This document shows positions 1 through 64,000 of a DNA stretch of 64,000 bases, piece after piece. Source of the stretch: Streptomyces sp. NRRL B-1347. Its GTDB lineage: Bacteria; Actinomycetota; Actinomycetes; Streptomycetales; Streptomycetaceae. The notes below the pieces were generated by a model. The model saw only the letters and a program-made list of their open reading frames with translations. It did no database searches and was not told the DNA's origin. The stretch's first letter is position 1. The number at the start of each line of letters is the position of its first letter. The stretch is taken from contig NZ_JOJM01000029.1 in NCBI RefSeq assembly GCF_000720325.1, positions 48,968 to 112,967 on the forward strand, in the 5' to 3' direction. Position numbers and translations under genes: made by a program.

Positions 1-1082
1 CTGGGCGGCCGAAGGCTGAGTTGACGTTGTCGGGCGAAGAACGGGCCGCACTCGAGGGGTGGGTGCGGCGCCGTTCCACGCCGCAGGCGTGGGCACTGAG
101 GTGCCGGATCATCCTGGCCTGCGCGGAGGGTGCCTCGAACAAGGACGTGGCGGCCCGGCTCGGCTCGACCGCGCATGCGGTGGGCCGCTGGCGGGCTCGT
201 TTCGTCGAGCACCGGATCCCCGGCCTGGGCGACATGCCTCGCTCGGGCGGTCCCCGGTCGGTCACCGACGAGCAGGTGGCCGCGCTGGTCACCAGGACTC
301 TGCAGTCCGCTCCGAAGAACGCGACGCACTGGTCGACACGTTCGATGGCGAAGGAACTGGGCTTGTCGCAGTCGACCGTGTCGCGGGTCTGGCGGGCGTT
401 CGGCCTGCAGCCGCACCGCTCGGAGACGTTCAAGCTGTCGACGGATCCGTACTTCGTCGACAAGGTCCACGATGTCGTCGGCCTGTATCTGGACCCGCCG
501 GAGCGGGCCCTTGTCTTCTGCGTGGACGAGAAGTCGCAGATCCAGGCCCTGGACCGCTCTCAGCCGGTGCTGCCGATGATGCCCGGAGTGCCGCAACGCG
601 TCACGCACGACTACGTCCGGGCAGGCACCACCACCCTGTTCGCCGCCCTGGAGGTCGCCACCGGCAAGGTCATCGGTTCCCTGCACCGCCGCCACCGCGC
701 CGAGGAGTTCAAGAAGTTCCTCGTCAAGCTCGACCGGGAAGTGCCGGTCGGTCTCGAGATCCACCTGGTGCTGGACAACTACGCCACCCACAAGACCCCG
801 GCCATCAAGACCTGGCTGCTGGCCCATCCCCGGTTCCACCTGCACTTCACACCGACCGGGTCGTCGTGGCTCAACCTGGTGGAGCGATGGTTCGCCGAAC
901 TCACCAACAAGCAGATACGGCGGGGCGTCCACAAGACCGTCCAGGCCCTGGAACAGGACATCCGGACCTGGATCGCCGCCTGGAACACCGACCCGAAGCC
1001 CTACGTCTGGACGAAGACCGCGGACGAGATCCTTGAACGCCTCGCCTCATATCTGAACAGAATTCCTGACTCAGAAGACTAG
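1..1082 (+). CDS. IS630-family transposase, 5' end outside window
   Basis: DDE transposase that cuts and joins an insertion sequence. The N-terminal half is a helix-turn-helix module for binding the element's ends. The three catalytic acids are visible: Asp in FCVDEKSQ (about base 524), Asp in LVLDNYATHK (about 774) and Glu in NLVERWF (about 882). The first in-frame ATG/GTG/TTG is a TTG at 21, but the frame is open to base 3 and reads GRPKAEL just before it, the usual N-terminus of this family. The true start is therefore upstream of the window. The stop TAG at 1080-1082 lies in CTAG, consistent with insertion at a TA target, so the right end of the element is probably close by. The catalytic triad is intact, so the enzyme may be active. 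Confidence 0.93.
   Translation, partial: GRPKAELTLSGEERAALEGWVRRRSTPQAWALRCRIILACAEGASNKDVAARLGSTAHAVGRWRARFVEHRIPGLGDMPRSGGPRSVTDEQVAALVTRTLQSAPKNATHWSTRSMAKELGLSQSTVSRVWRAFGLQPHRSETFKLSTDPYFVDKVHDVVGLYLDPPERALVFCVDEKSQIQALDRSQPVLPMMPGVPQRVTHDYVRAGTTTLFAALEVATGKVIGSLHRRHRAEEFKKFLVKLDREVPVGLEIHLVLDNYATHKTPAIKTWLLAHPRFHLHFTPTGSSWLNLVERWFAELTNKQIRRGVHKTVQALEQDIRTWIAAWNTDPKPYVWTKTADEILERLASYLNRIPDSED
1..1082 (+). mobile_element. IS630-like insertion sequence, right-hand part
   Basis: The transposase fills the visible part of the element. The terminal inverted repeat cannot be verified because the left end is outside the window. CTAG at 1079-1082 is a plausible right boundary because IS630 elements target TA. 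The gene downstream (cobL) is intact, so the insertion did not break it. Confidence 0.7.
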
Positions 1083-1109
1083 CGCCTTCGGGCGGCGTGG
1101 GCGGCGCAT

Positions 1110-1147
1110 CGGCCTGCCGCCTCGTCCTCAAGCGCCGGACGGGCTGG
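1110..1147 (+). repeat. Dispersed 38-bp intergenic repeat, copy 1
   Basis: This 38-bp block (core CGTCCTCAAGCGCCGGACGG) matches the reverse complement of 34091-34128 at 36 of 38 positions. Both copies lie between genes just after a stop codon. It resembles an intergenic repeat that recurs many times in Streptomyces chromosomes (from memory, not searched). Its role is unknown; it may act in transcription termination or mRNA stability. Confidence 0.75.
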
Positions 1148-1152
1148 ATCCA

Positions 1153-1246
1153 CTGCGGCACCGTCGTCGGCTGCCCGTCCCCGGGTGTCACTGGGTCCGC
1201 TGCGGCACCGTCGTCGGCCTTCCGTCTCCGGGTCTCGCCAGTCCAC
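1153..1246 (+). repeat. Two tandem 47-bp repeats upstream of cobL
   Basis: CTGCGGCACCGTCGTCGGC occurs at 1153-1171 and again at 1200-1218, a 47-bp period. The remaining 28 bp of each unit are similar but diverged. The block lies in the cobL leader region next to the dispersed repeat. No known riboswitch core is visible in it. Confidence 0.7.
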
Positions 1247-1341
1247 CGGCGTCCGGGTGCGGCGCCAGCAGGTACGCTCCCCCCGGGCCGCACCCATCGG
1301 CCTCCCACCCGACGATCCGCGAGCGCAGGAGACAGACGACG

Positions 1342-2553
1342 ATGGCCGACCGGGTCACGGTGATCGGCTGGGACGGCTCGCCGCTGACCACCGCGGCACG
1401 CTCCGCGCTGAGCGCCGCGACACTCGTGGCGGGCGCCGCCCACCACCTCGCACTCCCCGAGGTCCCCCCGACGGCCGAACGCATCCGCCTCGGCAGCGTC
1501 GCCCTCGCCGCCCGTCGCATCGCCGCCCACCGCGGCACGGCGGTCGTCCTCGCCGACGGCGACCCCGGCTTCTTCGGCGTCGTCCGCACCCTGCGCGCCC
1601 CGGAGTTCGGCCTTGAGGTCGAGGTGGTCCCCGCCGTCTCCGCCGTCGCCCAGGCCTTCGCCCGCGCCGGCATGCCCTGGGACGACGCCCAGGTCGTGGT
1701 CGCCCACCGGCGCACGCTGCGCCGCGCGGTGAACGTCTGCCGGGCGCACAGCAAGGTCGCCGTGCTCACCTCGCCCGGCGCCGGGCCCGCCGAGCTCGGC
1801 CTGCTCCTCGACGGCGTCCACCGCACCTTCGTCATCTGCGAGGAGCTCGGCACCGAGCGCGAGCAGGTCTCCGTCGTCACCTCGGACAAGGCCGCCGACC
1901 ACAGCTGGCGCGACCCCAACGTCGTCATCGTCATCGGCGGCGCCGCCGCCCAGGACAGCGGCTGGATCGCGGGCCGCGACCCCGGTACGGACCCGCGCGG
2001 CTGGGCCCTGCCCGCCGCCGCGTACGGCGGCGAGCACGAGCTCGGCGAGGGCGAGACCGACCGCATCCGCGCCGCCCAACTCGCCCGCCTCGGCCCCCGC
2101 GTGGGCGACCTGGTCTGGGACATCGGCTGCGGCAGCGGCGCGTTCGCCGCGGAGGCCGCGCGGTTCGGCGCCGCCGTCATCGCCGTGGACCGCGACCCGG
2201 ACTCCTGCGCCCGCGCCACGGCCGTCGCGCGCCGCTTCGGCGTGCAGGCCCACATCGTGCACGGCACCGCGCCGCACATCCTCGAAAGCCTCCCGGAACC
2301 GGACGTCGTACGCGTCGGGGGCGGGGGAGCGGCGGTGGTGTCCGCCGTCGCCGACCGGCGCCCGGAGCGCATCGTCACCCACGCCGCGACGCGCGACGCC
2401 GCCGAACTGCTCGGCCGGAACCTGTCGGAGCACGGATACGCCGTCGAGTGCGCCCTCCTGCAGTCCGTCGAACTCGACACCCGCGCCTGGACGGAGCGGA
2501 AGCGGACCGTCGTCTTCCTGCTCTCCGGGCTGCTTCTCGACCGCACCGCGTGA
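1342..2553 (+). CDS. cobL: Precorrin-6Y C5,15-methyltransferase (CbiE-CbiT fusion)
   Basis: This bifunctional cobalamin enzyme (403 aa) methylates C5 and C15 of the corrin ring and decarboxylates the C12 acetate. Residues about 1-200 form the CbiE tetrapyrrole-methylase fold. Residues about 230-400 form the CbiT Rossmann methyltransferase, with the SAM loop DIGCGSG near residue 260. Fusion of the two halves is the form usual in aerobic B12 producers. The ATG at 1342 has an AGGAGA box about 10 nt upstream. The gene stands beside bluB-cobT and a cysG-like gene in the same direction, which places it in a corrinoid locus. No canonical B12 riboswitch was seen upstream. Confidence 0.93.
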   Translation: MADRVTVIGWDGSPLTTAARSALSAATLVAGAAHHLALPEVPPTAERIRLGSVALAARRIAAHRGTAVVLADGDPGFFGVVRTLRAPEFGLEVEVVPAVSAVAQAFARAGMPWDDAQVVVAHRRTLRRAVNVCRAHSKVAVLTSPGAGPAELGLLLDGVHRTFVICEELGTEREQVSVVTSDKAADHSWRDPNVVIVIGGAAAQDSGWIAGRDPGTDPRGWALPAAAYGGEHELGEGETDRIRAAQLARLGPRVGDLVWDIGCGSGAFAAEAARFGAAVIAVDRDPDSCARATAVARRFGVQAHIVHGTAPHILESLPEPDVVRVGGGGAAVVSAVADRRPERIVTHAATRDAAELLGRNLSEHGYAVECALLQSVELDTRAWTERKRTVVFLLSGLLLDRTA

Positions 2554-2567
2554 CCCTGGCGGCCCTC

Positions 2568-2588
2568 CTACCGCGCGGTGCGCGGTAG
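2568..2588 (+). terminator. Hairpin after cobL
   Basis: CTACCGCGC at 2568-2576 pairs perfectly with GCGCGGTAG at 2580-2588 around a 3-nt loop, 15 bp after the cobL stop. There is no T-tract, which is common for Streptomyces terminators. An operator role is the alternative. Confidence 0.55.
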
Positions 2589-2866
2589 GCTGGCCGATCG
2601 TTGTACCGCACCCGGGTGCCCGGCGATTCCTTGGTCAATGTCCGGAAAGCTCGCCCGTTTTGGGGGGTGCGTGTGGTACGGCGGGACCGCTGGACGCGCG
2701 ACGTGGCGCAGTCCACAGCGGACCGTGGCCGATCACGCTGCCGCGGTGGCGGAGCAACCGCGACAATGCCTTGTGGTCCGTACGCGGCGCGTTGCCGCGC
2801 GGCTCGCGAGCTCGTTGCGGATGACGGGCGGTCACAGAAGGACTAACCGATGGGCGAGGGGTACGC
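2589..2866. other. Long leader/intergenic region before bluB-cobT
   Basis: This stretch lies between the cobL hairpin and the bluB-cobT start. It is less GC-rich than its surroundings. An 81-codon TTG-initiated frame (2601-2846) exists, but its third-position G+C is well below that of neighbouring genes and no family is recognised, so it is not called. The stretch AAGGACTAACCGATGGGCGAGGGG just before 2867 supplies a purine-rich ribosome site. No GCCACTG core of a B12 riboswitch is visible. Confidence 0.4.
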
Positions 2867-5800
2867 ATGACCGACACCGGCCAGGTCCCGGGCGAAGGGC
2901 AGCCGGAGAGCGCAGGCATGGTGGAGCAGTCGGGCGTCCCCGCGCCGGGCCCCTACACCTTCCTCGATCCCTCCGAGCACCCCGCCGAGGACGACGACCT
3001 GCTGCTGATGCCGGGTGCCCAGGGCGCGTGGAGCGAGGCGCAGGCCGCGCAGCCGGGCATCGCGCAGCAGCCACCGGCAGGACCGCCCGCCGCGGGCGTG
3101 GCGCCCGTGCGGACGGCCGGACCCCAGGGCGTGCCGCAGGGCGGCGCGCCGGGCGTGCCCGCCCAGCCGGGCGCGGTGTCGGCGCAGTTCGCACCGGAAC
3201 ACGCCGCTCCGGCCGCTCAGCCGGTACCGGTCGGCCAGGTGCCCGTGCAGGTACCGGCAGGCCAGGCCGGTCCCGACCAGGCGCAGGCGCAGCCCGTCGC
3301 GGCCCCGGCGCCCTTCGCCCAGGAACAGGCCGCCCACCAGCCCGGACCGCACGAGACGGCGGGCCGGGACAGCGGGTCCGTCGACCTGACCGGCGTCCCG
3401 TTGCCCTCGGGCCCCGCGCACACCCCCGCCTCGCACCACGGGACCTCCCGCCGCCCGCTGCACCGCGGCCCGGCCGCGCCCGTCGTCCCCGACGGCGCCG
3501 CCAGCCCCGTGCTCTCCCTCGCGGACCGCGGCCCCGCGGGCGGCACGCCGCACGCCGTGCCCGTACGCCAGCCGGGCCCGCCGACCAGCGGCCCCGAGTA
3601 CCTGGACGTGCCGCGCCAGGACACCGGCGCCCTGCCCGGCCCGCAGCTCGGCGAGATCCCGCCGCAGGGCGCGATGCCCTGGGGCGCGCAGCCCCAGCAG
3701 GCCCCGGTCGTACCGACGCAGAACCCCCAGGGCGCGGCTGCAGAAACGGTCGTCCCAGAGGCCGCAGGAGCCGCGGGGGTCGCTGGAGCCGCTGGAGCCG
3801 CGGGGGCCGCAGGCGTCGCAGAGGTCCCGGGAGACCCGACGGCCCTGGCAGCCCCGGCTGCCCCGATCGTCCCGGCTGCCCCACTCGTCACGAGCCCCTC
3901 GGATGCCTCTGACGTCCAGGCCGCCCCGGACGCCACGGACATCCCAGACACCACGAATACCCCGGACGCCTCCGCCGTCGCAGAGGTCTCCGACGGCACG
4001 AACGGCGCGAACACCCCCGCCGTCACCGATGCCACACCCACCCCGGAGGGCACGCCCGTCGCACCCCAGCCGTCCGCCGCGGACGCCGCCCCGGAGCCGG
4101 TCGAGGCATCGGGCGCAGCCGGTGGCGAGGTGGCGCCCGAGGGTGCGCAGGAGATGCCGTCGGCGCACATCGTGGGCCCCGCACAGGCTGAAGGCGCCGA
4201 GAGCGCCGTCCTCGCCTCCGATGCCCCGGACGCTCCCGTCGTGGCGGACGCGACCGTTCCGCACGCCCCCGACGCGGACGCGCCGGCGCATTCCGCCGTC
4301 CCCGAGCCCGTCGAGCCCGAGCCCGCTCCGGACGCCGCGAACGGCCCGGCCGAGGCCGTCGCGGCAGCCGGGGCCCCCGAGGCCGCGGCCGGTGCGCAGG
4401 GACCGGTCGCCGAGGTCGCGCCCGACGCCTCCGAGGCCGTCACCGTCCGGGTCGCGCCGGGCATCCCGGTGCCGCCTCCCATGTCCTTCGTCGACGACGA
4501 GGCCCCGTTCGCCGACGCACCGGTGCCGGGCCCTGCGGTCGCGCGGCCCGCGGCCGCCGCCGTCGCCCCGCAGGCCCCCGACGCCGCCCAGCCGTGGCCG
4601 GAGGCCGGCGCGCAGCTGCCCCAGGCCATGGTCGGGCCTGACGCGCAAGTGCCCCCGCCGCTCGGCCAGTTCGTGCCGGTCGAGGGCTCGGTGCCGACCA
4701 CCCCGCACCTGGCGCCGACGCCGCCGCGGCCGCTCGCCGTACCGCCGGAGTACTTCGCTCCGCAGCAGCCCGACGAGTCGGCAGCGCAGGAGCCGTCCGC
4801 CGCCGTCCCGGCCGCGGACGCCGCGCCCCAGGGCCCGGCCGTCCCGGACGCCGCCGCGTCCCCCGTCCTCGTACCGGCGGCCGAGCTGCCGGACGCCGAG
4901 GAGGCCGCGCCGCAGGAGCGGCCCGTCTCCGAGGCCCCCGCCGCCCCCGAGGTTCCGGCCGCCGCCGACGCGCACGCCGAGCCCGGGGAGCAGCCCGTAC
5001 CCACCGTGCCCGCACCCCGCGACGGCGACCGGCCCACCGCCGCTCCCGCCGCCACCGCGGCACCCGCACCCGTCGCCGCGGCGGACGGCCAGCTGCCGCC
5101 CGCCCAGGAGACGACCGACCCCGACGAGCCGATGCACGCACCTCACCCGGCCGAACCGACCGACCCCGCCGCCCGGGCCGACGAGGCCCCCGCCGCGGCC
5201 CCCGACCTCGCCGCCCCCACGGGCCCCGAGGAAGCCACCGGCCTGCCCGAGCACCTCACCGACGCCCCGGAGGGCCCCGAGGACCTGGGCACCCCGCTGG
5301 TCCAGGACGCCTCCGACCTCGCCGAGCCCCTCCCGGCCGACTCCGCGGCGCCGGTCGGGCCCGAGGCCCCGCTCGACCCGCCCGCCCCGGGCTACGCCGA
5401 CGCCGAGCGCGAGGCCGTCCTGCGCGTCATGCGCGAGCGCCGCGACATCCGCAACGGCTTCCGCAGCGACCCCATCCCGCACGAGGTGCTGCTCCGCGTC
5501 CTGGAGGCGGCCCACACGGCGCCGTCCGTGGGCCACTCCCAGCCCTGGGACTTCGTCGTCATCCGCTCCGCCGAGACCCGCGGGACCATGCACGAACTGG
5601 CCCAGCGCCAGCGCGAGGCGTACGCGAAGTCGCTCCCCAAGGGCCGCGCCAAGCAGTTCAAGGAACTGAAGATCGAGGCCATCCTCGACACCCCGGTGAA
5701 CATCGTCGTCACCGCCGACCCCACCCGCGGCGGCCGCCACACCCTGGGCCGCCACACGCAGCCGCAGATGGCCCCGTACTCCTCCGCGCTCGCGGTGGAG

Positions 5801-7108
5801 AACCTGTGGCTCGCGGCCCGCGCCGAGGGCCTCGGCGTCGGCTGGGTCAGCTTCTTCGACGAGCGCGAGATGGTCCGCGCCCTCGGCCTGCCGGAGCACC
5901 TGGAGGTCGTGGCCTACCTCTGCGTCGGCTACGTCGACGAGTTCCCCGACGAGCCCGAGCTGATGCAGGCGGGCTGGTCGAAGCGCCGCCCGCTGTCGTG
6001 GGTCGTCCACGAGGAGACGTACGGCCGTCGCGCGCTGCCCGGCGAGGACCCGCACGACCTGCTCGCCGAGACGGTCGCCAACATCCGCCCGCTCGACGCC
6101 AAGGCGCTCGGCGAGGCCTGGGAGCGCCAGAAACGCATGACCAAGCCCGCCGGGGCGCTCGGCATGCTCGAAATCATCTCCGCGCAGCTGTCCGGCCTGT
6201 CCCGGATGTGCCCGCCGCCGATCCCGGAGCCGGCCGCCGTCGCGATCTTCGCGGGCGACCACGGCGTGCACGCCCAGGGCGTCACGGCCTGGCCCCAGGA
6301 GGTGACCGGCCAGATGGTCGCCAACTTCCTGGGCGGCGGCGCCGTCTGCAACGCCTTCGCCACCCAGGTCGGCGCCGAGGTCTGCGTCATCGACGTCGGC
6401 GTGGCCAGCGAACTCCCGGCGACGCCCGGCCTGCTGCCCCGCAAGATCAGGCCCGGCACGGCCGACATGACCACGGGCCCCGCCCTGACCCGCGACGAGG
6501 TCAAGGCCGCCATCGAGGTCGGCATCGAGACGGCCCGCGACCTGGTCGCGGCGGGCAACAAGGGCCTCCTGACCGGCGAGATGGGCATCGCCAACACCAC
6601 CGCGTCCGCGGCCCTGATCTCCGTCTACACGGACACCGACCCCCTTGAGGTCACCGGCCGCGGCACCGGCATCAACGACGAGATGCACGCCCGCAAGGTC
6701 GAGGTCGTCCGCCGCGCCCTGGAGCTGCACCAGCCGGACCCGGCCGACCCCATCGGCGTCCTCGCCGCCATCGGCGGCCTGGAGCACGCCGCGATGGTCG
6801 GCCTGCTCCTCGGCGGCGCCTCGCTGCGCACCCCGGTGATCCTGGACGGCGTCAGCGCGGGTGCGGCCGCCCTGGTGGCCCGCGCCATCGCCCCCGAGGT
6901 CCTCGCCGCCTGCATCGCGGGCCACCGCAGCGCCGAGCCCGGCCACGTGGCCGCCCTGAACAAGCTCGGCCTGCGCCCCCTGGTGGACCTGGACCTCCGC
7001 CTGGGCGAGGGCACCGGCGCCCTGCTCGCCCTCCCGGTCGTGCAGAGCGCGGCACGGGCGATGCACGAAGTCGCCACGTTCGACTCCGCGGGCGTCACGG
7101 AGAAGTAG
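2867..7108 (+). CDS. cobT: BluB-CobT fusion with giant disordered N-terminus
   Basis: This 1413-residue protein has three parts. Residues 1 to about 845 are Pro/Ala/Asp/Glu-rich, low-complexity and surely disordered, including an Ala-Gly repeat tract near residues 300-320. Residues about 848-1060 are a BluB-type flavin/nitroreductase domain (5,6-dimethylbenzimidazole synthase, which makes the lower ligand of B12 from FMN). Residues about 1070-1410 are CobT, the nicotinate-nucleotide:dimethylbenzimidazole phosphoribosyltransferase. CobT hallmarks are GEMGIANTT and a catalytic Glu in HRSAEPGH. The two enzymes perform consecutive steps, so fusion suggests handover of the ligand base. The ATG at 2867 follows GAGGGG. 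The function of the long N-terminus is unknown. Confidence 0.93.
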   Translation: MTDTGQVPGEGQPESAGMVEQSGVPAPGPYTFLDPSEHPAEDDDLLLMPGAQGAWSEAQAAQPGIAQQPPAGPPAAGVAPVRTAGPQGVPQGGAPGVPAQPGAVSAQFAPEHAAPAAQPVPVGQVPVQVPAGQAGPDQAQAQPVAAPAPFAQEQAAHQPGPHETAGRDSGSVDLTGVPLPSGPAHTPASHHGTSRRPLHRGPAAPVVPDGAASPVLSLADRGPAGGTPHAVPVRQPGPPTSGPEYLDVPRQDTGALPGPQLGEIPPQGAMPWGAQPQQAPVVPTQNPQGAAAETVVPEAAGAAGVAGAAGAAGAAGVAEVPGDPTALAAPAAPIVPAAPLVTSPSDASDVQAAPDATDIPDTTNTPDASAVAEVSDGTNGANTPAVTDATPTPEGTPVAPQPSAADAAPEPVEASGAAGGEVAPEGAQEMPSAHIVGPAQAEGAESAVLASDAPDAPVVADATVPHAPDADAPAHSAVPEPVEPEPAPDAANGPAEAVAAAGAPEAAAGAQGPVAEVAPDASEAVTVRVAPGIPVPPPMSFVDDEAPFADAPVPGPAVARPAAAAVAPQAPDAAQPWPEAGAQLPQAMVGPDAQVPPPLGQFVPVEGSVPTTPHLAPTPPRPLAVPPEYFAPQQPDESAAQEPSAAVPAADAAPQGPAVPDAAASPVLVPAAELPDAEEAAPQERPVSEAPAAPEVPAAADAHAEPGEQPVPTVPAPRDGDRPTAAPAATAAPAPVAAADGQLPPAQETTDPDEPMHAPHPAEPTDPAARADEAPAAAPDLAAPTGPEEATGLPEHLTDAPEGPEDLGTPLVQDASDLAEPLPADSAAPVGPEAPLDPPAPGYADAEREAVLRVMRERRDIRNGFRSDPIPHEVLLRVLEAAHTAPSVGHSQPWDFVVIRSAETRGTMHELAQRQREAYAKSLPKGRAKQFKELKIEAILDTPVNIVVTADPTRGGRHTLGRHTQPQMAPYSSALAVENLWLAARAEGLGVGWVSFFDEREMVRALGLPEHLEVVAYLCVGYVDEFPDEPELMQAGWSKRRPLSWVVHEETYGRRALPGEDPHDLLAETVANIRPLDAKALGEAWERQKRMTKPAGALGMLEIISAQLSGLSRMCPPPIPEPAAVAIFAGDHGVHAQGVTAWPQEVTGQMVANFLGGGAVCNAFATQVGAEVCVIDVGVASELPATPGLLPRKIRPGTADMTTGPALTRDEVKAAIEVGIETARDLVAAGNKGLLTGEMGIANTTASAALISVYTDTDPLEVTGRGTGINDEMHARKVEVVRRALELHQPDPADPIGVLAAIGGLEHAAMVGLLLGGASLRTPVILDGVSAGAAALVARAIAPEVLAACIAGHRSAEPGHVAALNKLGLRPLVDLDLRLGEGTGALLALPVVQSAARAMHEVATFDSAGVTEK

Positions 7109-7132
7109 CACGGCCCCCCGGCGGGGGGCGTG
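7109..7132 (+). terminator. Terminator hairpin after bluB-cobT
   Basis: GCCCCCC at 7113-7119 pairs with GGGGGGC at 7123-7129 around GGC. Beyond a single bulged G, CAC at 7109-7111 pairs with GTG at 7130-7132. The hairpin begins one base after the stop codon and has no T-run. Confidence 0.65.
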
Positions 7133-7297
7133 GCACCGGGGCGCTCGGCCGTCCCGGTGCCGCCGTGGCCCCCGCCGTCGCCGCAAGCCCTCGCCCCGCC
7201 CCCGCCGTACGCTGAAGCCACCTCTAAAATCCGCACGTCAGGGCCGCTCCAGAGCAGTAGCGCCCACTGTCCCGCCCCGACGAGGAGCCGCACCGCC

Positions 7298-8560
7298 ATG
7301 GCCGTACACCCCGCCTACCCCGTAGGCCTCCGCCTCACCGGCCGCCGCGTCGTGGTCCTCGGCGGCGGCCAGGTGGCCCAGCGCCGCCTGCCCGCCCTCA
7401 TCGCGGCGGGCGCGGACGTCCACCTCGTCTCGCCGTCCGCCACCGCGTCGGTGGAGGCGATGGCGACCGGCGGAGAGATCACCTGGCACCGGCGCAGGTA
7501 CGAGGAGGGCGACCTCACCGGCGCCTGGTACGCCCTGATCTCCACCAGCGACCCCGAGGCCAACACGCTGGCCTCGGCCGAGGGCGAGCGGAACCGCGTC
7601 TGGTGCGTCCGCTCCGACGACGCCGACGAGGCCACCGCCTGGACCCCGGCCACCGGCCACAGCGCGGGCGTCACCGTCGCCGTCCTCACCACGGACGCCA
7701 AGGAGCGCGATCCCCGCCACACCGCCGCCATCCGCGACGCCGTGGTGGAGGGCCTGCGCGACGGCACCCTGGTGGCCCCGCACCACCGCGCGCGCCCCGC
7801 CACCGGCGCCGTCTCCCTGGTCGGCGGCGGCCCCGGCGACCCCGACCTGATCACGGTCCGCGGCCGCCGGCTCCTGGCCGAGGCCGACGTGGTCATCGCC
7901 GACCGACTCGGCCCCCGCGACCTGCTCGCCGAACTGCCGCCGCACGTCGAGGTGATCGACGCGGCGAAGATCCCGTACGGCCGCTTCATGGCCCAGGAGG
8001 CCATCAACAACGCCCTGATCGAGCACGCGAAGCAGGGCCGGTCCGTCGTGCGGCTCAAGGGCGGCGACCCCTACGTCTTCGGCCGCGGCATGGAGGAGCT
8101 CCAGGCCCTGGCCGAAGCGGGCATCCCCTGCACGGTGGTGCCCGGCATCTCCAGCTCGATCTCGGTGCCGAGCGCCGCGGGCATCCCGGTCACGCACCGG
8201 GGCGTGGCCCATGAGTTCACCGTGGTCAGCGGCCACGTGGCCCCCGACGACGAGCGCTCCCTCGTCGACTGGCCCGCCCTCGCCAAGCTGCGCGGCACCC
8301 TCGTCATCCTCATGGGCGTCGACAAGATCGGCAAGATCGCCGAGGCCCTGACCGCCCACGGCAAGCCCGCCGACACCCCCGTCGCGCTCGTCCAGGAGGG
8401 CACGACGGCCGCTCAGCGCCGCGTCGACGCCACCCTGGCCACGGTCGCCGAGGCCGTCCGCACCCACGAGGTGAAGCCCCCGGCGGTCATCGTCGTGGGC
8501 GACGTGGTGGCCGTGGGCGCCGCGGCCCCCCATCAGGAGCCCCGGAACCCGCAACCGTAA
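7298..8560 (+). CDS. cysG: Siroheme synthase-like: precorrin-2 dehydrogenase + uroporphyrinogen-III methyltransferase
   Basis: A 420-aa protein with two activities. Residues about 10-150 are the NAD-binding dehydrogenase/chelatase part (GGGQVAQRR near residue 21). Residues about 172-410 are the SAM-dependent uroporphyrinogen-III C-methyltransferase (VGGGPGDPDLIT at its start and VVRLKGGDPYVFGRG later). The product precorrin-2 feeds both B12 and siroheme, which fits its place after cobL and bluB-cobT. The ATG at 7298 with GAGGAG about 11 nt upstream is preferred. A longer in-frame start at 7130 would add 56 low-complexity residues and overlap the terminator hairpin. Confidence 0.9.
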   Translation: MAVHPAYPVGLRLTGRRVVVLGGGQVAQRRLPALIAAGADVHLVSPSATASVEAMATGGEITWHRRRYEEGDLTGAWYALISTSDPEANTLASAEGERNRVWCVRSDDADEATAWTPATGHSAGVTVAVLTTDAKERDPRHTAAIRDAVVEGLRDGTLVAPHHRARPATGAVSLVGGGPGDPDLITVRGRRLLAEADVVIADRLGPRDLLAELPPHVEVIDAAKIPYGRFMAQEAINNALIEHAKQGRSVVRLKGGDPYVFGRGMEELQALAEAGIPCTVVPGISSSISVPSAAGIPVTHRGVAHEFTVVSGHVAPDDERSLVDWPALAKLRGTLVILMGVDKIGKIAEALTAHGKPADTPVALVQEGTTAAQRRVDATLATVAEAVRTHEVKPPAVIVVGDVVAVGAAAPHQEPRNPQP

Positions 8561-8624
8561 CCATCGGTAACGGAACCCTCCCGCAGCCGTTGGCACCTCT
8601 CCCCGGACAAGGCAGTATCACCCT

Positions 8625-9452
8625 GTGGCCGATCTCAGCAGCATCGAAACCATCGAGGACCCGGACGACCCGCGCCTGCGCGACTACACCGGCCTGACCG
8701 ACGTCGAGCTGCGCCGCAAGCGCGAGCCCGCCGAGGGCCTGTTCATCGCCGAGGGTGAGAAGGTGATCCGGCGCGCCAAGCTCGCCGGCTACGAGATGCG
8801 GTCGATGCTGCTCTCCGCCAAGTGGGTCGACGTCATGCGCGACGTCATCGACGAGGTGCCCGCCCCGGTCTACGCCGTCAGCCCCGAACTCGCCGAGCGG
8901 GTCACCGGCTACCACGTGCACCGCGGCGCCCTCGCCTCCATGCAGCGCAAGCCGCTGCCCACGGCCGACGAACTCCTGCGGACCCACCGCCGCGTGGTGG
9001 TGATGGAGGCCGTCAACGACCACACGAACATCGGCGCGATCTTCCGGTCGGCCGCCGCCCTCGGCATGGACGCCGTCCTGCTCTCCCCGGACTGCGCCGA
9101 CCCCCTGTACCGCCGCTCCGTGAAGGTTTCCATGGGCGCGGTCTTCTCCGTGCCGTACGCCCGTCTCGACTCCTGGCCCAAGGGCCTGGAAGGGGTGCGC
9201 GAAGCGGGCTACAACCTGCTCGCCCTGACCCCCGACGAGAAGGCCAGGACCCTCGACGAGGCCGCCCCCCACCGGATGGAGCGCGTCGCCCTCATGCTCG
9301 GCGCGGAGGGCGAAGGACTGTCCCGGCAGGCCCTGGTCGCCGCCGACGAATGGGTGCGCATCCCGATGGCGCACGGCGTCGACTCGCTGAACGTGGGCGC
9401 GGCGGCAGCGGTGGCCTTCTACGCCGTGGCGACGGGCCGCCCCGCCTCCTGA
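8625..9452 (+). CDS. TrmH/SpoU-family RNA 2'-O-methyltransferase
   Basis: A 275-aa SPOUT methyltransferase that uses SAM to methylate a ribose in tRNA or rRNA. The N-terminal substrate-binding domain covers about residues 1-115. The knotted catalytic domain has its three motifs: NDHTNIGAIFRSAAALG (about residue 128), LMLGAEGEGLS (about 225) and IPMAHGVDSLNVGAAAAV (about 245). The GTG start at 8625 has no ribosome site but is preceded by CAGTAT 6 nt upstream, suggesting a leaderless transcript. The exact RNA target cannot be read from the sequence. It converges with the kinase gene downstream. Confidence 0.9.
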   Translation: MADLSSIETIEDPDDPRLRDYTGLTDVELRRKREPAEGLFIAEGEKVIRRAKLAGYEMRSMLLSAKWVDVMRDVIDEVPAPVYAVSPELAERVTGYHVHRGALASMQRKPLPTADELLRTHRRVVVMEAVNDHTNIGAIFRSAAALGMDAVLLSPDCADPLYRRSVKVSMGAVFSVPYARLDSWPKGLEGVREAGYNLLALTPDEKARTLDEAAPHRMERVALMLGAEGEGLSRQALVAADEWVRIPMAHGVDSLNVGAAAAVAFYAVATGRPAS

Positions 9453-9482
9453 ACCGCCGGCGGACCCCAGGGCCCGGGGCGG

Positions 9483-10802
9483 TCACGACCCGCTGCCGGG
9501 CCCCTGGCGCACGTCACTGACGCCCTGTTCCTGGCGGACGTCGCCGAGCCCGCGCGCGGGCCCCTGACACCCCTGCGCGGCCGCGATCCCCAGGGCCACG
9601 AGCAGCGTCACGACCACGAACACGAAGAGCCGCTGCCGCAGCAGCCGGGGGTTGGCGGGCCGCAGCCGGGTGCCGGTGGTGCGCGGCCCCTGCCGCCCGG
9701 TGCCGCTGCGCGGTCCGGGCCTGCCGCTGGAGCCCCGGGTGCCGCGCGGCGCGGACGGCCGCGAGCCACCGGTGCGCGCGCCGCCGGTCTTGGAGCCGCC
9801 GCCCGTACGCGGACCGCCGTCGCGGGAGCCGTTGGTCCTGGGCGGGCCGGTGCGCGGCGGGGGAGTGCCCGGCGCCGCGCGGCGCTGGGTGCGCTGTTCC
9901 GCGTACTCCTCGGCCAGGCGGCCCGTCGGGCGCTCGTGCTGCTCCTGGCGCGGCGCGGGCGGCCGCACGTCGCTGAGCCCCTGCGCCTCGCGGGCTGCGA
10001 TCTCCTTGAGCCGCAGCGACAGTTGGAGCGTGCTGGGACGTTCCTCCGGGTCCTTCGCGAGACAGGCCCGGAGCAGCGGCGCGAGCGCGTCGGGCACGCC
10101 GCGCAGCTGGGCCTCCTCGTGGACGACCCGGTAGAGCATGACCTCGGAACTGCCGTGCCCGAAGGGCGAGTCCGCCATCGCCGCGTACGCCAGGGTCGCC
10201 CCGAGCGCGAAGACGTCCGTTGCGGGCGTAACGGCGGCGCCGCGCACCTGCTCGGGGGCGAGGAAGCCGGGCGAGCCGACGGCCGTGCCGACGTGCGTCA
10301 GGGTCGAGGCGCCGGTGGCCCAGGCGATCCCGAAGTCGATGATCCGCGGCCCCTTCGGGGACAGCAGGATGTTCGACGGCTTGAGGTCCCGGTGCACCAC
10401 ACCGGCCTCGTGCACGGCGACGAGCCCCTCGGAAAGCGCGGCGCCGACGACGGCGACCTCGGCGGCGGCCAGCGGCCCTTCGGCGGCGACCTTGTCGTGC
10501 AGGGAGGGACCGGGCACGTACTGCGTGGCGAACCAGGGCCGGTCGGCCTCCAGATCGGCGGCGACGAGCCGGGCGGTGCACCCGCCGCGGATGCGCCGGG
10601 CGGCCGAGACCTCCCGGGCGAAGCGCGAGCGGAACTCCTGGTCCTCGGCCAGATCGGGCCGGATCACCTTCAGCGCCACACGCTGCCCGCGACGGTCGGA
10701 GCCCAGATAGACGACACCCATCCCGCCGGCGCCCAGCCGCCTGTGCAGCCTGAACGAGCCGACGACACGCGGGTCCTCGCGCCTCAGGCGCATCATCGCC
10801 AT
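9483..10802 (-). CDS. Membrane-anchored Ser/Thr protein kinase
   Basis: A Hanks-type (PknB-like) kinase of about 439 aa. The catalytic domain (about residues 10-265) shows the Gly loop GAGGMGVVY, Lys in VALKVIRPD, HRDLKPSN, DFG and APEQ, so it should be active. A Pro/Arg/Gly-rich linker follows, then one transmembrane segment (LFVFVVVTLLVALGIAAA) and a short outside tail without PASTA or other sensor domains. The start is uncertain. The ATG at 10802 has GGGGAT at good spacing; ATG 10808 and GTG 10838 are in-frame alternatives with weaker ribosome sites. The next gene is divergent. Substrate unknown. Confidence 0.9.
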   Translation of the reverse strand: MAMMRLRREDPRVVGSFRLHRRLGAGGMGVVYLGSDRRGQRVALKVIRPDLAEDQEFRSRFAREVSAARRIRGGCTARLVAADLEADRPWFATQYVPGPSLHDKVAAEGPLAAAEVAVVGAALSEGLVAVHEAGVVHRDLKPSNILLSPKGPRIIDFGIAWATGASTLTHVGTAVGSPGFLAPEQVRGAAVTPATDVFALGATLAYAAMADSPFGHGSSEVMLYRVVHEEAQLRGVPDALAPLLRACLAKDPEERPSTLQLSLRLKEIAAREAQGLSDVRPPAPRQEQHERPTGRLAEEYAEQRTQRRAAPGTPPPRTGPPRTNGSRDGGPRTGGGSKTGGARTGGSRPSAPRGTRGSSGRPGPRSGTGRQGPRTTGTRLRPANPRLLRQRLFVFVVVTLLVALGIAAAQGCQGPARGLGDVRQEQGVSDVRQGPGSGS

Positions 10803-11004
10803 GTTCATCCCCGCTGCCCGGTCCGTCTGACGAGCCACAGCTTACGTTTCCGCGGCCCGGGCCGTGCAGAGGCCGCGCCCTCACGGGCCGATCGATTGTC
10901 AGTGCCCGGTGCGAAACTTGAAAAGTGGTCAGGTGGCGCGCGCCCAGGGCTCATCGCCGCCACCCGCACCCCCAACCACCCACCGTCGAAGGGGGATTGA
11001 TCCC

Positions 11005-11271
11005 GTGAAGGGTGATCGCGTGGAGATAGTCGTGGACGCCGGGGACACGACGCGTACGTACGAAGTGGTGGCGAGCCGAGCGGGCCGCCGCGTGGAGACC
11101 GCCGTCCGCAGGGGAGTGGTGGAAGTGAGCGAAGTCACCCGCAGTGGCTCCGTCGTGCGCACCGCGCGGTTCATGGCGACCCGCGTCCTGGCCCTGGTCG
11201 AGCAGCCCGTCCCGAGGGAGGACAGCTCGGAGCGAACCGGACGCCCCCTCGGGGAAGACCCTGAGACCTAG
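11005..11271 (+). CDS. Small conserved hypothetical protein (88 aa)
   Basis: A basic-to-acidic soluble protein of 88 aa, beginning MKGDRVEIVVDAGDTTRTYEV, with no signal peptide or membrane segment. It looks like a small beta-rich domain, and I do not recognise a family. The GTG at 11005 has GGGGGA about 8 nt upstream. It diverges from the kinase gene. About 90 nt upstream lies TTGTCAGTG followed after 8 nt by GAAACT, a weak version of a DNA-damage promoter motif. An inverted repeat covers its stop codon. Confidence 0.65.
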   Translation: MKGDRVEIVVDAGDTTRTYEVVASRAGRRVETAVRRGVVEVSEVTRSGSVVRTARFMATRVLALVEQPVPREDSSERTGRPLGEDPET

Positions 11272-11286
11272 GAGGGACCTAGGTCT
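11264..11286 (+). terminator. Inverted repeat over a stop codon
   Basis: AGACCTAG at 11264-11271 and CTAGGTCT at 11279-11286 form an 8-bp perfect stem with a 7-nt loop. The first arm includes the TAG stop of the preceding small gene. It may be a terminator or an operator for the next gene. Confidence 0.4.
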
Positions 11287-11491
11287 TCGTCTCCACCCAC
11301 GGGAGTAGTTGTGTGACGAGCGCTCATCCTCCGGGAGGCCCGGCAATCGGTACGAGGGCATGACGTGCGGCACGCCTCACGCCCCTAGATTTGAGGTCAA
11401 GCGGCGGGTGCAGCACTCGTCCCCCGAGGTCAGACACCCGCCGCTGCCAACGAACCTCCATGAAGAACAAAGTCAGGAAGGGAGAGTGGCC

Positions 11492-11695
11492 ATGGCGGAC
11501 ACCGCGCCGCGGACGATGGTCCGTACGCAGGGACGCAAGCTCTCCACCCTGGGCGTCCGGCCTTCCGGAACCCGCCACCCACTGGTGGCGACGCTCATGG
11601 TCCTCCCCCTGGCAGCGCTGCTGATCGTCGCCTTCGGCGGCTGGGAGGCAGTGCTCACACAAGCGTCGTCCGTGGGCGAGATGCTGGGGCGCTGA
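11492..11695 (+). CDS. Small single-pass membrane protein (67 aa)
   Basis: A 67-aa protein with a basic N-terminal half and one hydrophobic segment of about 20 residues (HPLVATLMVLPLAALLIVAF) at residues about 30-50. The ATG at 11492 has AGGAAGGGAGAG directly upstream. A GTG 6 nt earlier is also in frame. The third-position GC pattern supports coding. A strong intrinsic terminator follows about 90 nt after the stop. Function unknown. Confidence 0.6.
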   Translation: MADTAPRTMVRTQGRKLSTLGVRPSGTRHPLVATLMVLPLAALLIVAFGGWEAVLTQASSVGEMLGR

Positions 11696-11782
11696 GCGGC
11701 GCCCCAGGCCCGGAAGAGCGGTCCGGGCGGGGACATCCGGCCATGAAACCCCGTGGGGACGGGGGTGCGGCGGACGGCACAC

Positions 11783-11820
11783 AGCCCGCGCAGCTGGGGA
11801 GCTGCGCGGGCTGTTCTTTT
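11783..11820 (+). terminator. Intrinsic terminator with T-tract
   Basis: AGCCCGCGCAGC at 11783-11794 pairs perfectly over 12 bp with GCTGCGCGGGCT at 11801-11812. A T-rich run (GTTCTTTT) follows. This is the most classical rho-independent terminator in the window, and it ends the 67-aa protein gene. Confidence 0.85.
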
Positions 11821-11941
11821 CTCACCACGCGGGGGCTCTCCCCGCGCAGCGGTCCGAGTCTCCCCGCCGACGGGACCGGGCCTCCCTGACCAGGCCCCAC
11901 CCCGTACGCTCGCGGCAGACCCGCACCCTCCCAGGACCGCC

Positions 11942-12898
11942 GTGACCCTCCTCCCCGCCCTGGCCGGCCACGCCGAGCTCCGGGCCCACGCCCCCGCCCG
12001 GCATGCCTGCCCGTGCGCCCCGCCCGCCGCCGTCCTGGCCGACCGCCCCGACGCCGCGGTCGTCCGCCACGGGGACGTCGTGGCCAAGGCCCACGCCCCC
12101 GGCACCCCCGAGCGCCCGCTGGCCGCCCGCCTTGCCACCGCGGCCCACCCCGGCCTCGCGGGCGTCCTCCTGGCCCCGCTGAGCCCGCACCCGGCCCCGC
12201 TGCACGGCCGCCTGGTCACGCTCTGGCCGTACGGCACCCCCGTGGACCGGGACGACCCGGACGCCGCCCCCTGGGAGGCGGTCGCCGCCCTCCTGGCCCG
12301 GCTGCACCGCACCCCGCCCGCACGCCTCCCGTCCGCCCTGCCGCGCATGCGGGGCCCGGAGAAGGCGGCCCGGGCCGTCGCCCGCCTGCACGCGGCGACG
12401 GCGACGGCTCCGCACCCCGACGCCCCCGCCGTCGAGGGCGCCTGGGCGGCCCTGCCCCCCTGGGCCCGGGCCGAGGCCCCGCCGCCGGGCAGGCCGTACC
12501 TGTGCCACGGCGACCTGCACCTGGGCCAGCTCGTCCGCGCCCCCGACGGCCGCTGGCTGCTGATCGACATCGACGACCTGGGCCTCGGCGACCCCGCCTG
12601 GGACCTGGCCCGCCCGGCCGCCTGGTACGCCTGCGGCCTGCTCGGCGCGACGGAGTGGACCAGGTTCCTGGACGCCTACCGGGCGGCGGGCGGCCCGGCC
12701 GTCCCCGCCGACGGGGGCGACCCGTGGCCCGCGCTCGACGTCCCGGCCCGTGCGCTGACCGTGCAGACGGCCGCGCTCGCGATCACCAAGGCGGTGGCCG
12801 GCGGCCGTGCCCTGGACGAAGTGGAGCGGGACGTCGTCGACGCCTGCCGCCGGATGACCGGCATCCCTCCCGATCCGGCTCCGATCGGCCCGAAGTAG
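11942..12898 (+). CDS. APH-family phosphotransferase (aminoglycoside/choline kinase-like)
   Basis: A 318-aa kinase-fold protein. The catalytic loop HGDLHLGQ (about residue 187) and the metal-binding segment LIDIDDLGLGDPAWDLA (about residue 203) are intact. The N-terminal nucleotide-binding lobe is short and Ala/Pro-rich. Such proteins phosphorylate small hydroxylated molecules, but the substrate cannot be inferred, and this location gives no reason to call it a resistance gene. The GTG at 11942 has AGGA about 6 nt upstream. Extending the frame further 5' would run into the terminator at 11783-11820. Confidence 0.8.
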   Translation: MTLLPALAGHAELRAHAPARHACPCAPPAAVLADRPDAAVVRHGDVVAKAHAPGTPERPLAARLATAAHPGLAGVLLAPLSPHPAPLHGRLVTLWPYGTPVDRDDPDAAPWEAVAALLARLHRTPPARLPSALPRMRGPEKAARAVARLHAATATAPHPDAPAVEGAWAALPPWARAEAPPPGRPYLCHGDLHLGQLVRAPDGRWLLIDIDDLGLGDPAWDLARPAAWYACGLLGATEWTRFLDAYRAAGGPAVPADGGDPWPALDVPARALTVQTAALAITKAVAGGRALDEVERDVVDACRRMTGIPPDPAPIGPK

Positions 12899-12967
12899 GG
12901 TGCAACGCACCGAAGCCGGGCAGACATCCGGCGAAACTGTCACGACCGGCGAGGAGTTGAGCCGCCC

Positions 12968-13258
12968 ATGCACTGTCCCAAGTGCCACGCAGCGATGCAC
13001 ACGTACAACCGCAACGGCGTCCAGATCGAGCAGTGCAGCGGCTGCCGCGGGATATTCCTCGACTACGGCGAGCTGGAGGCCCTGACGCGCCTGGAGGGCC
13101 AGTGGAGCGGACACCAGGCCCCGCCCGTGCCGCCCGCCGCGCCCCAGGGCTACCCGGCCGCGCCCGCCCCCGCCTGGGGCGCCCCGCACCACGAGCACCA
13201 CGGGCATCACGGTCACAAGCGGCACAAGAGCTTCGGCCACATGCTGTTCTCGTCCTGA
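12968..13258 (+). CDS. Zinc-ribbon (TFIIB-type) small protein
   Basis: A 96-aa protein. Residues 3-30 form a zinc ribbon with two CxxC knuckles (CPKC and CSGC). The middle is Pro/Ala-rich and the C-terminus is His-rich (HHEHHGHHGHKRHK). This matches the zf-TFIIB family of small bacterial proteins of unknown function. The His tail could bind metal. GAGGAG lies 10 nt before the ATG. A 16-bp bidirectional terminator follows. Confidence 0.75.
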   Translation: MHCPKCHAAMHTYNRNGVQIEQCSGCRGIFLDYGELEALTRLEGQWSGHQAPPVPPAAPQGYPAAPAPAWGAPHHEHHGHHGHKRHKSFGHMLFSS

Positions 13259-13325
13259 CCCCGTTCCCGCCCGGCGCGGGCCGACCCGGCCGCGCCCGGC
13301 GGGAGCGCCGCCGGGCGCCCGCACG

Positions 13326-13362
13326 ACGAAGCCCCCGGCCGAGGAACGGCCGGGGGCTTCGT
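13326..13362. terminator. 16-bp bidirectional terminator
   Basis: ACGAAGCCCCCGGCCG at 13326-13341 pairs perfectly with CGGCCGGGGGCTTCGT at 13347-13362 around AGGAA. It lies between the zinc-ribbon gene (+) and the end of the tRNA cluster (-), so it can stop transcripts from both sides. Confidence 0.85.
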
Positions 13363-13370
13363 GGAGCTGG

Positions 13371-13442
13371 TGCGCGATACTGGGATTGAACCAGTGACCT
13401 CTTCCGTGTCAGGGAAGCGCTCTCCCGCTGAGCTAATCGCGC
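13371..13442 (-). tRNA. tRNA-Val(GAC), copy 3 of the cluster
   Basis: A complete 72-nt cloverleaf with a GCGCGAT/ATCGCGC acceptor, anticodon loop CTGACAC (anticodon GAC) and TTCAATC T-loop. CCA is encoded directly after the discriminator A, at 13368-13370, unlike the other two copies. It is the last tRNA in the operon. Confidence 0.97.
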
Positions 13443-13485
13443 GGGACCATCAGCGAGTGTATACCCGCAGGTGGTAGGTGCTGCG

Positions 13486-13557
13486 TGCGCGATACTGGGA
13501 TTGAACCAGTGACCTCTTCCGTGTCAGGGAAGCGCTCTCCCGCTGAGCTAATCGCGC
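13486..13557 (-). tRNA. tRNA-Val(GAC), copy 2 of the cluster
   Basis: Identical over all 72 nt to the copy at 13371-13442, with acceptor GCGCGAT and anticodon GAC. No CCA is encoded (CGC follows). Confidence 0.97.
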
Positions 13558-13610
13558 GGGGAAACCTCTGGTGATCCAAGACCCGAGGGCCTCATGATCA
13601 GAGATTCCAG

Positions 13611-13682
13611 TGGACGATACTGGGATTGAACCAGTGACCTCTTCCGTGTCAGGGAAGCGCTCTCCCGCTGAGCTAATCGTCC
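13611..13682 (-). tRNA. tRNA-Val(GAC), copy 1 with variant acceptor stem
   Basis: The body is identical to the other two copies, but the acceptor stem is GGACGAT/ATCGTCC, so two base pairs were changed in a compensatory way. Anticodon GAC. CCA is not encoded. Confidence 0.97.
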
Positions 13683-13686
13683 TTGG

Positions 13687-13757
13687 AGGTGGAGACGGGA
13701 TTTGAACCCGTGTAGACGGCTTTGCAGGCCGTTGCCTCGCCTCTCGGCCACTCCACC
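13687..13757 (-). tRNA. tRNA-Cys(GCA)
   Basis: A 71-nt cloverleaf with acceptor GGTGGAG/CTCCACC, anticodon loop CTGCAAA (anticodon GCA) and T-loop TTCAAAT. It lies 4 nt upstream of the first tRNA-Val in the transcript. Confidence 0.97.
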
Positions 13758-13797
13758 AGGAGTGTAGGGGTTCGGGAAGATCCCCCACTTTCCTGCG

Positions 13798-13870
13798 AGC
13801 GGACGACCAGGTTCGAACTGGCGACCTCAACCTTGGCAAGGTTGCGCTCTACCAACTGAGCTACGTCCGC
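13798..13870 (-). tRNA. tRNA-Gly(GCC)
   Basis: A 73-nt cloverleaf with acceptor GCGGACG/CGTCCGC and anticodon loop TTGCCAA (anticodon GCC). It is the first gene of the Gly-Cys-Val-Val-Val operon, a common Streptomyces order. Confidence 0.97.
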
Positions 13871-13912
13871 TTGTCTTTCCCGGTCCGCTTCCGCGTCCCG
13901 GCGACGTGTTGA

Positions 13913-13940
13913 ACTCTAGCGGATTCCCGGGCCAGTACAA
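13913..13940 (-). promoter_or_regulatory. Promoter of the tRNA operon
   Basis: On the minus strand TTGTAC (13935-13940) and TAGAGT (13913-13918) are separated by 16 nt. This is a good HrdB-type promoter about 43 nt before tRNA-Gly. Confidence 0.6.
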
Positions 13941-14026
13941 AAACGCGTTTGCGCAGCGTGCTGCGCTGCCGCCCTGGTCACCCGGGCCCGGGGCGCCGCA
14001 GGGGCGCCGGTCATAGACTCGCAGCC

Positions 14027-15070
14027 GTGCACGACCTGCCTCCTCTGGCCCGCTTCGGCGGCCTTGTCGCGACCGATCTGCGCGACGTGACCAGCGACCC
14101 TTCCGCCCTGGACGGCAGCGGCTTCTGGGCCGTCTGCGCGGACTTCGAGGGCCGCCTGGTGTGCGCCCGCTTCGGACGCGTGCGCGAGGAGCCGGTGCCC
14201 GCCCCCGTGCCCGGGGCCTGGCACGGCCCGGCGGCCGGTGACTGGACGTCCTCCCTCGACCGCGCCGCGTACACGGACGGCGTCCGCCGGATCCGCGCGC
14301 ACATCGCGGCCGGGGACGTCTACCAGGCGAACCTCTGCCGGGTCCTGTCCGCGCCCGTCCCGGACGACGCCGACATCGACGCCCTGACCGCCCTCCTCGC
14401 GCGGGGGAACCCCGCTCCCTATGCCGGAACGATTCGTCTGCCCGGGCACGGCGTGGAGGTCGCCACCGCCTCGCCCGAGCTCTTCCTGCGCCGCACGGGC
14501 GGCGCCGTCGAGTCGGGGCCGATCAAGGGCACCGGCCGGACCGAGGCGGACCTCCTGGACAAGGACTACGCCGAGAACGTGATGATCGTGGACCTCGTCC
14601 GCAACGACCTCGGCCGGGTCTGCGGCACCGGCACCGTGACCGTGCCCGAGCTGTGCGTCGTAGAGAAGCACCCGGGCCTGGTCCACCTCGTCTCCACCGT
14701 CCGCGGCGAGCTGCGCCCCGGAGCGGGCTGGCCGGAGCTCCTCGGCGCCGCGTTCCCGCCCGGCTCCGTCACCGGCGCCCCGAAGTCCAGCGCCCTGCGG
14801 ATCATCGACGCCCTGGAGACGGCGCCCCGCGGCCCCTACTGCGGCGGCGTCGGCTGGGTCGACGCCGACCGGGGCACGGGCGAGCTGGCCGTCGGCATCC
14901 GCACGTTCTGGATCGACCGCGCCGACGGCGCCCTGCGGTTCGGCACGGGCGCCGGGATCACCTGGGGCTCCGACCCCGAGGGGGAGTGGCGCGAGACCGA
15001 GCTGAAGGCCGAGCGGCTGCTGGCGGTAGCGTCGGGAACGTACGAACCAACGGGAGGGACCCCTTCGTGA
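14027..15070 (+). CDS. pabB: Aminodeoxychorismate synthase component I
   Basis: A 347-aa chorismate-binding enzyme that aminates chorismate on the way to p-aminobenzoate and folate. The C-terminal two thirds carry the family signatures: SGPIKGTGRTEADL with the conserved Lys, IVDLVRNDLGRVC, and FPPGSVTGAPKSSALRIID. The anthranilate synthase family is related, but the overlap with a class IV aminotransferase gene (pabC) favours PabB. The GTG at 14027 lies 7 nt after TAGACT (14014-14019), so the mRNA is probably leaderless. The stop overlaps the pabC start (GTGA), giving translational coupling. No separate glutaminase subunit lies beside it. Confidence 0.85.
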   Translation: MHDLPPLARFGGLVATDLRDVTSDPSALDGSGFWAVCADFEGRLVCARFGRVREEPVPAPVPGAWHGPAAGDWTSSLDRAAYTDGVRRIRAHIAAGDVYQANLCRVLSAPVPDDADIDALTALLARGNPAPYAGTIRLPGHGVEVATASPELFLRRTGGAVESGPIKGTGRTEADLLDKDYAENVMIVDLVRNDLGRVCGTGTVTVPELCVVEKHPGLVHLVSTVRGELRPGAGWPELLGAAFPPGSVTGAPKSSALRIIDALETAPRGPYCGGVGWVDADRGTGELAVGIRTFWIDRADGALRFGTGAGITWGSDPEGEWRETELKAERLLAVASGTYEPTGGTPS

Positions 15071-15888
15071 AGATATGGCTCAACGGCGGCCTGCACGACC
15101 TCGAAACCGCGCGCGTCTCCGTCCTCGACCACGGCCTGACCGTCGGCGACGGCATCTTCGAGACGGTGAAGGCGGTCGCCGGACGGCCCTTCGCGCTCAC
15201 CCGCCACCTCGACCGGCTCGCCCGCTCGGCGCGCGGCCTCGGCCTGCCCGAGCCGGACCTGGACGAGGTCCGCAGGGCCTGCGCCGCCGTCCTGGAGGCC
15301 AACCCCATGGCCCTCGGCCGCCTGCGCATCACCTACACCGGCGGCCTCTCCCCGCTCGGCTCCGACCGCGGCGACCACGGCCCGACCCTCGTCGTCGCCC
15401 TCGGCGAGACCACGCGCAGGCCCGACTCCACCGCAGTGATCACGGTCCCCTGGACCCGCAACGAGCGCGGCGCCCTGACCGGCCTGAAGACCACCTCGTA
15501 CGCGGAGAACGTGCTCGCCCTGTCCCGCGCCACCGCACAGGGCGCGACCGAGGCACTGTTCGCGAACACCGTGGGGCAGCTGTGCGAGGGCACCGGGTCG
15601 AACGTCTTCGTCGTCCTCGACGGCGAGATCCACACCCCGCCGGTGGCCTCCGGCTGTCTCGCGGGCATCACGCGCGCGCTGGCCGTCGAGTGGACCGGCG
15701 CGCGCGAGACGGACCTGCCGTTCGACGTCCTGGGCCGGGCCGAGGAGGTCTTCCTCACCTCCACCCTGCGCGATGTGCAGGCCGTCCACCGCGTCGACGG
15801 CCGTGACCTGCCCGGCGCCCCCGGCCCGGCGACCGCCAAGGCCATGCGGGTCTTCGACGAGCGCGCCGCCGACGACCTCGACCCGTAG
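15067..15888 (+). CDS. pabC: Aminodeoxychorismate lyase (class IV aminotransferase)
   Basis: A 273-aa fold-type IV PLP enzyme. The PLP lysine lies in GLKTTSYAENVLAL and the GTGSNVF phosphate-binding segment follows. With pabB it would release pyruvate to give p-aminobenzoate. Branched-chain or D-amino-acid aminotransferases share the fold, so the assignment rests on the 4-nt overlap with pabB. The GTG at 15067 is read from the same bases as the pabB stop. Confidence 0.82.
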   Translation: MKIWLNGGLHDLETARVSVLDHGLTVGDGIFETVKAVAGRPFALTRHLDRLARSARGLGLPEPDLDEVRRACAAVLEANPMALGRLRITYTGGLSPLGSDRGDHGPTLVVALGETTRRPDSTAVITVPWTRNERGALTGLKTTSYAENVLALSRATAQGATEALFANTVGQLCEGTGSNVFVVLDGEIHTPPVASGCLAGITRALAVEWTGARETDLPFDVLGRAEEVFLTSTLRDVQAVHRVDGRDLPGAPGPATAKAMRVFDERAADDLDP

Positions 15889-15954
15889 GGGAACCGGCCC
15901 GGCCGACGGGAAAAACAGATGACGCGGGGGCGCGGGATGGGTACAACTCCCGTG

Positions 15955-16779
15955 ATGACCACGACTCTGCGGCCGGCCGGGCCGCTCCAGCAGAGCACTG
16001 ACGGCAGGAAGTCACGCACGTACGACGTGTGCGTGAACAGCCGCCCCGTCGGCCGGATCCAGCTGGCCACGCACCCCGCCTTCGGCGCCCGCGTCGCCGA
16101 GATCCTGGACCTGCGGATCGACGAGCGGGACCGCCGCCGCGGCCGCGGCACCGTGGCGGCCCTAGCCGCCGAGGAGGTGGCGCGCGGCTGGGGCTGCGCC
16201 AGCATCGAGCTCAAGGTGCTCGGGGACGCGCCGGGCGCGCTGGCCCTCGCCACCGCGCTCGGCTACGTGGAGCGCAACCGCAACATGTCCAAGGCGCTGC
16301 CCCCGGAGCCGCCCGCACTGCCCGAAGGCGTGCGGGCACGGCCCATGACGGACGCCGAGTTCACGGACTGGGTGGCGCACGGGACGGAGTCCTACGCCCG
16401 CGACTGGATCGAGCGCGGCGTCCCCGAGGCCGAGGCCCGCGCCAAGGCCGAGCGGGACTACACCCGTGCCCTTCCCGAGAGGACGGCCACCCCCGGCGTC
16501 CGCCTGAGCGTCCTGACCGAGGCGGACACACCGGTGGGCACGCTGTGGCTCGCCGAGCGCGACGGTGGGACGTTCCTGTACGACGTCGAGGTCGCCGAGG
16601 AGCACCGCGGGCGCGGCCACGGCCGGTCGCTGATGCTCCTCGCCGAGGAACAGAGCCTTGCGGCGGGCCGGACCCGCATCGGCCTGAACGTCTTCGCGGG
16701 CAACACCCCGGCCCTGCGCCTCTACGAGTCCCTCGGCTACGAGGTGGACGCGTACTTCCTCTACAAGCAGCTGCTCTGA
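15955..16779 (+). CDS. Double GNAT-domain acetyltransferase
   Basis: A protein of about 274 aa with two acetyl-CoA-dependent GNAT folds. The N-terminal copy has a degenerate CoA loop (RDRRRGRGTVAAL) and the C-terminal copy is canonical (EVAEEHRGRGHGRSLMLLAEE, then NVFAGNTPALRLYESLGYE). The substrate is unknown. The ATG at 15955 lies 7 nt after TACAAC (15942-15947), suggesting a leaderless mRNA. An upstream in-frame ATG at 15919 is less likely. It converges with the DsbA-like gene across a 10-bp hairpin. Confidence 0.85.
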   Translation: MTTTLRPAGPLQQSTDGRKSRTYDVCVNSRPVGRIQLATHPAFGARVAEILDLRIDERDRRRGRGTVAALAAEEVARGWGCASIELKVLGDAPGALALATALGYVERNRNMSKALPPEPPALPEGVRARPMTDAEFTDWVAHGTESYARDWIERGVPEAEARAKAERDYTRALPERTATPGVRLSVLTEADTPVGTLWLAERDGGTFLYDVEVAEEHRGRGHGRSLMLLAEEQSLAAGRTRIGLNVFAGNTPALRLYESLGYEVDAYFLYKQLL

Positions 16780-16802
16780 CTCCGAGCGGGCCGCCGCTCC
16801 GA

Positions 16803-16824
16803 CCGCCGGTGCCCGCACCGGCGG
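16803..16824. terminator. Hairpin between convergent genes
   Basis: CCGCCGGTGC at 16803-16812 pairs perfectly with GCACCGGCGG at 16815-16824. It sits between the acetyltransferase (+) and the DsbA-like gene (-) and can serve both. Confidence 0.7.
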
Positions 16825-16830
16825 CCGGTG

Positions 16831-17358
16831 TCAGGCCCTGGCGAGCAGGCGGTCGGTGATCTCCTCGACGCGCTCGCGCAGGCCGTCCTGGCTCTTGCCG
16901 CCGTCGAGGCGCTCGCCGTCCACGACGTACGTCGGCGTGCCGGTGACCCCGATCGCCTTGCCCTCGGCCTGGTCGGCGTCGACGATCAGGATGTGCCGCC
17001 CGTCCACCAGGGCGGTGTCGAACTCCTCGGCGTCCAGGCCGAGTTCCCGCGCCACCTCCACCAGGAAGGGTTCTCCCTTACGGTCCAGGTCCTCGACCCG
17101 GGCCAGGACCGACTCGACGTACTCCCAGCCCTTGCCCTGCTCCAGAGCCTCCTCCGCGGCCTGCGCGGCGGCGAAGGAGTGCCGGTGCTTCTCCAGCGGG
17201 AAGTGGCGGAGCCGCAGCTCGACGCGGTCGCCGTAGCGGTCCCGCAGGGCGCGCACGTCGTCCAGGGCGGTGCGGCAGTCGGGGCACTGCAGCTCGCACC
17301 AGAGGTCGATGACGACGGGGCTGGCGGGGCCGGTGGTGGAAGAGTCGTTCATGCGCAC
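16831..17358 (-). CDS. DsbA-family thiol oxidoreductase, probably cytoplasmic
   Basis: A 175-aa thioredoxin-fold protein with the active-site motif CPDC at about residues 25-28 and the cis-Pro segment VTGTPTYV near residue 140, separated by the helical insertion of the DsbA clan. No signal peptide or membrane anchor is seen, so it probably acts in the cytoplasm, perhaps as a disulfide reductase/isomerase of the FrnE type. The ATG at 17358 and the one two codons later are both possible starts. It has its own unit, divergent from the following membrane protein. Confidence 0.82.
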   Translation of the reverse strand: MRMNDSSTTGPASPVVIDLWCELQCPDCRTALDDVRALRDRYGDRVELRLRHFPLEKHRHSFAAAQAAEEALEQGKGWEYVESVLARVEDLDRKGEPFLVEVARELGLDAEEFDTALVDGRHILIVDADQAEGKAIGVTGTPTYVVDGERLDGGKSQDGLRERVEEITDRLLARA

Positions 17359-17537
17359 AGTCTCCCAGGCAGCGGCCCGCCGACCGGCACCTGGGGAGGA
17401 GGGCCGACCCGGATATCTCCCTGATGTCCTCCTGCGCCGTGGCTACGAGCGCCCGGCCAGGTGCAGGATGGAAGGGACAAGCGTGACCACACCGTGCCCG
17501 CGCGACCGCACCACACCCGCACGCCTGGAGGACCGGG

Positions 17538-17975
17538 ATGATTGCCGAGACCATCTGCTCCGCCGTCGCCGCGGCCGGCCTTGGCATAGCCGCCGTCACG
17601 GCGTACCGCAAGCGTTTCCTCGCCGCGGCCCGCCTCGCTGCCTATGCCCTGGTCCCGCTCGGCCTGGTCATGACGGGCGCCGTCGAATGGGCGGCCGAGA
17701 CCGCGTTCAGCCCGGTCGCCTGGGCGGGCTTCGGCGTCCTCGGCACCGCCTGGCTGCTGTTCATGGGCACGCGCTCGGCCGAGCGCCGCTCCGGAGGCAC
17801 CCGCAAGGAGCGCAGGGCGGCGGCGAAGGCGGCCCAGCGCGACGCGGTCGCCCCCGCCGCCTCCGCCCCCTCCCTCGGCGCGAGCACCAGGCCCGCGGCC
17901 CAGCCGAAGAAGGCGGCGGCCCCCACCGAGGACTTCAGCGACATCGAGGCCATCCTCAAGAAGCACGGCATATGA
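17538..17975 (+). CDS. Hypothetical membrane protein (145 aa)
   Basis: Residues about 4-80 contain two to three hydrophobic helices (around LVPLGLVMTGAVEW and AWAGFGVLGTAWLLFMG). A basic, Ala-rich cytoplasmic tail follows and ends in EDFSDIEAILKKHGI, a conserved-looking amphipathic helix. GGAGG lies 7 nt before the ATG. I do not recognise a function. The C-terminal helix could be a docking peptide. Confidence 0.7.
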   Translation: MIAETICSAVAAAGLGIAAVTAYRKRFLAAARLAAYALVPLGLVMTGAVEWAAETAFSPVAWAGFGVLGTAWLLFMGTRSAERRSGGTRKERRAAAKAAQRDAVAPAASAPSLGASTRPAAQPKKAAAPTEDFSDIEAILKKHGI

Positions 17976-18187
17976 GCCGAAGCCAGGAGCACCAGCGCGG
18001 CGGCTGAGCCGTCCGGCACGCGCGCCGGACGTCACCCTGCCGGGTCGCCGGTTCGAGCGTATCCACGGACACCGTTCGCAGGTACGCCACGCCGGGCCCA
18101 CCAAGGTCACGGAATGCGGCGAACTGCCGCTCCGACCGGGCGTGTTGGTCAACAGCGGTGTGCGCGCTGCGCCATCATCACCGCGAG

Positions 18188-18358
18188 ATGCTGGACACCA
18201 CCACACAGAGCGAACCCGCCCCGCCCGACGGGCACGGAACCGCCGACGAGCCGCGAGGCTGCCTCTTCGCCCTCTCCCAGCCCCCGCTGATGATCTTCCT
18301 GGCGGTGATCGGCTGCCTGCTGCTCATGGCCTCACTGCACGACCTGTTCCTGCTGTAG
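18188..18358 (+). CDS. Small C-terminally anchored membrane protein (56 aa)
   Basis: A 56-aa protein with a polar, acidic N-terminal half and a single C-terminal hydrophobic helix (LMIFLAVIGCLLLMASL), so it looks tail-anchored. The ATG at 18188 is chosen; a GTG at 18158 would add ten His-rich residues. Its last nine codons overlap the 3' end of the convergent CGNR gene. Function unknown. The high third-position GC supports coding. Confidence 0.55.
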   Translation: MLDTTTQSEPAPPDGHGTADEPRGCLFALSQPPLMIFLAVIGCLLLMASLHDLFLL

Positions 18359-18949
18359 CTCCTGCTCCTGCTCCTGGCCCGCCGCCTCCCGGCGCCGGGC
18401 CCGGTAGGCGGCGACGTGCAGTCGGTTGCCGCAGGTGCGGCTGTCGCAGTAGCGGCGCGAGCGGTTCCGGGACAGGTCGATGAAGGCCCGGCGGCAGTCC
18501 GGCGCCTCGCAGCGGCGCAGCCGCTCCTGTTCGCCCGCGACGACGAAGAAGGCCAGCGCCATCCCGCAGTCCGCCGCCAGGTGGTCGGCGACGGAGGCGC
18601 CCGGGGCGAAGTAGTGCACGTGCCAGTCGTAGCCGTCGTGGTCGGTCAGACGGGGCGTGGTGCCCGCCGCGGCCACCAGCTCGTTCAGCAGGGACGCCGC
18701 GACATGCGCCTCGGCGGCCGCGAAGACCTCGGCGAACCGGGTGCGGATGCGGCGCACGGCCGCCAGGTCCCGCTCCGTGAGCGCCCCGACGTCACTGATC
18801 GAGTGGTTCCGTACGAACTCGCGCAGGGCCGCGACGTCCGCCAGTCCCTCGGGGCTGCCACCGCCCTCGTCGTCCGGGTCGTCCGGCGCGGAGTTCACCA
18901 GATCGACCACGGCGTCGAGCGCGCACCTGGTGTCATGGGTGATCAGCAC
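18332..18949 (-). CDS. CGNR zinc-finger protein
   Basis: A 205-aa protein with an N-terminal stress-response ABATE-like domain (about residues 1-140) and a C-terminal CGNR zinc finger (Cys in RRCEAPDCRRAF, then RRYCDSRTCGNRLHVAAYR). Such proteins are presumed DNA-binding regulators, but targets are unknown. The tail EQEQELQQEQ is encoded by a CTGCTC-type hexamer repeat at about 18350-18377. This tail reaches into the convergent small membrane gene, giving a 27-bp tail-to-tail overlap. Confidence 0.85.
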   Translation of the reverse strand: MLITHDTRCALDAVVDLVNSAPDDPDDEGGGSPEGLADVAALREFVRNHSISDVGALTERDLAAVRRIRTRFAEVFAAAEAHVAASLLNELVAAAGTTPRLTDHDGYDWHVHYFAPGASVADHLAADCGMALAFFVVAGEQERLRRCEAPDCRRAFIDLSRNRSRRYCDSRTCGNRLHVAAYRARRREAAGQEQEQELQQEQVVQ

Positions 18950-19032
18950 GATTCGCTCCCTGGCCTGATGAGGGTCGGGCGGGCGCCCGCCTGATGCTGG
19001 CCGATGCTAGCGGCTCACGCCGTACGCGCCAC

Positions 19033-19068
19033 GGCGCCGGAGCCGCGGAGTGCCGCGGCACCGGCGCC
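19033..19068 (-). terminator. Hairpin downstream of ssgB
   Basis: Outer arms GGCGCCGG (19033-19040) and CCGGCGCC (19061-19068) enclose inner arms GCCGCGG (19042-19048) and CCGCGGC (19053-19059), with one A:A mismatch between them. This 15-bp stem lies about 90 nt beyond the ssgB stop and is a likely terminator. Confidence 0.55.
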
Positions 19069-19156
19069 GGTGTCTGCTGTGCCTGCTATGTCGTTGTCGT
19101 ACCCACGCCGTCTCCCCGAGTGGACGGCGGTGGGCGGCTCCCGGACGGGCCGGAGA

Positions 19157-19570
19157 CTAGCTTTCGGCCAAAATGTGCGAGAGCTCCGTGTCGAGATCGA
19201 AGTGACGATGTTCCGTGCCGGGCGGCACGGCCGCGTCGGTACGCTTCAGGAACGATTCCAGGGCCCGCGCCGGGGCCTCGAGCAGAGCCTCACCCTCGGG
19301 GGAGCTCAGGGCGATGCAGACGACGCCCTGACCGTGGCTGCGGGACGGCCAGACACGGACGTCGCCGGTGCCGGTGGGCCGGTGCAGGCCCTCGGCGAGG
19401 AGGTCGCGGGCGAACACCCACTCGACGGTCTCCTCGGCTCCGGTGTGGAAGGTGGCGTGCACGGCATAGGGATCGGCCGTGTCATACCGCAGTCCTGCGG
19501 GTACAGGCAGTGAGGACTCGCTCGACACAACGAGGCGCAGGTGCAGCTCGCAGCTGACCGTGGTGTTCAT
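19157..19570 (-). CDS. ssgB: Sporulation-specific cell division activator SsgB
   Basis: A 137-aa SsgA-like protein (SALP). SsgB marks the sites of sporulation septa in aerial hyphae and recruits FtsZ. The sequence (MNTTVSCELHLRLVV..., TVEWVFARDLLAEGL, DLDTELSHILAES) is recognisable as the nearly invariant SsgB, SCO1541 in S. coelicolor, and its presence marks the host as a sporulating streptomycete. The ATG at 19570 is the conserved start. In S. coelicolor ssgB depends on sigma-H. Here GTTTAC lies about 75 nt upstream with GGTGGC 12 nt further on, a weak match only. Confidence 0.95.
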   Translation of the reverse strand: MNTTVSCELHLRLVVSSESSLPVPAGLRYDTADPYAVHATFHTGAEETVEWVFARDLLAEGLHRPTGTGDVRVWPSRSHGQGVVCIALSSPEGEALLEAPARALESFLKRTDAAVPPGTEHRHFDLDTELSHILAES

Positions 19571-19761
19571 AAGCGCCAAGGCCTTTCGCTCAGTGTGCGC
19601 TCGGGGATTCGCACGTCGGCGAAATCGACATGCCACCTACGGTGCCGTTGTAAACCCCTCTGAGAGTTTTGGGTGTCTTTAGGTGGCTCGTATGGCGGAC
19701 TGTCCGATTGGTTCGTACGGCCATTCCGGTGACGCGTTTCCGTCCGGTAGGGTTTGGCGGC

Positions 19762-20208
19762 ATGAATACGGGGAGTAACGAGCCGGCGGTGGCCGAGGCG
19801 GCCGAGGGCGCGGCGGGCACGACCAAGCCCGAGAAGCCCTTCGGGTCGCGGGCGCCGGAGTTCGTCAAGGCACGCCGCGCACTGCACCTGAGCTGGCAGG
19901 TCGGCGTCTTCATCGTCGGGCTCGCGGTCGTGGTCGTGGGCATCATCATGCTGCCGCTGCCGGGACCCGGCTGGGTAGTGATCTTCTGTGGCATGGCGAT
20001 CTGGGCGACCGAGTTCGTCTGGGCGCAGCTTGTCCTCCGGTGGACGAAACGGAAGGTCACCGAGGCCGCACAGCGCGCGCTCGACCCCAGAGTCCGCCGC
20101 CGCAACATCATCCTCACGTCGATCGGTCTCGTGATCATCGGCGCCCTCGCCGGGGTTTACCTCTGGAAGTACGGCCTCGAGATGCCGTGGAAGATCAACG
20201 ATCAGTGA
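19762..20208 (+). CDS. TIGR02611-family membrane protein
   Basis: A 148-aa protein with an acidic N-terminus, two hydrophobic helices around the hallmark PLPGPGWVVIF (about residues 50-95), and a third near the C-terminus (IILTSIGLVIIGALAGVYLW). This is the actinobacterial TIGR02611/PGPGW family, of unknown function. The ATG at 19762 lies 8 nt after TAGGGT (19748-19753) without a ribosome site, so it is probably leaderless. It diverges from ssgB. Confidence 0.85.
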   Translation: MNTGSNEPAVAEAAEGAAGTTKPEKPFGSRAPEFVKARRALHLSWQVGVFIVGLAVVVVGIIMLPLPGPGWVVIFCGMAIWATEFVWAQLVLRWTKRKVTEAAQRALDPRVRRRNIILTSIGLVIIGALAGVYLWKYGLEMPWKINDQ

Positions 20209-20304
20209 GCAGTGCCCCGGCGGGCTCCGCGAGCCCGCCGGGGACGTGCTCGGTCAGGTGGTCACACGCACCCTCTGACATGGGGTAATGTTCTCTCTGC
20301 GCCC

Positions 20305-20376
20305 GGGCGATTAGCTCAGTGGGAGAGCGCTTCGTTCACACCGAAGAGGTCACTGGTTCGAACCCAGTATCGCCCA
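20305..20376 (+). tRNA. tRNA-Val(CAC), copy 1
   Basis: A 72-nt cloverleaf with acceptor GGGCGAT/ATCGCCC, anticodon loop TTCACAC (anticodon CAC) and T-loop TTCGAAC. CCA is not encoded. It is identical to 21101-21172. TAATGT sits at 20286, but no clear -35 is visible at normal spacing. Confidence 0.97.
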
Positions 20377-20556
20377 CCCGGGATTGTGGCCCGGAGGCTG
20401 GAAACAGCCTCCGGGTCACTGTCGTATTTGACGCCCTTTCATGAAATTCACGGACCGCGTCGAACCGTCCGGAATAACTGCTTCCTATTTCTTCGAGTTG
20501 ACGACCCGTCGGAAACAGGGGCGCGGATCGCGGCCACCGGCGGCAGACTTGAAGCC

Positions 20557-21027
20557 ATGGACTGGTGCCATTACCGCTTCCGCAGCGTATGGAATCTGCA
20601 CGCCGAGCCCACCGCCGTCTATACGGCGCTCGAACGAGCCGAGGACTACCCCGCCTGGTGGCCCCAGGTCCGCGAGGTCACCCCCCTCGACGACCGCAGT
20701 GGCACCGCGCGCTTCCGCTCACTCCTGCCGTACGACCTGGTGATCACCGCCCGCGAGCAGTGCCGGGACCCCGACCGCGGCGTCCTCGCCATCACCATGA
20801 CCGGCGACCTCGACGGCTGGGCCCGCTGGACCCTGACGCCCGCGCCCGACGGCGGCACCCGCGCGCGCTACGACCAGGAAGTCGACGTCCACAAGCCCCT
20901 ACTGCGCCGCCTCGCCGTGCCCGGCAGGCCGCTGCTGCTCCTCAACCACGCGCTGATGATGCGCGCCGGAAGCCGCGGACTCGCCGCCCGCCTCGACCGG
21001 GACGGGCCGCACGCGGCGCGCTCCTGA
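20557..21027 (+). CDS. SRPBCC (START/polyketide-cyclase-like) protein
   Basis: A 156-aa helix-grip-fold protein that probably binds a hydrophobic ligand. The typical N-terminal pattern (WNLHAEPTAVYTALERAEDYPAWWPQV) and the C-terminal long helix are present. It lies between two identical tRNA-Val genes and not near any polyketide genes, so a polyketide role is not implied. The ATG at 20557 follows CAGACT by 7 nt, indicating a leaderless mRNA. Ligand unknown. Confidence 0.8.
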   Translation: MDWCHYRFRSVWNLHAEPTAVYTALERAEDYPAWWPQVREVTPLDDRSGTARFRSLLPYDLVITAREQCRDPDRGVLAITMTGDLDGWARWTLTPAPDGGTRARYDQEVDVHKPLLRRLAVPGRPLLLLNHALMMRAGSRGLAARLDRDGPHAARS

Positions 21028-21057
21028 GGGGCCGCGGCCGTCGGGTGAGCGGGCGGT

Positions 21058-21087
21058 TTGAAGGATCGGCGCCCGGACCTGTAATGT
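21058..21087 (+). promoter_or_regulatory. Promoter of tRNA-Val copy 2
   Basis: TTGAAG (21058-21063) and TAATGT (21082-21087) are spaced by 18 nt and lie 13 nt before the tRNA. This is a strong HrdB-type promoter. Confidence 0.7.
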
Positions 21088-21100
21088 TCTTTCTGCGCCC

Positions 21101-21172
21101 GGGCGATTAGCTCAGTGGGAGAGCGCTTCGTTCACACCGAAGAGGTCACTGGTTCGAACCCAGTATCGCCCA
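21101..21172 (+). tRNA. tRNA-Val(CAC), copy 2
   Basis: Identical to the copy at 20305-20376, including the flanks GCGCCC before and CCCGG after. Anticodon CAC. Confidence 0.97.
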
Positions 21173-21280
21173 CCCGGAGAATGCCGGTCCGTCCCAGACG
21201 GACCGGTTTTTTCATGCCCGAAGGCCGCTGCCCGAAGGCCACTCCGAAGCCCGCGGCCCACGCCCGAAGCCCGTCAGGCC

Positions 21281-22006
21281 TCAGGCAGCCGCGGGCAGTT
21301 CGGGCCGCAGCGGCCACGCCGGGTCCACCGTCTCCGACGACCCGCTGCGCGCGAACCACGTCTGCAGCCCCCGCGCCTGCGCCGCGTGCCACACCGCCTG
21401 CAACGTGTGCAGCTCGGCCGGGGACAGACGGTCGAGGCGCGCCGCGAAACGACGGCCGAGAGCGCGCACCAGATCGAGCGCCGCCTGCGCGTCGGCCGCC
21501 GCGTCATGGGCGCCGCTCAGCTCCACCCCGTAGAGCTCGCACAGGTCCGACAGCGTGCGCCGGCCCTTGCGGTACCGGTCCAGATGCCGGTCGAGGACCC
21601 GCGGATCGAGCACGCACAGCGGCGAGCTGCCCACGTAGCGCGAGAGCGACGAGGCGCGGTGCCTGCGCAACTCCCGGTCCAGGAGCGTCAGATCGAACGG
21701 CGCGTTCATCACCACGAGCGGCCGCCCCGCCGCGCCCTGCTCCGCCAGCTCCCGGCCTATCTCCTCCATCACGGGCGCAGGCCAGCGGCCGTTGCGCTCC
21801 AGATGGTCCTGCGTCAGGCCGTGCACCGCCGTCGCCGCCGCCGGTACCGGCACCCCCGGATTCACCAGCCAGCGTGTCACTCGCGGGCGGGCCCCCGCAC
21901 CGTTCTGCACGACGACGGCGGCCGACACGATCCGGTCGGTCTCCACGTCGACACCCGTCGTCTCCGTGTCGAATGCGGCCAAGGGCCCCTCATACCAGCA
22001 CGTCAT
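21281..22006 (-). CDS. DnaQ-like 3'-5' exonuclease
   Basis: A 241-aa DEDDh exonuclease. ExoI is AAFDTETTGVD (residues about 10-20), ExoII lies in VVMNAPFDLTLL (about residue 98) and ExoIII in SGAHDAAADAQA (about residue 165) with the catalytic His. It resembles the epsilon proofreading subunit but is free-standing and has a different C-terminal extension, so it is more likely a repair or RNA-trimming nuclease than the replicative subunit. The start is the ATG at 22006. Confidence 0.88.
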   Translation of the reverse strand: MTCWYEGPLAAFDTETTGVDVETDRIVSAAVVVQNGAGARPRVTRWLVNPGVPVPAAATAVHGLTQDHLERNGRWPAPVMEEIGRELAEQGAAGRPLVVMNAPFDLTLLDRELRRHRASSLSRYVGSSPLCVLDPRVLDRHLDRYRKGRRTLSDLCELYGVELSGAHDAAADAQAALDLVRALGRRFAARLDRLSPAELHTLQAVWHAAQARGLQTWFARSGSSETVDPAWPLRPELPAAA

Positions 22007-22122
22007 CCCGACGCAACTCCTCGTTCAGATCTGGCAGTTGACCTCCGCTCCTGCCTCACGCAGGTGATACCCGAGCCGTTTGCGCCGAACCCGCTCAGGA
22101 GACAACACAGGTACGGAGCCGG

Positions 22123-22740
22123 GTGGTTGACGGCTCAAGCGGGGATTTCACCGGCTCGGAAGGCTTTCAGGACATGGCGCTCGCGCAGCCCGAACAGGGC
22201 GGGCTGCTGCCCGAGCGGATCGCACCGCCGCGCGGCACACTCGCCACCACCGCCTGCATGGAGACCCTTCAGGTGGGCTATCTGCACGCGGTCGCCGCGG
22301 CGGCCGGCTGCTCCCTCTCGCAACCCTTCCCGGACAACGGCATCGACTGGCACGTCAGCCACAGCGCCCCCGGCCACACCGTCGACGACGAAGTCACCAT
22401 CAAGGTGCAGCTCAAGTGCACCTACCAGATCCCGCCCCACCCCAAGGGCCCCGCCTTCTCCTTCACCCTGGACAACGCCCACCTGGAGAAGCTCGCCCGC
22501 ACCCCGGTCTCGGTGCACAAAATACTGGTGGTCATGATCGTGCCCCGCTCCCAGGACGACTGGCTGCGCGCCGGCCACGACCGCCTCGACCTGCGGCACT
22601 GCTGCTACTGGACCAACCTCGCCGGACACCCCGTGACCGGCAGACGGAGGACCACCGTCCGCGTCCCCACCGCACGGATCTTCGACGACCGCGCACTCTG
22701 CGAGATCATGACGCGCGTCGGCACGGGAGGGAGACCCTGA
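22123..22740 (+). CDS. DUF4365-like, restriction-endonuclease-fold protein
   Basis: A 205-aa protein of unknown function. Residues about 40-125 fit DUF4365: a helix with Glu (CMETLQVGYLHAVAAAAG), then GIDWHVS, then VTIKVQLKCTYQ. The order Glu, Asp in GID, and QLK matches the QxK variant of the PD-(D/E)XK nuclease core, so a nuclease is plausible (inference). The GTG at 22123 has GGAG upstream; an ATG at 22174 is an alternative start. The next gene begins within its stop codon, so the two are translationally coupled and probably act together. Confidence 0.7.
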   Translation: MVDGSSGDFTGSEGFQDMALAQPEQGGLLPERIAPPRGTLATTACMETLQVGYLHAVAAAAGCSLSQPFPDNGIDWHVSHSAPGHTVDDEVTIKVQLKCTYQIPPHPKGPAFSFTLDNAHLEKLARTPVSVHKILVVMIVPRSQDDWLRAGHDRLDLRHCCYWTNLAGHPVTGRRRTTVRVPTARIFDDRALCEIMTRVGTGGRP

Positions 22741-24008
22741 TGCACCGCCCGATCGACGACCCAGCCCCCGCACGCGGCGACGACCCCGTCACCGCGCCCG
22801 CCGCACGAGGACTGCGCGGCGTACGTCCCCACCCCGCCGAAGCCCCCCGCATGTGGTCCGAGCCGCCCGACCCCGGCCGCGTCGACCCCGCCGTGCTCAT
22901 CGCCCTCCTGCACCGGCACGGCTGGCAGCGCCGCGGCGGCGCCGCCGGACGCTACTCCCGCTGGACCCCGCCGGGCCCCGCCGCCCGCGGCACCAGCCTC
23001 CTCGTCCCCGAGAACCGCGCCTTCCCCGACAGCGACGACCTCATCGACGAAGCCCTCACCGCCCTCACCCGCAGCTCCTCACCCTCGGCCCGTGACGTAC
23101 TCGTGTCGCTCGCCGTGCCCAGCGACGAGATCCGCTGGTGGCGCGACGTCCCCGACGGGCCCGCGGGCGCGGCCTCCTGGACCGTCGAGGAACAGCTGCG
23201 CGCCGCCGCCCGGCAGATGCTCCTCGCCGGTGCCCTCGCCGCGCGCGAGCGCGCCGGGTACTACGGCGCCCGGCACCGCCGCCCCGCCGCCGCGTCCCTG
23301 GAGAACGTCCTCGTGGGCACCGCGCCGGGCGGGCGCCGCCTCACCGCCTTCGTGCCCGTCTCCGCCGCCCGGCCGCTGGCCGTACGGCTGCACCAGGCGC
23401 TGTACGCGGCCCGCGAGGCCGTCGACTACCAGCGGGCCACCGGCGGCATGGACGCCTTCGACGGCGCCGTCGAGGCGGGCGTCAGCCACGAGCTGGTCGA
23501 GGCCATCGTCGCCCTCGTGCGCGGCACCGAGGGCGCCCGCGTGCACGTCGAGTGGTCGCCCGCCGCGGGCGTGCCCGAAGGCTGCGCCGCCACCACCGAG
23601 CCCGTCGAGTTCTCCCCGGGCGACCTCGCCGTCCTGCGCCAGGCCGGCGCCCGCTATCTGCGCGACGAACCGTCCGTGCCGGTACGGATCACCGGCGCCG
23701 TGGTGCGCATGCGGCGCTCGGGGCCGCGCGGCGCGGGCACGGTCCGGGTGCGGGTGCTCGCGGGCGCCGAGGTCCCGCACGTACGGATGTCCCTCGACGA
23801 GGAGTCGTACCGGATCGCCGGCCACGCCCACCTGGTCGGGCTGCCGATCCGGGTGCACGGCCGCCTGGAGAGCCGCGGCGGCTTCCGCAGGCTGACGGGG
23901 GCCACGAAGGTGGTGCCGGTCCAGGTCGACGACGCCGAGCGGGACCGCTTGATGAAGTCTCTCCAGGAGAACCTCGACTTCTTCGAGGAGGCGTGCAGCA
24001 CCGACTGA
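22740..24008 (+). CDS. Unknown partner protein of the DUF4365-like gene
   Basis: A 422-aa soluble protein that I cannot assign to a family. The N-terminal 35 residues are Pro/Ala-rich. Residues about 45-120 look like a small alpha/beta domain, about 150-290 are helical ([28 protein letters not shown]), and the last 110 residues are beta-rich with an OB-like pattern ([14 protein letters not shown]..., [16 protein letters not shown]). The ATG at 22740 shares one base with the upstream stop and is served by GGGAGGGAGA. Coupling and equal codon usage suggest a long-resident two-gene unit. Confidence 0.7.
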
Positions 24009-24112
24009 GGCGGCGCCCGCGGGGGAGGCCGGGCCGGGTCGGGGGACAACCGTTTCGCGGTGGGCCCCCAGGGCTCGGTACGATTCGTTGCGCGCGCAGG
24101 AGCAGATCTGCC

Positions 24113-24151
24113 GCAGCCCCCATTCAGGCAGGGCAGCCCCCTTCAGGCAGG
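24113..24151 (+). repeat. 20-bp tandem duplication in the thrS leader
   Basis: GCAGCCCCCATTCAGGCAGG at 24113-24132 is followed at once by the same sequence less one base at 24133-24151. The end of the second copy merges into the thrS ribosome site (CAGGAGAGA). Confidence 0.85.
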
Positions 24152-24159
24152 AGAGACCG

Positions 24160-26139
24160 GTGTCAGACGTCCGTGTGATCATCCAACGCGATTCCGAGCG
24201 GGAAGAGCGCGTGGTGACCACGGGCACCACGGCCGCCCAGCTCTTCGAGGGCGAGCGCACCGTCGTGGCCGCGCGCATCGGCGGCGAGCTGAAGGACCTC
24301 GCGTACGAGATCCAGGACGGCGAGGAGGTCGAGCCCGTCGAGATCTCCTCCGAGGACGGCCTGAACATCCTGCGCCACTCCACCGCGCACGTCATGGCCC
24401 AGGCCGTGCAGGAGCTCTTCCCCGACGCCAAGCTCGGCATCGGCCCGCCCATCCGGGACGGCTTCTACTACGACTTCGACGTCAAGGAGCCCTTCACCCC
24501 CGAGGACCTCAAGCGCATCGAGAAGAAGATGCAGGAGATCCAGAAGCGGGGCCAGAAGTTCTCGCGCCGCGTCACCACCGACGACGACGCCCGCGTCGAG
24601 CTCGCCGACGAGCCGTACAAGCTGGAGCTCATTGGCCTCAAGGGCAACGCCGCGCAGGCCGCCGACGGCGCCGACGCCGAGGTGGGCGCGGGCGAGCTGA
24701 CCATCTACGACAACCTGGACGCCAAGACCGGCGAGCTGTGCTGGAAGGACCTCTGCCGCGGCCCGCACCTGGCCACGACCCGGGTGATCCCGGCGTTCAA
24801 GCTGATGCGCTCCGCCGCCGCCTACTGGCGCGGCAGCGAGAAGAACCCGCAGCTCCAGCGCATCTACGGCACCGCGTGGCCCTCCAAGGACGAGCTGAAG
24901 GCGCACCTGGAGTTCCTCGCCGAGGCCGAGAAGCGCGACCACCGCAAGCTCGGCGCCGAGCTGGACCTGTTCTCCTTCCCCGAGGAGCTGGGCCCGGGCC
25001 TCGCGGTCTTCCACCCCAAGGGCGGCGTGATCCGCAAGGTGATGGAGGACTACTCCCGCAAGCGGCACGAGGACTCGGGCTACGAGTTCGTGAACACCCC
25101 GCACATCTCGAAGGAGAAGCTCTTCGAGACCTCGGGGCACCTGCCGCACTACGCGGACGGCATGTTCCCGGCGATCGAGTTCGACGAGCAGAACTACCGC
25201 CTCAAGGCGATGAACTGCCCGATGCACAACCTGATCTTCAAGTCCCGGGGCCGGTCCTACCGTGAGCTGCCCCTGAGGTTGTTTGAGTTCGGGACTGTGT
25301 ACCGCTACGAGAAGTCGGGCGTCGTGCACGGTCTGACCCGCTCGCGTGGGTTCACCCAGGACGACTCGCACATCTACTGCACCAAGGAGCAGATGGCCGA
25401 GGAGCTGGACAAGCTCCTGACCTTCGTCCTGGACCTGCTGCGCGACTACGGTCTGAACGAGTTCGAGCTGGAGCTGTCCACCCGCGACGACTCCGACAAG
25501 TTCATCGGCTCGGACGAGGACTGGGCCGAGGCCACGGAGGCGCTGCGCCAGGCCGCGGAGAAGCAGGGCCTGCCGCTCGTGCCCGACCCGGGCGGGGCCG
25601 CGTACTACGGGCCGAAGATCTCCGTCCAGGCGAAGGACGCGATCGGCCGGTCCTGGCAGATGTCGACCCTCCAGGTGGACTTCAACCAGCCCAAGCGGTT
25701 CGGGCTTGAGTACACCGCCGCGGACGGCACCAAGCAGCAGCCGGTCATGCTGCACCGCGCGCTGTTCGGCTCGATCGAGCGGTTCTTCGGGGTGCTCCTG
25801 GAGCACTACGCGGGCGCGTTCCCGGCGTGGCTCGCGCCGGTGCAGGCCGTGGGGATTCCGGTCGGTGACGCGCACGTGCCGTACCTCCAGGAGTTCGCGG
25901 AGGAGGCGAAGAAGCACGGGCTGCGGGTCGAGGTGGACGCGTCTTCCGACCGCATGCAGAAGAAGATCCGCAACGCGCAGAAGGCCAAGGTTCCGTTCAT
26001 GGTGATCGTCGGCGACGACGACATGAACGCGGGCGCGGTGTCCTTCCGGTACCGGGACGGGTCGCAGGAGAACGGGATTCCCCGTGACCAGGCGATCGCG
26101 AAGCTGGTTGATGTGGTGGAGCGGCGAGCACAGGTGTGA
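24160..26139 (+). CDS. thrS: Threonyl-tRNA synthetase
   Basis: A 659-aa class II synthetase that charges tRNA-Thr. It has an N-terminal TGS domain (residues 1-62), an editing domain with [11 protein letters not shown] (about residue 73) and its zinc/editing cysteines, a catalytic core with the zinc ligand Cys in MNCPMHN (about residue 353), and a C-terminal HGTP anticodon-binding domain. The GTG at 24160 with CAGGAGAGA is the usual streptomycete start. No T-box-like leader is evident, but a tandem duplication lies directly upstream. CRISPR-like palindromes follow directly after the stop. Confidence 0.97.
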
Positions 26140-26229
26140 TTGCTCCCCTCGCATGAGGGGGTGGCCCCGGCATTCCGGCGGGGGACGCCATTGCCAAGCA
26201 GTGCTCCCTGCGTACGCGGGGTTCGGGGG
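26140..26229 (+). CRISPR. Two CRISPR-like 29-nt repeats with one 32-nt spacer (relic)
   Basis: Repeat 1 (26140-26168) and repeat 2 (26201-26229) both start (T/G)TGCTCCC and contain a palindrome: CCCCTC-GCAT-GAGGGG, and CCCTGCG-TA-CGCGGGG with one wobble. Their centres are exactly 61 nt apart, the 29+32 period of type I-E arrays, and both resemble the actinobacterial I-E repeat (GTGCTCCCCGCG...GCGGGG). They match each other at only 17 of 29 positions, there is no third repeat, and no cas gene is in the window. It is therefore a degenerate or orphan mini-array at best. The first palindrome could equally serve as the thrS terminator. Confidence 0.42.
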
Positions 26230-26286
26230 CGGTCCCGTTCGGGGCCGCCCCTCGTCGTGTGTCCGGTGGCGAATATGCTGACCACC

Positions 26287-26835
26287 ATGACGAGTGAGCC
26301 GGAGCAGCAGATCGGAGTGGGGACGCAGGACGCGTTCCAGCGCCTGTGGACGCCCCACCGGATGGCGTACATCCAAGGCGAGAACAAGCCGACCGGTTCG
26401 GGGGCCGACGACGGCTGCCCGTTCTGCTCCATCCCGGCCAAGTCGGACGAGGACGGTCTCGTCCTCAAACGGGGCGAGCACGTGTACGCGGTGCTCAACC
26501 TCTACCCGTACAACGGCGGGCACCTGATGACGGTCCCGTACCGGCACGTCGCGGACTACACGGAGTTGACGGGTCCGGAGACGCTGGAGCTGGCCGAGCT
26601 GACCAAGCAGGCGATGACCGCGCTGCGCACGGCGTCCGGCGCGCACGGCTTCAACCTGGGCATGAACCAGGGCACGGTCGCGGGTGCGGGGATCGCCGCG
26701 CACCTGCACCAGCACATCGTGCCGCGCTGGGGCGGGGACACGAACTTCATGCCCGTCGTGGGGCACACCAAGGTGCTGCCGCAGCTCCTGGCCGACACCC
26801 GCAAGATGCTCGCGGAGGCGTGGCCCGCGGAGTAG
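26287..26835 (+). CDS. HIT-family nucleotide hydrolase/phosphorylase
   Basis: A 182-aa protein with the histidine-triad active site HLHQHIVPRW (about residue 138) and an N-terminal CPFC zinc-binding pair (about residue 44). This pattern is shared with actinobacterial AP4A phosphorylase-like HIT proteins, which cleave dinucleoside polyphosphates. TATGCT at 26274-26279 lies 7 nt before the ATG, implying a leaderless mRNA. An ATG at 26275 is also in frame but falls inside the -10 box. In actinobacteria a HIT gene often precedes pgsA; here it is separated from it by two minus-strand genes. Confidence 0.88.
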   Translation: MTSEPEQQIGVGTQDAFQRLWTPHRMAYIQGENKPTGSGADDGCPFCSIPAKSDEDGLVLKRGEHVYAVLNLYPYNGGHLMTVPYRHVADYTELTGPETLELAELTKQAMTALRTASGAHGFNLGMNQGTVAGAGIAAHLHQHIVPRWGGDTNFMPVVGHTKVLPQLLADTRKMLAEAWPAE

Positions 26836-26844
26836 GGCGCGAAA

Positions 26845-26861
26845 GCGCCCCGAAGGGGCGC
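26845..26861. terminator. Hairpin between convergent genes
   Basis: GCGCCCC (26845-26851) and GGGGCGC (26855-26861) form a 7-bp stem with a GAA loop, 10 bp after the HIT gene. It can also serve the convergent membrane-protein gene. Confidence 0.6.
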
Positions 26862-26947
26862 GGGGCGGTATCGACATGCGACTCCGCCGCGTGGCGCGAC
26901 CGGCCACGGACGGCCCGCAGATTCCGAACCGCGCCCCAGCGGAGCGC

Positions 26948-28603
26948 TTACGCGCCGTAGACGTCCGCCTGGCGTGGCATGGGGTCCTGGATCGCGCCGC
27001 TGAGGAAGGTGGCGCGGCCGCTGAAGCGGTCGGTGTTCACGCCGTTCTCCTCGAGGACCTTGATGGCGGCCGTGTGGACGACGCGCAGGACCGGGGTGGC
27101 GGCGCGCAGCGCGTCGTCGGCCATGAAGCGGTGCCGCCAGGGCTTGTCCGCCCAGGCGTGGCGCAGGCCGAAGGGCTCGGGCAGGACCAGCTTGCCGCCG
27201 AGGTAGTCCAGGATCGGCGGGTACCACGTGAAGGGGGCGCGGACCGCGAGGCGCACCACCTCCTGGGCGTCGACGAGCGGGAGGTTGCGCGTCGTGGTCT
27301 CCCAGAACTTGATGGTCTTGCTGACCGTCTTGGTCTTGGGTGAGGGCTTGCTGGTGAACAGCGAGTGCACGGGGCCGAGGGCGTGGCCGGTGACCTCGAT
27401 GCGCAGGGTCTCGTGCAGGACGGTCACCGTGATCAGCATGGTGATGACGAGCTGGCCGTCCCAGAGCGTGAACTGCACGCCCAGGTAGTGGCGGTCGCCG
27501 CTGCCGAACTGCTGCTCGTTGCAGATGCGCTGTATTTCGTGGCCCTTGATCTGGAAGGCCTCGACGTCCGTGCCGGAGGGGCGGGAGACCGATCCCGCGT
27601 TCTCCCCGACGGGGGTGACGATCCAGTGCCTTATCGACGGGGTGGTGAAGCCGCCGGTGTGCAGCGGGCCGCGCTCGAGCATGCGGAGCTGGTCGTGCAC
27701 CGCCCGTACGACGTCCCAGCTGCGGAAGGGGTTGATCTCCTTGCCGTCCTCGCGGGGGACGAGCTCCTCGGCGAGCTGCCAGCTGCCCCAGCGGGTGCCC
27801 ATGCCCAGTATTCCCTTGGGGCCCGCGTAGAAGACGGAGTTGCTCTGCTGCTCGGCGGAGAGGCGGGCGAGGCCCTGGCGCAGGCGCTCGGCGGAGGCGT
27901 CGCCCGGGCTGCCGGGCACGGCTTCGGGGATCTTCGCGCCGATGCCGCCGCCGGAGAGCAGCGCGCTCCACCGCTCGCGCAGGTCCTTGGCGGTGCCTTC
28001 GGCTATGTGCTTGGCCCAGAACCAGCCGATGACGGGCACGATGGGACACAGGCGCAGATACCAGGCCAGGAGGCCGTGGAAGGGCAGTTTGACGAGGAGG
28101 ATGGCCACGACGACGCCGACGGCGACGAGGAGGGCCGTGGCGATCGCCTGGGTGCGCTTGTCCTTCTGCTTGGTGATCCAGCGGCGGGCGGTGAAGACCA
28201 GGAGCCAGGCGAACAGGCCGGGCAGGAAGAGCAGTCCGCACACGGCCATGACGAGGGTGAGCCAGCTGTCGCGGTGGCGGCGGATGCCGGTGGCGGCGAG
28301 GCAGTGCTCGACGACGGACTGCGGGTCGATGCCGAAGGCCTGGATGAGGGGGCTGCGGGCGCCGCCGAGCATCCGCACCTGGACCGTTCTGGCGAAGGCC
28401 TCGCCGAGGCTGGGCTTGAACAGGGACCAGATGCCCGGTTTCACCACGGACTTGTGCCAGTCGCTGTTGGCCTTGAGGATCTCGTCGACCTCGCCGTCGC
28501 GGTATGCCGCGGAGGCCAGGGCGTGGGTGGCCGCGGTCTGTCCGGCGGCGCCGGAGAGCGGTACCTGGGCCCCTGGCCTGAAGTCGAATGCGTCGTCCGC
28601 CAC
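26948..28603 (-). CDS. Uncharacterised multi-domain membrane protein, probable damage-type promoter
   Basis: About 551 aa. A cytoplasmic N-terminal region of about 120 residues is followed by three hydrophobic helices at about residues 120-200 (LTLVMAVCGLLFLPGLFAWL, then TALLVAVGVVVAILLV, then a third) and a large polar C-terminal part of about 340 residues. No family is recognised. The GTG at 28603 is chosen; an in-frame GTG at 28681 would add 26 basic residues. Upstream lies ATGTCGGTG-N8-TACGCT, the motif of RecA-independent DNA-damage promoters, so the gene may be stress-induced. Confidence 0.72.
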   Translation of the reverse strand: MADDAFDFRPGAQVPLSGAAGQTAATHALASAAYRDGEVDEILKANSDWHKSVVKPGIWSLFKPSLGEAFARTVQVRMLGGARSPLIQAFGIDPQSVVEHCLAATGIRRHRDSWLTLVMAVCGLLFLPGLFAWLLVFTARRWITKQKDKRTQAIATALLVAVGVVVAILLVKLPFHGLLAWYLRLCPIVPVIGWFWAKHIAEGTAKDLRERWSALLSGGGIGAKIPEAVPGSPGDASAERLRQGLARLSAEQQSNSVFYAGPKGILGMGTRWGSWQLAEELVPREDGKEINPFRSWDVVRAVHDQLRMLERGPLHTGGFTTPSIRHWIVTPVGENAGSVSRPSGTDVEAFQIKGHEIQRICNEQQFGSGDRHYLGVQFTLWDGQLVITMLITVTVLHETLRIEVTGHALGPVHSLFTSKPSPKTKTVSKTIKFWETTTRNLPLVDAQEVVRLAVRAPFTWYPPILDYLGGKLVLPEPFGLRHAWADKPWRHRFMADDALRAATPVLRVVHTAAIKVLEENGVNTDRFSGRATFLSGAIQDPMPRQADVYGA

Positions 28604-28721
28604 CTGCCGCCCCCATCGCCGCGCCGCTGACCGCCGCGGCCCTTCCCGATTGCGTTGTTTCCCGACTGTGCGGCCCGGCACACCTGTTGACCTGGCCGGT
28701 ACGGCTGTTGATCAGGTCATC

Positions 28722-28744
28722 AGCGTATCGGGGCCCACCGACAT
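28722..28744 (-). promoter_or_regulatory. PafBC/RecA-NDp-type promoter of the membrane-protein gene
   Basis: On the minus strand ATGTCGGTG (28744-28736) is followed after 8 nt by TACGCT (28727-28722). The published consensus of this damage-inducible promoter class is tTGTCRGTG-N8-TAnnnT; only the first base differs. Confidence 0.55.
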
Positions 28745-28816
28745 CCGTCAGGTGTCGGTCGAATGCCGCCCGCGCGGAGGGGGCGGCGCAGGCGGCATTC
28801 GGCCAGTGCGGCCCAA

Positions 28817-31024
28817 CTAGGCGGTGTCCTGGGCCTGTTCGCGAATCCTCTGGGCCAGTTGCGGGGGCATCGGTTCGTGCCGGGCGTAGGCGCGGCTGAA
28901 GCGGGCCGTGCCCTGGGACAGGGACCTGAGGTCGACGGCGTACCGGCCGATCTCGATCTCGGGCACCTCGGCGCGGACGAGGGTGCGTCCGCCGGGTGCC
29001 TGTTCGGTGCCGACGACGCGGCCGCGCCTGCCGGACAGGTCGCTCATGACCGCGCCCACGTACTCGTCGGCGATGAGGACCTGGACGTCGGCGACGGGTT
29101 CGAGGAGGTGGATGGTGGTGCCCGCGGCGGCTTCGCGCAGGGCGAGGGCGCCGGCGGTCTGGAAGGCGGCGTCGGAGGAGTCCACGGAGTGGGCCTTGCC
29201 GTCGAGGAGCGTGACGCGTACGTCGATGAGCGCGTAGCCCGCGGCGACGCCCTTGGCGGCCTGGGCGCGGACGCCCTTCTCCACGGACGGGATGAACTGC
29301 CGCGGCACCGCTCCGCCGACGACCTTGTCGACGAATTCGATGCCGCTGCCTCCGGGCAGCGGTTCGACCTCGATCTCGCAGATGGCGTACTGGCCGTGGC
29401 CGCCGGACTGTTTGACGTGGCGGCCGCGCCCGCCGGATCGGCCCGCGAAGGTCTCGCGCAGGGACACCTTGTGCGGGATGACGTCCACCTGGACGCCGTA
29501 GCGGCTGCGCAGCCGCTCCAGGGCCACATCCGCGTGGGCCTCGCCGAGGCACCACAGGACGACCTGGTGGGTGTCCTGGTTCTGTTCCAGGCGCATGGTG
29601 GGGTCCTCGGCGACGAGGCGGGAGAGCCCCTGGGAGAGCTTGTCCTCGTCGGCCTTGCTGTGCGCCTGGATGGCCAGCGGCAGGAGCGGGTCGGGCATGT
29701 CCCAGGGCTCCATGAGGAGCGGCGCGTCCTTGGCGGAGAGGGTGTCTCCGGTCTCCGCGCGGTTGAGCTTGGCGACGCAGGCCAGGTCGCCCGCGATGGC
29801 CTGGGGGAGGGTGCGCTGCTGCTTGCCGAAGGGGGCGGAGAGGGCGCCGACGCGCTCGTCGACGTCGTGGTCCTCGTGGCCGCGGTCGGCGAGCCCGTGT
29901 CCCGAGACGTGCACGGTCTCGTCGGGGCGCAGGGTGCCGGAGAAGACCCGGACCAGCGAGATCCGGCCGACGTACGGGTCGGACGCGGTCTTCACGACCT
30001 CGGCGACCAGGGGGCCTTCGGGGTCGCAGGTGAGGGCGGGCCTGGGTTTGCCGTCGGGTGTGGTGACGGCGGGCGCGGGGTGCTCCAGGGGGGTCGGGAA
30101 GCCGCCGGTGACGAGTTCCAGGAGCTCGACGGTGCCGATGCCCTGGCGGGCGCCCTCGGCGGCCGGGGCGGCGGCGAGTACCGGGTGGAAGATGCCGCGG
30201 GCGACGGCCCGCTCCAGGTCGTCGACGAGTGTCTTGAAGTCGATCTCCTCGCCGCCGAGGTAGCGGTCCATGAGGGACTCGTCCTCGCTCTCGGCGATGA
30301 TGCCCTCGATGAGCTTGTTGCGCGCCTCCTCGATGGCGGGCAGCTGGTCGGCGCCCGGCTCGGACTCCTTGCGTTCGCCCGACGCGTAGTCGTAGACGCG
30401 CTGGGACAGCAGTCCGATGAGTCCGGTGACGGGTGCGTGTCCGTCGGGTCCCGGCTCGCCGTGCAGCGGCAGGTACAGCGGGAGCACCGCGTCGGGGTCG
30501 TCGGCGCCGAACGCCTCGGCGCAGGTGCGCGTCATCTGTGTGAAGTCCGCGCGCGCGGACTCCAGGTGGGTGACGACGATGGCCCGGGGCATGCCGACGG
30601 CGGCGCACTCCTCCCAGACCATGCGGGTGGTGCCCGTGATGCCCTCGGCGCCCTCGGCGGCCGAGACGACGAAGAGGGCCGCGTCCGCCGCGCGCAGACC
30701 GGCCCTCAGCTCTCCGACGAAGTCGGCGTAGCCGGGCGTATCCAGGATGTTGATCTTGTAGCCGCCCCATTCGACGGGGACGAGGGACAGCTGGACCGAG
30801 CGCTGTTGCCGGTGCTCGATCTCGTCGTAGTCGGAGACCGCCGTGCCGTCCTCCACGCGGCCTGCCCGGTTCACCGCCCCCGCGGTCAGCGCGAGGGCCT
30901 CCACCAGGGTCGTCTTGCCCGATCCGCTGTGGCCGACCAGCACCACATTCCGTACGGACGCGGGATGGTCGGCCGTCGCTGCCCTGCCGGCGGCTCCGGG
31001 GTGTGCGTTCGCCTTGTCGCCCAT
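28817..31024 (-). CDS. EF-G2-like translational GTPase
   Basis: A 735-aa elongation factor G homologue of the actinobacterial EF-G2 branch, distinct from the housekeeping fusA gene of the str operon. The P-loop GHSGSGKTT (about residue 31) and DTPGYADF are intact, and EF-G domains II to V follow. The guanine-specificity motif NKxD is replaced by THLE (in VVTHLESARAD), which should weaken or alter GTP binding. EF-G2 proteins in mycobacteria lack clear translocase activity, so the role is unknown (ribosome recycling or rescue are possibilities). The start is the ATG at 31024. It diverges from pgsA. Confidence 0.9.
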   Translation of the reverse strand: MGDKANAHPGAAGRAATADHPASVRNVVLVGHSGSGKTTLVEALALTAGAVNRAGRVEDGTAVSDYDEIEHRQQRSVQLSLVPVEWGGYKINILDTPGYADFVGELRAGLRAADAALFVVSAAEGAEGITGTTRMVWEECAAVGMPRAIVVTHLESARADFTQMTRTCAEAFGADDPDAVLPLYLPLHGEPGPDGHAPVTGLIGLLSQRVYDYASGERKESEPGADQLPAIEEARNKLIEGIIAESEDESLMDRYLGGEEIDFKTLVDDLERAVARGIFHPVLAAAPAAEGARQGIGTVELLELVTGGFPTPLEHPAPAVTTPDGKPRPALTCDPEGPLVAEVVKTASDPYVGRISLVRVFSGTLRPDETVHVSGHGLADRGHEDHDVDERVGALSAPFGKQQRTLPQAIAGDLACVAKLNRAETGDTLSAKDAPLLMEPWDMPDPLLPLAIQAHSKADEDKLSQGLSRLVAEDPTMRLEQNQDTHQVVLWCLGEAHADVALERLRSRYGVQVDVIPHKVSLRETFAGRSGGRGRHVKQSGGHGQYAICEIEVEPLPGGSGIEFVDKVVGGAVPRQFIPSVEKGVRAQAAKGVAAGYALIDVRVTLLDGKAHSVDSSDAAFQTAGALALREAAAGTTIHLLEPVADVQVLIADEYVGAVMSDLSGRRGRVVGTEQAPGGRTLVRAEVPEIEIGRYAVDLRSLSQGTARFSRAYARHEPMPPQLAQRIREQAQDTA

Positions 31025-31284
31025 GCCTTGGCCTCCCGGTTACGTGCGTGGTGAGGAGGCACAGCCCCCTCGGGGATGCTGGCTGAAGCGCGGACACGCG
31101 GGACCCGCGTGCGGGGGCGGCTCCGACGACGCCCGCGGTGCTTCCGAGCTTTCCACTTGCGTCACTGTGCGTCCATACGTCGTACGCGATCGTGAGGGGG
31201 CGAGCCGCCGTGTCCGGGGCGTGACTACGATGGGCCAGCCGGTGGCCAACGGGGCCGCCGTGCGCACCGACCCTCGGGAAGGCC

Positions 31285-31959
31285 ATGCTGAACAAGTACG
31301 CGCGTGCGTTTTTCACGCGTGTCCTCACGCCGTTCGCCGCGTTTCTCATCCGCCGCGGGGTCAGCCCCGACACGGTCACGCTCATCGGTACGGCCGGAGT
31401 GATGGCGGGAGCGCTGGTCTTCTACCCCCGCGGGGAGTTCTTCTGGGGCACGATCGTCATCACGCTGTTCGTGTTCTCCGACCTCGTCGACGGCAACATG
31501 GCACGTCAGCTCGGCCGCTCCAGCCGCTGGGGCGCGTTCCTCGACTCGACGCTCGACCGGGTCGCCGACGGTGCGATCTTCGGCGGCTTCGCGCTCTGGT
31601 ACGCGGGCTCCGGCGACGACAACATCCTGTGCGCCGTCTCGATCTTCTGCCTGGCCAGCGGCCAGGTGGTGTCGTACACGAAGGCGCGCGGCGAGGCGAT
31701 CGGCCTGCCCGTGGCCGTGAACGGCCTGGTGGAGCGCGCCGAGCGGCTGGTGATCTCGCTCGTCGCCGCGGGCTTCGCCGGACTGCACAAGTTCGGGGTG
31801 CCGGGCATCGACGTCCTGCTGCCCGTGGCCCTGTGGATCGTGGCCGTCGGCAGCCTCGTCACGCTCGTGCAGCGCGTGGTGACGGTGCGCCGCGAGTCCG
31901 CGGAGGCGGACGCGGAGGCCGCGCGGGAAGCTGCCCACAAGAGCGGGACCGCCTCGTGA
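31285..31959 (+). CDS. pgsA: CDP-alcohol phosphatidyltransferase (phosphatidylinositol phosphate synthase)
   Basis: A 224-aa membrane enzyme that joins CDP-diacylglycerol to inositol phosphate, the first step of phosphatidylinositol synthesis in actinobacteria. The complete CDP-OH-P motif DLVDGNMARQ...GAFLDSTLD (about residues 67-91) binds the metals and substrate, and several hydrophobic helices follow. Context decides the substrate: the next genes are patA and pimA, so this is the inositol enzyme rather than the glycerophosphate one. The stop overlaps the patA start (GTGA). Confidence 0.9.
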   Translation: MLNKYARAFFTRVLTPFAAFLIRRGVSPDTVTLIGTAGVMAGALVFYPRGEFFWGTIVITLFVFSDLVDGNMARQLGRSSRWGAFLDSTLDRVADGAIFGGFALWYAGSGDDNILCAVSIFCLASGQVVSYTKARGEAIGLPVAVNGLVERAERLVISLVAAGFAGLHKFGVPGIDVLLPVALWIVAVGSLVTLVQRVVTVRRESAEADAEAAREAAHKSGTAS

Positions 31960-32915
31960 GCCGCGCCGCGGACAAGCTGACGGACGCGCTGTACGGGGTG
32001 GGCTGGAGCACGGTCAAGAAGCTCCCCGAGCCGGCCGCCGTGCGCCTGGGCCGCACCATCGCCGACCTCGCGTGGAAGCGCCGCGGCAAGGGCGTGCTGC
32101 GCCTGGAGGCCAACTACGCGCGCGTGGTGCCCGACGCGACGCCGCAGCGCCTCGCGGAGCTGTCCAAGGCGGGCATGCGGTCGTACATGCGCTACTGGAT
32201 GGAGTCCTTCCGGCTTCCGGCCTGGAGCGAGGACCGCGTCAAGAACGGCTTCGCGCCCCAGGACCTGCACCATCTGACCGACGGCCTGGACAGCGGCAGG
32301 GGCGTCATCCTCGCCCTGCCGCACCTGGGCAACTGGGACCTGGCGGGCGCCTGGGTCACCACGAAGCTGAAGACGCCGTTCACGACCGTGCAGGAGCGGC
32401 AGAAGCCCGAGTCCCTGTACGACCGCTTCGTGGCCTACCGCAGCGGTCTCGGCATGGAGGTCCTGCCGCACACCGGCGGCTCGGCCTTCGGCACCCTCGC
32501 CCGGCGGCTGCGCGCGGGCGGGCTCGTCTGCCTCGTCGCCGACCGGGACCTGTCGGCGTCCGGCGTCGAGGTGAAGTTCTTCGGCGAGACCGCGCGGATG
32601 CCCGCGGGGCCCGCCGCGCTCGCCCAGCAGACGGGCGCGCTGCTCCTGCCGGTGACGCTCTGGTACGACGCTTCGCCGGTGATGCGCGGCCGCGTGCACC
32701 CGCCCGTCGAGGTCCCGGAGACGGGCACCCGCGCGGAGAAGACGGCCGTCATGACCCAGGCGCTCGCCGACGCCTTCGCCACCGGCATCGCCGAGCACCC
32801 GGAGGACTGGCACATGCTGCAGCGCCTGTGGCTCGCGGACCTGGACCCGGCGAAGGCGCCGTCCCCGCCGGGCCGGGCGGGGACGGCCGGGCCCCGGAGC
32901 GAGGGGACGCCGTGA
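31956..32915 (+). CDS. patA: Phosphatidylinositol mannoside acyltransferase
   Basis: A 319-aa LpxL-type acyltransferase that acylates the mannose of phosphatidylinositol mannosides. The catalytic HxxxxD motif is HLGNWD (about residue 124) and the second signature LVADRDLSASGVEVKFFG lies near residue 195. The GTG at 31956 overlaps the pgsA stop, and its own stop overlaps the pimA start, so the three proteins are translationally coupled. It is probably a peripheral protein on the cytoplasmic face of the membrane. Confidence 0.92.
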   Translation: MSRAADKLTDALYGVGWSTVKKLPEPAAVRLGRTIADLAWKRRGKGVLRLEANYARVVPDATPQRLAELSKAGMRSYMRYWMESFRLPAWSEDRVKNGFAPQDLHHLTDGLDSGRGVILALPHLGNWDLAGAWVTTKLKTPFTTVQERQKPESLYDRFVAYRSGLGMEVLPHTGGSAFGTLARRLRAGGLVCLVADRDLSASGVEVKFFGETARMPAGPAALAQQTGALLLPVTLWYDASPVMRGRVHPPVEVPETGTRAEKTAVMTQALADAFATGIAEHPEDWHMLQRLWLADLDPAKAPSPPGRAGTAGPRSEGTP

Positions 32916-34072
32916 AGGTCGGCATCGTCTGCCCGTACTCGTGGGACGTGCCGGGCGGCGTCCAGTTCCACATCCGCGATCTGGCCGAGCACCTCATCCG
33001 CCTGGGGCACGAGGTGTCCGTCCTCGCCCCTGCGGACGACGAGACCCCCCTGCCGCCGTACGTGGTGTCGGCGGGGCGTGCCGTGCCGGTTCCGTACAAC
33101 GGCTCGGTGGCGCGGCTCAACTTCGGCTTCCTCTCGGCCGCGCGGGTGCGCCGCTGGCTGCACGACGGCACCTTCGACGTCATCCACATCCACGAGCCGA
33201 CGTCGCCCTCGCTCGGCCTGCTGACCTGCTGGGCGGCACAGGGCCCGATCGTGGCGACGTTCCACACGTCCAACCCGCGCTCGCGGGCCATGATCGCGGC
33301 GTACCCGATCCTGCAGCCCGCCCTGGAGAAGATCAGCGCGCGCATCGCGGTCAGCGAGTACGCCCGCCGCACCCTGGTCGAGCACCTGGGCGGCGACGCC
33401 GTCGTCATCCCGAACGGCGTGGACGTCGACTTCTTCGCCGACGCCGAGCCCAAGCCCGAGTGGCAGGGGCAGACGATCGGCTTCATCGGCCGCATCGACG
33501 AGCCCCGCAAGGGCCTGCCGGTCCTGATGAAGGCGCTGCCCCGGATCTTCGCGGAGTGCCCGGATGCCCGGCTGCTCGTCGCCGGGCGCGGGGACGAGGA
33601 GGAGGCCGTGGCCTCGCTCCCGGCCGCGCTGCGCGAGCGCGTGGAGTTCCTCGGCATGGTCAGCGACGAGGACAAGGCGCGGCTGCTGCGCAGCGTCGAC
33701 CTGTACGTCGCGCCGAACACCGGCGGCGAGAGCTTCGGCATCATCCTCGTCGAGGCGATGTCGGCGGGCGCCCCCGTGCTCGCCAGCGACCTCGACGCCT
33801 TCGCGCAGGTCCTCGACCAGGGCGCGGCGGGCGACCTGTTCGCGAACGAGGACGCGGAGTCCCTCGCGGAGGCCGCCGTACGCCTGCTCGGCGACCCCCG
33901 GCGCCGCGAGGAGCTGCGCGAACGGGGCAGCAAGCACGTGCGCCGCTTCGACTGGTCGACGGTCGGCGCGGACATCCTGTCGGTGTACGAGACGGTCACG
34001 GACGGCGCGGCGGCGGTCGCGGCGGACGACCGCACGGGCCTGCGGGCGCGCTTCGGTCTGGCGAGGGACTAG
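32912..34072 (+). CDS. pimA: Phosphatidylinositol alpha-mannosyltransferase
   Basis: A 386-aa GT4/GT-B glycosyltransferase that transfers mannose from GDP-mannose to phosphatidylinositol, committing it to PIM synthesis. The acceptor loop PGGVQFHIRDLAEHL (about residue 14), the HIHEP motif (about residue 92) and the nucleotide-sugar motif with Glu in GGESFGIILVEAMSAG (about residue 270) are all present. The GTG at 32912 overlaps the patA stop. With pgsA and patA it makes a coherent envelope-lipid operon. Confidence 0.94.
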   Translation: MKVGIVCPYSWDVPGGVQFHIRDLAEHLIRLGHEVSVLAPADDETPLPPYVVSAGRAVPVPYNGSVARLNFGFLSAARVRRWLHDGTFDVIHIHEPTSPSLGLLTCWAAQGPIVATFHTSNPRSRAMIAAYPILQPALEKISARIAVSEYARRTLVEHLGGDAVVIPNGVDVDFFADAEPKPEWQGQTIGFIGRIDEPRKGLPVLMKALPRIFAECPDARLLVAGRGDEEEAVASLPAALRERVEFLGMVSDEDKARLLRSVDLYVAPNTGGESFGIILVEAMSAGAPVLASDLDAFAQVLDQGAAGDLFANEDAESLAEAAVRLLGDPRRREELRERGSKHVRRFDWSTVGADILSVYETVTDGAAAVAADDRTGLRARFGLARD

Positions 34073-34090
34073 CGGCCCGTACGGGCAGAA

Positions 34091-34128
34091 CCAGCCCGTC
34101 CGGCGTTTGAGGACGAGGCCGCAGGCCG
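34091..34128 (-). repeat. Dispersed 38-bp intergenic repeat, copy 2
   Basis: Reverse complement of 1110-1147 at 36 of 38 positions, located 18 bp after the pimA stop. It is followed by GGGGTCCAGGGGGCGGAGCC at about 34136, an imperfect palindrome of the same type often seen in streptomycete spacers. Confidence 0.75.
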
Positions 34129-34242
34129 ACGAACGGGGGTCCAGGGGGCGGAGCCCCGGGGCTCGGGCGGCGTCGGCGAGCACGGGGCACCAGGGCCCGG
34201 CCCCGCCACCGCTGCCAGGCCCCGGCGGTAGCCTAGGCGCCT

Positions 34243-34788
34243 GTGACCTCCACTTTGATCTGGATCGCGGCCGCCCTGTTCGCGATCGGCCTCTACCTGA
34301 GCTGGACCGCGGGCCGTCTGGACCGGCTGCACGCACGCATCGACGCGGCCCGCGCCGCGCTCGACGCGCAGTTGCTGCGGCGCGCCTCGGTCGCCCAGGA
34401 GTTGGCCACCTCCGGAGTGCTCGATCCGGCCGCGTCGATCGTCCTGTACGAGGCGGCGCACGCGGCCCGGCAGGCGGAGGAGGAGCAGCGCGAGGTCGCC
34501 GAGAGCGAGCTGAGCCAGGCGTTGCGCGCGGTCTTCGGAGAGGCGCAGCAGGTCGAGGCGGTGCGGGAGGCGCCGGGCGGCGAGGAGGCCACGCGCGAAC
34601 TCGCCGCGGCCGTGCGCCGCGTGCCGATGGCGCGACGCTTCCACAACGACGCGGTGCGCGCGGCCCGTGCGCTGCGCCGCCACCGCAAGGTGCGCTGGTT
34701 CCGGCTCGCCGGGCACGCGCCGTTCCCGATGGCGGTGGAGATGGACGACGAGCCGCCGGTGGCCCTGGCCGACCGCACCGCGACCTGA
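34243..34788 (+). CDS. LemA-like membrane-anchored protein
   Basis: A 181-aa protein with one N-terminal transmembrane helix (LIWIAAALFAIGLYLSWTAG) and a helical outside domain. The segments ARAALDAQLLRRASVAQEL and ARRFHNDAVRAARAL match the LDxQLxRR and ARxxYNdxV pattern of LemA proteins, though the family similarity is weak. TAGCCT (34229-34234) lies 8 nt before the GTG, indicating a leaderless mRNA. It follows the PIM operon but is separated from it by the dispersed repeat. Function unknown. Confidence 0.68.
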   Translation: MTSTLIWIAAALFAIGLYLSWTAGRLDRLHARIDAARAALDAQLLRRASVAQELATSGVLDPAASIVLYEAAHAARQAEEEQREVAESELSQALRAVFGEAQQVEAVREAPGGEEATRELAAAVRRVPMARRFHNDAVRAARALRRHRKVRWFRLAGHAPFPMAVEMDDEPPVALADRTAT

Positions 34789-35104
34789 CCGGCCTCAGGA
34801 ACGGCCGCGCGCCCTGCACACCAGCTCCGCCGCCGGAGCCGACGCCGGTGCCGGTGCCGCCCGTGCCCACGCCCACGCCCACGCATGGTCCAAGGACGAA
34901 CCGGACGGCGGCGCCCGGGGAGAGGTTACCCAGCGTCGCGCCCCCGTCACGGGAGCGGACCGGAGGTCCGCAAAACGATCCACCGCCTCACCATTGGCCC
35001 TTGCTGTGGCCTGGTCCGCGGGCGTTTCCTCAAGTCGGCGGAATCGCCACACGCAGCTCTCAGCAGCTCGCTTCCCCCGAGTCTCCACCGAGTGAGGTCA
35101 ACCC
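34789..35104 (+). other. 316-bp spacer and leader upstream of pdxS
   Basis: No gene is recognised. The stretch contains a short CCCACG tandem tract near 34865-34883 and, at about 34994-35020, ATTGGCCCTTGCTGTGGCCTG with inverted GGCC-containing arms, a possible regulator site. GAGTGAGGTC is the pdxS ribosome site. Regulation by a MocR-type PLP sensor is conceivable but cannot be shown here. Confidence 0.35.
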
Positions 35105-36028
35105 GTGTCCAGCACGCTCTCCAGCAACGCCAAGACCGCCGAGAACACGGCCACCGGCACGGCCCGCGTCAAGCGCGGCATGGCCGAGCAGCTCAAGGGC
35201 GGCGTGATCATGGATGTGGTCAACGCCGAGCAGGCGAAGATCGCCGAAGACGCGGGCGCGGTCGCCGTCATGGCCCTGGAGCGGGTCCCGGCCGACATCC
35301 GCAAGGACGGCGGCGTGGCCCGGATGTCCGACCCGAACATGATCGAAGAGATCATCGAGGCCGTCTCCATCCCCGTCATGGCCAAGTCCCGCATCGGCCA
35401 CTTCGTCGAGGCCCAGGTGCTCCAGTCCCTCGGCGTCGACTACATCGACGAGTCCGAGGTCCTCACCCCGGCCGACGAGGTCAACCACAGCGACAAGTTC
35501 GCCTTCACCACCCCCTTCGTGTGCGGCGCCACCAACCTGGGCGAGGCCCTGCGCCGCATCGCCGAGGGCGCGGCCATGATCCGCTCCAAGGGCGAGGCCG
35601 GCACCGGCAACGTGGTCGAGGCCGTGCGCCACCTGCGCCAGATCAAGAACGAGATCGCCAAGCTGCGCGGCTTCGACAACAACGAGCTGTACGCCGCCGC
35701 CAAGGAGCTGCGCGCCCCCTACGAGCTGGTCAAGGAGACCGCCGAGCTCGGCAAGCTGCCGGTCGTGCTGTTCTCCGCCGGTGGCGTCGCCACCCCCGCC
35801 GACGCCGCGCTGATGCGCCAGCTCGGCGCCGAGGGCGTCTTCGTGGGCTCGGGCATCTTCAAGTCCGGCGACCCGGCCAAGCGCGCCGCCGCCATCGTGA
35901 AGGCAACCACCTTCTACGACGACCCCAAGGTCATCGCGGACGCCTCCCGCAACCTCGGCGAGGCCATGGTCGGCATCAACTGCGACACGCTGCCCGAGGC
36001 CGAGCGCTACGCGAACCGCGGCTGGTAA
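35105..36028 (+). CDS. pdxS: Pyridoxal 5'-phosphate synthase subunit PdxS
   Basis: A 307-aa TIM-barrel enzyme that builds PLP from ribose 5-phosphate, glyceraldehyde 3-phosphate and ammonia supplied by PdxT. Both catalytic lysines are visible, in MAKSRIGHF (about residue 95) and [12 protein letters not shown] (about residue 162). The N-terminus is about 15 residues longer than the Bacillus protein. The GTG at 35105 has GAGG 7 nt upstream. pdxT follows 3 bp after the stop, so the two are co-transcribed and form the 12+12 complex. Confidence 0.97.
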
Positions 36029-36031
36029 CCG

Positions 36032-36643
36032 ATGGCCCACGACGTACCCGTGATCGGCGTCCTGGCCCTCCAGGGCGACGTACGGGAGCACCTGATCGCC
36101 CTGGCCTCGGCGGACGCCGTGGCCAGGCCGGTCCGGCGCCCCGAGGAGCTCGCCGAGGTCGACGGCCTGGTCATCCCCGGCGGCGAGTCCACCACCATCT
36201 CCAAACTGGCCGTGCTCTTCGGCCTGTTGGAGCCCCTCCGCGCGCGCGTGCACGCCGGGATGCCGGTCTACGGCACCTGCGCGGGCATGATCATGCTGGC
36301 CGACAAGATCCTCGACCCGCGCTCGGGCCAGGAGACGATCGGCGGCATCGACATGATCGTGCGGCGCAACGCCTTCGGGCGGCAGAACGAGTCCTTCGAG
36401 AGCGCGGTCGACATGAAGGGCGTCGAGGGCGACCCTGTAGAGGGCGTCTTCATCCGTGCCCCCTGGGTGGAGTCGGTCGGCGCCGAGACCGAGGTGCTAG
36501 CCGAGCACGGCGGCCACATCGTCGCCGTACGCCAGGGCAACGCGCTCGCCACCTCCTTCCACCCGGAGCTGACGGGCGACCACCGGGTGCACGGCCTGTT
36601 CGTGGACATGGTCCGGGCGGAGCAGGGGCGGCGGTCCTTGTAG
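36032..36643 (+). CDS. pdxT: Pyridoxal 5'-phosphate synthase glutaminase PdxT
   Basis: A 203-aa class I glutaminase that feeds ammonia to PdxS. The triad is present: Cys83 in YGTCAGMI and His/Glu in SFHPELTGD (about residue 177). The oxyanion region PGGESTT near residue 50 is also typical. Spacing of 3 bp to pdxS and the same direction indicate one operon. Confidence 0.97.
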
Positions 36644-36692
36644 GATCTCTGACGTTCGTTATCGAGGTTGGTTACGCGAAGGAGACAGGCAG

Positions 36693-37445
36693 ATGTCCGG
36701 CCACTCTAAATGGGCTACGACGAAGCACAAGAAGGCCGTGATCGACGCCAAGCGCGGCAAGCTCTTCGCGAAGCTGATCAAGAACATCGAGGTCGCGGCC
36801 CGCACCGGCGGCGCCGACCTGGACGGCAACCCGACGCTCTTCGACGCCGTGCAGAAGGCCAAGAAGCAGTCGGTGCCCAACAAGAACATCGACTCGGCGC
36901 TCAAGCGCGGCGCAGGTCTTGAGGCCGGCGGCGCCGACTACGAGACGATCATGTACGAGGGCTACGGCCCGAACGGCGTCGCGGTGCTCATCGAGTGTCT
37001 GACGGACAACCGCAACCGCGCCGCCTCCGAGGTCCGCGTCGCCATGACCCGCAACGGCGGCTCCATGGCCGACCCGGGCTCCGTGTCGTACCTGTTCAAC
37101 CGCAAGGGCGTCGTGATCGTCCCCAAGGGTGAGCTGTCCGAGGACGACGTCCTGGGCGCCGTCCTGGACGCGGGCGCCGAAGAGGTCAACGACCTGGGCG
37201 AGTCCTTCGAGGTGCTCAGCGAGGCCACCGACCTGGTCGCGGTCCGCACCGCCCTCCAGGAGGCCGGGATCGACTACGACTCGGCGGACGCCAACTTCGT
37301 CCCGACCATGCAGATCGAGCTGGACGAGGACGGCGCGCGCAAGATCTTCAAGCTGATCGACGCGCTGGAGGACAGCGACGACGTGCAGAACGTCTTCGCG
37401 AACTTCGACGTCTCCGACGAGGTCATGGAGAAGGTCGACGCCTGA
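36693..37445 (+). CDS. YebC/PmpR-family protein
   Basis: A 250-aa protein of the YebC/TACO1 family, beginning with the invariant [23 protein letters not shown] pattern (residues 1-23). Members bind DNA as regulators or help ribosomes through difficult sequences. In many bacteria the gene lies next to ruvC, as here. The GAAGGAGA ribosome site precedes the ATG. A 15-bp terminator hairpin separates it from the ruvC promoter, so ruvCAB is not simply read through from pdxST-yebC. Confidence 0.94.
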
Positions 37446-37465
37446 GCCCTGGCGGGCGGTTTTTC

Positions 37466-37497
37466 GCGGGCCGGTGGGACACGTCCCCCCGGCCCGC
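37466..37497 (+). terminator. Terminator hairpin after yebC
   Basis: GCGGGCCGGTGGGAC (37466-37480) pairs with GTCCCCCCGGCCCGC (37483-37497) with a single mismatch, making a 15-bp stem. It lies 5 bp before the ruvC promoter motif. Confidence 0.7.
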
Positions 37498-37502
37498 CGC
37501 CA

Positions 37503-37525
37503 TTGTCGGTGGCGGCGGATAGCCT
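37503..37525 (+). promoter_or_regulatory. PafBC/RecA-NDp-type damage promoter of ruvCAB
   Basis: TTGTCGGTG (37503-37511), 8 nt, then TAGCCT (37520-37525) matches the actinobacterial tTGTCRGTG-N8-TAnnnT promoter at every defined position. It is upstream of a Holliday-junction repair operon, as expected for this class. Confidence 0.8.
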
Positions 37526-37531
37526 GAGAAG

Positions 37532-37572
37532 CAATTGAAGATCACCGACATGGACCGCAACTATCAATTGAG
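37532..37572 (+). repeat. CAATTGA pair in the ruvC leader
   Basis: CAATTGA at 37532-37538 and TCAATTGA at 37565-37572 flank a 26-bp AT-richer segment. The arms are at once direct and inverted repeats. They begin near the predicted transcription start, so they could be an operator or the stem of a leader hairpin. Confidence 0.5.
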
Positions 37573-37640
37573 GGACCACGACGGTGATCAACCAGGTCCG
37601 CGAGAGCGGCGGCGGTTTAGCCGCAAAGAAGGGGGTTGCG

Positions 37641-38171
37641 GTGCGGGTACTGGGTGTTGACCCGGGTCTCACCCGGTGCGGTGTCGGCGTCGTCGAGGGC
37701 GCCGCGGGCCGCCCGCTGACGATGCGCGGCGTCGGCGTCGTCCGCACCCCCGCCGACGCGGAGCTCGGCAGCCGCCTCGTGGCCATCGAGCAGGGCATCG
37801 AGCACTGGCTCGACGAGCACCGTCCCGAAGTCCTCGCCGTGGAGCGCGTGTTCAGCCAGCACAACGTGCGCACGGTCATGGGCACGGCCCAGGCGAGCGC
37901 CGTCGCCATGCTCTGCGCGTCCCGCCGCGGCATCCCGGTCGCCCTGCACACCCCCAGCGAGGTCAAGGCCGCCGTGACCGGCTCGGGCCGGGCCGAGAAG
38001 GCCCAGGTCGGAGCGATGGTGACCCGGCTGCTCCGGCTCGACGCGCCGCCCAAGCCCGCTGACGCGGCCGACGCCCTCGCGCTCGCCATCTGCCACATCT
38101 GGCGCGCCCCCGCGCAGAACCGACTCCAGCAGGCCCAAGCCCTGCACGCAAGGAAAGGCCGTACGGCATGA
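37641..38171 (+). CDS. ruvC: Holliday junction endonuclease RuvC
   Basis: A 176-aa RNase-H-fold resolvase that cuts Holliday junctions with RuvAB. The catalytic acids are visible: Asp in [10 protein letters not shown] at the N-terminus, Glu in [10 protein letters not shown] (about residue 71), and the Asp cluster in [11 protein letters not shown] near the C-terminus. The GTG at 37641 has AAGGGGG upstream; an in-frame GTG at 37584 would add 19 residues before the beta strand. The stop overlaps ruvA (ATGA). Confidence 0.95.
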
Positions 38172-38779
38172 TCGCCTTCGTCAGCGGCGCGGTCGCCGCC
38201 CTCGCCCCGGACTCCGCCGTGGTCGAAGTGGGCGGTGTCGGCATGGCCGTCCAGTGCACGCCCAACACGCTCTCCACGCTCCGGGTGGGCCAGCCCGCCA
38301 GGCTCGCCACCTCCCTGGTCGTCCGCGAGGACTCGCTCACGCTGTACGGCTTCGCCGACGACGACGAGCGGCAGACCTTCGAGCTGCTCCAGACCGCCAG
38401 CGGGGTCGGCCCGCGCCTGGCCCAGGCCATGCTCGCCGTGCACGACCCGGACGCCCTGCGCCGCGCGGTCTCCACCGGCGACGAGAAGGCGCTCACCGCC
38501 GTGCCCGGCATCGGCAAGAAGGGCGCGCAGAAGCTGCTCCTGGAGCTGAAGGACCGCCTCGGCGAGCCCCTCGGCACCGGCGGCCCGGCCGTCGGCACCC
38601 CTGTCACCCAGGGCTGGCGCGAGCAGCTGCACGCCGCGCTCATCGGCCTCGGGTACGCGACGCGCGAGGCCGACGAGGCGGTCACCGCCGTCGCCCCGCA
38701 GGCCGCAGCGGCCGGGGGGAACCCGCAGGTGGGCCAGCTCCTGAAGGCCGCCCTCCAGACGCTGAACCGCACCCGCTGA
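38168..38779 (+). CDS. ruvA: Holliday junction branch-migration protein RuvA
   Basis: A 203-aa DNA-binding subunit that holds the four-way junction. It has an N-terminal OB fold (residues 1-62), two helix-hairpin-helix motifs ([14 protein letters not shown] and [15 protein letters not shown]) and a C-terminal RuvB-binding domain. The ATG overlaps the ruvC stop by 4 nt. Confidence 0.96.
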
Positions 38780-38816
38780 CCCACCGCCCGACGACAGACC
38801 CCGCGAGGCACACCGC

Positions 38817-39923
38817 ATGAACTGGGACGACCCGACCGACGAGACCACGGCCGCACCCGGCGCGGCCGACCGGCTCGCCGGCTCCGCCGACGAGCGCCTG
38901 GTGGGCGCTGTCGCCGACGGTGAGGACCAGGCGGTCGAGGCCGCCCTGCGCCCCAAGGACCTGGGCGAGTTCATCGGCCAGGAGAAGGTCAGGGAGCAGC
39001 TCGACCTCGTGCTGCGCGCCGCCCGGGCCCGCGGCGCCACCGCCGACCACGTCCTGCTCTCCGGCGCCCCCGGCCTCGGCAAGACCACCCTGTCGATGAT
39101 CATCGCCGCCGAGATGGCCGCCCCGATCCGCATCACCAGCGGCCCGGCCATCCAGCACGCGGGCGACCTCGCGGCGATCCTGTCCTCGCTCCAGGAGGGC
39201 GAGGTCCTCTTCCTCGACGAGATCCACCGCATGTCCCGGCCCGCCGAGGAGATGCTCTACATGGCGATGGAGGACTTCCGCGTCGACGTCATCGTCGGCA
39301 AGGGCCCCGGTGCCACCGCCATCCCCCTGGACCTGCCGCCGTTCACGCTGGTCGGCGCCACCACGCGCGCGGGACTCCTGCCGCCGCCGCTGCGCGACCG
39401 CTTCGGCTTCACCGCGCACATGGAGTTCTACGAACCGGCCGAGCTGGAGCGAGTGATCCACCGCTCGGCGAGCCTGCTCGACGTGGAGATCGACACGGAC
39501 GGCGCCGCCGAGATCGCGGGCCGCTCCCGGGGCACCCCGCGCATCGCCAACCGCCTGCTGCGCCGCGTACGGGACTATGCGCAGGTCAAGGCCGACGGCG
39601 TGATCAACCGTGAGATCGCGGGCGCCGCCCTCGGCGTGTACGAGGTCGACTCGCGCGGCCTCGACCGCCTCGACCGCGCGGTGCTCGAAGCCCTCCTGAA
39701 GCTCTTCGGCGGCGGCCCGGTCGGCCTGTCGACGCTGGCCGTGGCGGTGGGGGAGGAGCGCGAGACGGTCGAGGAGGTGGCCGAGCCGTTCCTGGTGCGC
39801 GAGGGCCTGCTCGCCCGCACCCCCCGGGGCCGCGTCGCCACCCCCGCCGCTTGGGCGCACCTGGGCCTGACCCCGCCCGGGCAGGGGACGGGAAGTGGCC
39901 AACAGGACCTGTTCGGGACGTGA
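38817..39923 (+). CDS. ruvB: Holliday junction helicase motor RuvB
   Basis: A 368-aa AAA+ motor. Walker A is GAPGLGKTT, Walker B is LFLDEIHR, sensor 1 is VGATTRAG and the arginine finger segment is LRDRFGF. The C-terminal winged helix ends in a typical [17 protein letters not shown] pattern. It is 37 bp after ruvA in the same operon. Confidence 0.97.
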
Positions 39924-39982
39924 CACGGACGGTGACGGCGCGGAGAGTCGCACGGTCAGGAACTGCGGTGCCATGCTGAGCG

Positions 39983-40012
39983 TTGTTCGTTAGGCGCGGA
40001 CTCGCTTAGACT
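39983..40012 (+). promoter_or_regulatory. Promoter of yajC-secDF
   Basis: TTGTTC (39983-39988), 18 nt, then TAGACT (40007-40012) forms a good HrdB-type promoter about 90 nt before yajC. This makes the export genes independent of ruvCAB. Confidence 0.65.
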
Positions 40013-40100
40013 CCGCCGATGCCGCCTCTATAGGCAGCGCCGCCCACCCCCATCCATCAGGCCGCCCCCACACGCGGTCGTGCGAAGGAAACTCCGTCCC

Positions 40101-40568
40101 GTGAATATCGTGACCCTCCTCCCGTTCATCGTGCTCATCGGGGCCATGTTCCTGATGACCCGGTCCGCCAAGAAGAAGCAGCAGGCGGCCGCCCAGATGC
40201 GCAGCGACATGACGCCTGGCACCGGCATCCGCACCATCGGAGGCATGTACGCCACCGTCAAGGAGGTTCACGACGACTCGGTCCTCCTTGAGGTGGCCCC
40301 GGGCGTCCACGCGGTTTACGCGAAGAACGCCATCGGCGCCGTCCTGGACGACGACGAGTACAACCGCATCGTGCACGGCGCGGAGCCCGAGGATGACGCC
40401 CCGGTGGTGCCGGACGACGCCTCCTCCCTCACCGAGACCGACGAGACCGACGAGCCCGTGTCCGACGACTCGCGCATCGACCTCGGCAAGAAGGACGCGG
40501 CCGACGAGGCCCCCGAGGCCGCAGACGCAGAGCCGAAGAAGACCGACGGCGAGTCCGGCGCGAAGTAG
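40101..40568 (+). CDS. yajC: Sec translocon accessory protein YajC
   Basis: A 155-aa single-pass membrane protein of the SecDF-YajC complex. The N-terminal helix IVTLLPFIVLIGAMFLM is followed by SAKKKQ and the conserved GIRTIGGMYATVKEV motif. The last 60 residues are a very acidic Asp/Glu tail, longer than in enterobacteria. The GTG at 40101 is chosen because the frame upstream lacks conserved features; AAGGAA is its ribosome site. secD and secF follow. Confidence 0.93.
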   Translation: MNIVTLLPFIVLIGAMFLMTRSAKKKQQAAAQMRSDMTPGTGIRTIGGMYATVKEVHDDSVLLEVAPGVHAVYAKNAIGAVLDDDEYNRIVHGAEPEDDAPVVPDDASSLTETDETDEPVSDDSRIDLGKKDAADEAPEAADAEPKKTDGESGAK

Positions 40569-40739
40569 TCACAGCCGGGGGCCCGACGTGCGCCCGCTCG
40601 CGCACCGCGGCCCCCGCCGCAGGTGATTTCGCGCCGCGTCTCGACACAACTTCATGGCCGCCCGCCCGGGACCCCCTCCGCTCAGCGAAGGCCAGGGGAG
40701 CACCCCGCAGGCCGGCGGTTGGACAGGGAGAACGAGAAG

Positions 40740-42569
40740 GTGGCAGCACCCAAGAAGGGCCGAAGGCAGGGAACCCAGGGGAAACCGGGTCGCACCCTGG
40801 TCTTCATCCTGATCGCCCTGGTGGCGCTCACCGGGGGGATGTTCCTCTCCGGGCACACCACGCCCCGCCTCGGTATCGACCTCGCCGGCGGTACGAGCAT
40901 CACGCTCCAGGCGAAGAACGAGCCGGGCCAGAAGAACGCGATCAACGAGACCAACATGAACACGGCTGTTGACATCATCAACAAGCGTGTCAATGGTCTG
41001 GGTGTCTCCGAGGCCGAGGTCCAGACCCAGGGCTCCGAGAACATCATCGTCAACATCCCCAAGGGGACGAACGCCAAGCAGGCGCGCGAGCAGGTGGGCA
41101 CCACCGCGCAGCTGTTCTTCCGGCCGGTCATCGCCCGTCAGCCCAGCGTCCCGGTGGACGGCGGCAAGGACAAGGGCGACAAGGGGAACAAGGGCGACAA
41201 GGACAAGAAGGACAAGCCCAGCTCGACCCCGACCCCTGGCGCCAGCGACAAGGGCACGGACAAGGACGGCGACAAGGGCGACAAGTCCAAGGACGAGTCC
41301 GCCTCCCCCTCCTCGACCCCCACGACCCAGGGCCGTTCCGTCACCGACGGCCTGAAGGACGAGCCCACCCCGTCCGGCAAGTCCAGCGACAAGCCGCAGG
41401 ACAAGAAGGACGAGACGCCGAAGCCCGACCCGGCCGGCGACCCCTCCGCCAAGCTCCAGGAGCAGTTCGCCAAGCTCGACTGCACCGACCCCAAGGTCCG
41501 CACGAAGATCAAGGAGGGCGTCAAGCCCTCCGACCCGGTCGTGGCCTGTGGCAAGGACAGCGACGACAACTGGAACAAGTTCATCCTTGGCCCGTCCGAG
41601 GTCAGCGGCAAGGAGGTCGACGACGCCAAGGCCGTCTACGACACCCAGGGTGCCGCGGGCTGGAAGGTCACGATGGACTTCTCCAAGACCGGCACCAAGC
41701 AGTTCGGCGACATCACCGGCAAGCTCGCGGGCAAGCAGTCCCCGCAGAACGAGTTCGGCATCGTCATGGACGGCGAGGTCGTCTCCTGGCCCTTCGTCCA
41801 GCAGGCGCTCACCGGCGGCCAGGCCGAGATCTCCGGCAGCTTCGGTCAGGACGAGGCCAAGGACCTGGCCAACATCCTGTCCTACGGTGCGCTCCCGCTG
41901 ACCTTCAAGGAGCAGAGCGTCACCACCGTCAGCGCGGCCCTCGGCGGCGAGCAGCTGCGCGCCGGTCTGATCGCCGGTGCCATCGGCCTCGCGCTCGTCA
42001 TCATCTACCTGGTGGCGTACTACCGCGGCCTGGCGCTCATCGCCATCGCGAGCCTCGGTGTCTCCGCGGCGCTGACGTACACGATCATGACGCTGCTCGG
42101 CCCGACCATTAAGTTCGCGCTGAACCTGCCGGCGGTCTGCGGTGCGATCGTCGCCATCGGCATCACCGCCGACTCGTTCATCGTCTACTTCGAGCGCATA
42201 AGGGACGAGATCCGCGAGGGCCGTACGCTGCGGCCCGCCGTCGAGCGCGCCTGGCCGCGGGCCCGGCGCACCATCCTGGTGTCGGACTTCGTGTCGTTCC
42301 TCGCCGCCGCGGTGCTCTTCGTCGTCACCGTCGGCAAGGTCCAGGGCTTCGCGTTCACGCTGGGTCTGACCACGCTCCTCGATGTCGTGGTGGTCTTCTT
42401 CTTCACCAAGCCGCTGATGACGATCATGGCCCGCAAGAAGTTCTTCGCCAGTGGCCACAAGTGGTCCGGTCTCGACCCGAAGCGGCTCGGCGCCCACCCG
42501 CCGCTGCGCCGCTCACGCCGTACGAGCGCACCCGCCGCCCCCGTCGACCCGAACCCGAAGGAGGCGTGA
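40740..42569 (+). CDS. secD: Protein translocase subunit SecD with Lys/Asp-rich insertion
   Basis: A 609-aa RND-type membrane subunit that uses proton motive force to pull proteins across the membrane. It has TM1 near residue 22, a large extracytoplasmic domain, and five C-terminal helices (after about residue 405) with SecD signatures LGIDLAGGTSI and GITADSFIVYFERI. Residues about 140-240 are a low-complexity insertion rich in Lys, Asp, Ser and Pro inside the outer domain. The GTG at 40740 follows GGGAGAACGAGAAG. secF starts 1 bp after the stop. Confidence 0.95.
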   Translation: MAAPKKGRRQGTQGKPGRTLVFILIALVALTGGMFLSGHTTPRLGIDLAGGTSITLQAKNEPGQKNAINETNMNTAVDIINKRVNGLGVSEAEVQTQGSENIIVNIPKGTNAKQAREQVGTTAQLFFRPVIARQPSVPVDGGKDKGDKGNKGDKDKKDKPSSTPTPGASDKGTDKDGDKGDKSKDESASPSSTPTTQGRSVTDGLKDEPTPSGKSSDKPQDKKDETPKPDPAGDPSAKLQEQFAKLDCTDPKVRTKIKEGVKPSDPVVACGKDSDDNWNKFILGPSEVSGKEVDDAKAVYDTQGAAGWKVTMDFSKTGTKQFGDITGKLAGKQSPQNEFGIVMDGEVVSWPFVQQALTGGQAEISGSFGQDEAKDLANILSYGALPLTFKEQSVTTVSAALGGEQLRAGLIAGAIGLALVIIYLVAYYRGLALIAIASLGVSAALTYTIMTLLGPTIKFALNLPAVCGAIVAIGITADSFIVYFERIRDEIREGRTLRPAVERAWPRARRTILVSDFVSFLAAAVLFVVTVGKVQGFAFTLGLTTLLDVVVVFFFTKPLMTIMARKKFFASGHKWSGLDPKRLGAHPPLRRSRRTSAPAAPVDPNPKEA

Positions 42570-42570
42570 G

Positions 42571-43704
42571 ATGTCGAAGCTCGGCAATCTCGGCGCCCGG
42601 CTCTACCGCGGCGACGTCGGCTACGACTTCGTCGGCAAGCGCAAGATCTGGTATGGCATCTCGATCCTCATCACCATCACGGCCTTCGTGGCCGTGATGG
42701 TGCGGGGCCTGCACATGGGCATCGAGTTCGAGGGCGGCGCCGTCTTCAACACGCCCAAGACCAGCGTCTCCGCCGCCACCGCCGAGGAGATCGCGGAGGA
42801 GGCCTCCGGCCACCAGGCGATCGCCCAGCGGCTCGGCAACGACACGCTGCGCATCCAGATCAGCGGCGTCGACACCGACAAGTCCGACCACATCAAGTCC
42901 AAGCTCGCCAAGGAGCTGGATGTGAAGGCGGACGACATCAACGCCGACCTGGTCGGTCCCAGCTGGGGTGACCAGATCGCCAACAAGGCCTGGCAGGGCC
43001 TGGCGATCTTCATGATCCTCGTGGTGATCTACCTGGCGATCGCCTTCGAGTGGCGCATGGCCGTGGCCGCCCTGATCGCGCTCATCCACGACATCACCAT
43101 CACCGTGGGTGTGTACGCGCTCGTCGGCTTCGAGGTGACGCCGGGTACGGTCATCGGCCTCCTGACGATCCTCGGCTACTCGCTGTACGACACGGTCGTG
43201 GTCTTCGACAGCCTCAAGGAACAGTCGAAGGACCTCACCAAGCAGACCCGCTTCACCTACAGCGAGGTCGCCAACCGCTCCATCAACAGCACGCTGGTCC
43301 GGTCGATCAACACGACGGTCGTCGCGCTGCTCCCGGTGGCCGGTCTGCTGTTCATCGGCGGCGGCTTCCTCGGCGCGGGCATGCTGAACGACATCTCGCT
43401 GTCGCTGTTCGTCGGCCTCGCCGCGGGCGCGTACTCGTCGATCTTCATCGCCACTCCGCTGGTCGCCGACCTCAAGGAGACCGACCCGCAGATGAAGGCG
43501 CTCAAGAAGCGGGTGCTCGCCAAGCGCAGGGCGGCTGCCGCCAAGGGCGAGTCCGAGGAGGCCCCGGCGCGCGACGCCGACGCCACCGAGGACGGCGAGG
43601 ACGGCGACGACACCGCCCCCGCGGTCGTCGGCCCGCGCTCCGGCCCCCGCGCCCAGCCCGTCCGCAACCGCGGCCGCGGCCGCCCCTCGGGCAAGCGCCG
43701 ATGA
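42571..43704 (+). CDS. secF: Protein translocase subunit SecF
   Basis: A 377-aa partner of SecD with six transmembrane helices and a small outer domain. Signatures are GIEFEGGAVF (about residue 50) and TILGYSLYDTVVVFDSLKE (about residue 200). The C-terminal 60 residues are a charged cytoplasmic tail ending in basic [18 protein letters not shown] lies 13 bp before the ATG, within the end of secD. The stop overlaps apt (ATGA). Confidence 0.96.
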   Translation: MSKLGNLGARLYRGDVGYDFVGKRKIWYGISILITITAFVAVMVRGLHMGIEFEGGAVFNTPKTSVSAATAEEIAEEASGHQAIAQRLGNDTLRIQISGVDTDKSDHIKSKLAKELDVKADDINADLVGPSWGDQIANKAWQGLAIFMILVVIYLAIAFEWRMAVAALIALIHDITITVGVYALVGFEVTPGTVIGLLTILGYSLYDTVVVFDSLKEQSKDLTKQTRFTYSEVANRSINSTLVRSINTTVVALLPVAGLLFIGGGFLGAGMLNDISLSLFVGLAAGAYSSIFIATPLVADLKETDPQMKALKKRVLAKRRAAAAKGESEEAPARDADATEDGEDGDDTAPAVVGPRSGPRAQPVRNRGRGRPSGKRR

Positions 43705-44261
43705 CGGAGACGGAAACCCCGATGACCGAGATCAAGGAACTGCTGCTCAGCCGCATCCGCGACGTGGCGGACTACCCCACGCCCGGAGTGATGTTCAAGG
43801 ACATCACGCCGCTGCTCGCCGACCCGGCGGCCTTCGCGGCGCTCACCGACGCGCTCGCCGACCTGAGCGTGCGCAGCGGCGCCACGAAGATCGTCGGCCT
43901 GGAGGCCCGCGGCTTCATCCTGGGCGCCCCCGCGGCCCTGCGCGCCGGTCTCGGCTTCATCCCGGTCCGCAAGGCGGGCAAGCTCCCCGGAGCCACGCTC
44001 CGCCAGGCCTACGACCTGGAGTACGGCAGCGCCGAGATCGAGGTGCACGCCGAGGACCTGGCCGCGGGCGACCGCGTCATGGTCATCGACGACGTCCTGG
44101 CCACCGGCGGCACCGCCGAGGCGTCGCTGCGGCTCATCCGCCGTGCCGGTGCCGAGGTGGCCGGTGTGGCGGTCCTGATGGAGCTGGGCTTCCTGGGCGG
44201 CCGGGAGCGGCTGGTTCCCGCTCTGGACGGCGCGCCCCTGGAGGCGCTCCTCACGGTCTGA
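43701..44261 (+). CDS. apt: Adenine phosphoribosyltransferase
   Basis: A 186-aa purine salvage enzyme that converts adenine and PRPP to AMP. The PRPP-binding loop [16 protein letters not shown] (about residues 130-145) and the [14 protein letters not shown] segment (about residue 66) are typical. The ATG at 43701 overlaps the secF stop; an internal ATG at 43722 with its own GGAGA is an alternative start. apt and relA are neighbours in most actinobacteria, linking purine salvage and ppGpp. A 14-bp hairpin follows. Confidence 0.95.
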
Positions 44262-44265
44262 GGAC

Positions 44266-44295
44266 CCCGTGGGGCCGCCTCGGCGGCCCCACGGG
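44266..44295 (+). terminator. 14-bp hairpin after apt
   Basis: CCCGTGGGGCCGCC (44266-44279) pairs perfectly with GGCGGCCCCACGGG (44282-44295). It lies 4 bp after the apt stop and separates apt from relA. Confidence 0.75.
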
Positions 44296-44451
44296 ACATC
44301 GAGGCGGGCCCGGCGGAATCCGGCGCCCGCCTCTGGCGTTTCTCCAGTACGGAGCCGTCTCACCGGCCGAAGGCGAGCCGTGGGCCCAGGATCGATACCA
44401 TGGGCACTTCGGGACCTGACCGGGGGACCCGATCGCGCACAGGGAGCGCTC

Positions 44452-47046
<2,595 letters not shown>

Positions 47047-47067
47047 GCCGGACCCCGAGAACCGGGC

Positions 47068-47118
47068 TCTACGTAGAGGGGCTCCCGTACGCGATGTACG
47101 GGAGCCCCTCTACGTAGA
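47068..47118. terminator. 23-bp perfect bidirectional hairpin
   Basis: 47068-47090 pairs perfectly over 23 bp with 47096-47118 around GCGAT, between relA (+) and the DUF349 gene (-). It is among the longest perfect stems in the window and starts with the self-palindrome CTACGTAG. Confidence 0.88.
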
Positions 47119-47132
47119 AGACGGGAACCGGC

Positions 47133-48365
47133 TCAGCCGCCGAACTCCTGCAGGCCCTTGAGCGCCTGGTCAAGCAGCGCCTGACGGCCGTCGAGCTCCC
47201 GCTGGAGCTTGTCCGCCTTGGCGTTGTTGCCCGCCGTGCGCGCGGCCTCGATCTGGCCCGTCAGCTTGTCCACGGCGGCCTGGAGCTGACCGGTCAGGCC
47301 CTCGGCGCGGGCCCGCGCCTCCGGGTTCGTCCGGCGCCACTCGGCTTCCTCGGACTCCTGCAGGGCCCGCTCCACCGCGTGCATCCGGCCCTCGACCTTG
47401 GGCCGGGCGTCACGCGGGACGTGACCGATGGCCTCCCAGCGCTCGTTGATGGAGCGGAAGGCCGCACGGGCCGCCTTCAGATCCGTCACCGGGACGAGCT
47501 TCTCGGCCTCGTCCGCCAGCTCCTCCTTGAGCTTCAGGTTCTCGCCCTGCTCGGCATCGCGCTCGGCGAAGACCGAGCTGCGCGCCGCGAAGAACACGTC
47601 CTGCGCGCCGCGGAAGCGGTTCCACAGGTCGTCCTCGTGCTCGCGCTGGGCCCGGCCCGCCGCCTTCCAGTCGGCCATCAGCTCGCGGTAGCGCGCCGCC
47701 GTGGGGCCCCAGTCCGTCGAGTTCGACAGGGCCTCGGCCTCCGCGACCAGCTTCTCCTTGGCCTTGCGGGCGTCCTCGCGCTGCGCGTCCAACTGCGCGA
47801 AGTGGGCCTTGCGGCGCTTGGAGAACGCCGAGCGGGCGTGCGAGAAGCGGTGCCACAGCTCGTCGTCGGACTTGCGGTCCAGGCGCGGCAGACCCTTCCA
47901 GGTGTCCACGAGCGCCCGCAGGCGCTCGCCCGCCGCCCGCCACTGCTCGCTCTGCGCGAGCTCCTCGGCCTCCGTGACCAGCGCTTCCTTGGCGTGCCGC
48001 GCCTCGTCCGACTGCTTGGCCTTCTGCGCCTTGCGCTCCTCACGGCGCGCCTCGACCGACGCGACGAGCTTGTCGAGCCGCTTGCTCAGGGCGTCCAGAT
48101 CGCCCACGGCGTGCGCCTCGTCGACCTGCTGGCGCAGGTGGTCGATGGCGACCGTCGCGTCCTTGGCCGACAGATCGGTCGTCTGCACCCGGCGCTCGAG
48201 AAGTCCGATCTCGACGACCAGACCGTCGTACTTGCGCTCGAAATAGGCCAGGGCCTCATCGGGAGATCCTGCCTGCCACGAACCGACCACTCGCTCGCTG
48301 CCGTCGGCCGTACGCACGTACACGGTCCCCGTCTCGTCGACGCGGCCCCACGGGTCGCTGCTCAC
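47133..48365 (-). CDS. DUF349-domain protein
   Basis: A 410-aa, almost entirely helical, highly charged protein with about four DUF349 repeats (recurring W-K-x-x-x-R...DDxLWxRFxxAxxxFFxxR pattern, e.g. DDELWHRFSHARSAF and EDDLWNRFRGAQDVFF). Coiled-coil segments flank them. The function of the family is unknown. The GTG at 48365 has GGAGGC upstream. It converges on relA across the 23-bp hairpin, an arrangement conserved in streptomycetes as far as I recall. Confidence 0.9.
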   Translation of the reverse strand: MSSDPWGRVDETGTVYVRTADGSERVVGSWQAGSPDEALAYFERKYDGLVVEIGLLERRVQTTDLSAKDATVAIDHLRQQVDEAHAVGDLDALSKRLDKLVASVEARREERKAQKAKQSDEARHAKEALVTEAEELAQSEQWRAAGERLRALVDTWKGLPRLDRKSDDELWHRFSHARSAFSKRRKAHFAQLDAQREDARKAKEKLVAEAEALSNSTDWGPTAARYRELMADWKAAGRAQREHEDDLWNRFRGAQDVFFAARSSVFAERDAEQGENLKLKEELADEAEKLVPVTDLKAARAAFRSINERWEAIGHVPRDARPKVEGRMHAVERALQESEEAEWRRTNPEARARAEGLTGQLQAAVDKLTGQIEAARTAGNNAKADKLQRELDGRQALLDQALKGLQEFGG

Positions 48366-48542
48366 AGCGCCTCCTCCACATGATGCCTGCACAAGGCCAC
48401 GGGCCCCCGGCATCGTCCACAGTTTCGTCACCGCCAACATAGGCGACCGGCGGGGCGGCTGTCCGCATCCAGCACGAGCGAAATTCCCCGCCCGCGGCCG
48501 GGACGCGCGCGGGGTCGCCTTCCGGACTTCCCCGGTGCCGCC

Positions 48543-49367
48543 TCAGGACTTCCGTACGGTCGCCTTGTCGATGACCACGGTCGCGTTCGGCGCCCCGTCG
48601 CCCCGCCCGGTACTCTCACCCGCGGCAGCGATCTTCTTCAGGACCTTCATGCCCGACGGGGAGACGGTCCCGAACGGCGTGTAGTCGGGCGGCAGCTGAC
48701 TGTCCTGGTAGACGAGGAAGAACTGGCTGCCGCCGGTGTCGCGGCCCGTCTTCTTCCCGGCGTCGTAGCGGTTCGCCATCGCCACCGTGCCCGCCGGGTA
48801 CACGTTGCCCTTCAGGCGCTTGTCCTTCAGGTTCTCGTCCGGGATCGAGTAGCCCGGGGTGCCCTGGCCGGTGCCCTTGGGGTCGCCGCACTGCAGCACG
48901 TTGACGTTGCCCGAGGTGAGCCGGTGGCACGCGGTGTGGTCCAAGTACCCCTTCTTCACCAGGAAGTCGAAGGAGTTGACGGTGCGCGGGGCCTTCGCCG
49001 CGTCCAGGTCGAGGTCGATGTCGCCGCACGTGGTGGCAAGGCTCATCGTGTACGAGGCCGCCTTGTCGACCGTCAGCGCCGGCTCCTTCTTGAAGCTGAG
49101 CGGCTTGACCTTGCCCGGGGCCGCCTTGCGGCAGGGGTCCGCGGGCTTGCTGGGCGTCGGGCTCGCGGCGTCGTCCTTCGTGGAGCCGCCGTCGTCGAAC
49201 GCGCCCGCCGCGTACGAGGCGGCGCCGCCGGCCACGACCAGGGCGAGCGCGCCCGCGATGACCGCGTTGCGCAGCCGCCGGCGGCGCTGGGCGACCTCCC
49301 GCCGTTCCTGCTGCCGCAAGTACTTCTCCCGCGCGAGCTGCTTACGCCGCTGCTGCTGGCTGACCAC
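48543..49367 (-). CDS. Membrane-anchored cyclophilin-type peptidyl-prolyl isomerase
   Basis: A 274-aa protein. It has a basic, Gln/Arg-rich cytoplasmic N-terminus (residues 1-33), a single membrane helix (AVIAGALALVVAGGAASYAAGAF), a Ser/Pro linker, and an extracytoplasmic cyclophilin domain (about residues 95-270) with ACHRLTSG, TGGSQFFLVYQDS and YTPFGTV motifs. It catalyses proline isomerisation in exported proteins. Cyclophilin active-site residues such as Arg in HRL and Gln in SQFF are kept. The GTG at 49367 has GAGGAG 9 nt upstream. Confidence 0.92.
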   Translation of the reverse strand: MVSQQQRRKQLAREKYLRQQERREVAQRRRRLRNAVIAGALALVVAGGAASYAAGAFDDGGSTKDDAASPTPSKPADPCRKAAPGKVKPLSFKKEPALTVDKAASYTMSLATTCGDIDLDLDAAKAPRTVNSFDFLVKKGYLDHTACHRLTSGNVNVLQCGDPKGTGQGTPGYSIPDENLKDKRLKGNVYPAGTVAMANRYDAGKKTGRDTGGSQFFLVYQDSQLPPDYTPFGTVSPSGMKVLKKIAAAGESTGRGDGAPNATVVIDKATVRKS

Positions 49368-49595
49368 CGGGCCCACTCCTCGAACGTCTCGTCCGCCGTC
49401 TCGTGCGTCCCGTACGCGATGGCGTACGTGCCGCACGCGCGCGTACGTCGCCTGCTGTCGTCGGCGCGCGGCACGAGGGGCCGCGCGTGCCCCGTACCGT
49501 ATATGGGTTAGCTGTGGAATCGGCAGCGCCGGTAGGCTCTGACCCGCCGCAATCTCCGCTGCCACGCCGCCGTACGACCAAAACGAAGGACGATC

Positions 49596-50318
49596 GTGCT
49601 CATTGCCGGGTTTCCCGCCGGGGCCTGGGGCACCAACTGCTATCTGGTCGCCCCCGCCGCAGGCGAGGAGTGCGTGATCATCGACCCGGGGCACGAGGCC
49701 GCTCCGGGCGTCGAGGAAGCGCTCAAGAAGCATCGGCTCAAGCCCGTCGCCGTGGTCCTCACGCACGGCCACCTCGACCACGTCGCCTCGGTCGTCCCGG
49801 TCTGCGGCGCGCACGACGTGCCCGCCTGGATCCACCCCGAGGACCGGTACATGATGAGCGACCCGGAGAAGGCCCTCGGCCGCTCCATCGGGACCCAGCT
49901 CATGGGCGAGCTGACGGTCGGGGAGCCCGACGACGTGCGGGAGCTGACGGACGGGGCGAGCCTCAGCCTCGCCGGGCTCGACCTCACCGTCGCGCACGCG
50001 CCGGGCCATACGAGGGGGTCGGTGACCTTCAGGATGCCCGAGACGGCCGACATCCCGTCGGTCTTCTTCTCGGGCGACCTGCTCTTCGCCGGCTCCATCG
50101 GACGCACCGACCTGCCCGGCGGCTCCCACGCCGAGATCCTCGAGTCGCTGGGCCGCGTGTGCCTGCCGCTCGACGACTCGACCGTGGTGCTTTCGGGCCA
50201 CGGCCCCCAGACGACCATCGGCCAGGAACGCGCCACCAACCCGTATCTGCGGCAGGTGGCCGCCGACCGCCAAGGCCGGGGCACGGACCCGATGTCCGCA
50301 CCCCGACGAGGAATGTGA
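49596..50318 (+). CDS. Metallo-beta-lactamase-fold hydrolase (glyoxalase II-like)
   Basis: A 240-aa MBL hydrolase. The metal site THGHLDH (about residues 56-62), His in APGHTRGS (about residue 136), Asp in FSGDLLF and His in SGHGPQTT are complete, so it should bind two metals. Such proteins hydrolyse thioesters or similar esters, and the substrate is unknown. It is 15 bp upstream of hisS, an arrangement common in actinobacteria, and is probably co-transcribed with it. GTG start with GAAGGA upstream. Confidence 0.88.
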   Translation: MLIAGFPAGAWGTNCYLVAPAAGEECVIIDPGHEAAPGVEEALKKHRLKPVAVVLTHGHLDHVASVVPVCGAHDVPAWIHPEDRYMMSDPEKALGRSIGTQLMGELTVGEPDDVRELTDGASLSLAGLDLTVAHAPGHTRGSVTFRMPETADIPSVFFSGDLLFAGSIGRTDLPGGSHAEILESLGRVCLPLDDSTVVLSGHGPQTTIGQERATNPYLRQVAADRQGRGTDPMSAPRRGM

Positions 50319-50333
50319 CGAGAGACTTCTGAA

Positions 50334-51596
50334 GTGAGCACCTTCAAGGCCCCCAAGGGCACGTACGACCTGCTGCCGCCCGCCTCCGCGACCTACCTCG
50401 CGGTGCGCGAGGCCATCGCGGCCCCCCTGCGCAACTCCGGGTACGGCTATGTGGAGACCCCCGGCTTCGAGAACGTCGAGCTGTTCGCGCGCGGCGTCGG
50501 CGAGTCCACGGACATCGTCAGCAAGGAGATGTACGCCTTCGAGACCAAGGGCGGCGACAAGCTCGCCCTGCGCCCCGAAGGCACCGCGTCCGTGCTGCGC
50601 GCCGCCCTGGAGGGCAACCTCCACAAGGCGGGCAACCTCCCGGTCAAGCTCTGGTACTCCGGCTCGTACTACCGCTACGAGCGCCCGCAGAAGGGTCGCT
50701 ACCGCCACTTCTCGCAGGTCGGGGCCGAGGCCATCGGCGCCGAGGACCCGGCGCTCGACGCCGAGCTGATCATCCTGGCCGACCAGGCCTACCGCTCCCT
50801 CGGCCTGAAGGAGTTCCGCATCCTGCTGAACTCCCTCGGCGACAAGGAGTGCCGCCCCGTCTACCGCGCCGCGCTCCAGGACTTCCTGCGCGCGCTCGAC
50901 CTGGACGAGGAGACGCGCCGCCGCATCGAGATCAACCCGCTGCGCGTCCTCGACGACAAGCGCCCCGAGGTGCAGCAGCAGCTCGTCGGCGCCCCGCTCC
51001 TGCGCGACTATCTGTGCGACGCCTGCAAGACGTACCACGAGCAGGTGCGCGAGCTGCTCGCCGCCGAGGGCGTCCGCTACGAGGACGATCCGAAGCTCGT
51101 CCGCGGCCTGGACTACTACACGCGCACGACCTTCGAGTTCGTCCACGACGGCCTCGGCTCGCAGTCCGCGGTCGGCGGCGGCGGCCGCTACGACGGCCTG
51201 TCGGAGATGATCGGCGGCCCCGCGCTGCCGTCCGTCGGCTGGGCGCTCGGCGTGGACCGCACGGTGCTCGCGCTCGAGGCGGAGGGCGTCTCCCTGGAGC
51301 TGCCCGCGGCCACCAGCGTGTTCGCGGTGCCGCTCGGCGACGAGGCGCGCCGGGTCCTCTTCGCCAAGGTGTCGCAGCTGCGCAAGGCCGGGATCGCGGC
51401 GGACTTCTCCTTCGGTGGCAAGGGCCTGAAGGGCGCGATGAAGAACGCCAACCGCAGCGGCGCCCGCTTCACCGTCGTCGCCGGTGAGCGCGATCTGGCG
51501 GACGGCGTCGTCCAGCTCAAGGACATGGAGACCGGCGAGCAGGAGGCCGTCGCCGTGGACGAGATCGTGGAGATCCTCAAGAACAAGCTGGCCTGA
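50334..51596 (+). CDS. hisS: Histidyl-tRNA synthetase
   Basis: A 420-aa class II synthetase. Motif 2 ([20 protein letters not shown]) and the histidine-specific [12 protein letters not shown] loop (about residue 260) are present, followed by motif 3 and a C-terminal anticodon domain. The GTG at 50334 begins [16 protein letters not shown] perfect stem of up to 20 bp starts 10 bp after the stop. Confidence 0.97.
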
Positions 51597-51606
51597 CACG
51601 GCGGCT

Positions 51607-51648
51607 GACACAGGGGTGGGGCGCGCTCGCGCGCCCCACCCCTGTGTC
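51607..51648 (+). terminator. Long terminator hairpin after hisS
   Basis: 51607-51626 pairs perfectly with 51629-51648 (GACACAGGGGTGGGGCGCGC and its complement), then GTTC follows. The formal loop is 2 nt, so the closing pairs probably open. Confidence 0.85.
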
Positions 51649-51758
51649 GTTCACGCCCCCCAGGAGTGTCCGCTTATGTCCACCCGACGGTGGACTCACA
51701 GGAGCTTGCGGCACAATGACCCTGCCCCGGGCCACCCACGAGCGATGGAAACGGCGTG

Positions 51759-52400
51759 ATGAGCAAAACGATGTCAGTGAAGGACGGCGCCGCTTCGGGC
51801 GAGGACCGTGCGGACGTGTCCGGTTCCGTCGGCGGAAGCCGGGCGTTCGCGTTGCTTCTGGTGATCACCGGTGTGGCGGGGCTGTGGGCTTCGTGGATCA
51901 TCACGCTCGACAAGTTCGAGCTGCTGAAGGACCCGAACTTCCAGCCCGGGTGCAGCATCAATCCGGTGGTGGCCTGCGGCAGCATCATGAAGAGCGAGCA
52001 GGCGGAGGCGTTCGGGTTCCCGAATCCGATGCTGGGGCTCGCCGCGTACGCCGTGGTGATCGGTGTCGGCATGAGCCTGCTGGCGGGGGCGCGGTTCCCG
52101 CGCTGGTACTGGCTGACGTTCAACGCGGGCACGCTGTTCGGGGTGGGGTTCTGCACGTGGCTGCAATTCCAGTCCCTGTACCGGATCAACGCGCTGTGCC
52201 TGTGGTGCTGCCTGGCGTGGGTCGCCACGATCCTGATGTTCTGGTACGTCACGTCCTTCAACATCCGCAACGGCTTCCTGCCCGCGCCGCGCTGGACGAA
52301 GACCTTCTTCGAGGACTTCACCTGGGCGCTGCCGGTCATGCACGTCGGCGTGATCGCCGTCCTGATCTTCACGCGGTGGGGCGCCGACCTCTGGGCCTGA
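51759..52400 (+). CDS. Vitamin K epoxide reductase (VKOR) family protein
   Basis: A 213-aa integral membrane protein with four or five helices. The loop cysteines (GCSINPVVACGS) and the redox CLWC pair (about residue 146) define a bacterial VKOR, which reoxidises periplasmic DsbA-like proteins using quinones. The conserved Ser/Asn of the fold is in FGFPNPMLGL. A GTG directly before the ATG at 51759 is an alternative start. It has its own unit between hisS and rarA. Confidence 0.92.
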   Translation: MSKTMSVKDGAASGEDRADVSGSVGGSRAFALLLVITGVAGLWASWIITLDKFELLKDPNFQPGCSINPVVACGSIMKSEQAEAFGFPNPMLGLAAYAVVIGVGMSLLAGARFPRWYWLTFNAGTLFGVGFCTWLQFQSLYRINALCLWCCLAWVATILMFWYVTSFNIRNGFLPAPRWTKTFFEDFTWALPVMHVGVIAVLIFTRWGADLWA

Positions 52401-52427
52401 GCCCGGGCACCGGCGGTCCCGGACGGA

Positions 52428-52450
52428 TTGTCAGTGGGGTGACATAGGGT
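52428..52450 (+). promoter_or_regulatory. PafBC/RecA-NDp-type damage promoter of rarA
   Basis: TTGTCAGTG (52428-52436), 8 nt, then TAGGGT (52445-52450) is a perfect match to tTGTCRGTG-N8-TAnnnT. The GTG start of rarA lies 7 nt after the -10 box, so transcription should start at or beside the start codon. Confidence 0.85.
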
Positions 52451-52457
52451 TCTGGAC

Positions 52458-53813
52458 GTGGAGCCCGACCTGTTCACCGCCGCAGCAGAGGACCGCCAGG
52501 AGAAGGACCCGGCGAGCAGTCCTCTGGCCGTCCGCATGCGCCCGCGCACGATCGACGAGGTCGTGGGCCAGCAGCATCTGCTGCGGCCGGGATCGCCGCT
52601 GCGCCGCCTCGTCGGCGAGGGCGAAGGCGGTCCCGCGGGACCGTCCTCGGTGTTCCTGTGGGGCCCGCCCGGCATCGGCAAGACGACCCTCGCGTACGTG
52701 GTCTCCAAGGCGACGAACAAGCGCTTCGTGGAGCTCTCCGCGATCACCGCGGGCGTCAAGGAGGTCCGCGCGGTCATCGACGGCGCCCGCCGGGCCATGG
52801 GCGGCCACGGCAAGGAGACGGTGCTCTTCCTCGACGAGATCCACCGCTTCAGCAAGGCCCAGCAGGACTCGCTGCTCCCGGCCGTGGAGAACCGCTGGGT
52901 GACCCTGATCGCGGCGACCACCGAGAATCCGTACTTCTCGGTGATCTCCCCGCTCCTGTCCCGCTCCCTGCTCCTGACCCTCGAGCCGCTCACGGACGAC
53001 GACCTGCGCGGCCTGCTGCGGCGCGCCCTCACCGAGGAGCGCGGCCTCGGGGGAGCGGTCACCCTGCCCGAGGAGGCCGAGGCGCACCTCCTGCGGATCG
53101 CCGGCGGCGACGCGCGGCGGGCCCTGACCGCCCTGGAGGCGGGCGCGGGCGCGGCCCTCGCCAAGAGCGAGAAGGAGATCACCCTCCAGACCCTGGAGGA
53201 GTCCGTCGACCGCGCGGCGGTGAAGTACGACCGCGCGGGCGACCAGCACTACGACGTCGCGAGCGCCCTCATCAAGTCCATCCGCGGCTCGGACGTGGAC
53301 GCGGCCCTGCACTATCTGGCCCGGATGATCGAGGCGGGCGAGGACCCCCGCTTCATCGCCCGCCGCCTGATGATCTCCGCGAGCGAGGACATCGGCCTGG
53401 CCGATCCCAACGCCCTGCCCATCGCCGTGGCCGCGGCCCAGGCCGTCGCCATGATCGGCTTTCCCGAGGCCGCGCTGACCCTGAGCCACGCCACGATCGC
53501 CCTCGCCCTCGCCCCGAAGTCGAACGCGGCGACGACCGCGATCGGCGCCGCCCTGGAAGACGTCCGCAAGGGCCACGCGGGCCCGGTCCCGCCCCATCTG
53601 CGCGACGGCCACTACAAGGGCGCGGCCAAGCTCGGCCACGCCCAGGGCTATGTGTACCCGCACGACCTGCCCGAGGGCATCGCCCCCCAGCAGTACGCCC
53701 CGGACGCCCTCAAGGACCGCGCGTACTACACCCCCACCCGCCACGGCGCCGAGGCGCGCTACGCGGACGCGGTGGAGTGGACCAGGAACCACCTCGGTCG
53801 CAAGCGCCCCTGA
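52458..53813 (+). CDS. rarA: Replication-associated recombination protein A (RarA/MgsA AAA ATPase)
   Basis: A 451-aa AAA+ clamp-loader-like ATPase that acts at stalled replication forks. Walker A is GPPGIGKTT, Walker B is [15 protein letters not shown] and sensor 1 is [12 protein letters not shown]. The C-terminal tetramerisation domain carries [28 protein letters not shown]. The GTG at 52458 has no ribosome site and lies 7 nt after a damage-type -10 box, so the mRNA is leaderless and probably DNA-damage inducible. Confidence 0.94.
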
Positions 53814-53821
53814 GCAGCCTG

Positions 53822-54143
53822 TAGACTTCCCCGAAGTGCTGAGTCCCGTGTCCGGTCCCGTACCGGCGCCACCAGAGCGGGACATCCAGCCGGAGATCCG
53901 GCCCCAGGGCGGGAATCTCCAGGAGCGTCGCGCACCGTCGAAGGTGTCGCGGGCAGCCCACCACCATCCCCCTCCCGGGGAAGAGGTCGGTGGGCCACTC
54001 GCGTGCTGCACATAGTGCCCAGACCCAGGAGCGGCTGCCGGGCGAGTCCCCCGAGGACCCACCGGTTTTCCCGGGCTGCGGATGCGACCTCCCCTAACCC
54101 TGGTGAAGCCGATTTCGTACAGAAGAGCAGAGGTGTTTGGTTC
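53822..54143 (+). promoter_or_regulatory. rpsD promoter -10 and about 310-nt structured leader
   Basis: TAGACT at 53822-53827 is a strong -10 box just after rarA. The resulting leader would be about 310 nt, unusually long. It contains GCCCACC (53956-53962) pairing with GGTGGGC (53989-53995) around an inner CCCC/GGGG stem, and no convincing reading frame. Many bacteria regulate S4 synthesis by S4 binding to its own leader, so this may be an autoregulatory RNA (inference). Confidence 0.45.
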
Positions 54144-54758
54144 ATGGCGAACCAGTCCCGCCCCAAGGTCAAGAAGTCGCGTGCCCTCGGCATCGCGCTG
54201 ACCCCGAAGGCCGTCAAGTACTTCGAGGCCCGCCCCTACCCGCCGGGCGAGCACGGCCGCGGCCGCAAGCAGAACTCGGACTACAAGGTCCGTCTGCTGG
54301 AGAAGCAGCGTCTGCGCGCGCAGTACGACGTGTCCGAGCGTCAGCTCGTCCGCGCCTACGAGCGTGCCGCCAAGACCCAGGGCAAGACCGGTGAGGCCCT
54401 GGTGATCGAGCTGGAGCGTCGTCTCGACGCCCTGGTCCTGCGTTCGGGCATCGCCCGCACGATCTACCAGGCCCGTCAGATGGTCGTCCACGGCCACATC
54501 GAGGTCAACGGCCAGAAGGTCGACAAGCCGTCCTTCCGCGTGAAGCCGGACGACGTCGTCATGGTCCGCGAGCGCAGCCGCCAGAAGCCGCTGTTCGAGG
54601 TCGCGCGCGAGGGTGGCTTCGCCGCCGACGGCGAGACCCCGCGCTACCTCCAGGTGAACCTGAAGGCCCTGGCCTTCCGCCTGGACCGCGAGCCGAACCG
54701 CAAGGAGATCCCCGTGATCTGCGACGAGCAGCTCGTCGTCGAGTACTACGCCCGCTGA
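54144..54758 (+). CDS. rpsD: 30S ribosomal protein S4, zinc-free form
   Basis: A 204-aa primary 16S rRNA-binding protein needed for 30S assembly. The S4 RNA-binding domain is at about residues 94-155 ([20 protein letters not shown]). The N-terminus ([19 protein letters not shown]) lacks the four zinc-binding cysteines found in many S4 proteins, so this is a C-minus type that works without zinc. It stands alone here rather than in the alpha operon. A ribosome site AGCAGAGGTG precedes the ATG, after a long leader. Confidence 0.96.
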
Positions 54759-54771
54759 CCCGGACGTAGCC

Positions 54772-57006
54772 TCACCTGCTCAGCCCGCCGTCTCCCCGCC
54801 CTTTCCGGGTCGGGGAGGCGGCGGGTTCGCGCGTTTGGGGGGCCGTGCCGTCGGCCGGTGCCCCACGCAGGCCCCGCGGTGCCCCCGACGCCGCCGCGCG
54901 GCCCCGGCGCAGGGCCCGCGCCACCGCCGCGTCCGGCGGGAGCAGCGCCCCGGCCCGCAGCTGCGCCTCGTACAGCTCGTCGCCGAGCCCCTCCCTGGCC
55001 CGCGTCTCGCACAGCGCGTGCGGGCCGCCGAAGTACCGCGAGCCGAACAGCGGAAGGCCGACCGACGGCCAGATCCGCGAGGCCACGCCCTGGAGCACGG
55101 CCGCCTCCGCCGCGTCCCCCTCCGCCGCCGTGAACAGCGCGAGCAGCTCGAGCGCCAGGGCCGTGCCCAGCAGGTCGTGGAAGGCGTGGTCGAGGTCGAG
55201 GCAGCGGGTGACGAGCTCGCGCGCCAGGTCCGGCTCGCCACGCGTCCACGCCGCGTACCCGAGGACGTACAGCGCGTAGGCGAGCGTCCAGCGCTCGCCG
55301 TGGTCCTCGCACACCTGGCGTACGTCCTCGCACAGCTCAACGGCGTCGCCGAGCGACCCCTGGAAGGCCAGGGCCATCGCCAGCTCGACCTGGCCCATCA
55401 GCACGTTGCTGTTCAGCTCGCCGATGCGCCGGTACTCGTCGAGGGCCGTGCGCAGCAGCCGCTCCGCGCGCGGCATGTCGTCCGAGATCAGCGCGAGACA
55501 GCCCAGGCGGTGCACCGCGTACGCCGCCGCGACGGCGCTGCCCGTGCGCTCGGCGGTGTCCTGGCACTCCTGGAGCGCGCACAGCGCGGGCACCGTGTCG
55601 CCCTGCAGGATCGCCACGTAGCCGAGCACCCACAGCGCCTTCAGGCGCGACTCCTCGTGACCGCCCTCCAGGTCCACGGCCCGGTCCAGCCAGTGCCTGC
55701 CCTCCGCGAGCCGCCCGCAGCCCACCCAGCAGAACCACAGCGTGCCCGCGAGGTACTGGCCGAGGTGGGTCTCCTCCGGCTCGGTCAGACAGAACTCGAG
55801 GGCGGCCCGCAGATTGGGCAGCTCGCACTCGACGAGGGTCGCGACCTCCGCCTGCCGGGGCGAGAACCAGTCCAGCTCGCACCAGGTGGCGAGGCCCATG
55901 TACCAGTCGCGGTGCCTGCGCCGCATCCGTGCGGTGTCCCCGGTCGCCCGCAGCCACTCCGCGCCGTACGCCCTGACGGTGTCGAGCATGCGGTAGCGCA
56001 CGCCGGTGGGGCTCTCCTCGCGGGTGAGGACCGACTGCGCGAGCAGCTCGTCCACGACGTCGAGCACCTCCTCGGCGAGCAGTCCTGCACCGCTGCACAC
56101 GTACTCGACGGCCTCCAGGTCGAAGGGCCCGGAGAACACCGAGAGCCGTGACCACAGCAGCCGCTCCTGCGCCGTGCACAGCTCGTGGCTCCAGCCGATC
56201 GCCGTACGCAGCGTCTGGTGCCGGGGCAGCAGATCGCGCCGGGCGCCCGCGAGGAGCCGGAAGCGGTCGTCGAGGCGGGCGAGGAGCTGCCCCGGCGACA
56301 GTGCTCGCAGGCGCCCGGCGGCGAGTTCCAGGGCGAGCGGGATGCCGTCCAGGCGGCGGCAGAGCTCCAGGACCTCGGCGCGGTGGCCGCCGTCGAGGGT
56401 GAAGCCCGGCAGACAGGCCGACGCCCGGTCCGCGAACAGGGCGGCCGCGTCCGGCTCCGCCATCGGCGCGAGCGGGAAGACCCGCTCGCCCGCCACGTCC
56501 AGCGGCCTGCGCCCGGCGGCGAGCACCCGAAGGCCGGGGCAGCGCAGCAGGAGGTCCCGCACCAGCGAGGCGGCGGCCGCCACGAGGTGCTCGAACCCGT
56601 CCACGACGAGCAGTAGTTCCCGCCCGGCGAGCCGGTCGAGCAGCACCTGGCGCGGCGAGCGGCTCGTGTGGTCCGTGAGCTCCAGGGCGCTGGCGAGCGC
56701 GTGCTCCACGAGCTCGGGGTCGCGCACCGGGTCCAGCTCCACCAGCCAGGCGCCGTCGGGCGGCCGCACGGCGGCGGCCGCCCGCGCCGCGAGCCGGGAC
56801 TTGCCGACGCCTCCGACCCCGGTGATCGTGATCAGGCGGCCCGCGGTCAACGCCTCGGTCAGGGCGGCCAGTTCGGCGCCGCGGCCGACGAAGGCGGTGA
56901 GCTCCGCCGGGAGGTTCCCCGCGGGGCCGTCGGCAGGGGCGGCCGCCGTCGGGCCGGCCGCTGCTGCATCGTTCCGACGGTCGTCGGGGCGCTGAGGGCG
57001 TCGCAT
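54772..57006 (-). CDS. STAND-type ATPase with TPR tail (AfsR/LuxR-like core, no DNA-binding domain)
   Basis: A 744-aa signalling ATPase. Walker A is GVGGVGKSRLA (about residue 65), Walker B is LLLVVDGFEHLV, and RRPLDVAGERVFPLAPM and GIPLALELAAGRL are typical of AfsR/MalT-like NTPases. The C-terminal half is helical TPR-like repeats. Neither an N-terminal winged helix/BTAD nor a C-terminal LuxR HTH is present, so it cannot bind DNA itself in the usual way and may signal through a partner. The start is the ATG at 57006. Its last codons overlap the rpsD terminator hairpin. Confidence 0.85.
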   Translation of the reverse strand: MRRPQRPDDRRNDAAAAGPTAAAPADGPAGNLPAELTAFVGRGAELAALTEALTAGRLITITGVGGVGKSRLAARAAAAVRPPDGAWLVELDPVRDPELVEHALASALELTDHTSRSPRQVLLDRLAGRELLLVVDGFEHLVAAAASLVRDLLLRCPGLRVLAAGRRPLDVAGERVFPLAPMAEPDAAALFADRASACLPGFTLDGGHRAEVLELCRRLDGIPLALELAAGRLRALSPGQLLARLDDRFRLLAGARRDLLPRHQTLRTAIGWSHELCTAQERLLWSRLSVFSGPFDLEAVEYVCSGAGLLAEEVLDVVDELLAQSVLTREESPTGVRYRMLDTVRAYGAEWLRATGDTARMRRRHRDWYMGLATWCELDWFSPRQAEVATLVECELPNLRAALEFCLTEPEETHLGQYLAGTLWFCWVGCGRLAEGRHWLDRAVDLEGGHEESRLKALWVLGYVAILQGDTVPALCALQECQDTAERTGSAVAAAYAVHRLGCLALISDDMPRAERLLRTALDEYRRIGELNSNVLMGQVELAMALAFQGSLGDAVELCEDVRQVCEDHGERWTLAYALYVLGYAAWTRGEPDLARELVTRCLDLDHAFHDLLGTALALELLALFTAAEGDAAEAAVLQGVASRIWPSVGLPLFGSRYFGGPHALCETRAREGLGDELYEAQLRAGALLPPDAAVARALRRGRAAASGAPRGLRGAPADGTAPQTREPAASPTRKGRGDGGLSR
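54784..54825 (+). terminator. rpsD terminator inside the STAND gene's coding end
   Basis: CCCGCCGTCTCCCCG (54784-54798) pairs with CGGGGAGGCGGCGGG (54811-54825) with one G-T wobble. The hairpin lies 26 bp after the rpsD stop but is translated on the opposite strand as the end of the STAND protein. Confidence 0.75.
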
Positions 57007-57007
57007 G

Positions 57008-57024
57008 GAGTACGGAGCGTACTC
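57008..57024 (-). promoter_or_regulatory. Palindrome directly before the STAND gene start
   Basis: GAGTACG-GAG-CGTACTC is a perfect 7-bp inverted repeat ending one base from the ATG (57006). Its position fits an operator that blocks initiation. The cognate regulator is unknown. Confidence 0.45.
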
Positions 57025-57201
57025 ACGCGTATGCGGTCCGTACAATCAGCTCGCGTCAGTTCCGTGCAAGCCTCCCGCCGCAAGTGCCGCGTGCGGTAAT
57101 GCGGTACGGAGCCGGGGCCCCGGCGCGATAGGGTCGGAGCACGACTTTTCGACGTTCGACGACCCTGGAATCCAGGGCGGTGTCTCAGGGAGCGGTGCAC
57201 A

Positions 57202-57630
57202 GTGTCCGGTGGAGAGGTGGCCGGGATCCTGGTGGCCGTCTTCTGGGCGATTCTGGTCTCCTTCCTGGCGGTGGCGCTGGCGAGGCTGGCGCAGACGCTC
57301 AGGGCGACCACCAAGCTCGTCGCGGACGTGACCGAGCAGGCGGTGCCGCTCCTCGCCGACGCTTCGACGGCGGTGCGCTCCGCGCAGACGCAGATCGACC
57401 GCGTGGACGCCATCGCCTCGGACGTCCAGGAGGTCACGTCGAACGCGTCGGCGCTGTCGACGACCGTGGCCTCCACCTTCGGTGGACCCCTCGTCAAGGT
57501 CGCGGCGTTCGGCTACGGGGTGCGCCGGGCCATCAGCCGTAAGGAAGTGCCCGCCAAGCCGTCCCGTCGTACGGTGATCGTGGGCCGCACCCTCCCGTCG
57601 GCACGGCGGGGCAAGCGGAAGAAGGACTGA
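57202..57630 (+). CDS. DUF948-domain membrane protein
   Basis: A 142-aa protein with one N-terminal membrane helix (AGILVAVFWAILVSFLAVALARLA) and a long amphipathic helical region (residues about 35-95) like the outer helix of methyl-accepting proteins, ending in a basic tail. DUF948 proteins are often general-stress or envelope proteins, with function unknown. TAGGGT at 57129 is a likely -10 box. The GTG at 57202 starts a tight unit with the next gene and alaS. Confidence 0.85.
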   Translation: MSGGEVAGILVAVFWAILVSFLAVALARLAQTLRATTKLVADVTEQAVPLLADASTAVRSAQTQIDRVDAIASDVQEVTSNASALSTTVASTFGGPLVKVAAFGYGVRRAISRKEVPAKPSRRTVIVGRTLPSARRGKRKKD

Positions 57631-57637
57631 CGCAGCG

Positions 57638-57991
57638 ATGTTCCGACGTACGTTCTGGTTCACCGCGGGCGCGGCCGCCGGCGTCTGGGCCACCACCAAG
57701 GTCAACCGCAAGCTGAAGCAGCTCACCCCGGAGAGCCTCGCCGCGCGGGCCGCCGACAAGGCCGTCGAGGCCGGGCACCGGCTCAAGGACTTCGCGCTCG
57801 ACGTCCGTGACGGCATGGCCGAGCGGGAGGCCGAACTGGGCGACGCCCTCGGTCTGAACGCCCCGGTCGACGCCGAACTGCCCGCCCAGCGCCGCCTCGC
57901 GCTCGTCGAGCCCGCCACCGAGAAGAACCCCAAGTCCCTCGCAAAGACGACGGACACGACGTACTCGTACAACCGGAATGAGGACCACTGA
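57638..57991 (+). CDS. DUF6167-like small envelope protein
   Basis: A 117-aa protein with a short hydrophobic N-terminal helix ([17 protein letters not shown]) and a helical charged remainder ([32 protein letters not shown]). It lies 7 bp after the DUF948 gene, and its stop shares one base with the alaS start, so it is translationally coupled to alaS. The family assignment is from memory of this conserved position. Function unknown. Confidence 0.78.
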
Positions 57992-60660
57992 TGGAGTCGG
58001 CTGAAATCCGTCGCCGCTGGCTGAGCTTCTTCGAGGAGCGTGGGCACAAGGTCGTGCCGTCGGCGTCACTGATCGCGGACGACCCGACCCTGCTCCTCGT
58101 CCCCGCGGGCATGGTGCCCTTCAAGCCCTACTTCCTGGGTGAGACCAAGCCGCCCGCCCCGCGCGTCACCAGCGTCCAGAAGTGCGTGCGCACGCCGGAC
58201 ATCGAAGAGGTCGGCAAGACGACCCGGCACGGCACGTTCTTCCAGATGTGCGGCAACTTCTCCTTCGGTGACTACTTCAAGGAAGGCGCGATCAAGCTCG
58301 CCTGGGAGCTGCTCACCTCGCCCCAGGACAAGGGCGGTTACGGCCTGGACCCGGAGAAGCTCTGGATCACCGTCTACAAGGAGGACGACGAGGCGGAGCG
58401 CATCTGGCGCGACGTGATCGGCGTCCCCGCCGAGCGCATCCAGCGCCTGGGCATGGGCCCGAACTTCTGGTCGATGGGCGTACCCGGCCCCTGCGGCCCC
58501 TGCTCCGAGATCAACTACGACCGCGGTCCCGAGTTCGGCGAGGAGGGCGGCCCGGCCGTCAACGACGAGCGCTACGTGGAGATCTGGAACCTGGTCTTCA
58601 TGCAGTACGAGCGCGGCGCGGGCACGGGCAAGGAGGACTTCCCGATCCTCGGCGACCTGCCGTCGAAGAACATCGACACGGGTCTCGGCCTCGAGCGCCT
58701 GGCCATGATCCTGCAGGGCGTACAGAACATGTACGAGACCGACACCCTGCGCGTCGTCATCGACAAGGCCACCGAGCTGACCGGTGTGCGCTACGGCGCC
58801 GAGCACGGCTCGGACGTCTCGCTGCGCGTGGTCGCCGACCACATGCGCACCTCCGTGATGCTGATCGGCGACGGCGTCACGCCCGGCAACGAGGGCCGCG
58901 GCTACGTCCTGCGCCGCATCATGCGCCGCGCCATCCGCAACATGCGACTGCTCGGCGCCACCGGCCCTGTCGTCGCCGAGCTGGTCGACTCGGTCATCAA
59001 GACCATGGGCGAGCAGTACCCGGAGCTGCTCACCGACCGCAAGCGCATCGAGACCGTCGCGCTCGCCGAGGAGGCCGCCTTCCTCAAGGCCCTCAAGGGC
59101 GGCACGAACATCCTCGACACCGCCGTCAGCGACACCAAGGCCGCCGGTTCCACCGTGCTGCCCGGCGACAAGGCGTTCCTGCTCCACGACACCTGGGGCT
59201 TCCCGATCGACCTCACCCTCGAAATGGCCGCGGAGCAGGGGCTCTCGGTCGACGAGGACGGCTTCCGCCGCCTGATGAAGGAGCAGCGGGAGCGCGCCAA
59301 GGCCGACGCCCAGGCCAAGAAGACCGGCCACGCGGACATGGGCGCCTACCGCGAGATCGCCGACAGCTCCGGCGCCACCGACTTCACCGGCTACGCCCTC
59401 ACCGAGAACGAGGCCGTGATCGTCGGCCTCCTGGTCAACGGCGTCTCCTCGCCCGCCGCCACCGAGGGCGACGAGGTCGAGGTCGTCCTGGACCGCACCC
59501 CGTTCTACGCCGAGGGCGGCGGCCAGATCGGCGACACCGGCCGCATCCGCCTGGACAGCGGCGCCGTCATCGAGGTCCGCGACGTCCAGAAGCCGGTGCC
59601 GGGCGTGCACGTCCACAAGGGCGTCGTGCAGGTCGGCGAGGTCACGGTCGGCGCCCCGGCGTGGGCCTCGATCGACGCCCACCGCCGCCGCGCCATCGCC
59701 CGCGCCCACTCCGCCACGCACCTGACGCACCAGGCGCTGCGCGACGCCCTCGGCCCGACGGCCGCCCAGGCCGGTTCCGAGAACCAGCCGGGCCGCTTCC
59801 GGTTCGACTTCGGCTCGCCGTCCGCCGTGCCCACGGCCGTGATGACGGACGTCGAGCAGCGGATCAACGAGGTCCTCTCGCGCGAGCTGGACGTCCAGGC
59901 CGAGGTCATGTCCCTGGACGAGGCCAAGAAGGCGGGCGCCATCGCCGAGTTCGGCGAGAAGTACGGCGAGCGCGTGCGCGTCGTGACGATCGGCGACTTC
60001 TCCAAGGAGCTGTGCGGCGGCACCCACGTGCACAACACCGCCCAGCTGGGTCTGGTGAAGCTGCTCGGCGAGTCCTCCATCGGCTCCGGCGTGCGCCGCA
60101 TCGAGGCCCTGGTCGGCGTCGACGCGTACAACTTCCTGGCCAAGGAGCACACGGTCGTCGCCCAGCTCCAGGAGCTGGTCAAGGGCCGTCCGGAGGAGCT
60201 GCCCGAGAAGATCTCCGGCATGCTCGCCAAGCTGAAGGACGCCGAGAAGGAGATCGAGAAGTTCCGCGCGGAGAAGGTCCTCCAGGCCGCCGCCGGTCTC
60301 GCTCAGGGCGCCAAGGACGTCAACGGCGTCGCCCTCGCCGTCGGCCAGGTGCCGGACGGCACCGGCGCTGACGACCTGCGCAAGCTGGTCCTGGACGTGC
60401 GCGGCCGCATCCCTGGCGACCGCCCCGCCGTGGTCGCCCTGTTCACCTCGGCCAACGGCAAGCCCCTCACGGTCATCGCCACCAACGAGGCCGCGCGCGA
60501 GCGCGGTCTGAAGGCCGGCGATATGGTCCGCACCGCCGCCAAGACCCTCGGCGGCGGTGGCGGCGGCAAGCCGGACGTCGCCCAGGGCGGTGGCCAGAAC
60601 GTGGCCGCCATCGGCGACGCCATCGCCGCCGTCGAGCGCCTCGTCGGCGAAACCGCCTGA
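57991..60660 (+). CDS. alaS: Alanyl-tRNA synthetase
   Basis: An 889-aa class II synthetase with editing. It has the catalytic domain (residues 1 to about 250, with [16 protein letters not shown]), an editing domain with [11 protein letters not shown] (about residue 574) and CGGTHVHN (about residue 675) that together bind zinc, and a C-terminal DHHA1 domain ending in a Gly-rich loop ([15 protein letters not shown]). The ATG shares a base with the upstream stop. ruvX overlaps its stop in the same way. Confidence 0.97.
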
Positions 60661-61133
60661 TGAGCTCCGTCAGACGAGGCCGCCGCCTCGCGATCGACGT
60701 CGGGGACGCCCGGATCGGGGTCGCCTCGTGCGACCCCGACGGGATCCTCGCGACGCCGGTGGAGACGGTGCCGGGCCGGGACGTCCCGGCCGCCCACCGC
60801 CGTCTCCGTCAGCTCGTCGAGGAGTACGAGCCCATCGAGGTCGTCGTCGGACTCCCTCGCTCCCTCAAGGGGGGCGAGGGCCCGGCGGCCGTCAAGGTCC
60901 GCGCCTTCGCCCAGGAGCTCGCCGCCGGGATCGCCCCCGTTCCGGTGAGGCTCGTGGACGAGAGGATGACCACAGTGACGGCCAGTCAGGGACTGCGCGC
61001 CTCCGGTGTGAAGTCCAAAAAGGGCAGGTCTGTCATCGATCAGGCCGCGGCGGTCGTCATCCTGCAGCAGGCCCTGGAGTCCGAACGGGCGTCAGGCAAG
61101 GCTCCGGGCGAGGGCGTCGAAGTGGTCATCTGA
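60660..61133 (+). CDS. ruvX: YqgF/RuvX-family putative Holliday junction resolvase
   Basis: A 157-aa RNase-H-fold protein. Acidic residues lie in [12 protein letters not shown] (N-terminus), [11 protein letters not shown] (about residue 101) and the C-terminal [16 protein letters not shown]. YqgF acts in rRNA 5'-end processing in E. coli and is often annotated as a resolvase; the location between alaS and mltG is conserved in actinobacteria. The ATG at 60660 overlaps the alaS stop by 1 nt. Confidence 0.92.
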
Positions 61134-61258
61134 TCGCGATACGGTAACGTTCCGCGCGGTGCGGCGGCGTTCGAACAGCCGCCGCACAGCATCAAGAGGC
61201 GGAACGGTTGCCCTGGGATCCAGACGGCGGCCCCCGCCTCGCGGCTCGTAGGGGATCG

Positions 61259-62926
61259 ATGACTGAGTATGGCCGGGGCCCAGGCTCCGAACCGTGGCAT
61301 CCGGAGGACCCGTTGTACGGGGACGGCGGATGGGGAGGGCAGCAGGCCGAGCACGGCCAGCCCCCCTACGGCGGCCAGGGGCAGTACCATCCGCAGCAGC
61401 CGCAGCAGGCCCACCCCCAGCAGCAGCCGTACGGCGACTGGGACGCGGGCCAGCAGCAGTCCTACGGTCATCAGCAGGGGTACGACCCCCTGCAGGCGCA
61501 GTACAACGGCGGCCCCCAGCCGCACGAAGGCGGCTGGGACACCGGCCAGCCCGGCCAGGTCCCCTACGGCGGCGACCCGGCCGACCCCTACGGGCAGCAG
61601 TCCGCCGCGTACGGCGATGAGCGCCCTGACTTCTACGGCACCCCCGAGGCGTATCCGCCGCCGGAGCCGCCCGGGCGGCGCCGCGCCGCCCCCGAGCCCG
61701 ACCACGAGACCGGCTGGGATCCCGGCCCCGACCAGGGCGAGCACGCGTTCTTCGCGGGCGGCGACGAGGACGAGGACCGGGACGCCGCGGCCCCCGGCAG
61801 CCGCAGCGAGCGGCGCGGCCGCGGCGGCAAGAAACCCAAGAAACGGCGCAGCGGCTGCGCCTGCCTGGTCGTGGCCGCGGTGTTCGCGGGCGGCATCGGC
61901 GGGGTCGGATACTTCGGCTACCAGTTCTACCAGGATCGTTTCGGCACGGCCCCGGACTACACGGGCAACGGCACCAGCGCCAGGGCGACGGTCACGATCG
62001 ACAAGGGTGCCACCGGCGGCGCCATCGGCCAGGCGCTCAAGGACGCCGGCGTCGTCAAGAGCGTCGACGCATTCGTCTCCGCGCAAGGGAAGAACCCCGA
62101 CGGCCAGAAGATCCAGGCGGGCGTCTACACCCTGAACAAAGAGATGTCGGCCGCCTCCGCTCTCGAATTGATGCTCAGCCCGAAGAGCCGCAACAACCTC
62201 ATCATTCCGGAGGGCAAGCGGAACAAGTGGGTGTACGAGCAGATCGACAAGCGGCTCGAACTCACCGCGGGCACCACGAAGAACATCGCGCAGAAGGACT
62301 GGAAGCAGCTCGGACTTCCGCAGTGGGCGGTCAATAACATCGGCAGCAAGGTCAAGGACCCGCTGGAAGGCTTCCTCTACCCCTCCAGCTATCCGGTCGC
62401 CAAGGGCCAGAAGCCCGAGGACGTCCTGAAGAAGATGGTCGCCCAAGCCACCGAGGAATACGAGGAGTTGGGCGTCGAGTCCAAGGCCAAGGAGCTGAAG
62501 CTCAAGAACCCGTTCGAGCTGATCACGGTCGCGAGCCTGGTCCAGGCCGAGGGCAAGACCCACGAGGACTTCCGCAAGATGGCCGAGGTCATCTACAACC
62601 GGCTCAAGCCCGGAAACATGGAGACGGTCGGCTTCCTCCAGTTCGACTCGACCTTCAATTACCTGATGGGTCAGAGCAAGATCAAGATCAGCGAGAAGGA
62701 AATCAAGACCAACCCCGACCCGTACAACACGTACAAGCACACGGGACTGCCTCCGGGCCCCATCGGAAATCCCGGCGAGGTGGCTCTGAAGGCGGCGGTC
62801 AAGCCGTCGACTGACGGCTGGCTCTACTTCGTCGCCACCGACGGCATGAACAAGACCGAATTCGCCAAGACCCACGCCGAATTCTTGAGGCTGAAGGAAA
62901 AGTTCAATGCGAGCACAGGAGGCTGA
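61259..62926 (+). CDS. mltG: Endolytic peptidoglycan transglycosylase MltG
   Basis: About 555 aa. A long cytoplasmic N-terminus rich in Gln, Gly, Pro and Tyr (residues 1-195) is followed by basic KKPKKRRSG, a membrane helix (CACLVVAAVFAGGIGGVGYF, about residues 198-220) and the extracytoplasmic YceG domain. The catalytic Glu is in SLVQAEGKTHEDF (about residue 431). MltG cuts nascent glycan strands and so sets their length. The ATG at 61259 (GTAGGGGATCG before it) is chosen; a TTG at 61208 with GAGGCGGAA is a serious alternative. It overlaps aroE by 20 bp. Confidence 0.93.
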   Translation: MTEYGRGPGSEPWHPEDPLYGDGGWGGQQAEHGQPPYGGQGQYHPQQPQQAHPQQQPYGDWDAGQQQSYGHQQGYDPLQAQYNGGPQPHEGGWDTGQPGQVPYGGDPADPYGQQSAAYGDERPDFYGTPEAYPPPEPPGRRRAAPEPDHETGWDPGPDQGEHAFFAGGDEDEDRDAAAPGSRSERRGRGGKKPKKRRSGCACLVVAAVFAGGIGGVGYFGYQFYQDRFGTAPDYTGNGTSARATVTIDKGATGGAIGQALKDAGVVKSVDAFVSAQGKNPDGQKIQAGVYTLNKEMSAASALELMLSPKSRNNLIIPEGKRNKWVYEQIDKRLELTAGTTKNIAQKDWKQLGLPQWAVNNIGSKVKDPLEGFLYPSSYPVAKGQKPEDVLKKMVAQATEEYEELGVESKAKELKLKNPFELITVASLVQAEGKTHEDFRKMAEVIYNRLKPGNMETVGFLQFDSTFNYLMGQSKIKISEKEIKTNPDPYNTYKHTGLPPGPIGNPGEVALKAAVKPSTDGWLYFVATDGMNKTEFAKTHAEFLRLKEKFNASTGG

Positions 62927-63749
62927 GGCCCGGCGCCGGGCGGCCGTACTCGGATCGCCCATCGCCCACTCCCTCTCCCCGGTGCTGCACCGTGCCGCGT
63001 ACCAGAACCTGGGCCTCGCCGAGTGGTCGTACGACCGCTTCGAGATCGACGAGGCGGCGCTGCCCGGGTTCGTCGAGCGGATGGGGCCCGAGTGGGCGGG
63101 GCTCTCGCTCACCATGCCGCTGAAGCGCGCGATCATGCCGCTGCTCGACGAGGTCAGCGAGACCGCCGCGTCCGTGGAGGCCGTCAACACGGTCGTGCGC
63201 ACCGACGACGGGCGGCTCGTCGGGGACAACACCGACATCCCCGGCATGGTCGCGGCGCTGCGCGAGCGCGGCATCGAGCAGGTCGGATCCGCCGCGATCC
63301 TGGGTGCGGGCGCCACCGCCTCGTCCGCCCTCGCCGCGCTCGCGCGGATCTGCACCGGCGAGGTCGTCGCGTACGTCCGCAGCGCGGAGCGCGCCGCCGA
63401 GATGCGGCAGTGGGGCGAGCGGCTCGACGTCGAGGTGCGCACCGCCGACTGGGCGGACGCCGAGCAGGCGCTGCGGGCGCCGCTGGTGATCGCCACCACC
63501 CCGGCGGGCAGCACGGACGCCCTGTCCCACGCGGTGCCCGAGCGGCCCGCCACGCTCTTCGACGTGCTCTACGACCCGTGGCCCACCGACCTCGCGGCCC
63601 GCTGGTCGGCGTACGGCGGGGCCGTGGTCAGCGGCCTCGACCTGCTCGTGCACCAGGCCGTCCTGCAGGTCGAGCAGATGACCCGGAGGTCACCCGCGCC
63701 CCTGGACGCCATGCGCAAGGCGGGCGAACAGGCGCTGGCCGCGCGCTGA
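62907..63749 (+). CDS. aroE: Shikimate dehydrogenase
   Basis: A 280-aa NADP-dependent enzyme that reduces 3-dehydroshikimate. The substrate domain shows [13 protein letters not shown] and the catalytic Lys in SLTMPLKRA (about residue 70) with Asp in GDNTDIPG (about residue 108). The nucleotide loop is [14 protein letters not shown]. The ATG at 62907 with AAGGAAAAG lies inside the mltG coding end, so the two are coupled. aroC follows. Confidence 0.94.
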
Positions 63750-63897
63750 GCCGCGGCCCGGACTTGCCCATCCCGATGTCCGCTCACCGGACCGGGGCCG
63801 GTGCGGGGTGCCGGACGTGGGAGGATCAGGGGAGGCGGGCCAGGCCGCGCACCCGGTCGCGCCGTCGCAGTTCCAGGCGCGAGCAGGAGGAGCACCG

Positions 63898-64000
63898 TTG
63901 AGCAGGTTGCGCTGGCTGACGGCGGGGGAGTCGCATGGCCCCGCACTCGTGGCGACGCTGGAGGGGCTTCCCGCCGGTGTGCCGATCACCACGGAGATGG
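63898..64000 (+). CDS. aroC: Chorismate synthase, N-terminal part (cut by window end)
   Basis: Only 34 codons are visible. They begin TTG AGC AGG TTG and read [17 protein letters not shown], the invariant N-terminus of chorismate synthase (RWxTAGESHG binds FMN and substrate), then [14 protein letters not shown]. The TTG at 63898 follows GGAGGAG at ideal spacing. With aroE it forms a shikimate operon; the product feeds PabB among others. Confidence 0.9.

Follow-up and report, generated by a model that had tools for sequence, protein, structure and literature searches.

Synthetic cleave-and-rescue and homing drives couple a guide against an important gene to a linked, resistant version of that gene, and in known type I-E CRISPR systems Cas6e cutting gives a crRNA whose handle comes from the first repeat and whose hairpin comes from the second. 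Within the I-E Cascade, every sixth base of the guide is unpaired and flipped out (PMC5904413), and AAN is the reported PAM of the I-E system of Streptomyces avermitilis (PMC12231136). Mini-CRISPR arrays with one or two spacers and no cas genes are carried by viruses of Sulfolobales, where they are aimed at close relatives of the virus (PMC6858448). In mating Haloferax, CRISPR targeting of the chromosome alters recombination in a Cas3-dependent manner, and the flow of DNA was from the cut strain into the cutting one (PMC12814878). Here we describe single-spacer, I-E-like arrays on Streptomyces chromosomes. The main point, which was invisible to the preliminary description of the locus, is the resemblance of the spacer to the adjacent thrS gene of other Streptomyces.

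The window, a stretch of 64,000 nt from the 10.23-Mb genome of Streptomyces sp. NRRL B-1347 (G000:C29:48968-112967), contains at 26140-26229 a real array of two repeats with a start-to-start period of 61 nt (Table 1). The thrS stop codon is followed in order by a repeat of 28 nt, a spacer of 33 nt (position 0 and positions 1-32) and the second repeat. The two repeats share a 20-nt ungapped stretch with 75% identity, and each can form a hairpin with a 6-bp stem and a 4-nt loop; in repeat 1 a T-A pair takes the place of the usual G-C pair, so that the stem is preserved. Repeats of about 28-29 nt with an I-E hairpin, a spacer of about 32-33 nt and a period of 61 nt are the dimensions of a type I-E array, here in a decayed state. 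The preliminary description had noticed two repeat-like segments 61 nt apart, each with its own palindrome, and had read them as an orphan or decaying two-repeat type I-E array. Both the observation and that part of its interpretation stand, the array being a decayed member of a recurrent family of mini-arrays; its terminator alternative and its suggestion of a usable I-E system in the host, both discussed below, do not.

Table 1. Features of the thrS-HIT region of Streptomyces sp. NRRL B-1347, in window coordinates
Feature	Position	Strand	Basis and remarks
thrS, threonyl-tRNA synthetase	24160..26139	+	ORF; Pfam tRNA-synt_2b, HGTP_anticodon, tRNA_SAD; start inferred; stop codon 26137-26139
Own-thrS site homologous to the spacer	26071..26105	+	AA at 26071-26072; position 0 is C 26073; positions 1-32 are 26074-26105
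Repeat 1, 28 nt, I-E-like, stem change compensated	26140..26167	+	TTGCTCCCCTCGCATGAGGGGGTGGCCC
Spacer, position 0 (26168) plus positions 1-32; like thrS codons NGIP..DAIAK of other species	26168..26200	+	Kin comparison
Repeat 2, with its hairpin but with a 3′ end unlike that of the repeat, a feature of 18 of 20 carriers	26201..26228	+	GTGCTCCCTGCGTACGCGGGGTTCGGGG
Additional GC-rich hairpin, after the array and before the HIT gene; may be a terminator, though it has no T run	26226..26251	+	Inverted repeat; absent from the terminator-scan list
Second flanking gene, of the HIT family; homologue of the putative target of the G130, G160, G334 and G316 spacers	26287..26835	+	Pfam HIT

Taken alone, the geometry of the window repeats is weak evidence. 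Their folding is barely above that of shuffled sequence (z of -1.4 and -0.7), and a two-hairpin pattern allowing up to three mismatches is matched four times per strand in the 10.2-Mb genome, versus once for a reversed control pattern; when the pattern also includes the 3′ part of the repeat, the counts in the same genome are two and zero. Rfam gave three matches, all far under their gathering scores. The preliminary description had proposed a comparison of the same locus in related strains, and there the repeat pair exceeds chance, because another 19 genomes of the genus have such a pair immediately 3′ of the thrS stop codon. The same comparison bears on the view that two terminators had converged on this form. 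In its favour, the hairpins lie after a stop codon; however, the scan lists no terminator at the repeats, a separate hairpin stands downstream, and in relatives the middle segment is swapped for varied gene-derived sequences while its length, and with it the spacing of the hairpins, remains nearly constant. The spacer matches and mismatch pattern described below already speak against a terminator pair as well, and we regard its probability as negligible. On the 3′ side of the HIT gene, at 26844-26900, the window also contains a stretch of 50-60 nt with dozens of genomic copies that are 81-94% identical (at least 40 matches scored), evidently a dispersed family of small repeats.

The thrS-HIT region was found by DNA search in 198 of 199 genomes of the genus. 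Twenty Streptomyces genomes, including the window host, have a two-repeat array between thrS and the HIT gene, others have one repeat and many have none; carriers were collected by repeat patterns from the matches listed and by reading the intergenic stretches of part of the genomes, and the count is not a prevalence. Among the 123 loci compared, hairpins with at most two mismatches number zero in 74, one in 30, two in 18 and three in a single locus, and the 49 loci with at least one hairpin are likewise no measure of prevalence, many having been fetched because they bear repeats. The 3′ end of repeat 1 (.TG..CC) is kept in 17 of the 20 carriers and that of repeat 2 in two; if Cas6e cuts as in known I-E systems, a single crRNA would need only the 3′ end of repeat 1 and the hairpin of repeat 2.

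The spacers at this site differ from one another, and each resembles a piece of thrS or of HIT. Those derived from thrS encode approximately KIRKAHKHKV (five genomes), GIP..DAIAK (three, including the window host), DAIGRTWQM (three), an 11-residue peptide (two), DPEKFVGSD (two) and REHRKLGNALD (one). The remaining four (G130, G160, G334, G316) resemble HIT, in antisense orientation in the case of G334 and G316. Spacers of one type do not count as independent when they occur in several species; their distribution on the thrS tree is patchy, a pattern that loss could also produce. Some loci (L040, L041, L050, L066, L137, L141, L149 and others) have a single I-E-like repeat after the thrS stop codon and no second one, perhaps as collapsed arrays. 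The intergenic stretches that were read hold either an array with a terminator-like hairpin or a channel-like gene. The latter, seen in L081, L082, L084-L088 and others, is an opposite-strand gene of about 700 nt, channel-like by eye, that separates thrS from the HIT gene; in G147 the mini-array lies directly after thrS despite an intervening opposite-strand gene of this type.

The distribution of cas genes is uneven among these carriers. A Cas7e match was found in nine of the 19 that were screened (S. geranii is outside the screen) and in none of the other ten, the window host among them. G195 has a Cse1-like gene (C32, L175) with no other recognised cas gene in the stretch read, no Cas7e match and Cas3-core matches only below the cut-off. 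In the window host we found no match to Cas1, Cse1 or Cas7e, and Cas3-core matches only below the cut-off, which leaves no place for the preliminary suggestion that an I-E system elsewhere in the genome could use the spacer. The window copy is probably a relic, and it should be silent because its host has no I-E cas match over the cut-off; its repeats and spacer have also decayed. Carriers without a Cas7e match may either have lost their cas genes later or contain arrays that persist and move through cas-positive kin.

For the comparison of spacers with potential targets we used the 123 loci with their arrays masked, and 274 spacers from multi-spacer arrays served as controls; the best kin allele is the best among up to 122 others. 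All 20 thrS-site spacers match one of the two flanking genes, thrS or HIT, as found in other species, at 24-31 of 32 nt, and in all 20 the best kin match has AA immediately before position 0, as in the I-E PAM. A score of at least 26 is reached by 16 of the 20, versus none of the 274 controls, whose best matches to thrS loci score 19-25 and of which five have AA on the sense strand. Four spacers, including that of the window, score 24-25 of 32 and are within the control range on score alone. The window spacer matches kin loci L239 and L185 at 25 of 32 nt, with AA followed by C as the PAM and with four pairing mismatches (those outside the flipped-out positions). By itself it is in the upper tail of the control; its assignment to thrS is made through the PAM and through a putative target site that it shares with the G060 and G285 spacers. 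Against the best kin allele, pairing mismatches number one in 13 of the 20 spacers, two in one and three to six in the other six. Twelve of 15 guides have kin loci with a PAM of AA and at most two pairing mismatches in the draw of 199 genomes, with 5-20 such loci per guide in Cse1-positive genomes; for G060, G266 and G285 no allele that good is present among those compared.

Several other properties or origins of the spacers were considered and rejected. An in-frame PAM is not a sign of design, since 48.4 of the 52.7 AA dinucleotides per thrS coding strand begin at codon position 1 anyway. A foreign donor of the KIRKAHKHKV-type (KIR-type) spacer was sought with a degenerate codon pattern, which was found in four stretches of genome contigs, all of them on contigs with a thrS mini-array (G014, G195, G176 and S. 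geranii); the pattern is absent from viral contigs, and no gene encoding that exact peptide was found. As to an origin of the window spacer in a phage or plasmid, for which the preliminary description had suggested a search, blastn with the 90 bases gave no match with E <0.05 among the matches listed (8 of 44 phage and 8 of 36 plasmid records).

The positions at which the spacers depart from kin alleles are those that Cascade leaves unpaired. Position 1 being the base directly after AAN, the every-sixth positions are 6, 12, 18, 24 and 30; at the thrS site the 20 spacers mismatch their best kin alleles at 46 of 100 of these positions versus 42 of 540 elsewhere, in a table in which a few cells are absent because two spacers are shorter. 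The latter figure comprises 7 of 100 at the other wobble positions (3, 9, 15, 21 and 27) and 35 of 440 at the rest. The corresponding mismatches at a second site, beside cobN, are 26 of 40, 3 of 40 and 10 of 176. In an earlier count of 17 spacers (without G311, G334 and G316) the means of all eight target groups lean towards the every-sixth positions (Wilcoxon p 6e-4). Four of the five KIR-type spacers mismatch the best kin allele at 12, 18 and 24 and at one or two other positions; the single spacers G060, G378 and G266 show no every-sixth lean. At the HIT, PEK, NPM and REH sites the alleles themselves vary among each other more at every-sixth than at other wobble positions. The bias suggests that the guides were kept by selection on pairing inside an I-E Cascade, and we read it as the mark of guides maintained by pairing with kin alleles in such a complex.

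The mismatch pattern also bears on a simpler origin, in which Cas1-Cas2 inserted a piece of a nearby gene beside that gene by misplaced self-acquisition and the survivors altered the target. Such a scar would account for spacers that derive from genes directly adjoining the array, self-avoidance is expected from autoimmunity, and the single repeats suggest turnover. It should not, however, preserve pairing positions while the every-sixth positions drift, and it should resemble its own lineage above others, the opposite of what is found; we consider this origin quite unlikely.

The relation of each guide to the allele of its own genome supports the reading of guides directed at kin alleles. The window host's own thrS site has 13 mismatches to the spacer (positions 3, 9, 10, 11, 12, 14, 15, 16, 18, 21, 24, 27 and 32), ten of them at pairing positions, and ranks 102nd among the 123 alleles. 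For the thrS guides other than that of the window, the own allele falls below the median of the 120-122 others in 15 of 15 cases (fraction better 0.55-0.99, ties halved), a disadvantage with a Fisher's combined p of 0.004 over six target groups. Measured against that of the closest relative in thrS identity, ten own alleles fit worse, four equally well and one better (p 0.006, window row left out). Five of the 20 carriers (G378, G374, G221, G116 and G070) have CG as their own PAM, with 2-4 pairing mismatches, and the other 15 have AA with 4-10 pairing mismatches; by either the PAM or the mismatches, the linked allele is predicted to be resistant in all 20. Nearly all other alleles at the G116 and G070 sites (117 of 120 for each) have AA, and in G221 the array and the PAM change occur in a lineage in which the three closest relatives lack a hairpin and have AA. 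The R variant of the DAI site and the presence of a repeat at that locus are associated (27 of 43 vs 15 of 80, Fisher 2e-6), with relatedness not controlled. In three KIR carriers (G014, G176 and S. geranii) the 3′-terminal 260 nt of thrS are nearest (tied in G014) or second nearest (G176) to another KIR carrier and the upstream parts are not, which is at most suggestive of co-transfer tracts.

Self-avoidance takes different forms. The own PAM and positions 1-8 (position 6 aside) are intact in G014, G195, G176 and G285, the G130 type has one seed mismatch and most others have seed mismatches; at own alleles with an intact seed Cascade might bind without cutting. These four carriers, together with the location of the array inside or next to the targeted unit and with the CreTA precedent for partial pairing and degenerate repeats (PMC9458426), would suit a crRNA-guided autoregulator, in which a crRNA from the thrS-HIT transcript brings Cascade to its own gene and partial pairing blocks transcription uncut, as CreA does at creT. 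An autoregulator is difficult to reconcile, however, with an own PAM of CG in five of 20 carriers, with own alleles that fit worse than those of kin and with ten of 19 screened carriers without Cas7e; moreover, the targets are scattered over thrS, HIT and antisense HIT, often hundreds of bases from any promoter. We assign it a small probability. In CreTA the guide represses a linked toxin gene, whereas here the spacer matches fall in thrS or HIT, and the intergenic stretches read have the contents given above.

Similar mini-arrays adjoin cobN/chelatase, recN, ffh and a DUF3817 gene (names from Pfam; RecN is based on AAA matches and a sub-threshold SMC_N match). Eight genomes have arrays in the gap between cobN and the chelatase ATPase gene. 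The G378 guide at this site has zero pairing mismatches to three of 30 kin alleles (differing only at 6, 18, 24 and 30), beside AAG, and its own PAM is CG at a site where 15 of 30 kin have AA. The G332 guide likewise has mismatches at 6, 18, 24 and 30 and no pairing mismatch to kin L277, with AAG, and six pairing mismatches to its own gene. In G026, a Cse1-positive genome, the guide matches kin at 32 of 32 nt, and the own gene differs by a silent change of a serine codon in the seed (GTGAGC in place of GTGTCG). There are two exceptions: the G024 guide fits its own gene, with a PAM of AA and two pairing mismatches, in a genome without a Cse1 match, and the G374 guide has at least six pairing mismatches to every allele compared. 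Both genomes with an array beside recN (G334 and G285) have AT as their own PAM, and AA occurs in 14 of 30 kin; the two guides have at least three and at least five pairing mismatches to all alleles, and neither fits well. The ffh (G014) and DUF3817 (G334, G090) arrays were compared with their own genes only. A further set of arrays (G190:C2:1204264, G090:C1:6445595, G130:C222 (4091) and that on C26 of the window host) was compared with own flanks only, where their spacers are unmatched. On the last of these contigs, at about 24.4-26.6 kb (L069:9400-11570), a module of about 650 nt occurs twice, 1.5 kb apart, near a tRNA-like tandem sequence; each copy has two near-perfect I-E repeats about 57-61 nt apart, and for the first copy the spacer has no match in the sequences that flank it.

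On balance we think it rather probable that the array in the window is what remains, in decayed form, of an allele-targeting mini-array, whose guide and protected allele would form a linked unit that removes rival alleles. From the repeats, the match between spacer and gene, the PAM, the mismatch spacing, the self-avoidance and the recurrence at further genes, all read from sequence, we infer transcription, processing, cutting and benefit as follows. In the better-kept relatives of the window copy, two I-E repeats with one spacer occupy the intergenic space adjoining a conserved gene, the spacer fits kin versions of the neighbour gene beside AA(N), and the own copy is changed so that Cascade should spare it. 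The array would be transcribed and Cas6e would yield one crRNA, with which the Cascade-Cas3 of the host, or of a cell receiving the DNA, would cut susceptible alleles of the neighbour gene. The targets could be alleles that enter the carrier by conjugation or, in a kin cell that has been given the array together with the protected allele, the allele already present there. Guide and protected allele, inherited together, would survive and rivals would be eliminated, in a natural form of allele exclusion or homing.

Homing spread and simple exclusion of incoming DNA would leave the same sequence evidence and are not separable by it. That evidence also fits a pure barrier, in which the guide destroys incoming kin DNA at the locus and separates species with no spread of the unit, and CRISPR targeting does lower inter-species mating in haloarchaea (as cited in PMC12814878). 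A barrier does not by itself explain why the array adjoins the homologue of its target, however, and it overlaps with the linked-unit explanation that we prefer; we judge a barrier only to be unlikely, if well short of improbable. The more general proposal, that Streptomyces chromosomes carry natural CRISPR cleave-and-rescue or homing elements, composed of single-guide I-E mini-arrays and a resistant allele and borrowing the resident Cascade-Cas3, with the window as a dead copy, is tentative and in our estimate has slightly less than an even chance, because four carriers have an intact own PAM and seed and Cas7e is missing from ten of those screened. If it is true, allele warfare guided by RNA would have evolved in bacteria, on their own chromosomes, some of the orphan CRISPR repeats of Streptomyces would be accounted for, recombination and species boundaries would be subject to an extra force, and nature would offer examples of co-evolution among guide, target, PAM and resistant allele. 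Every-sixth mismatches would in addition provide a sequence-only test for guides once used against divergent targets.

In the open-access literature searched, most subscription literature aside, we found no description of chromosomal mini-arrays in linkage with altered alleles of the matched gene, and Section 6 and other passages of a 2025 review of CRISPR in actinomycetes contain no mention of allele-linked mini-arrays (PMC12231136). The ordinary I-E arrays of Streptomyces have the same repeat form, 61-nt period and AAN PAM, but their many spacers are of other origin, and 274 of them gave the best scores of 19-25 to thrS loci mentioned above. The mini-arrays of Sulfolobales viruses are, like those described here, cas-less, with one or two spacers and relatives as targets; they are viral and have a leader, whereas the Streptomyces arrays are chromosomal and stand beside a gene whose kin alleles they match and whose own allele is altered (PMC6858448). 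CreA of CreTA shares with the Streptomyces mini-arrays two degenerate repeats outside arrays, an imperfect guide and the use of a type I Cascade, but represses the promoter of a linked toxin (PMC9458426), whereas the mini-arrays match conserved genes, avoid their own site and have mismatches at unpaired positions. The Haloferax case resembles ours in chromosomal targeting between relatives, but its spacers were placed experimentally and have no linked protected allele, unlike the Streptomyces mini-arrays (PMC12814878). The resemblance to synthetic drives is that of a guide linked to a resistant allele; the drives are engineered and bring their own nuclease, whereas the Streptomyces mini-arrays are natural and would depend on borrowed type I-E proteins, and their spread is putative.
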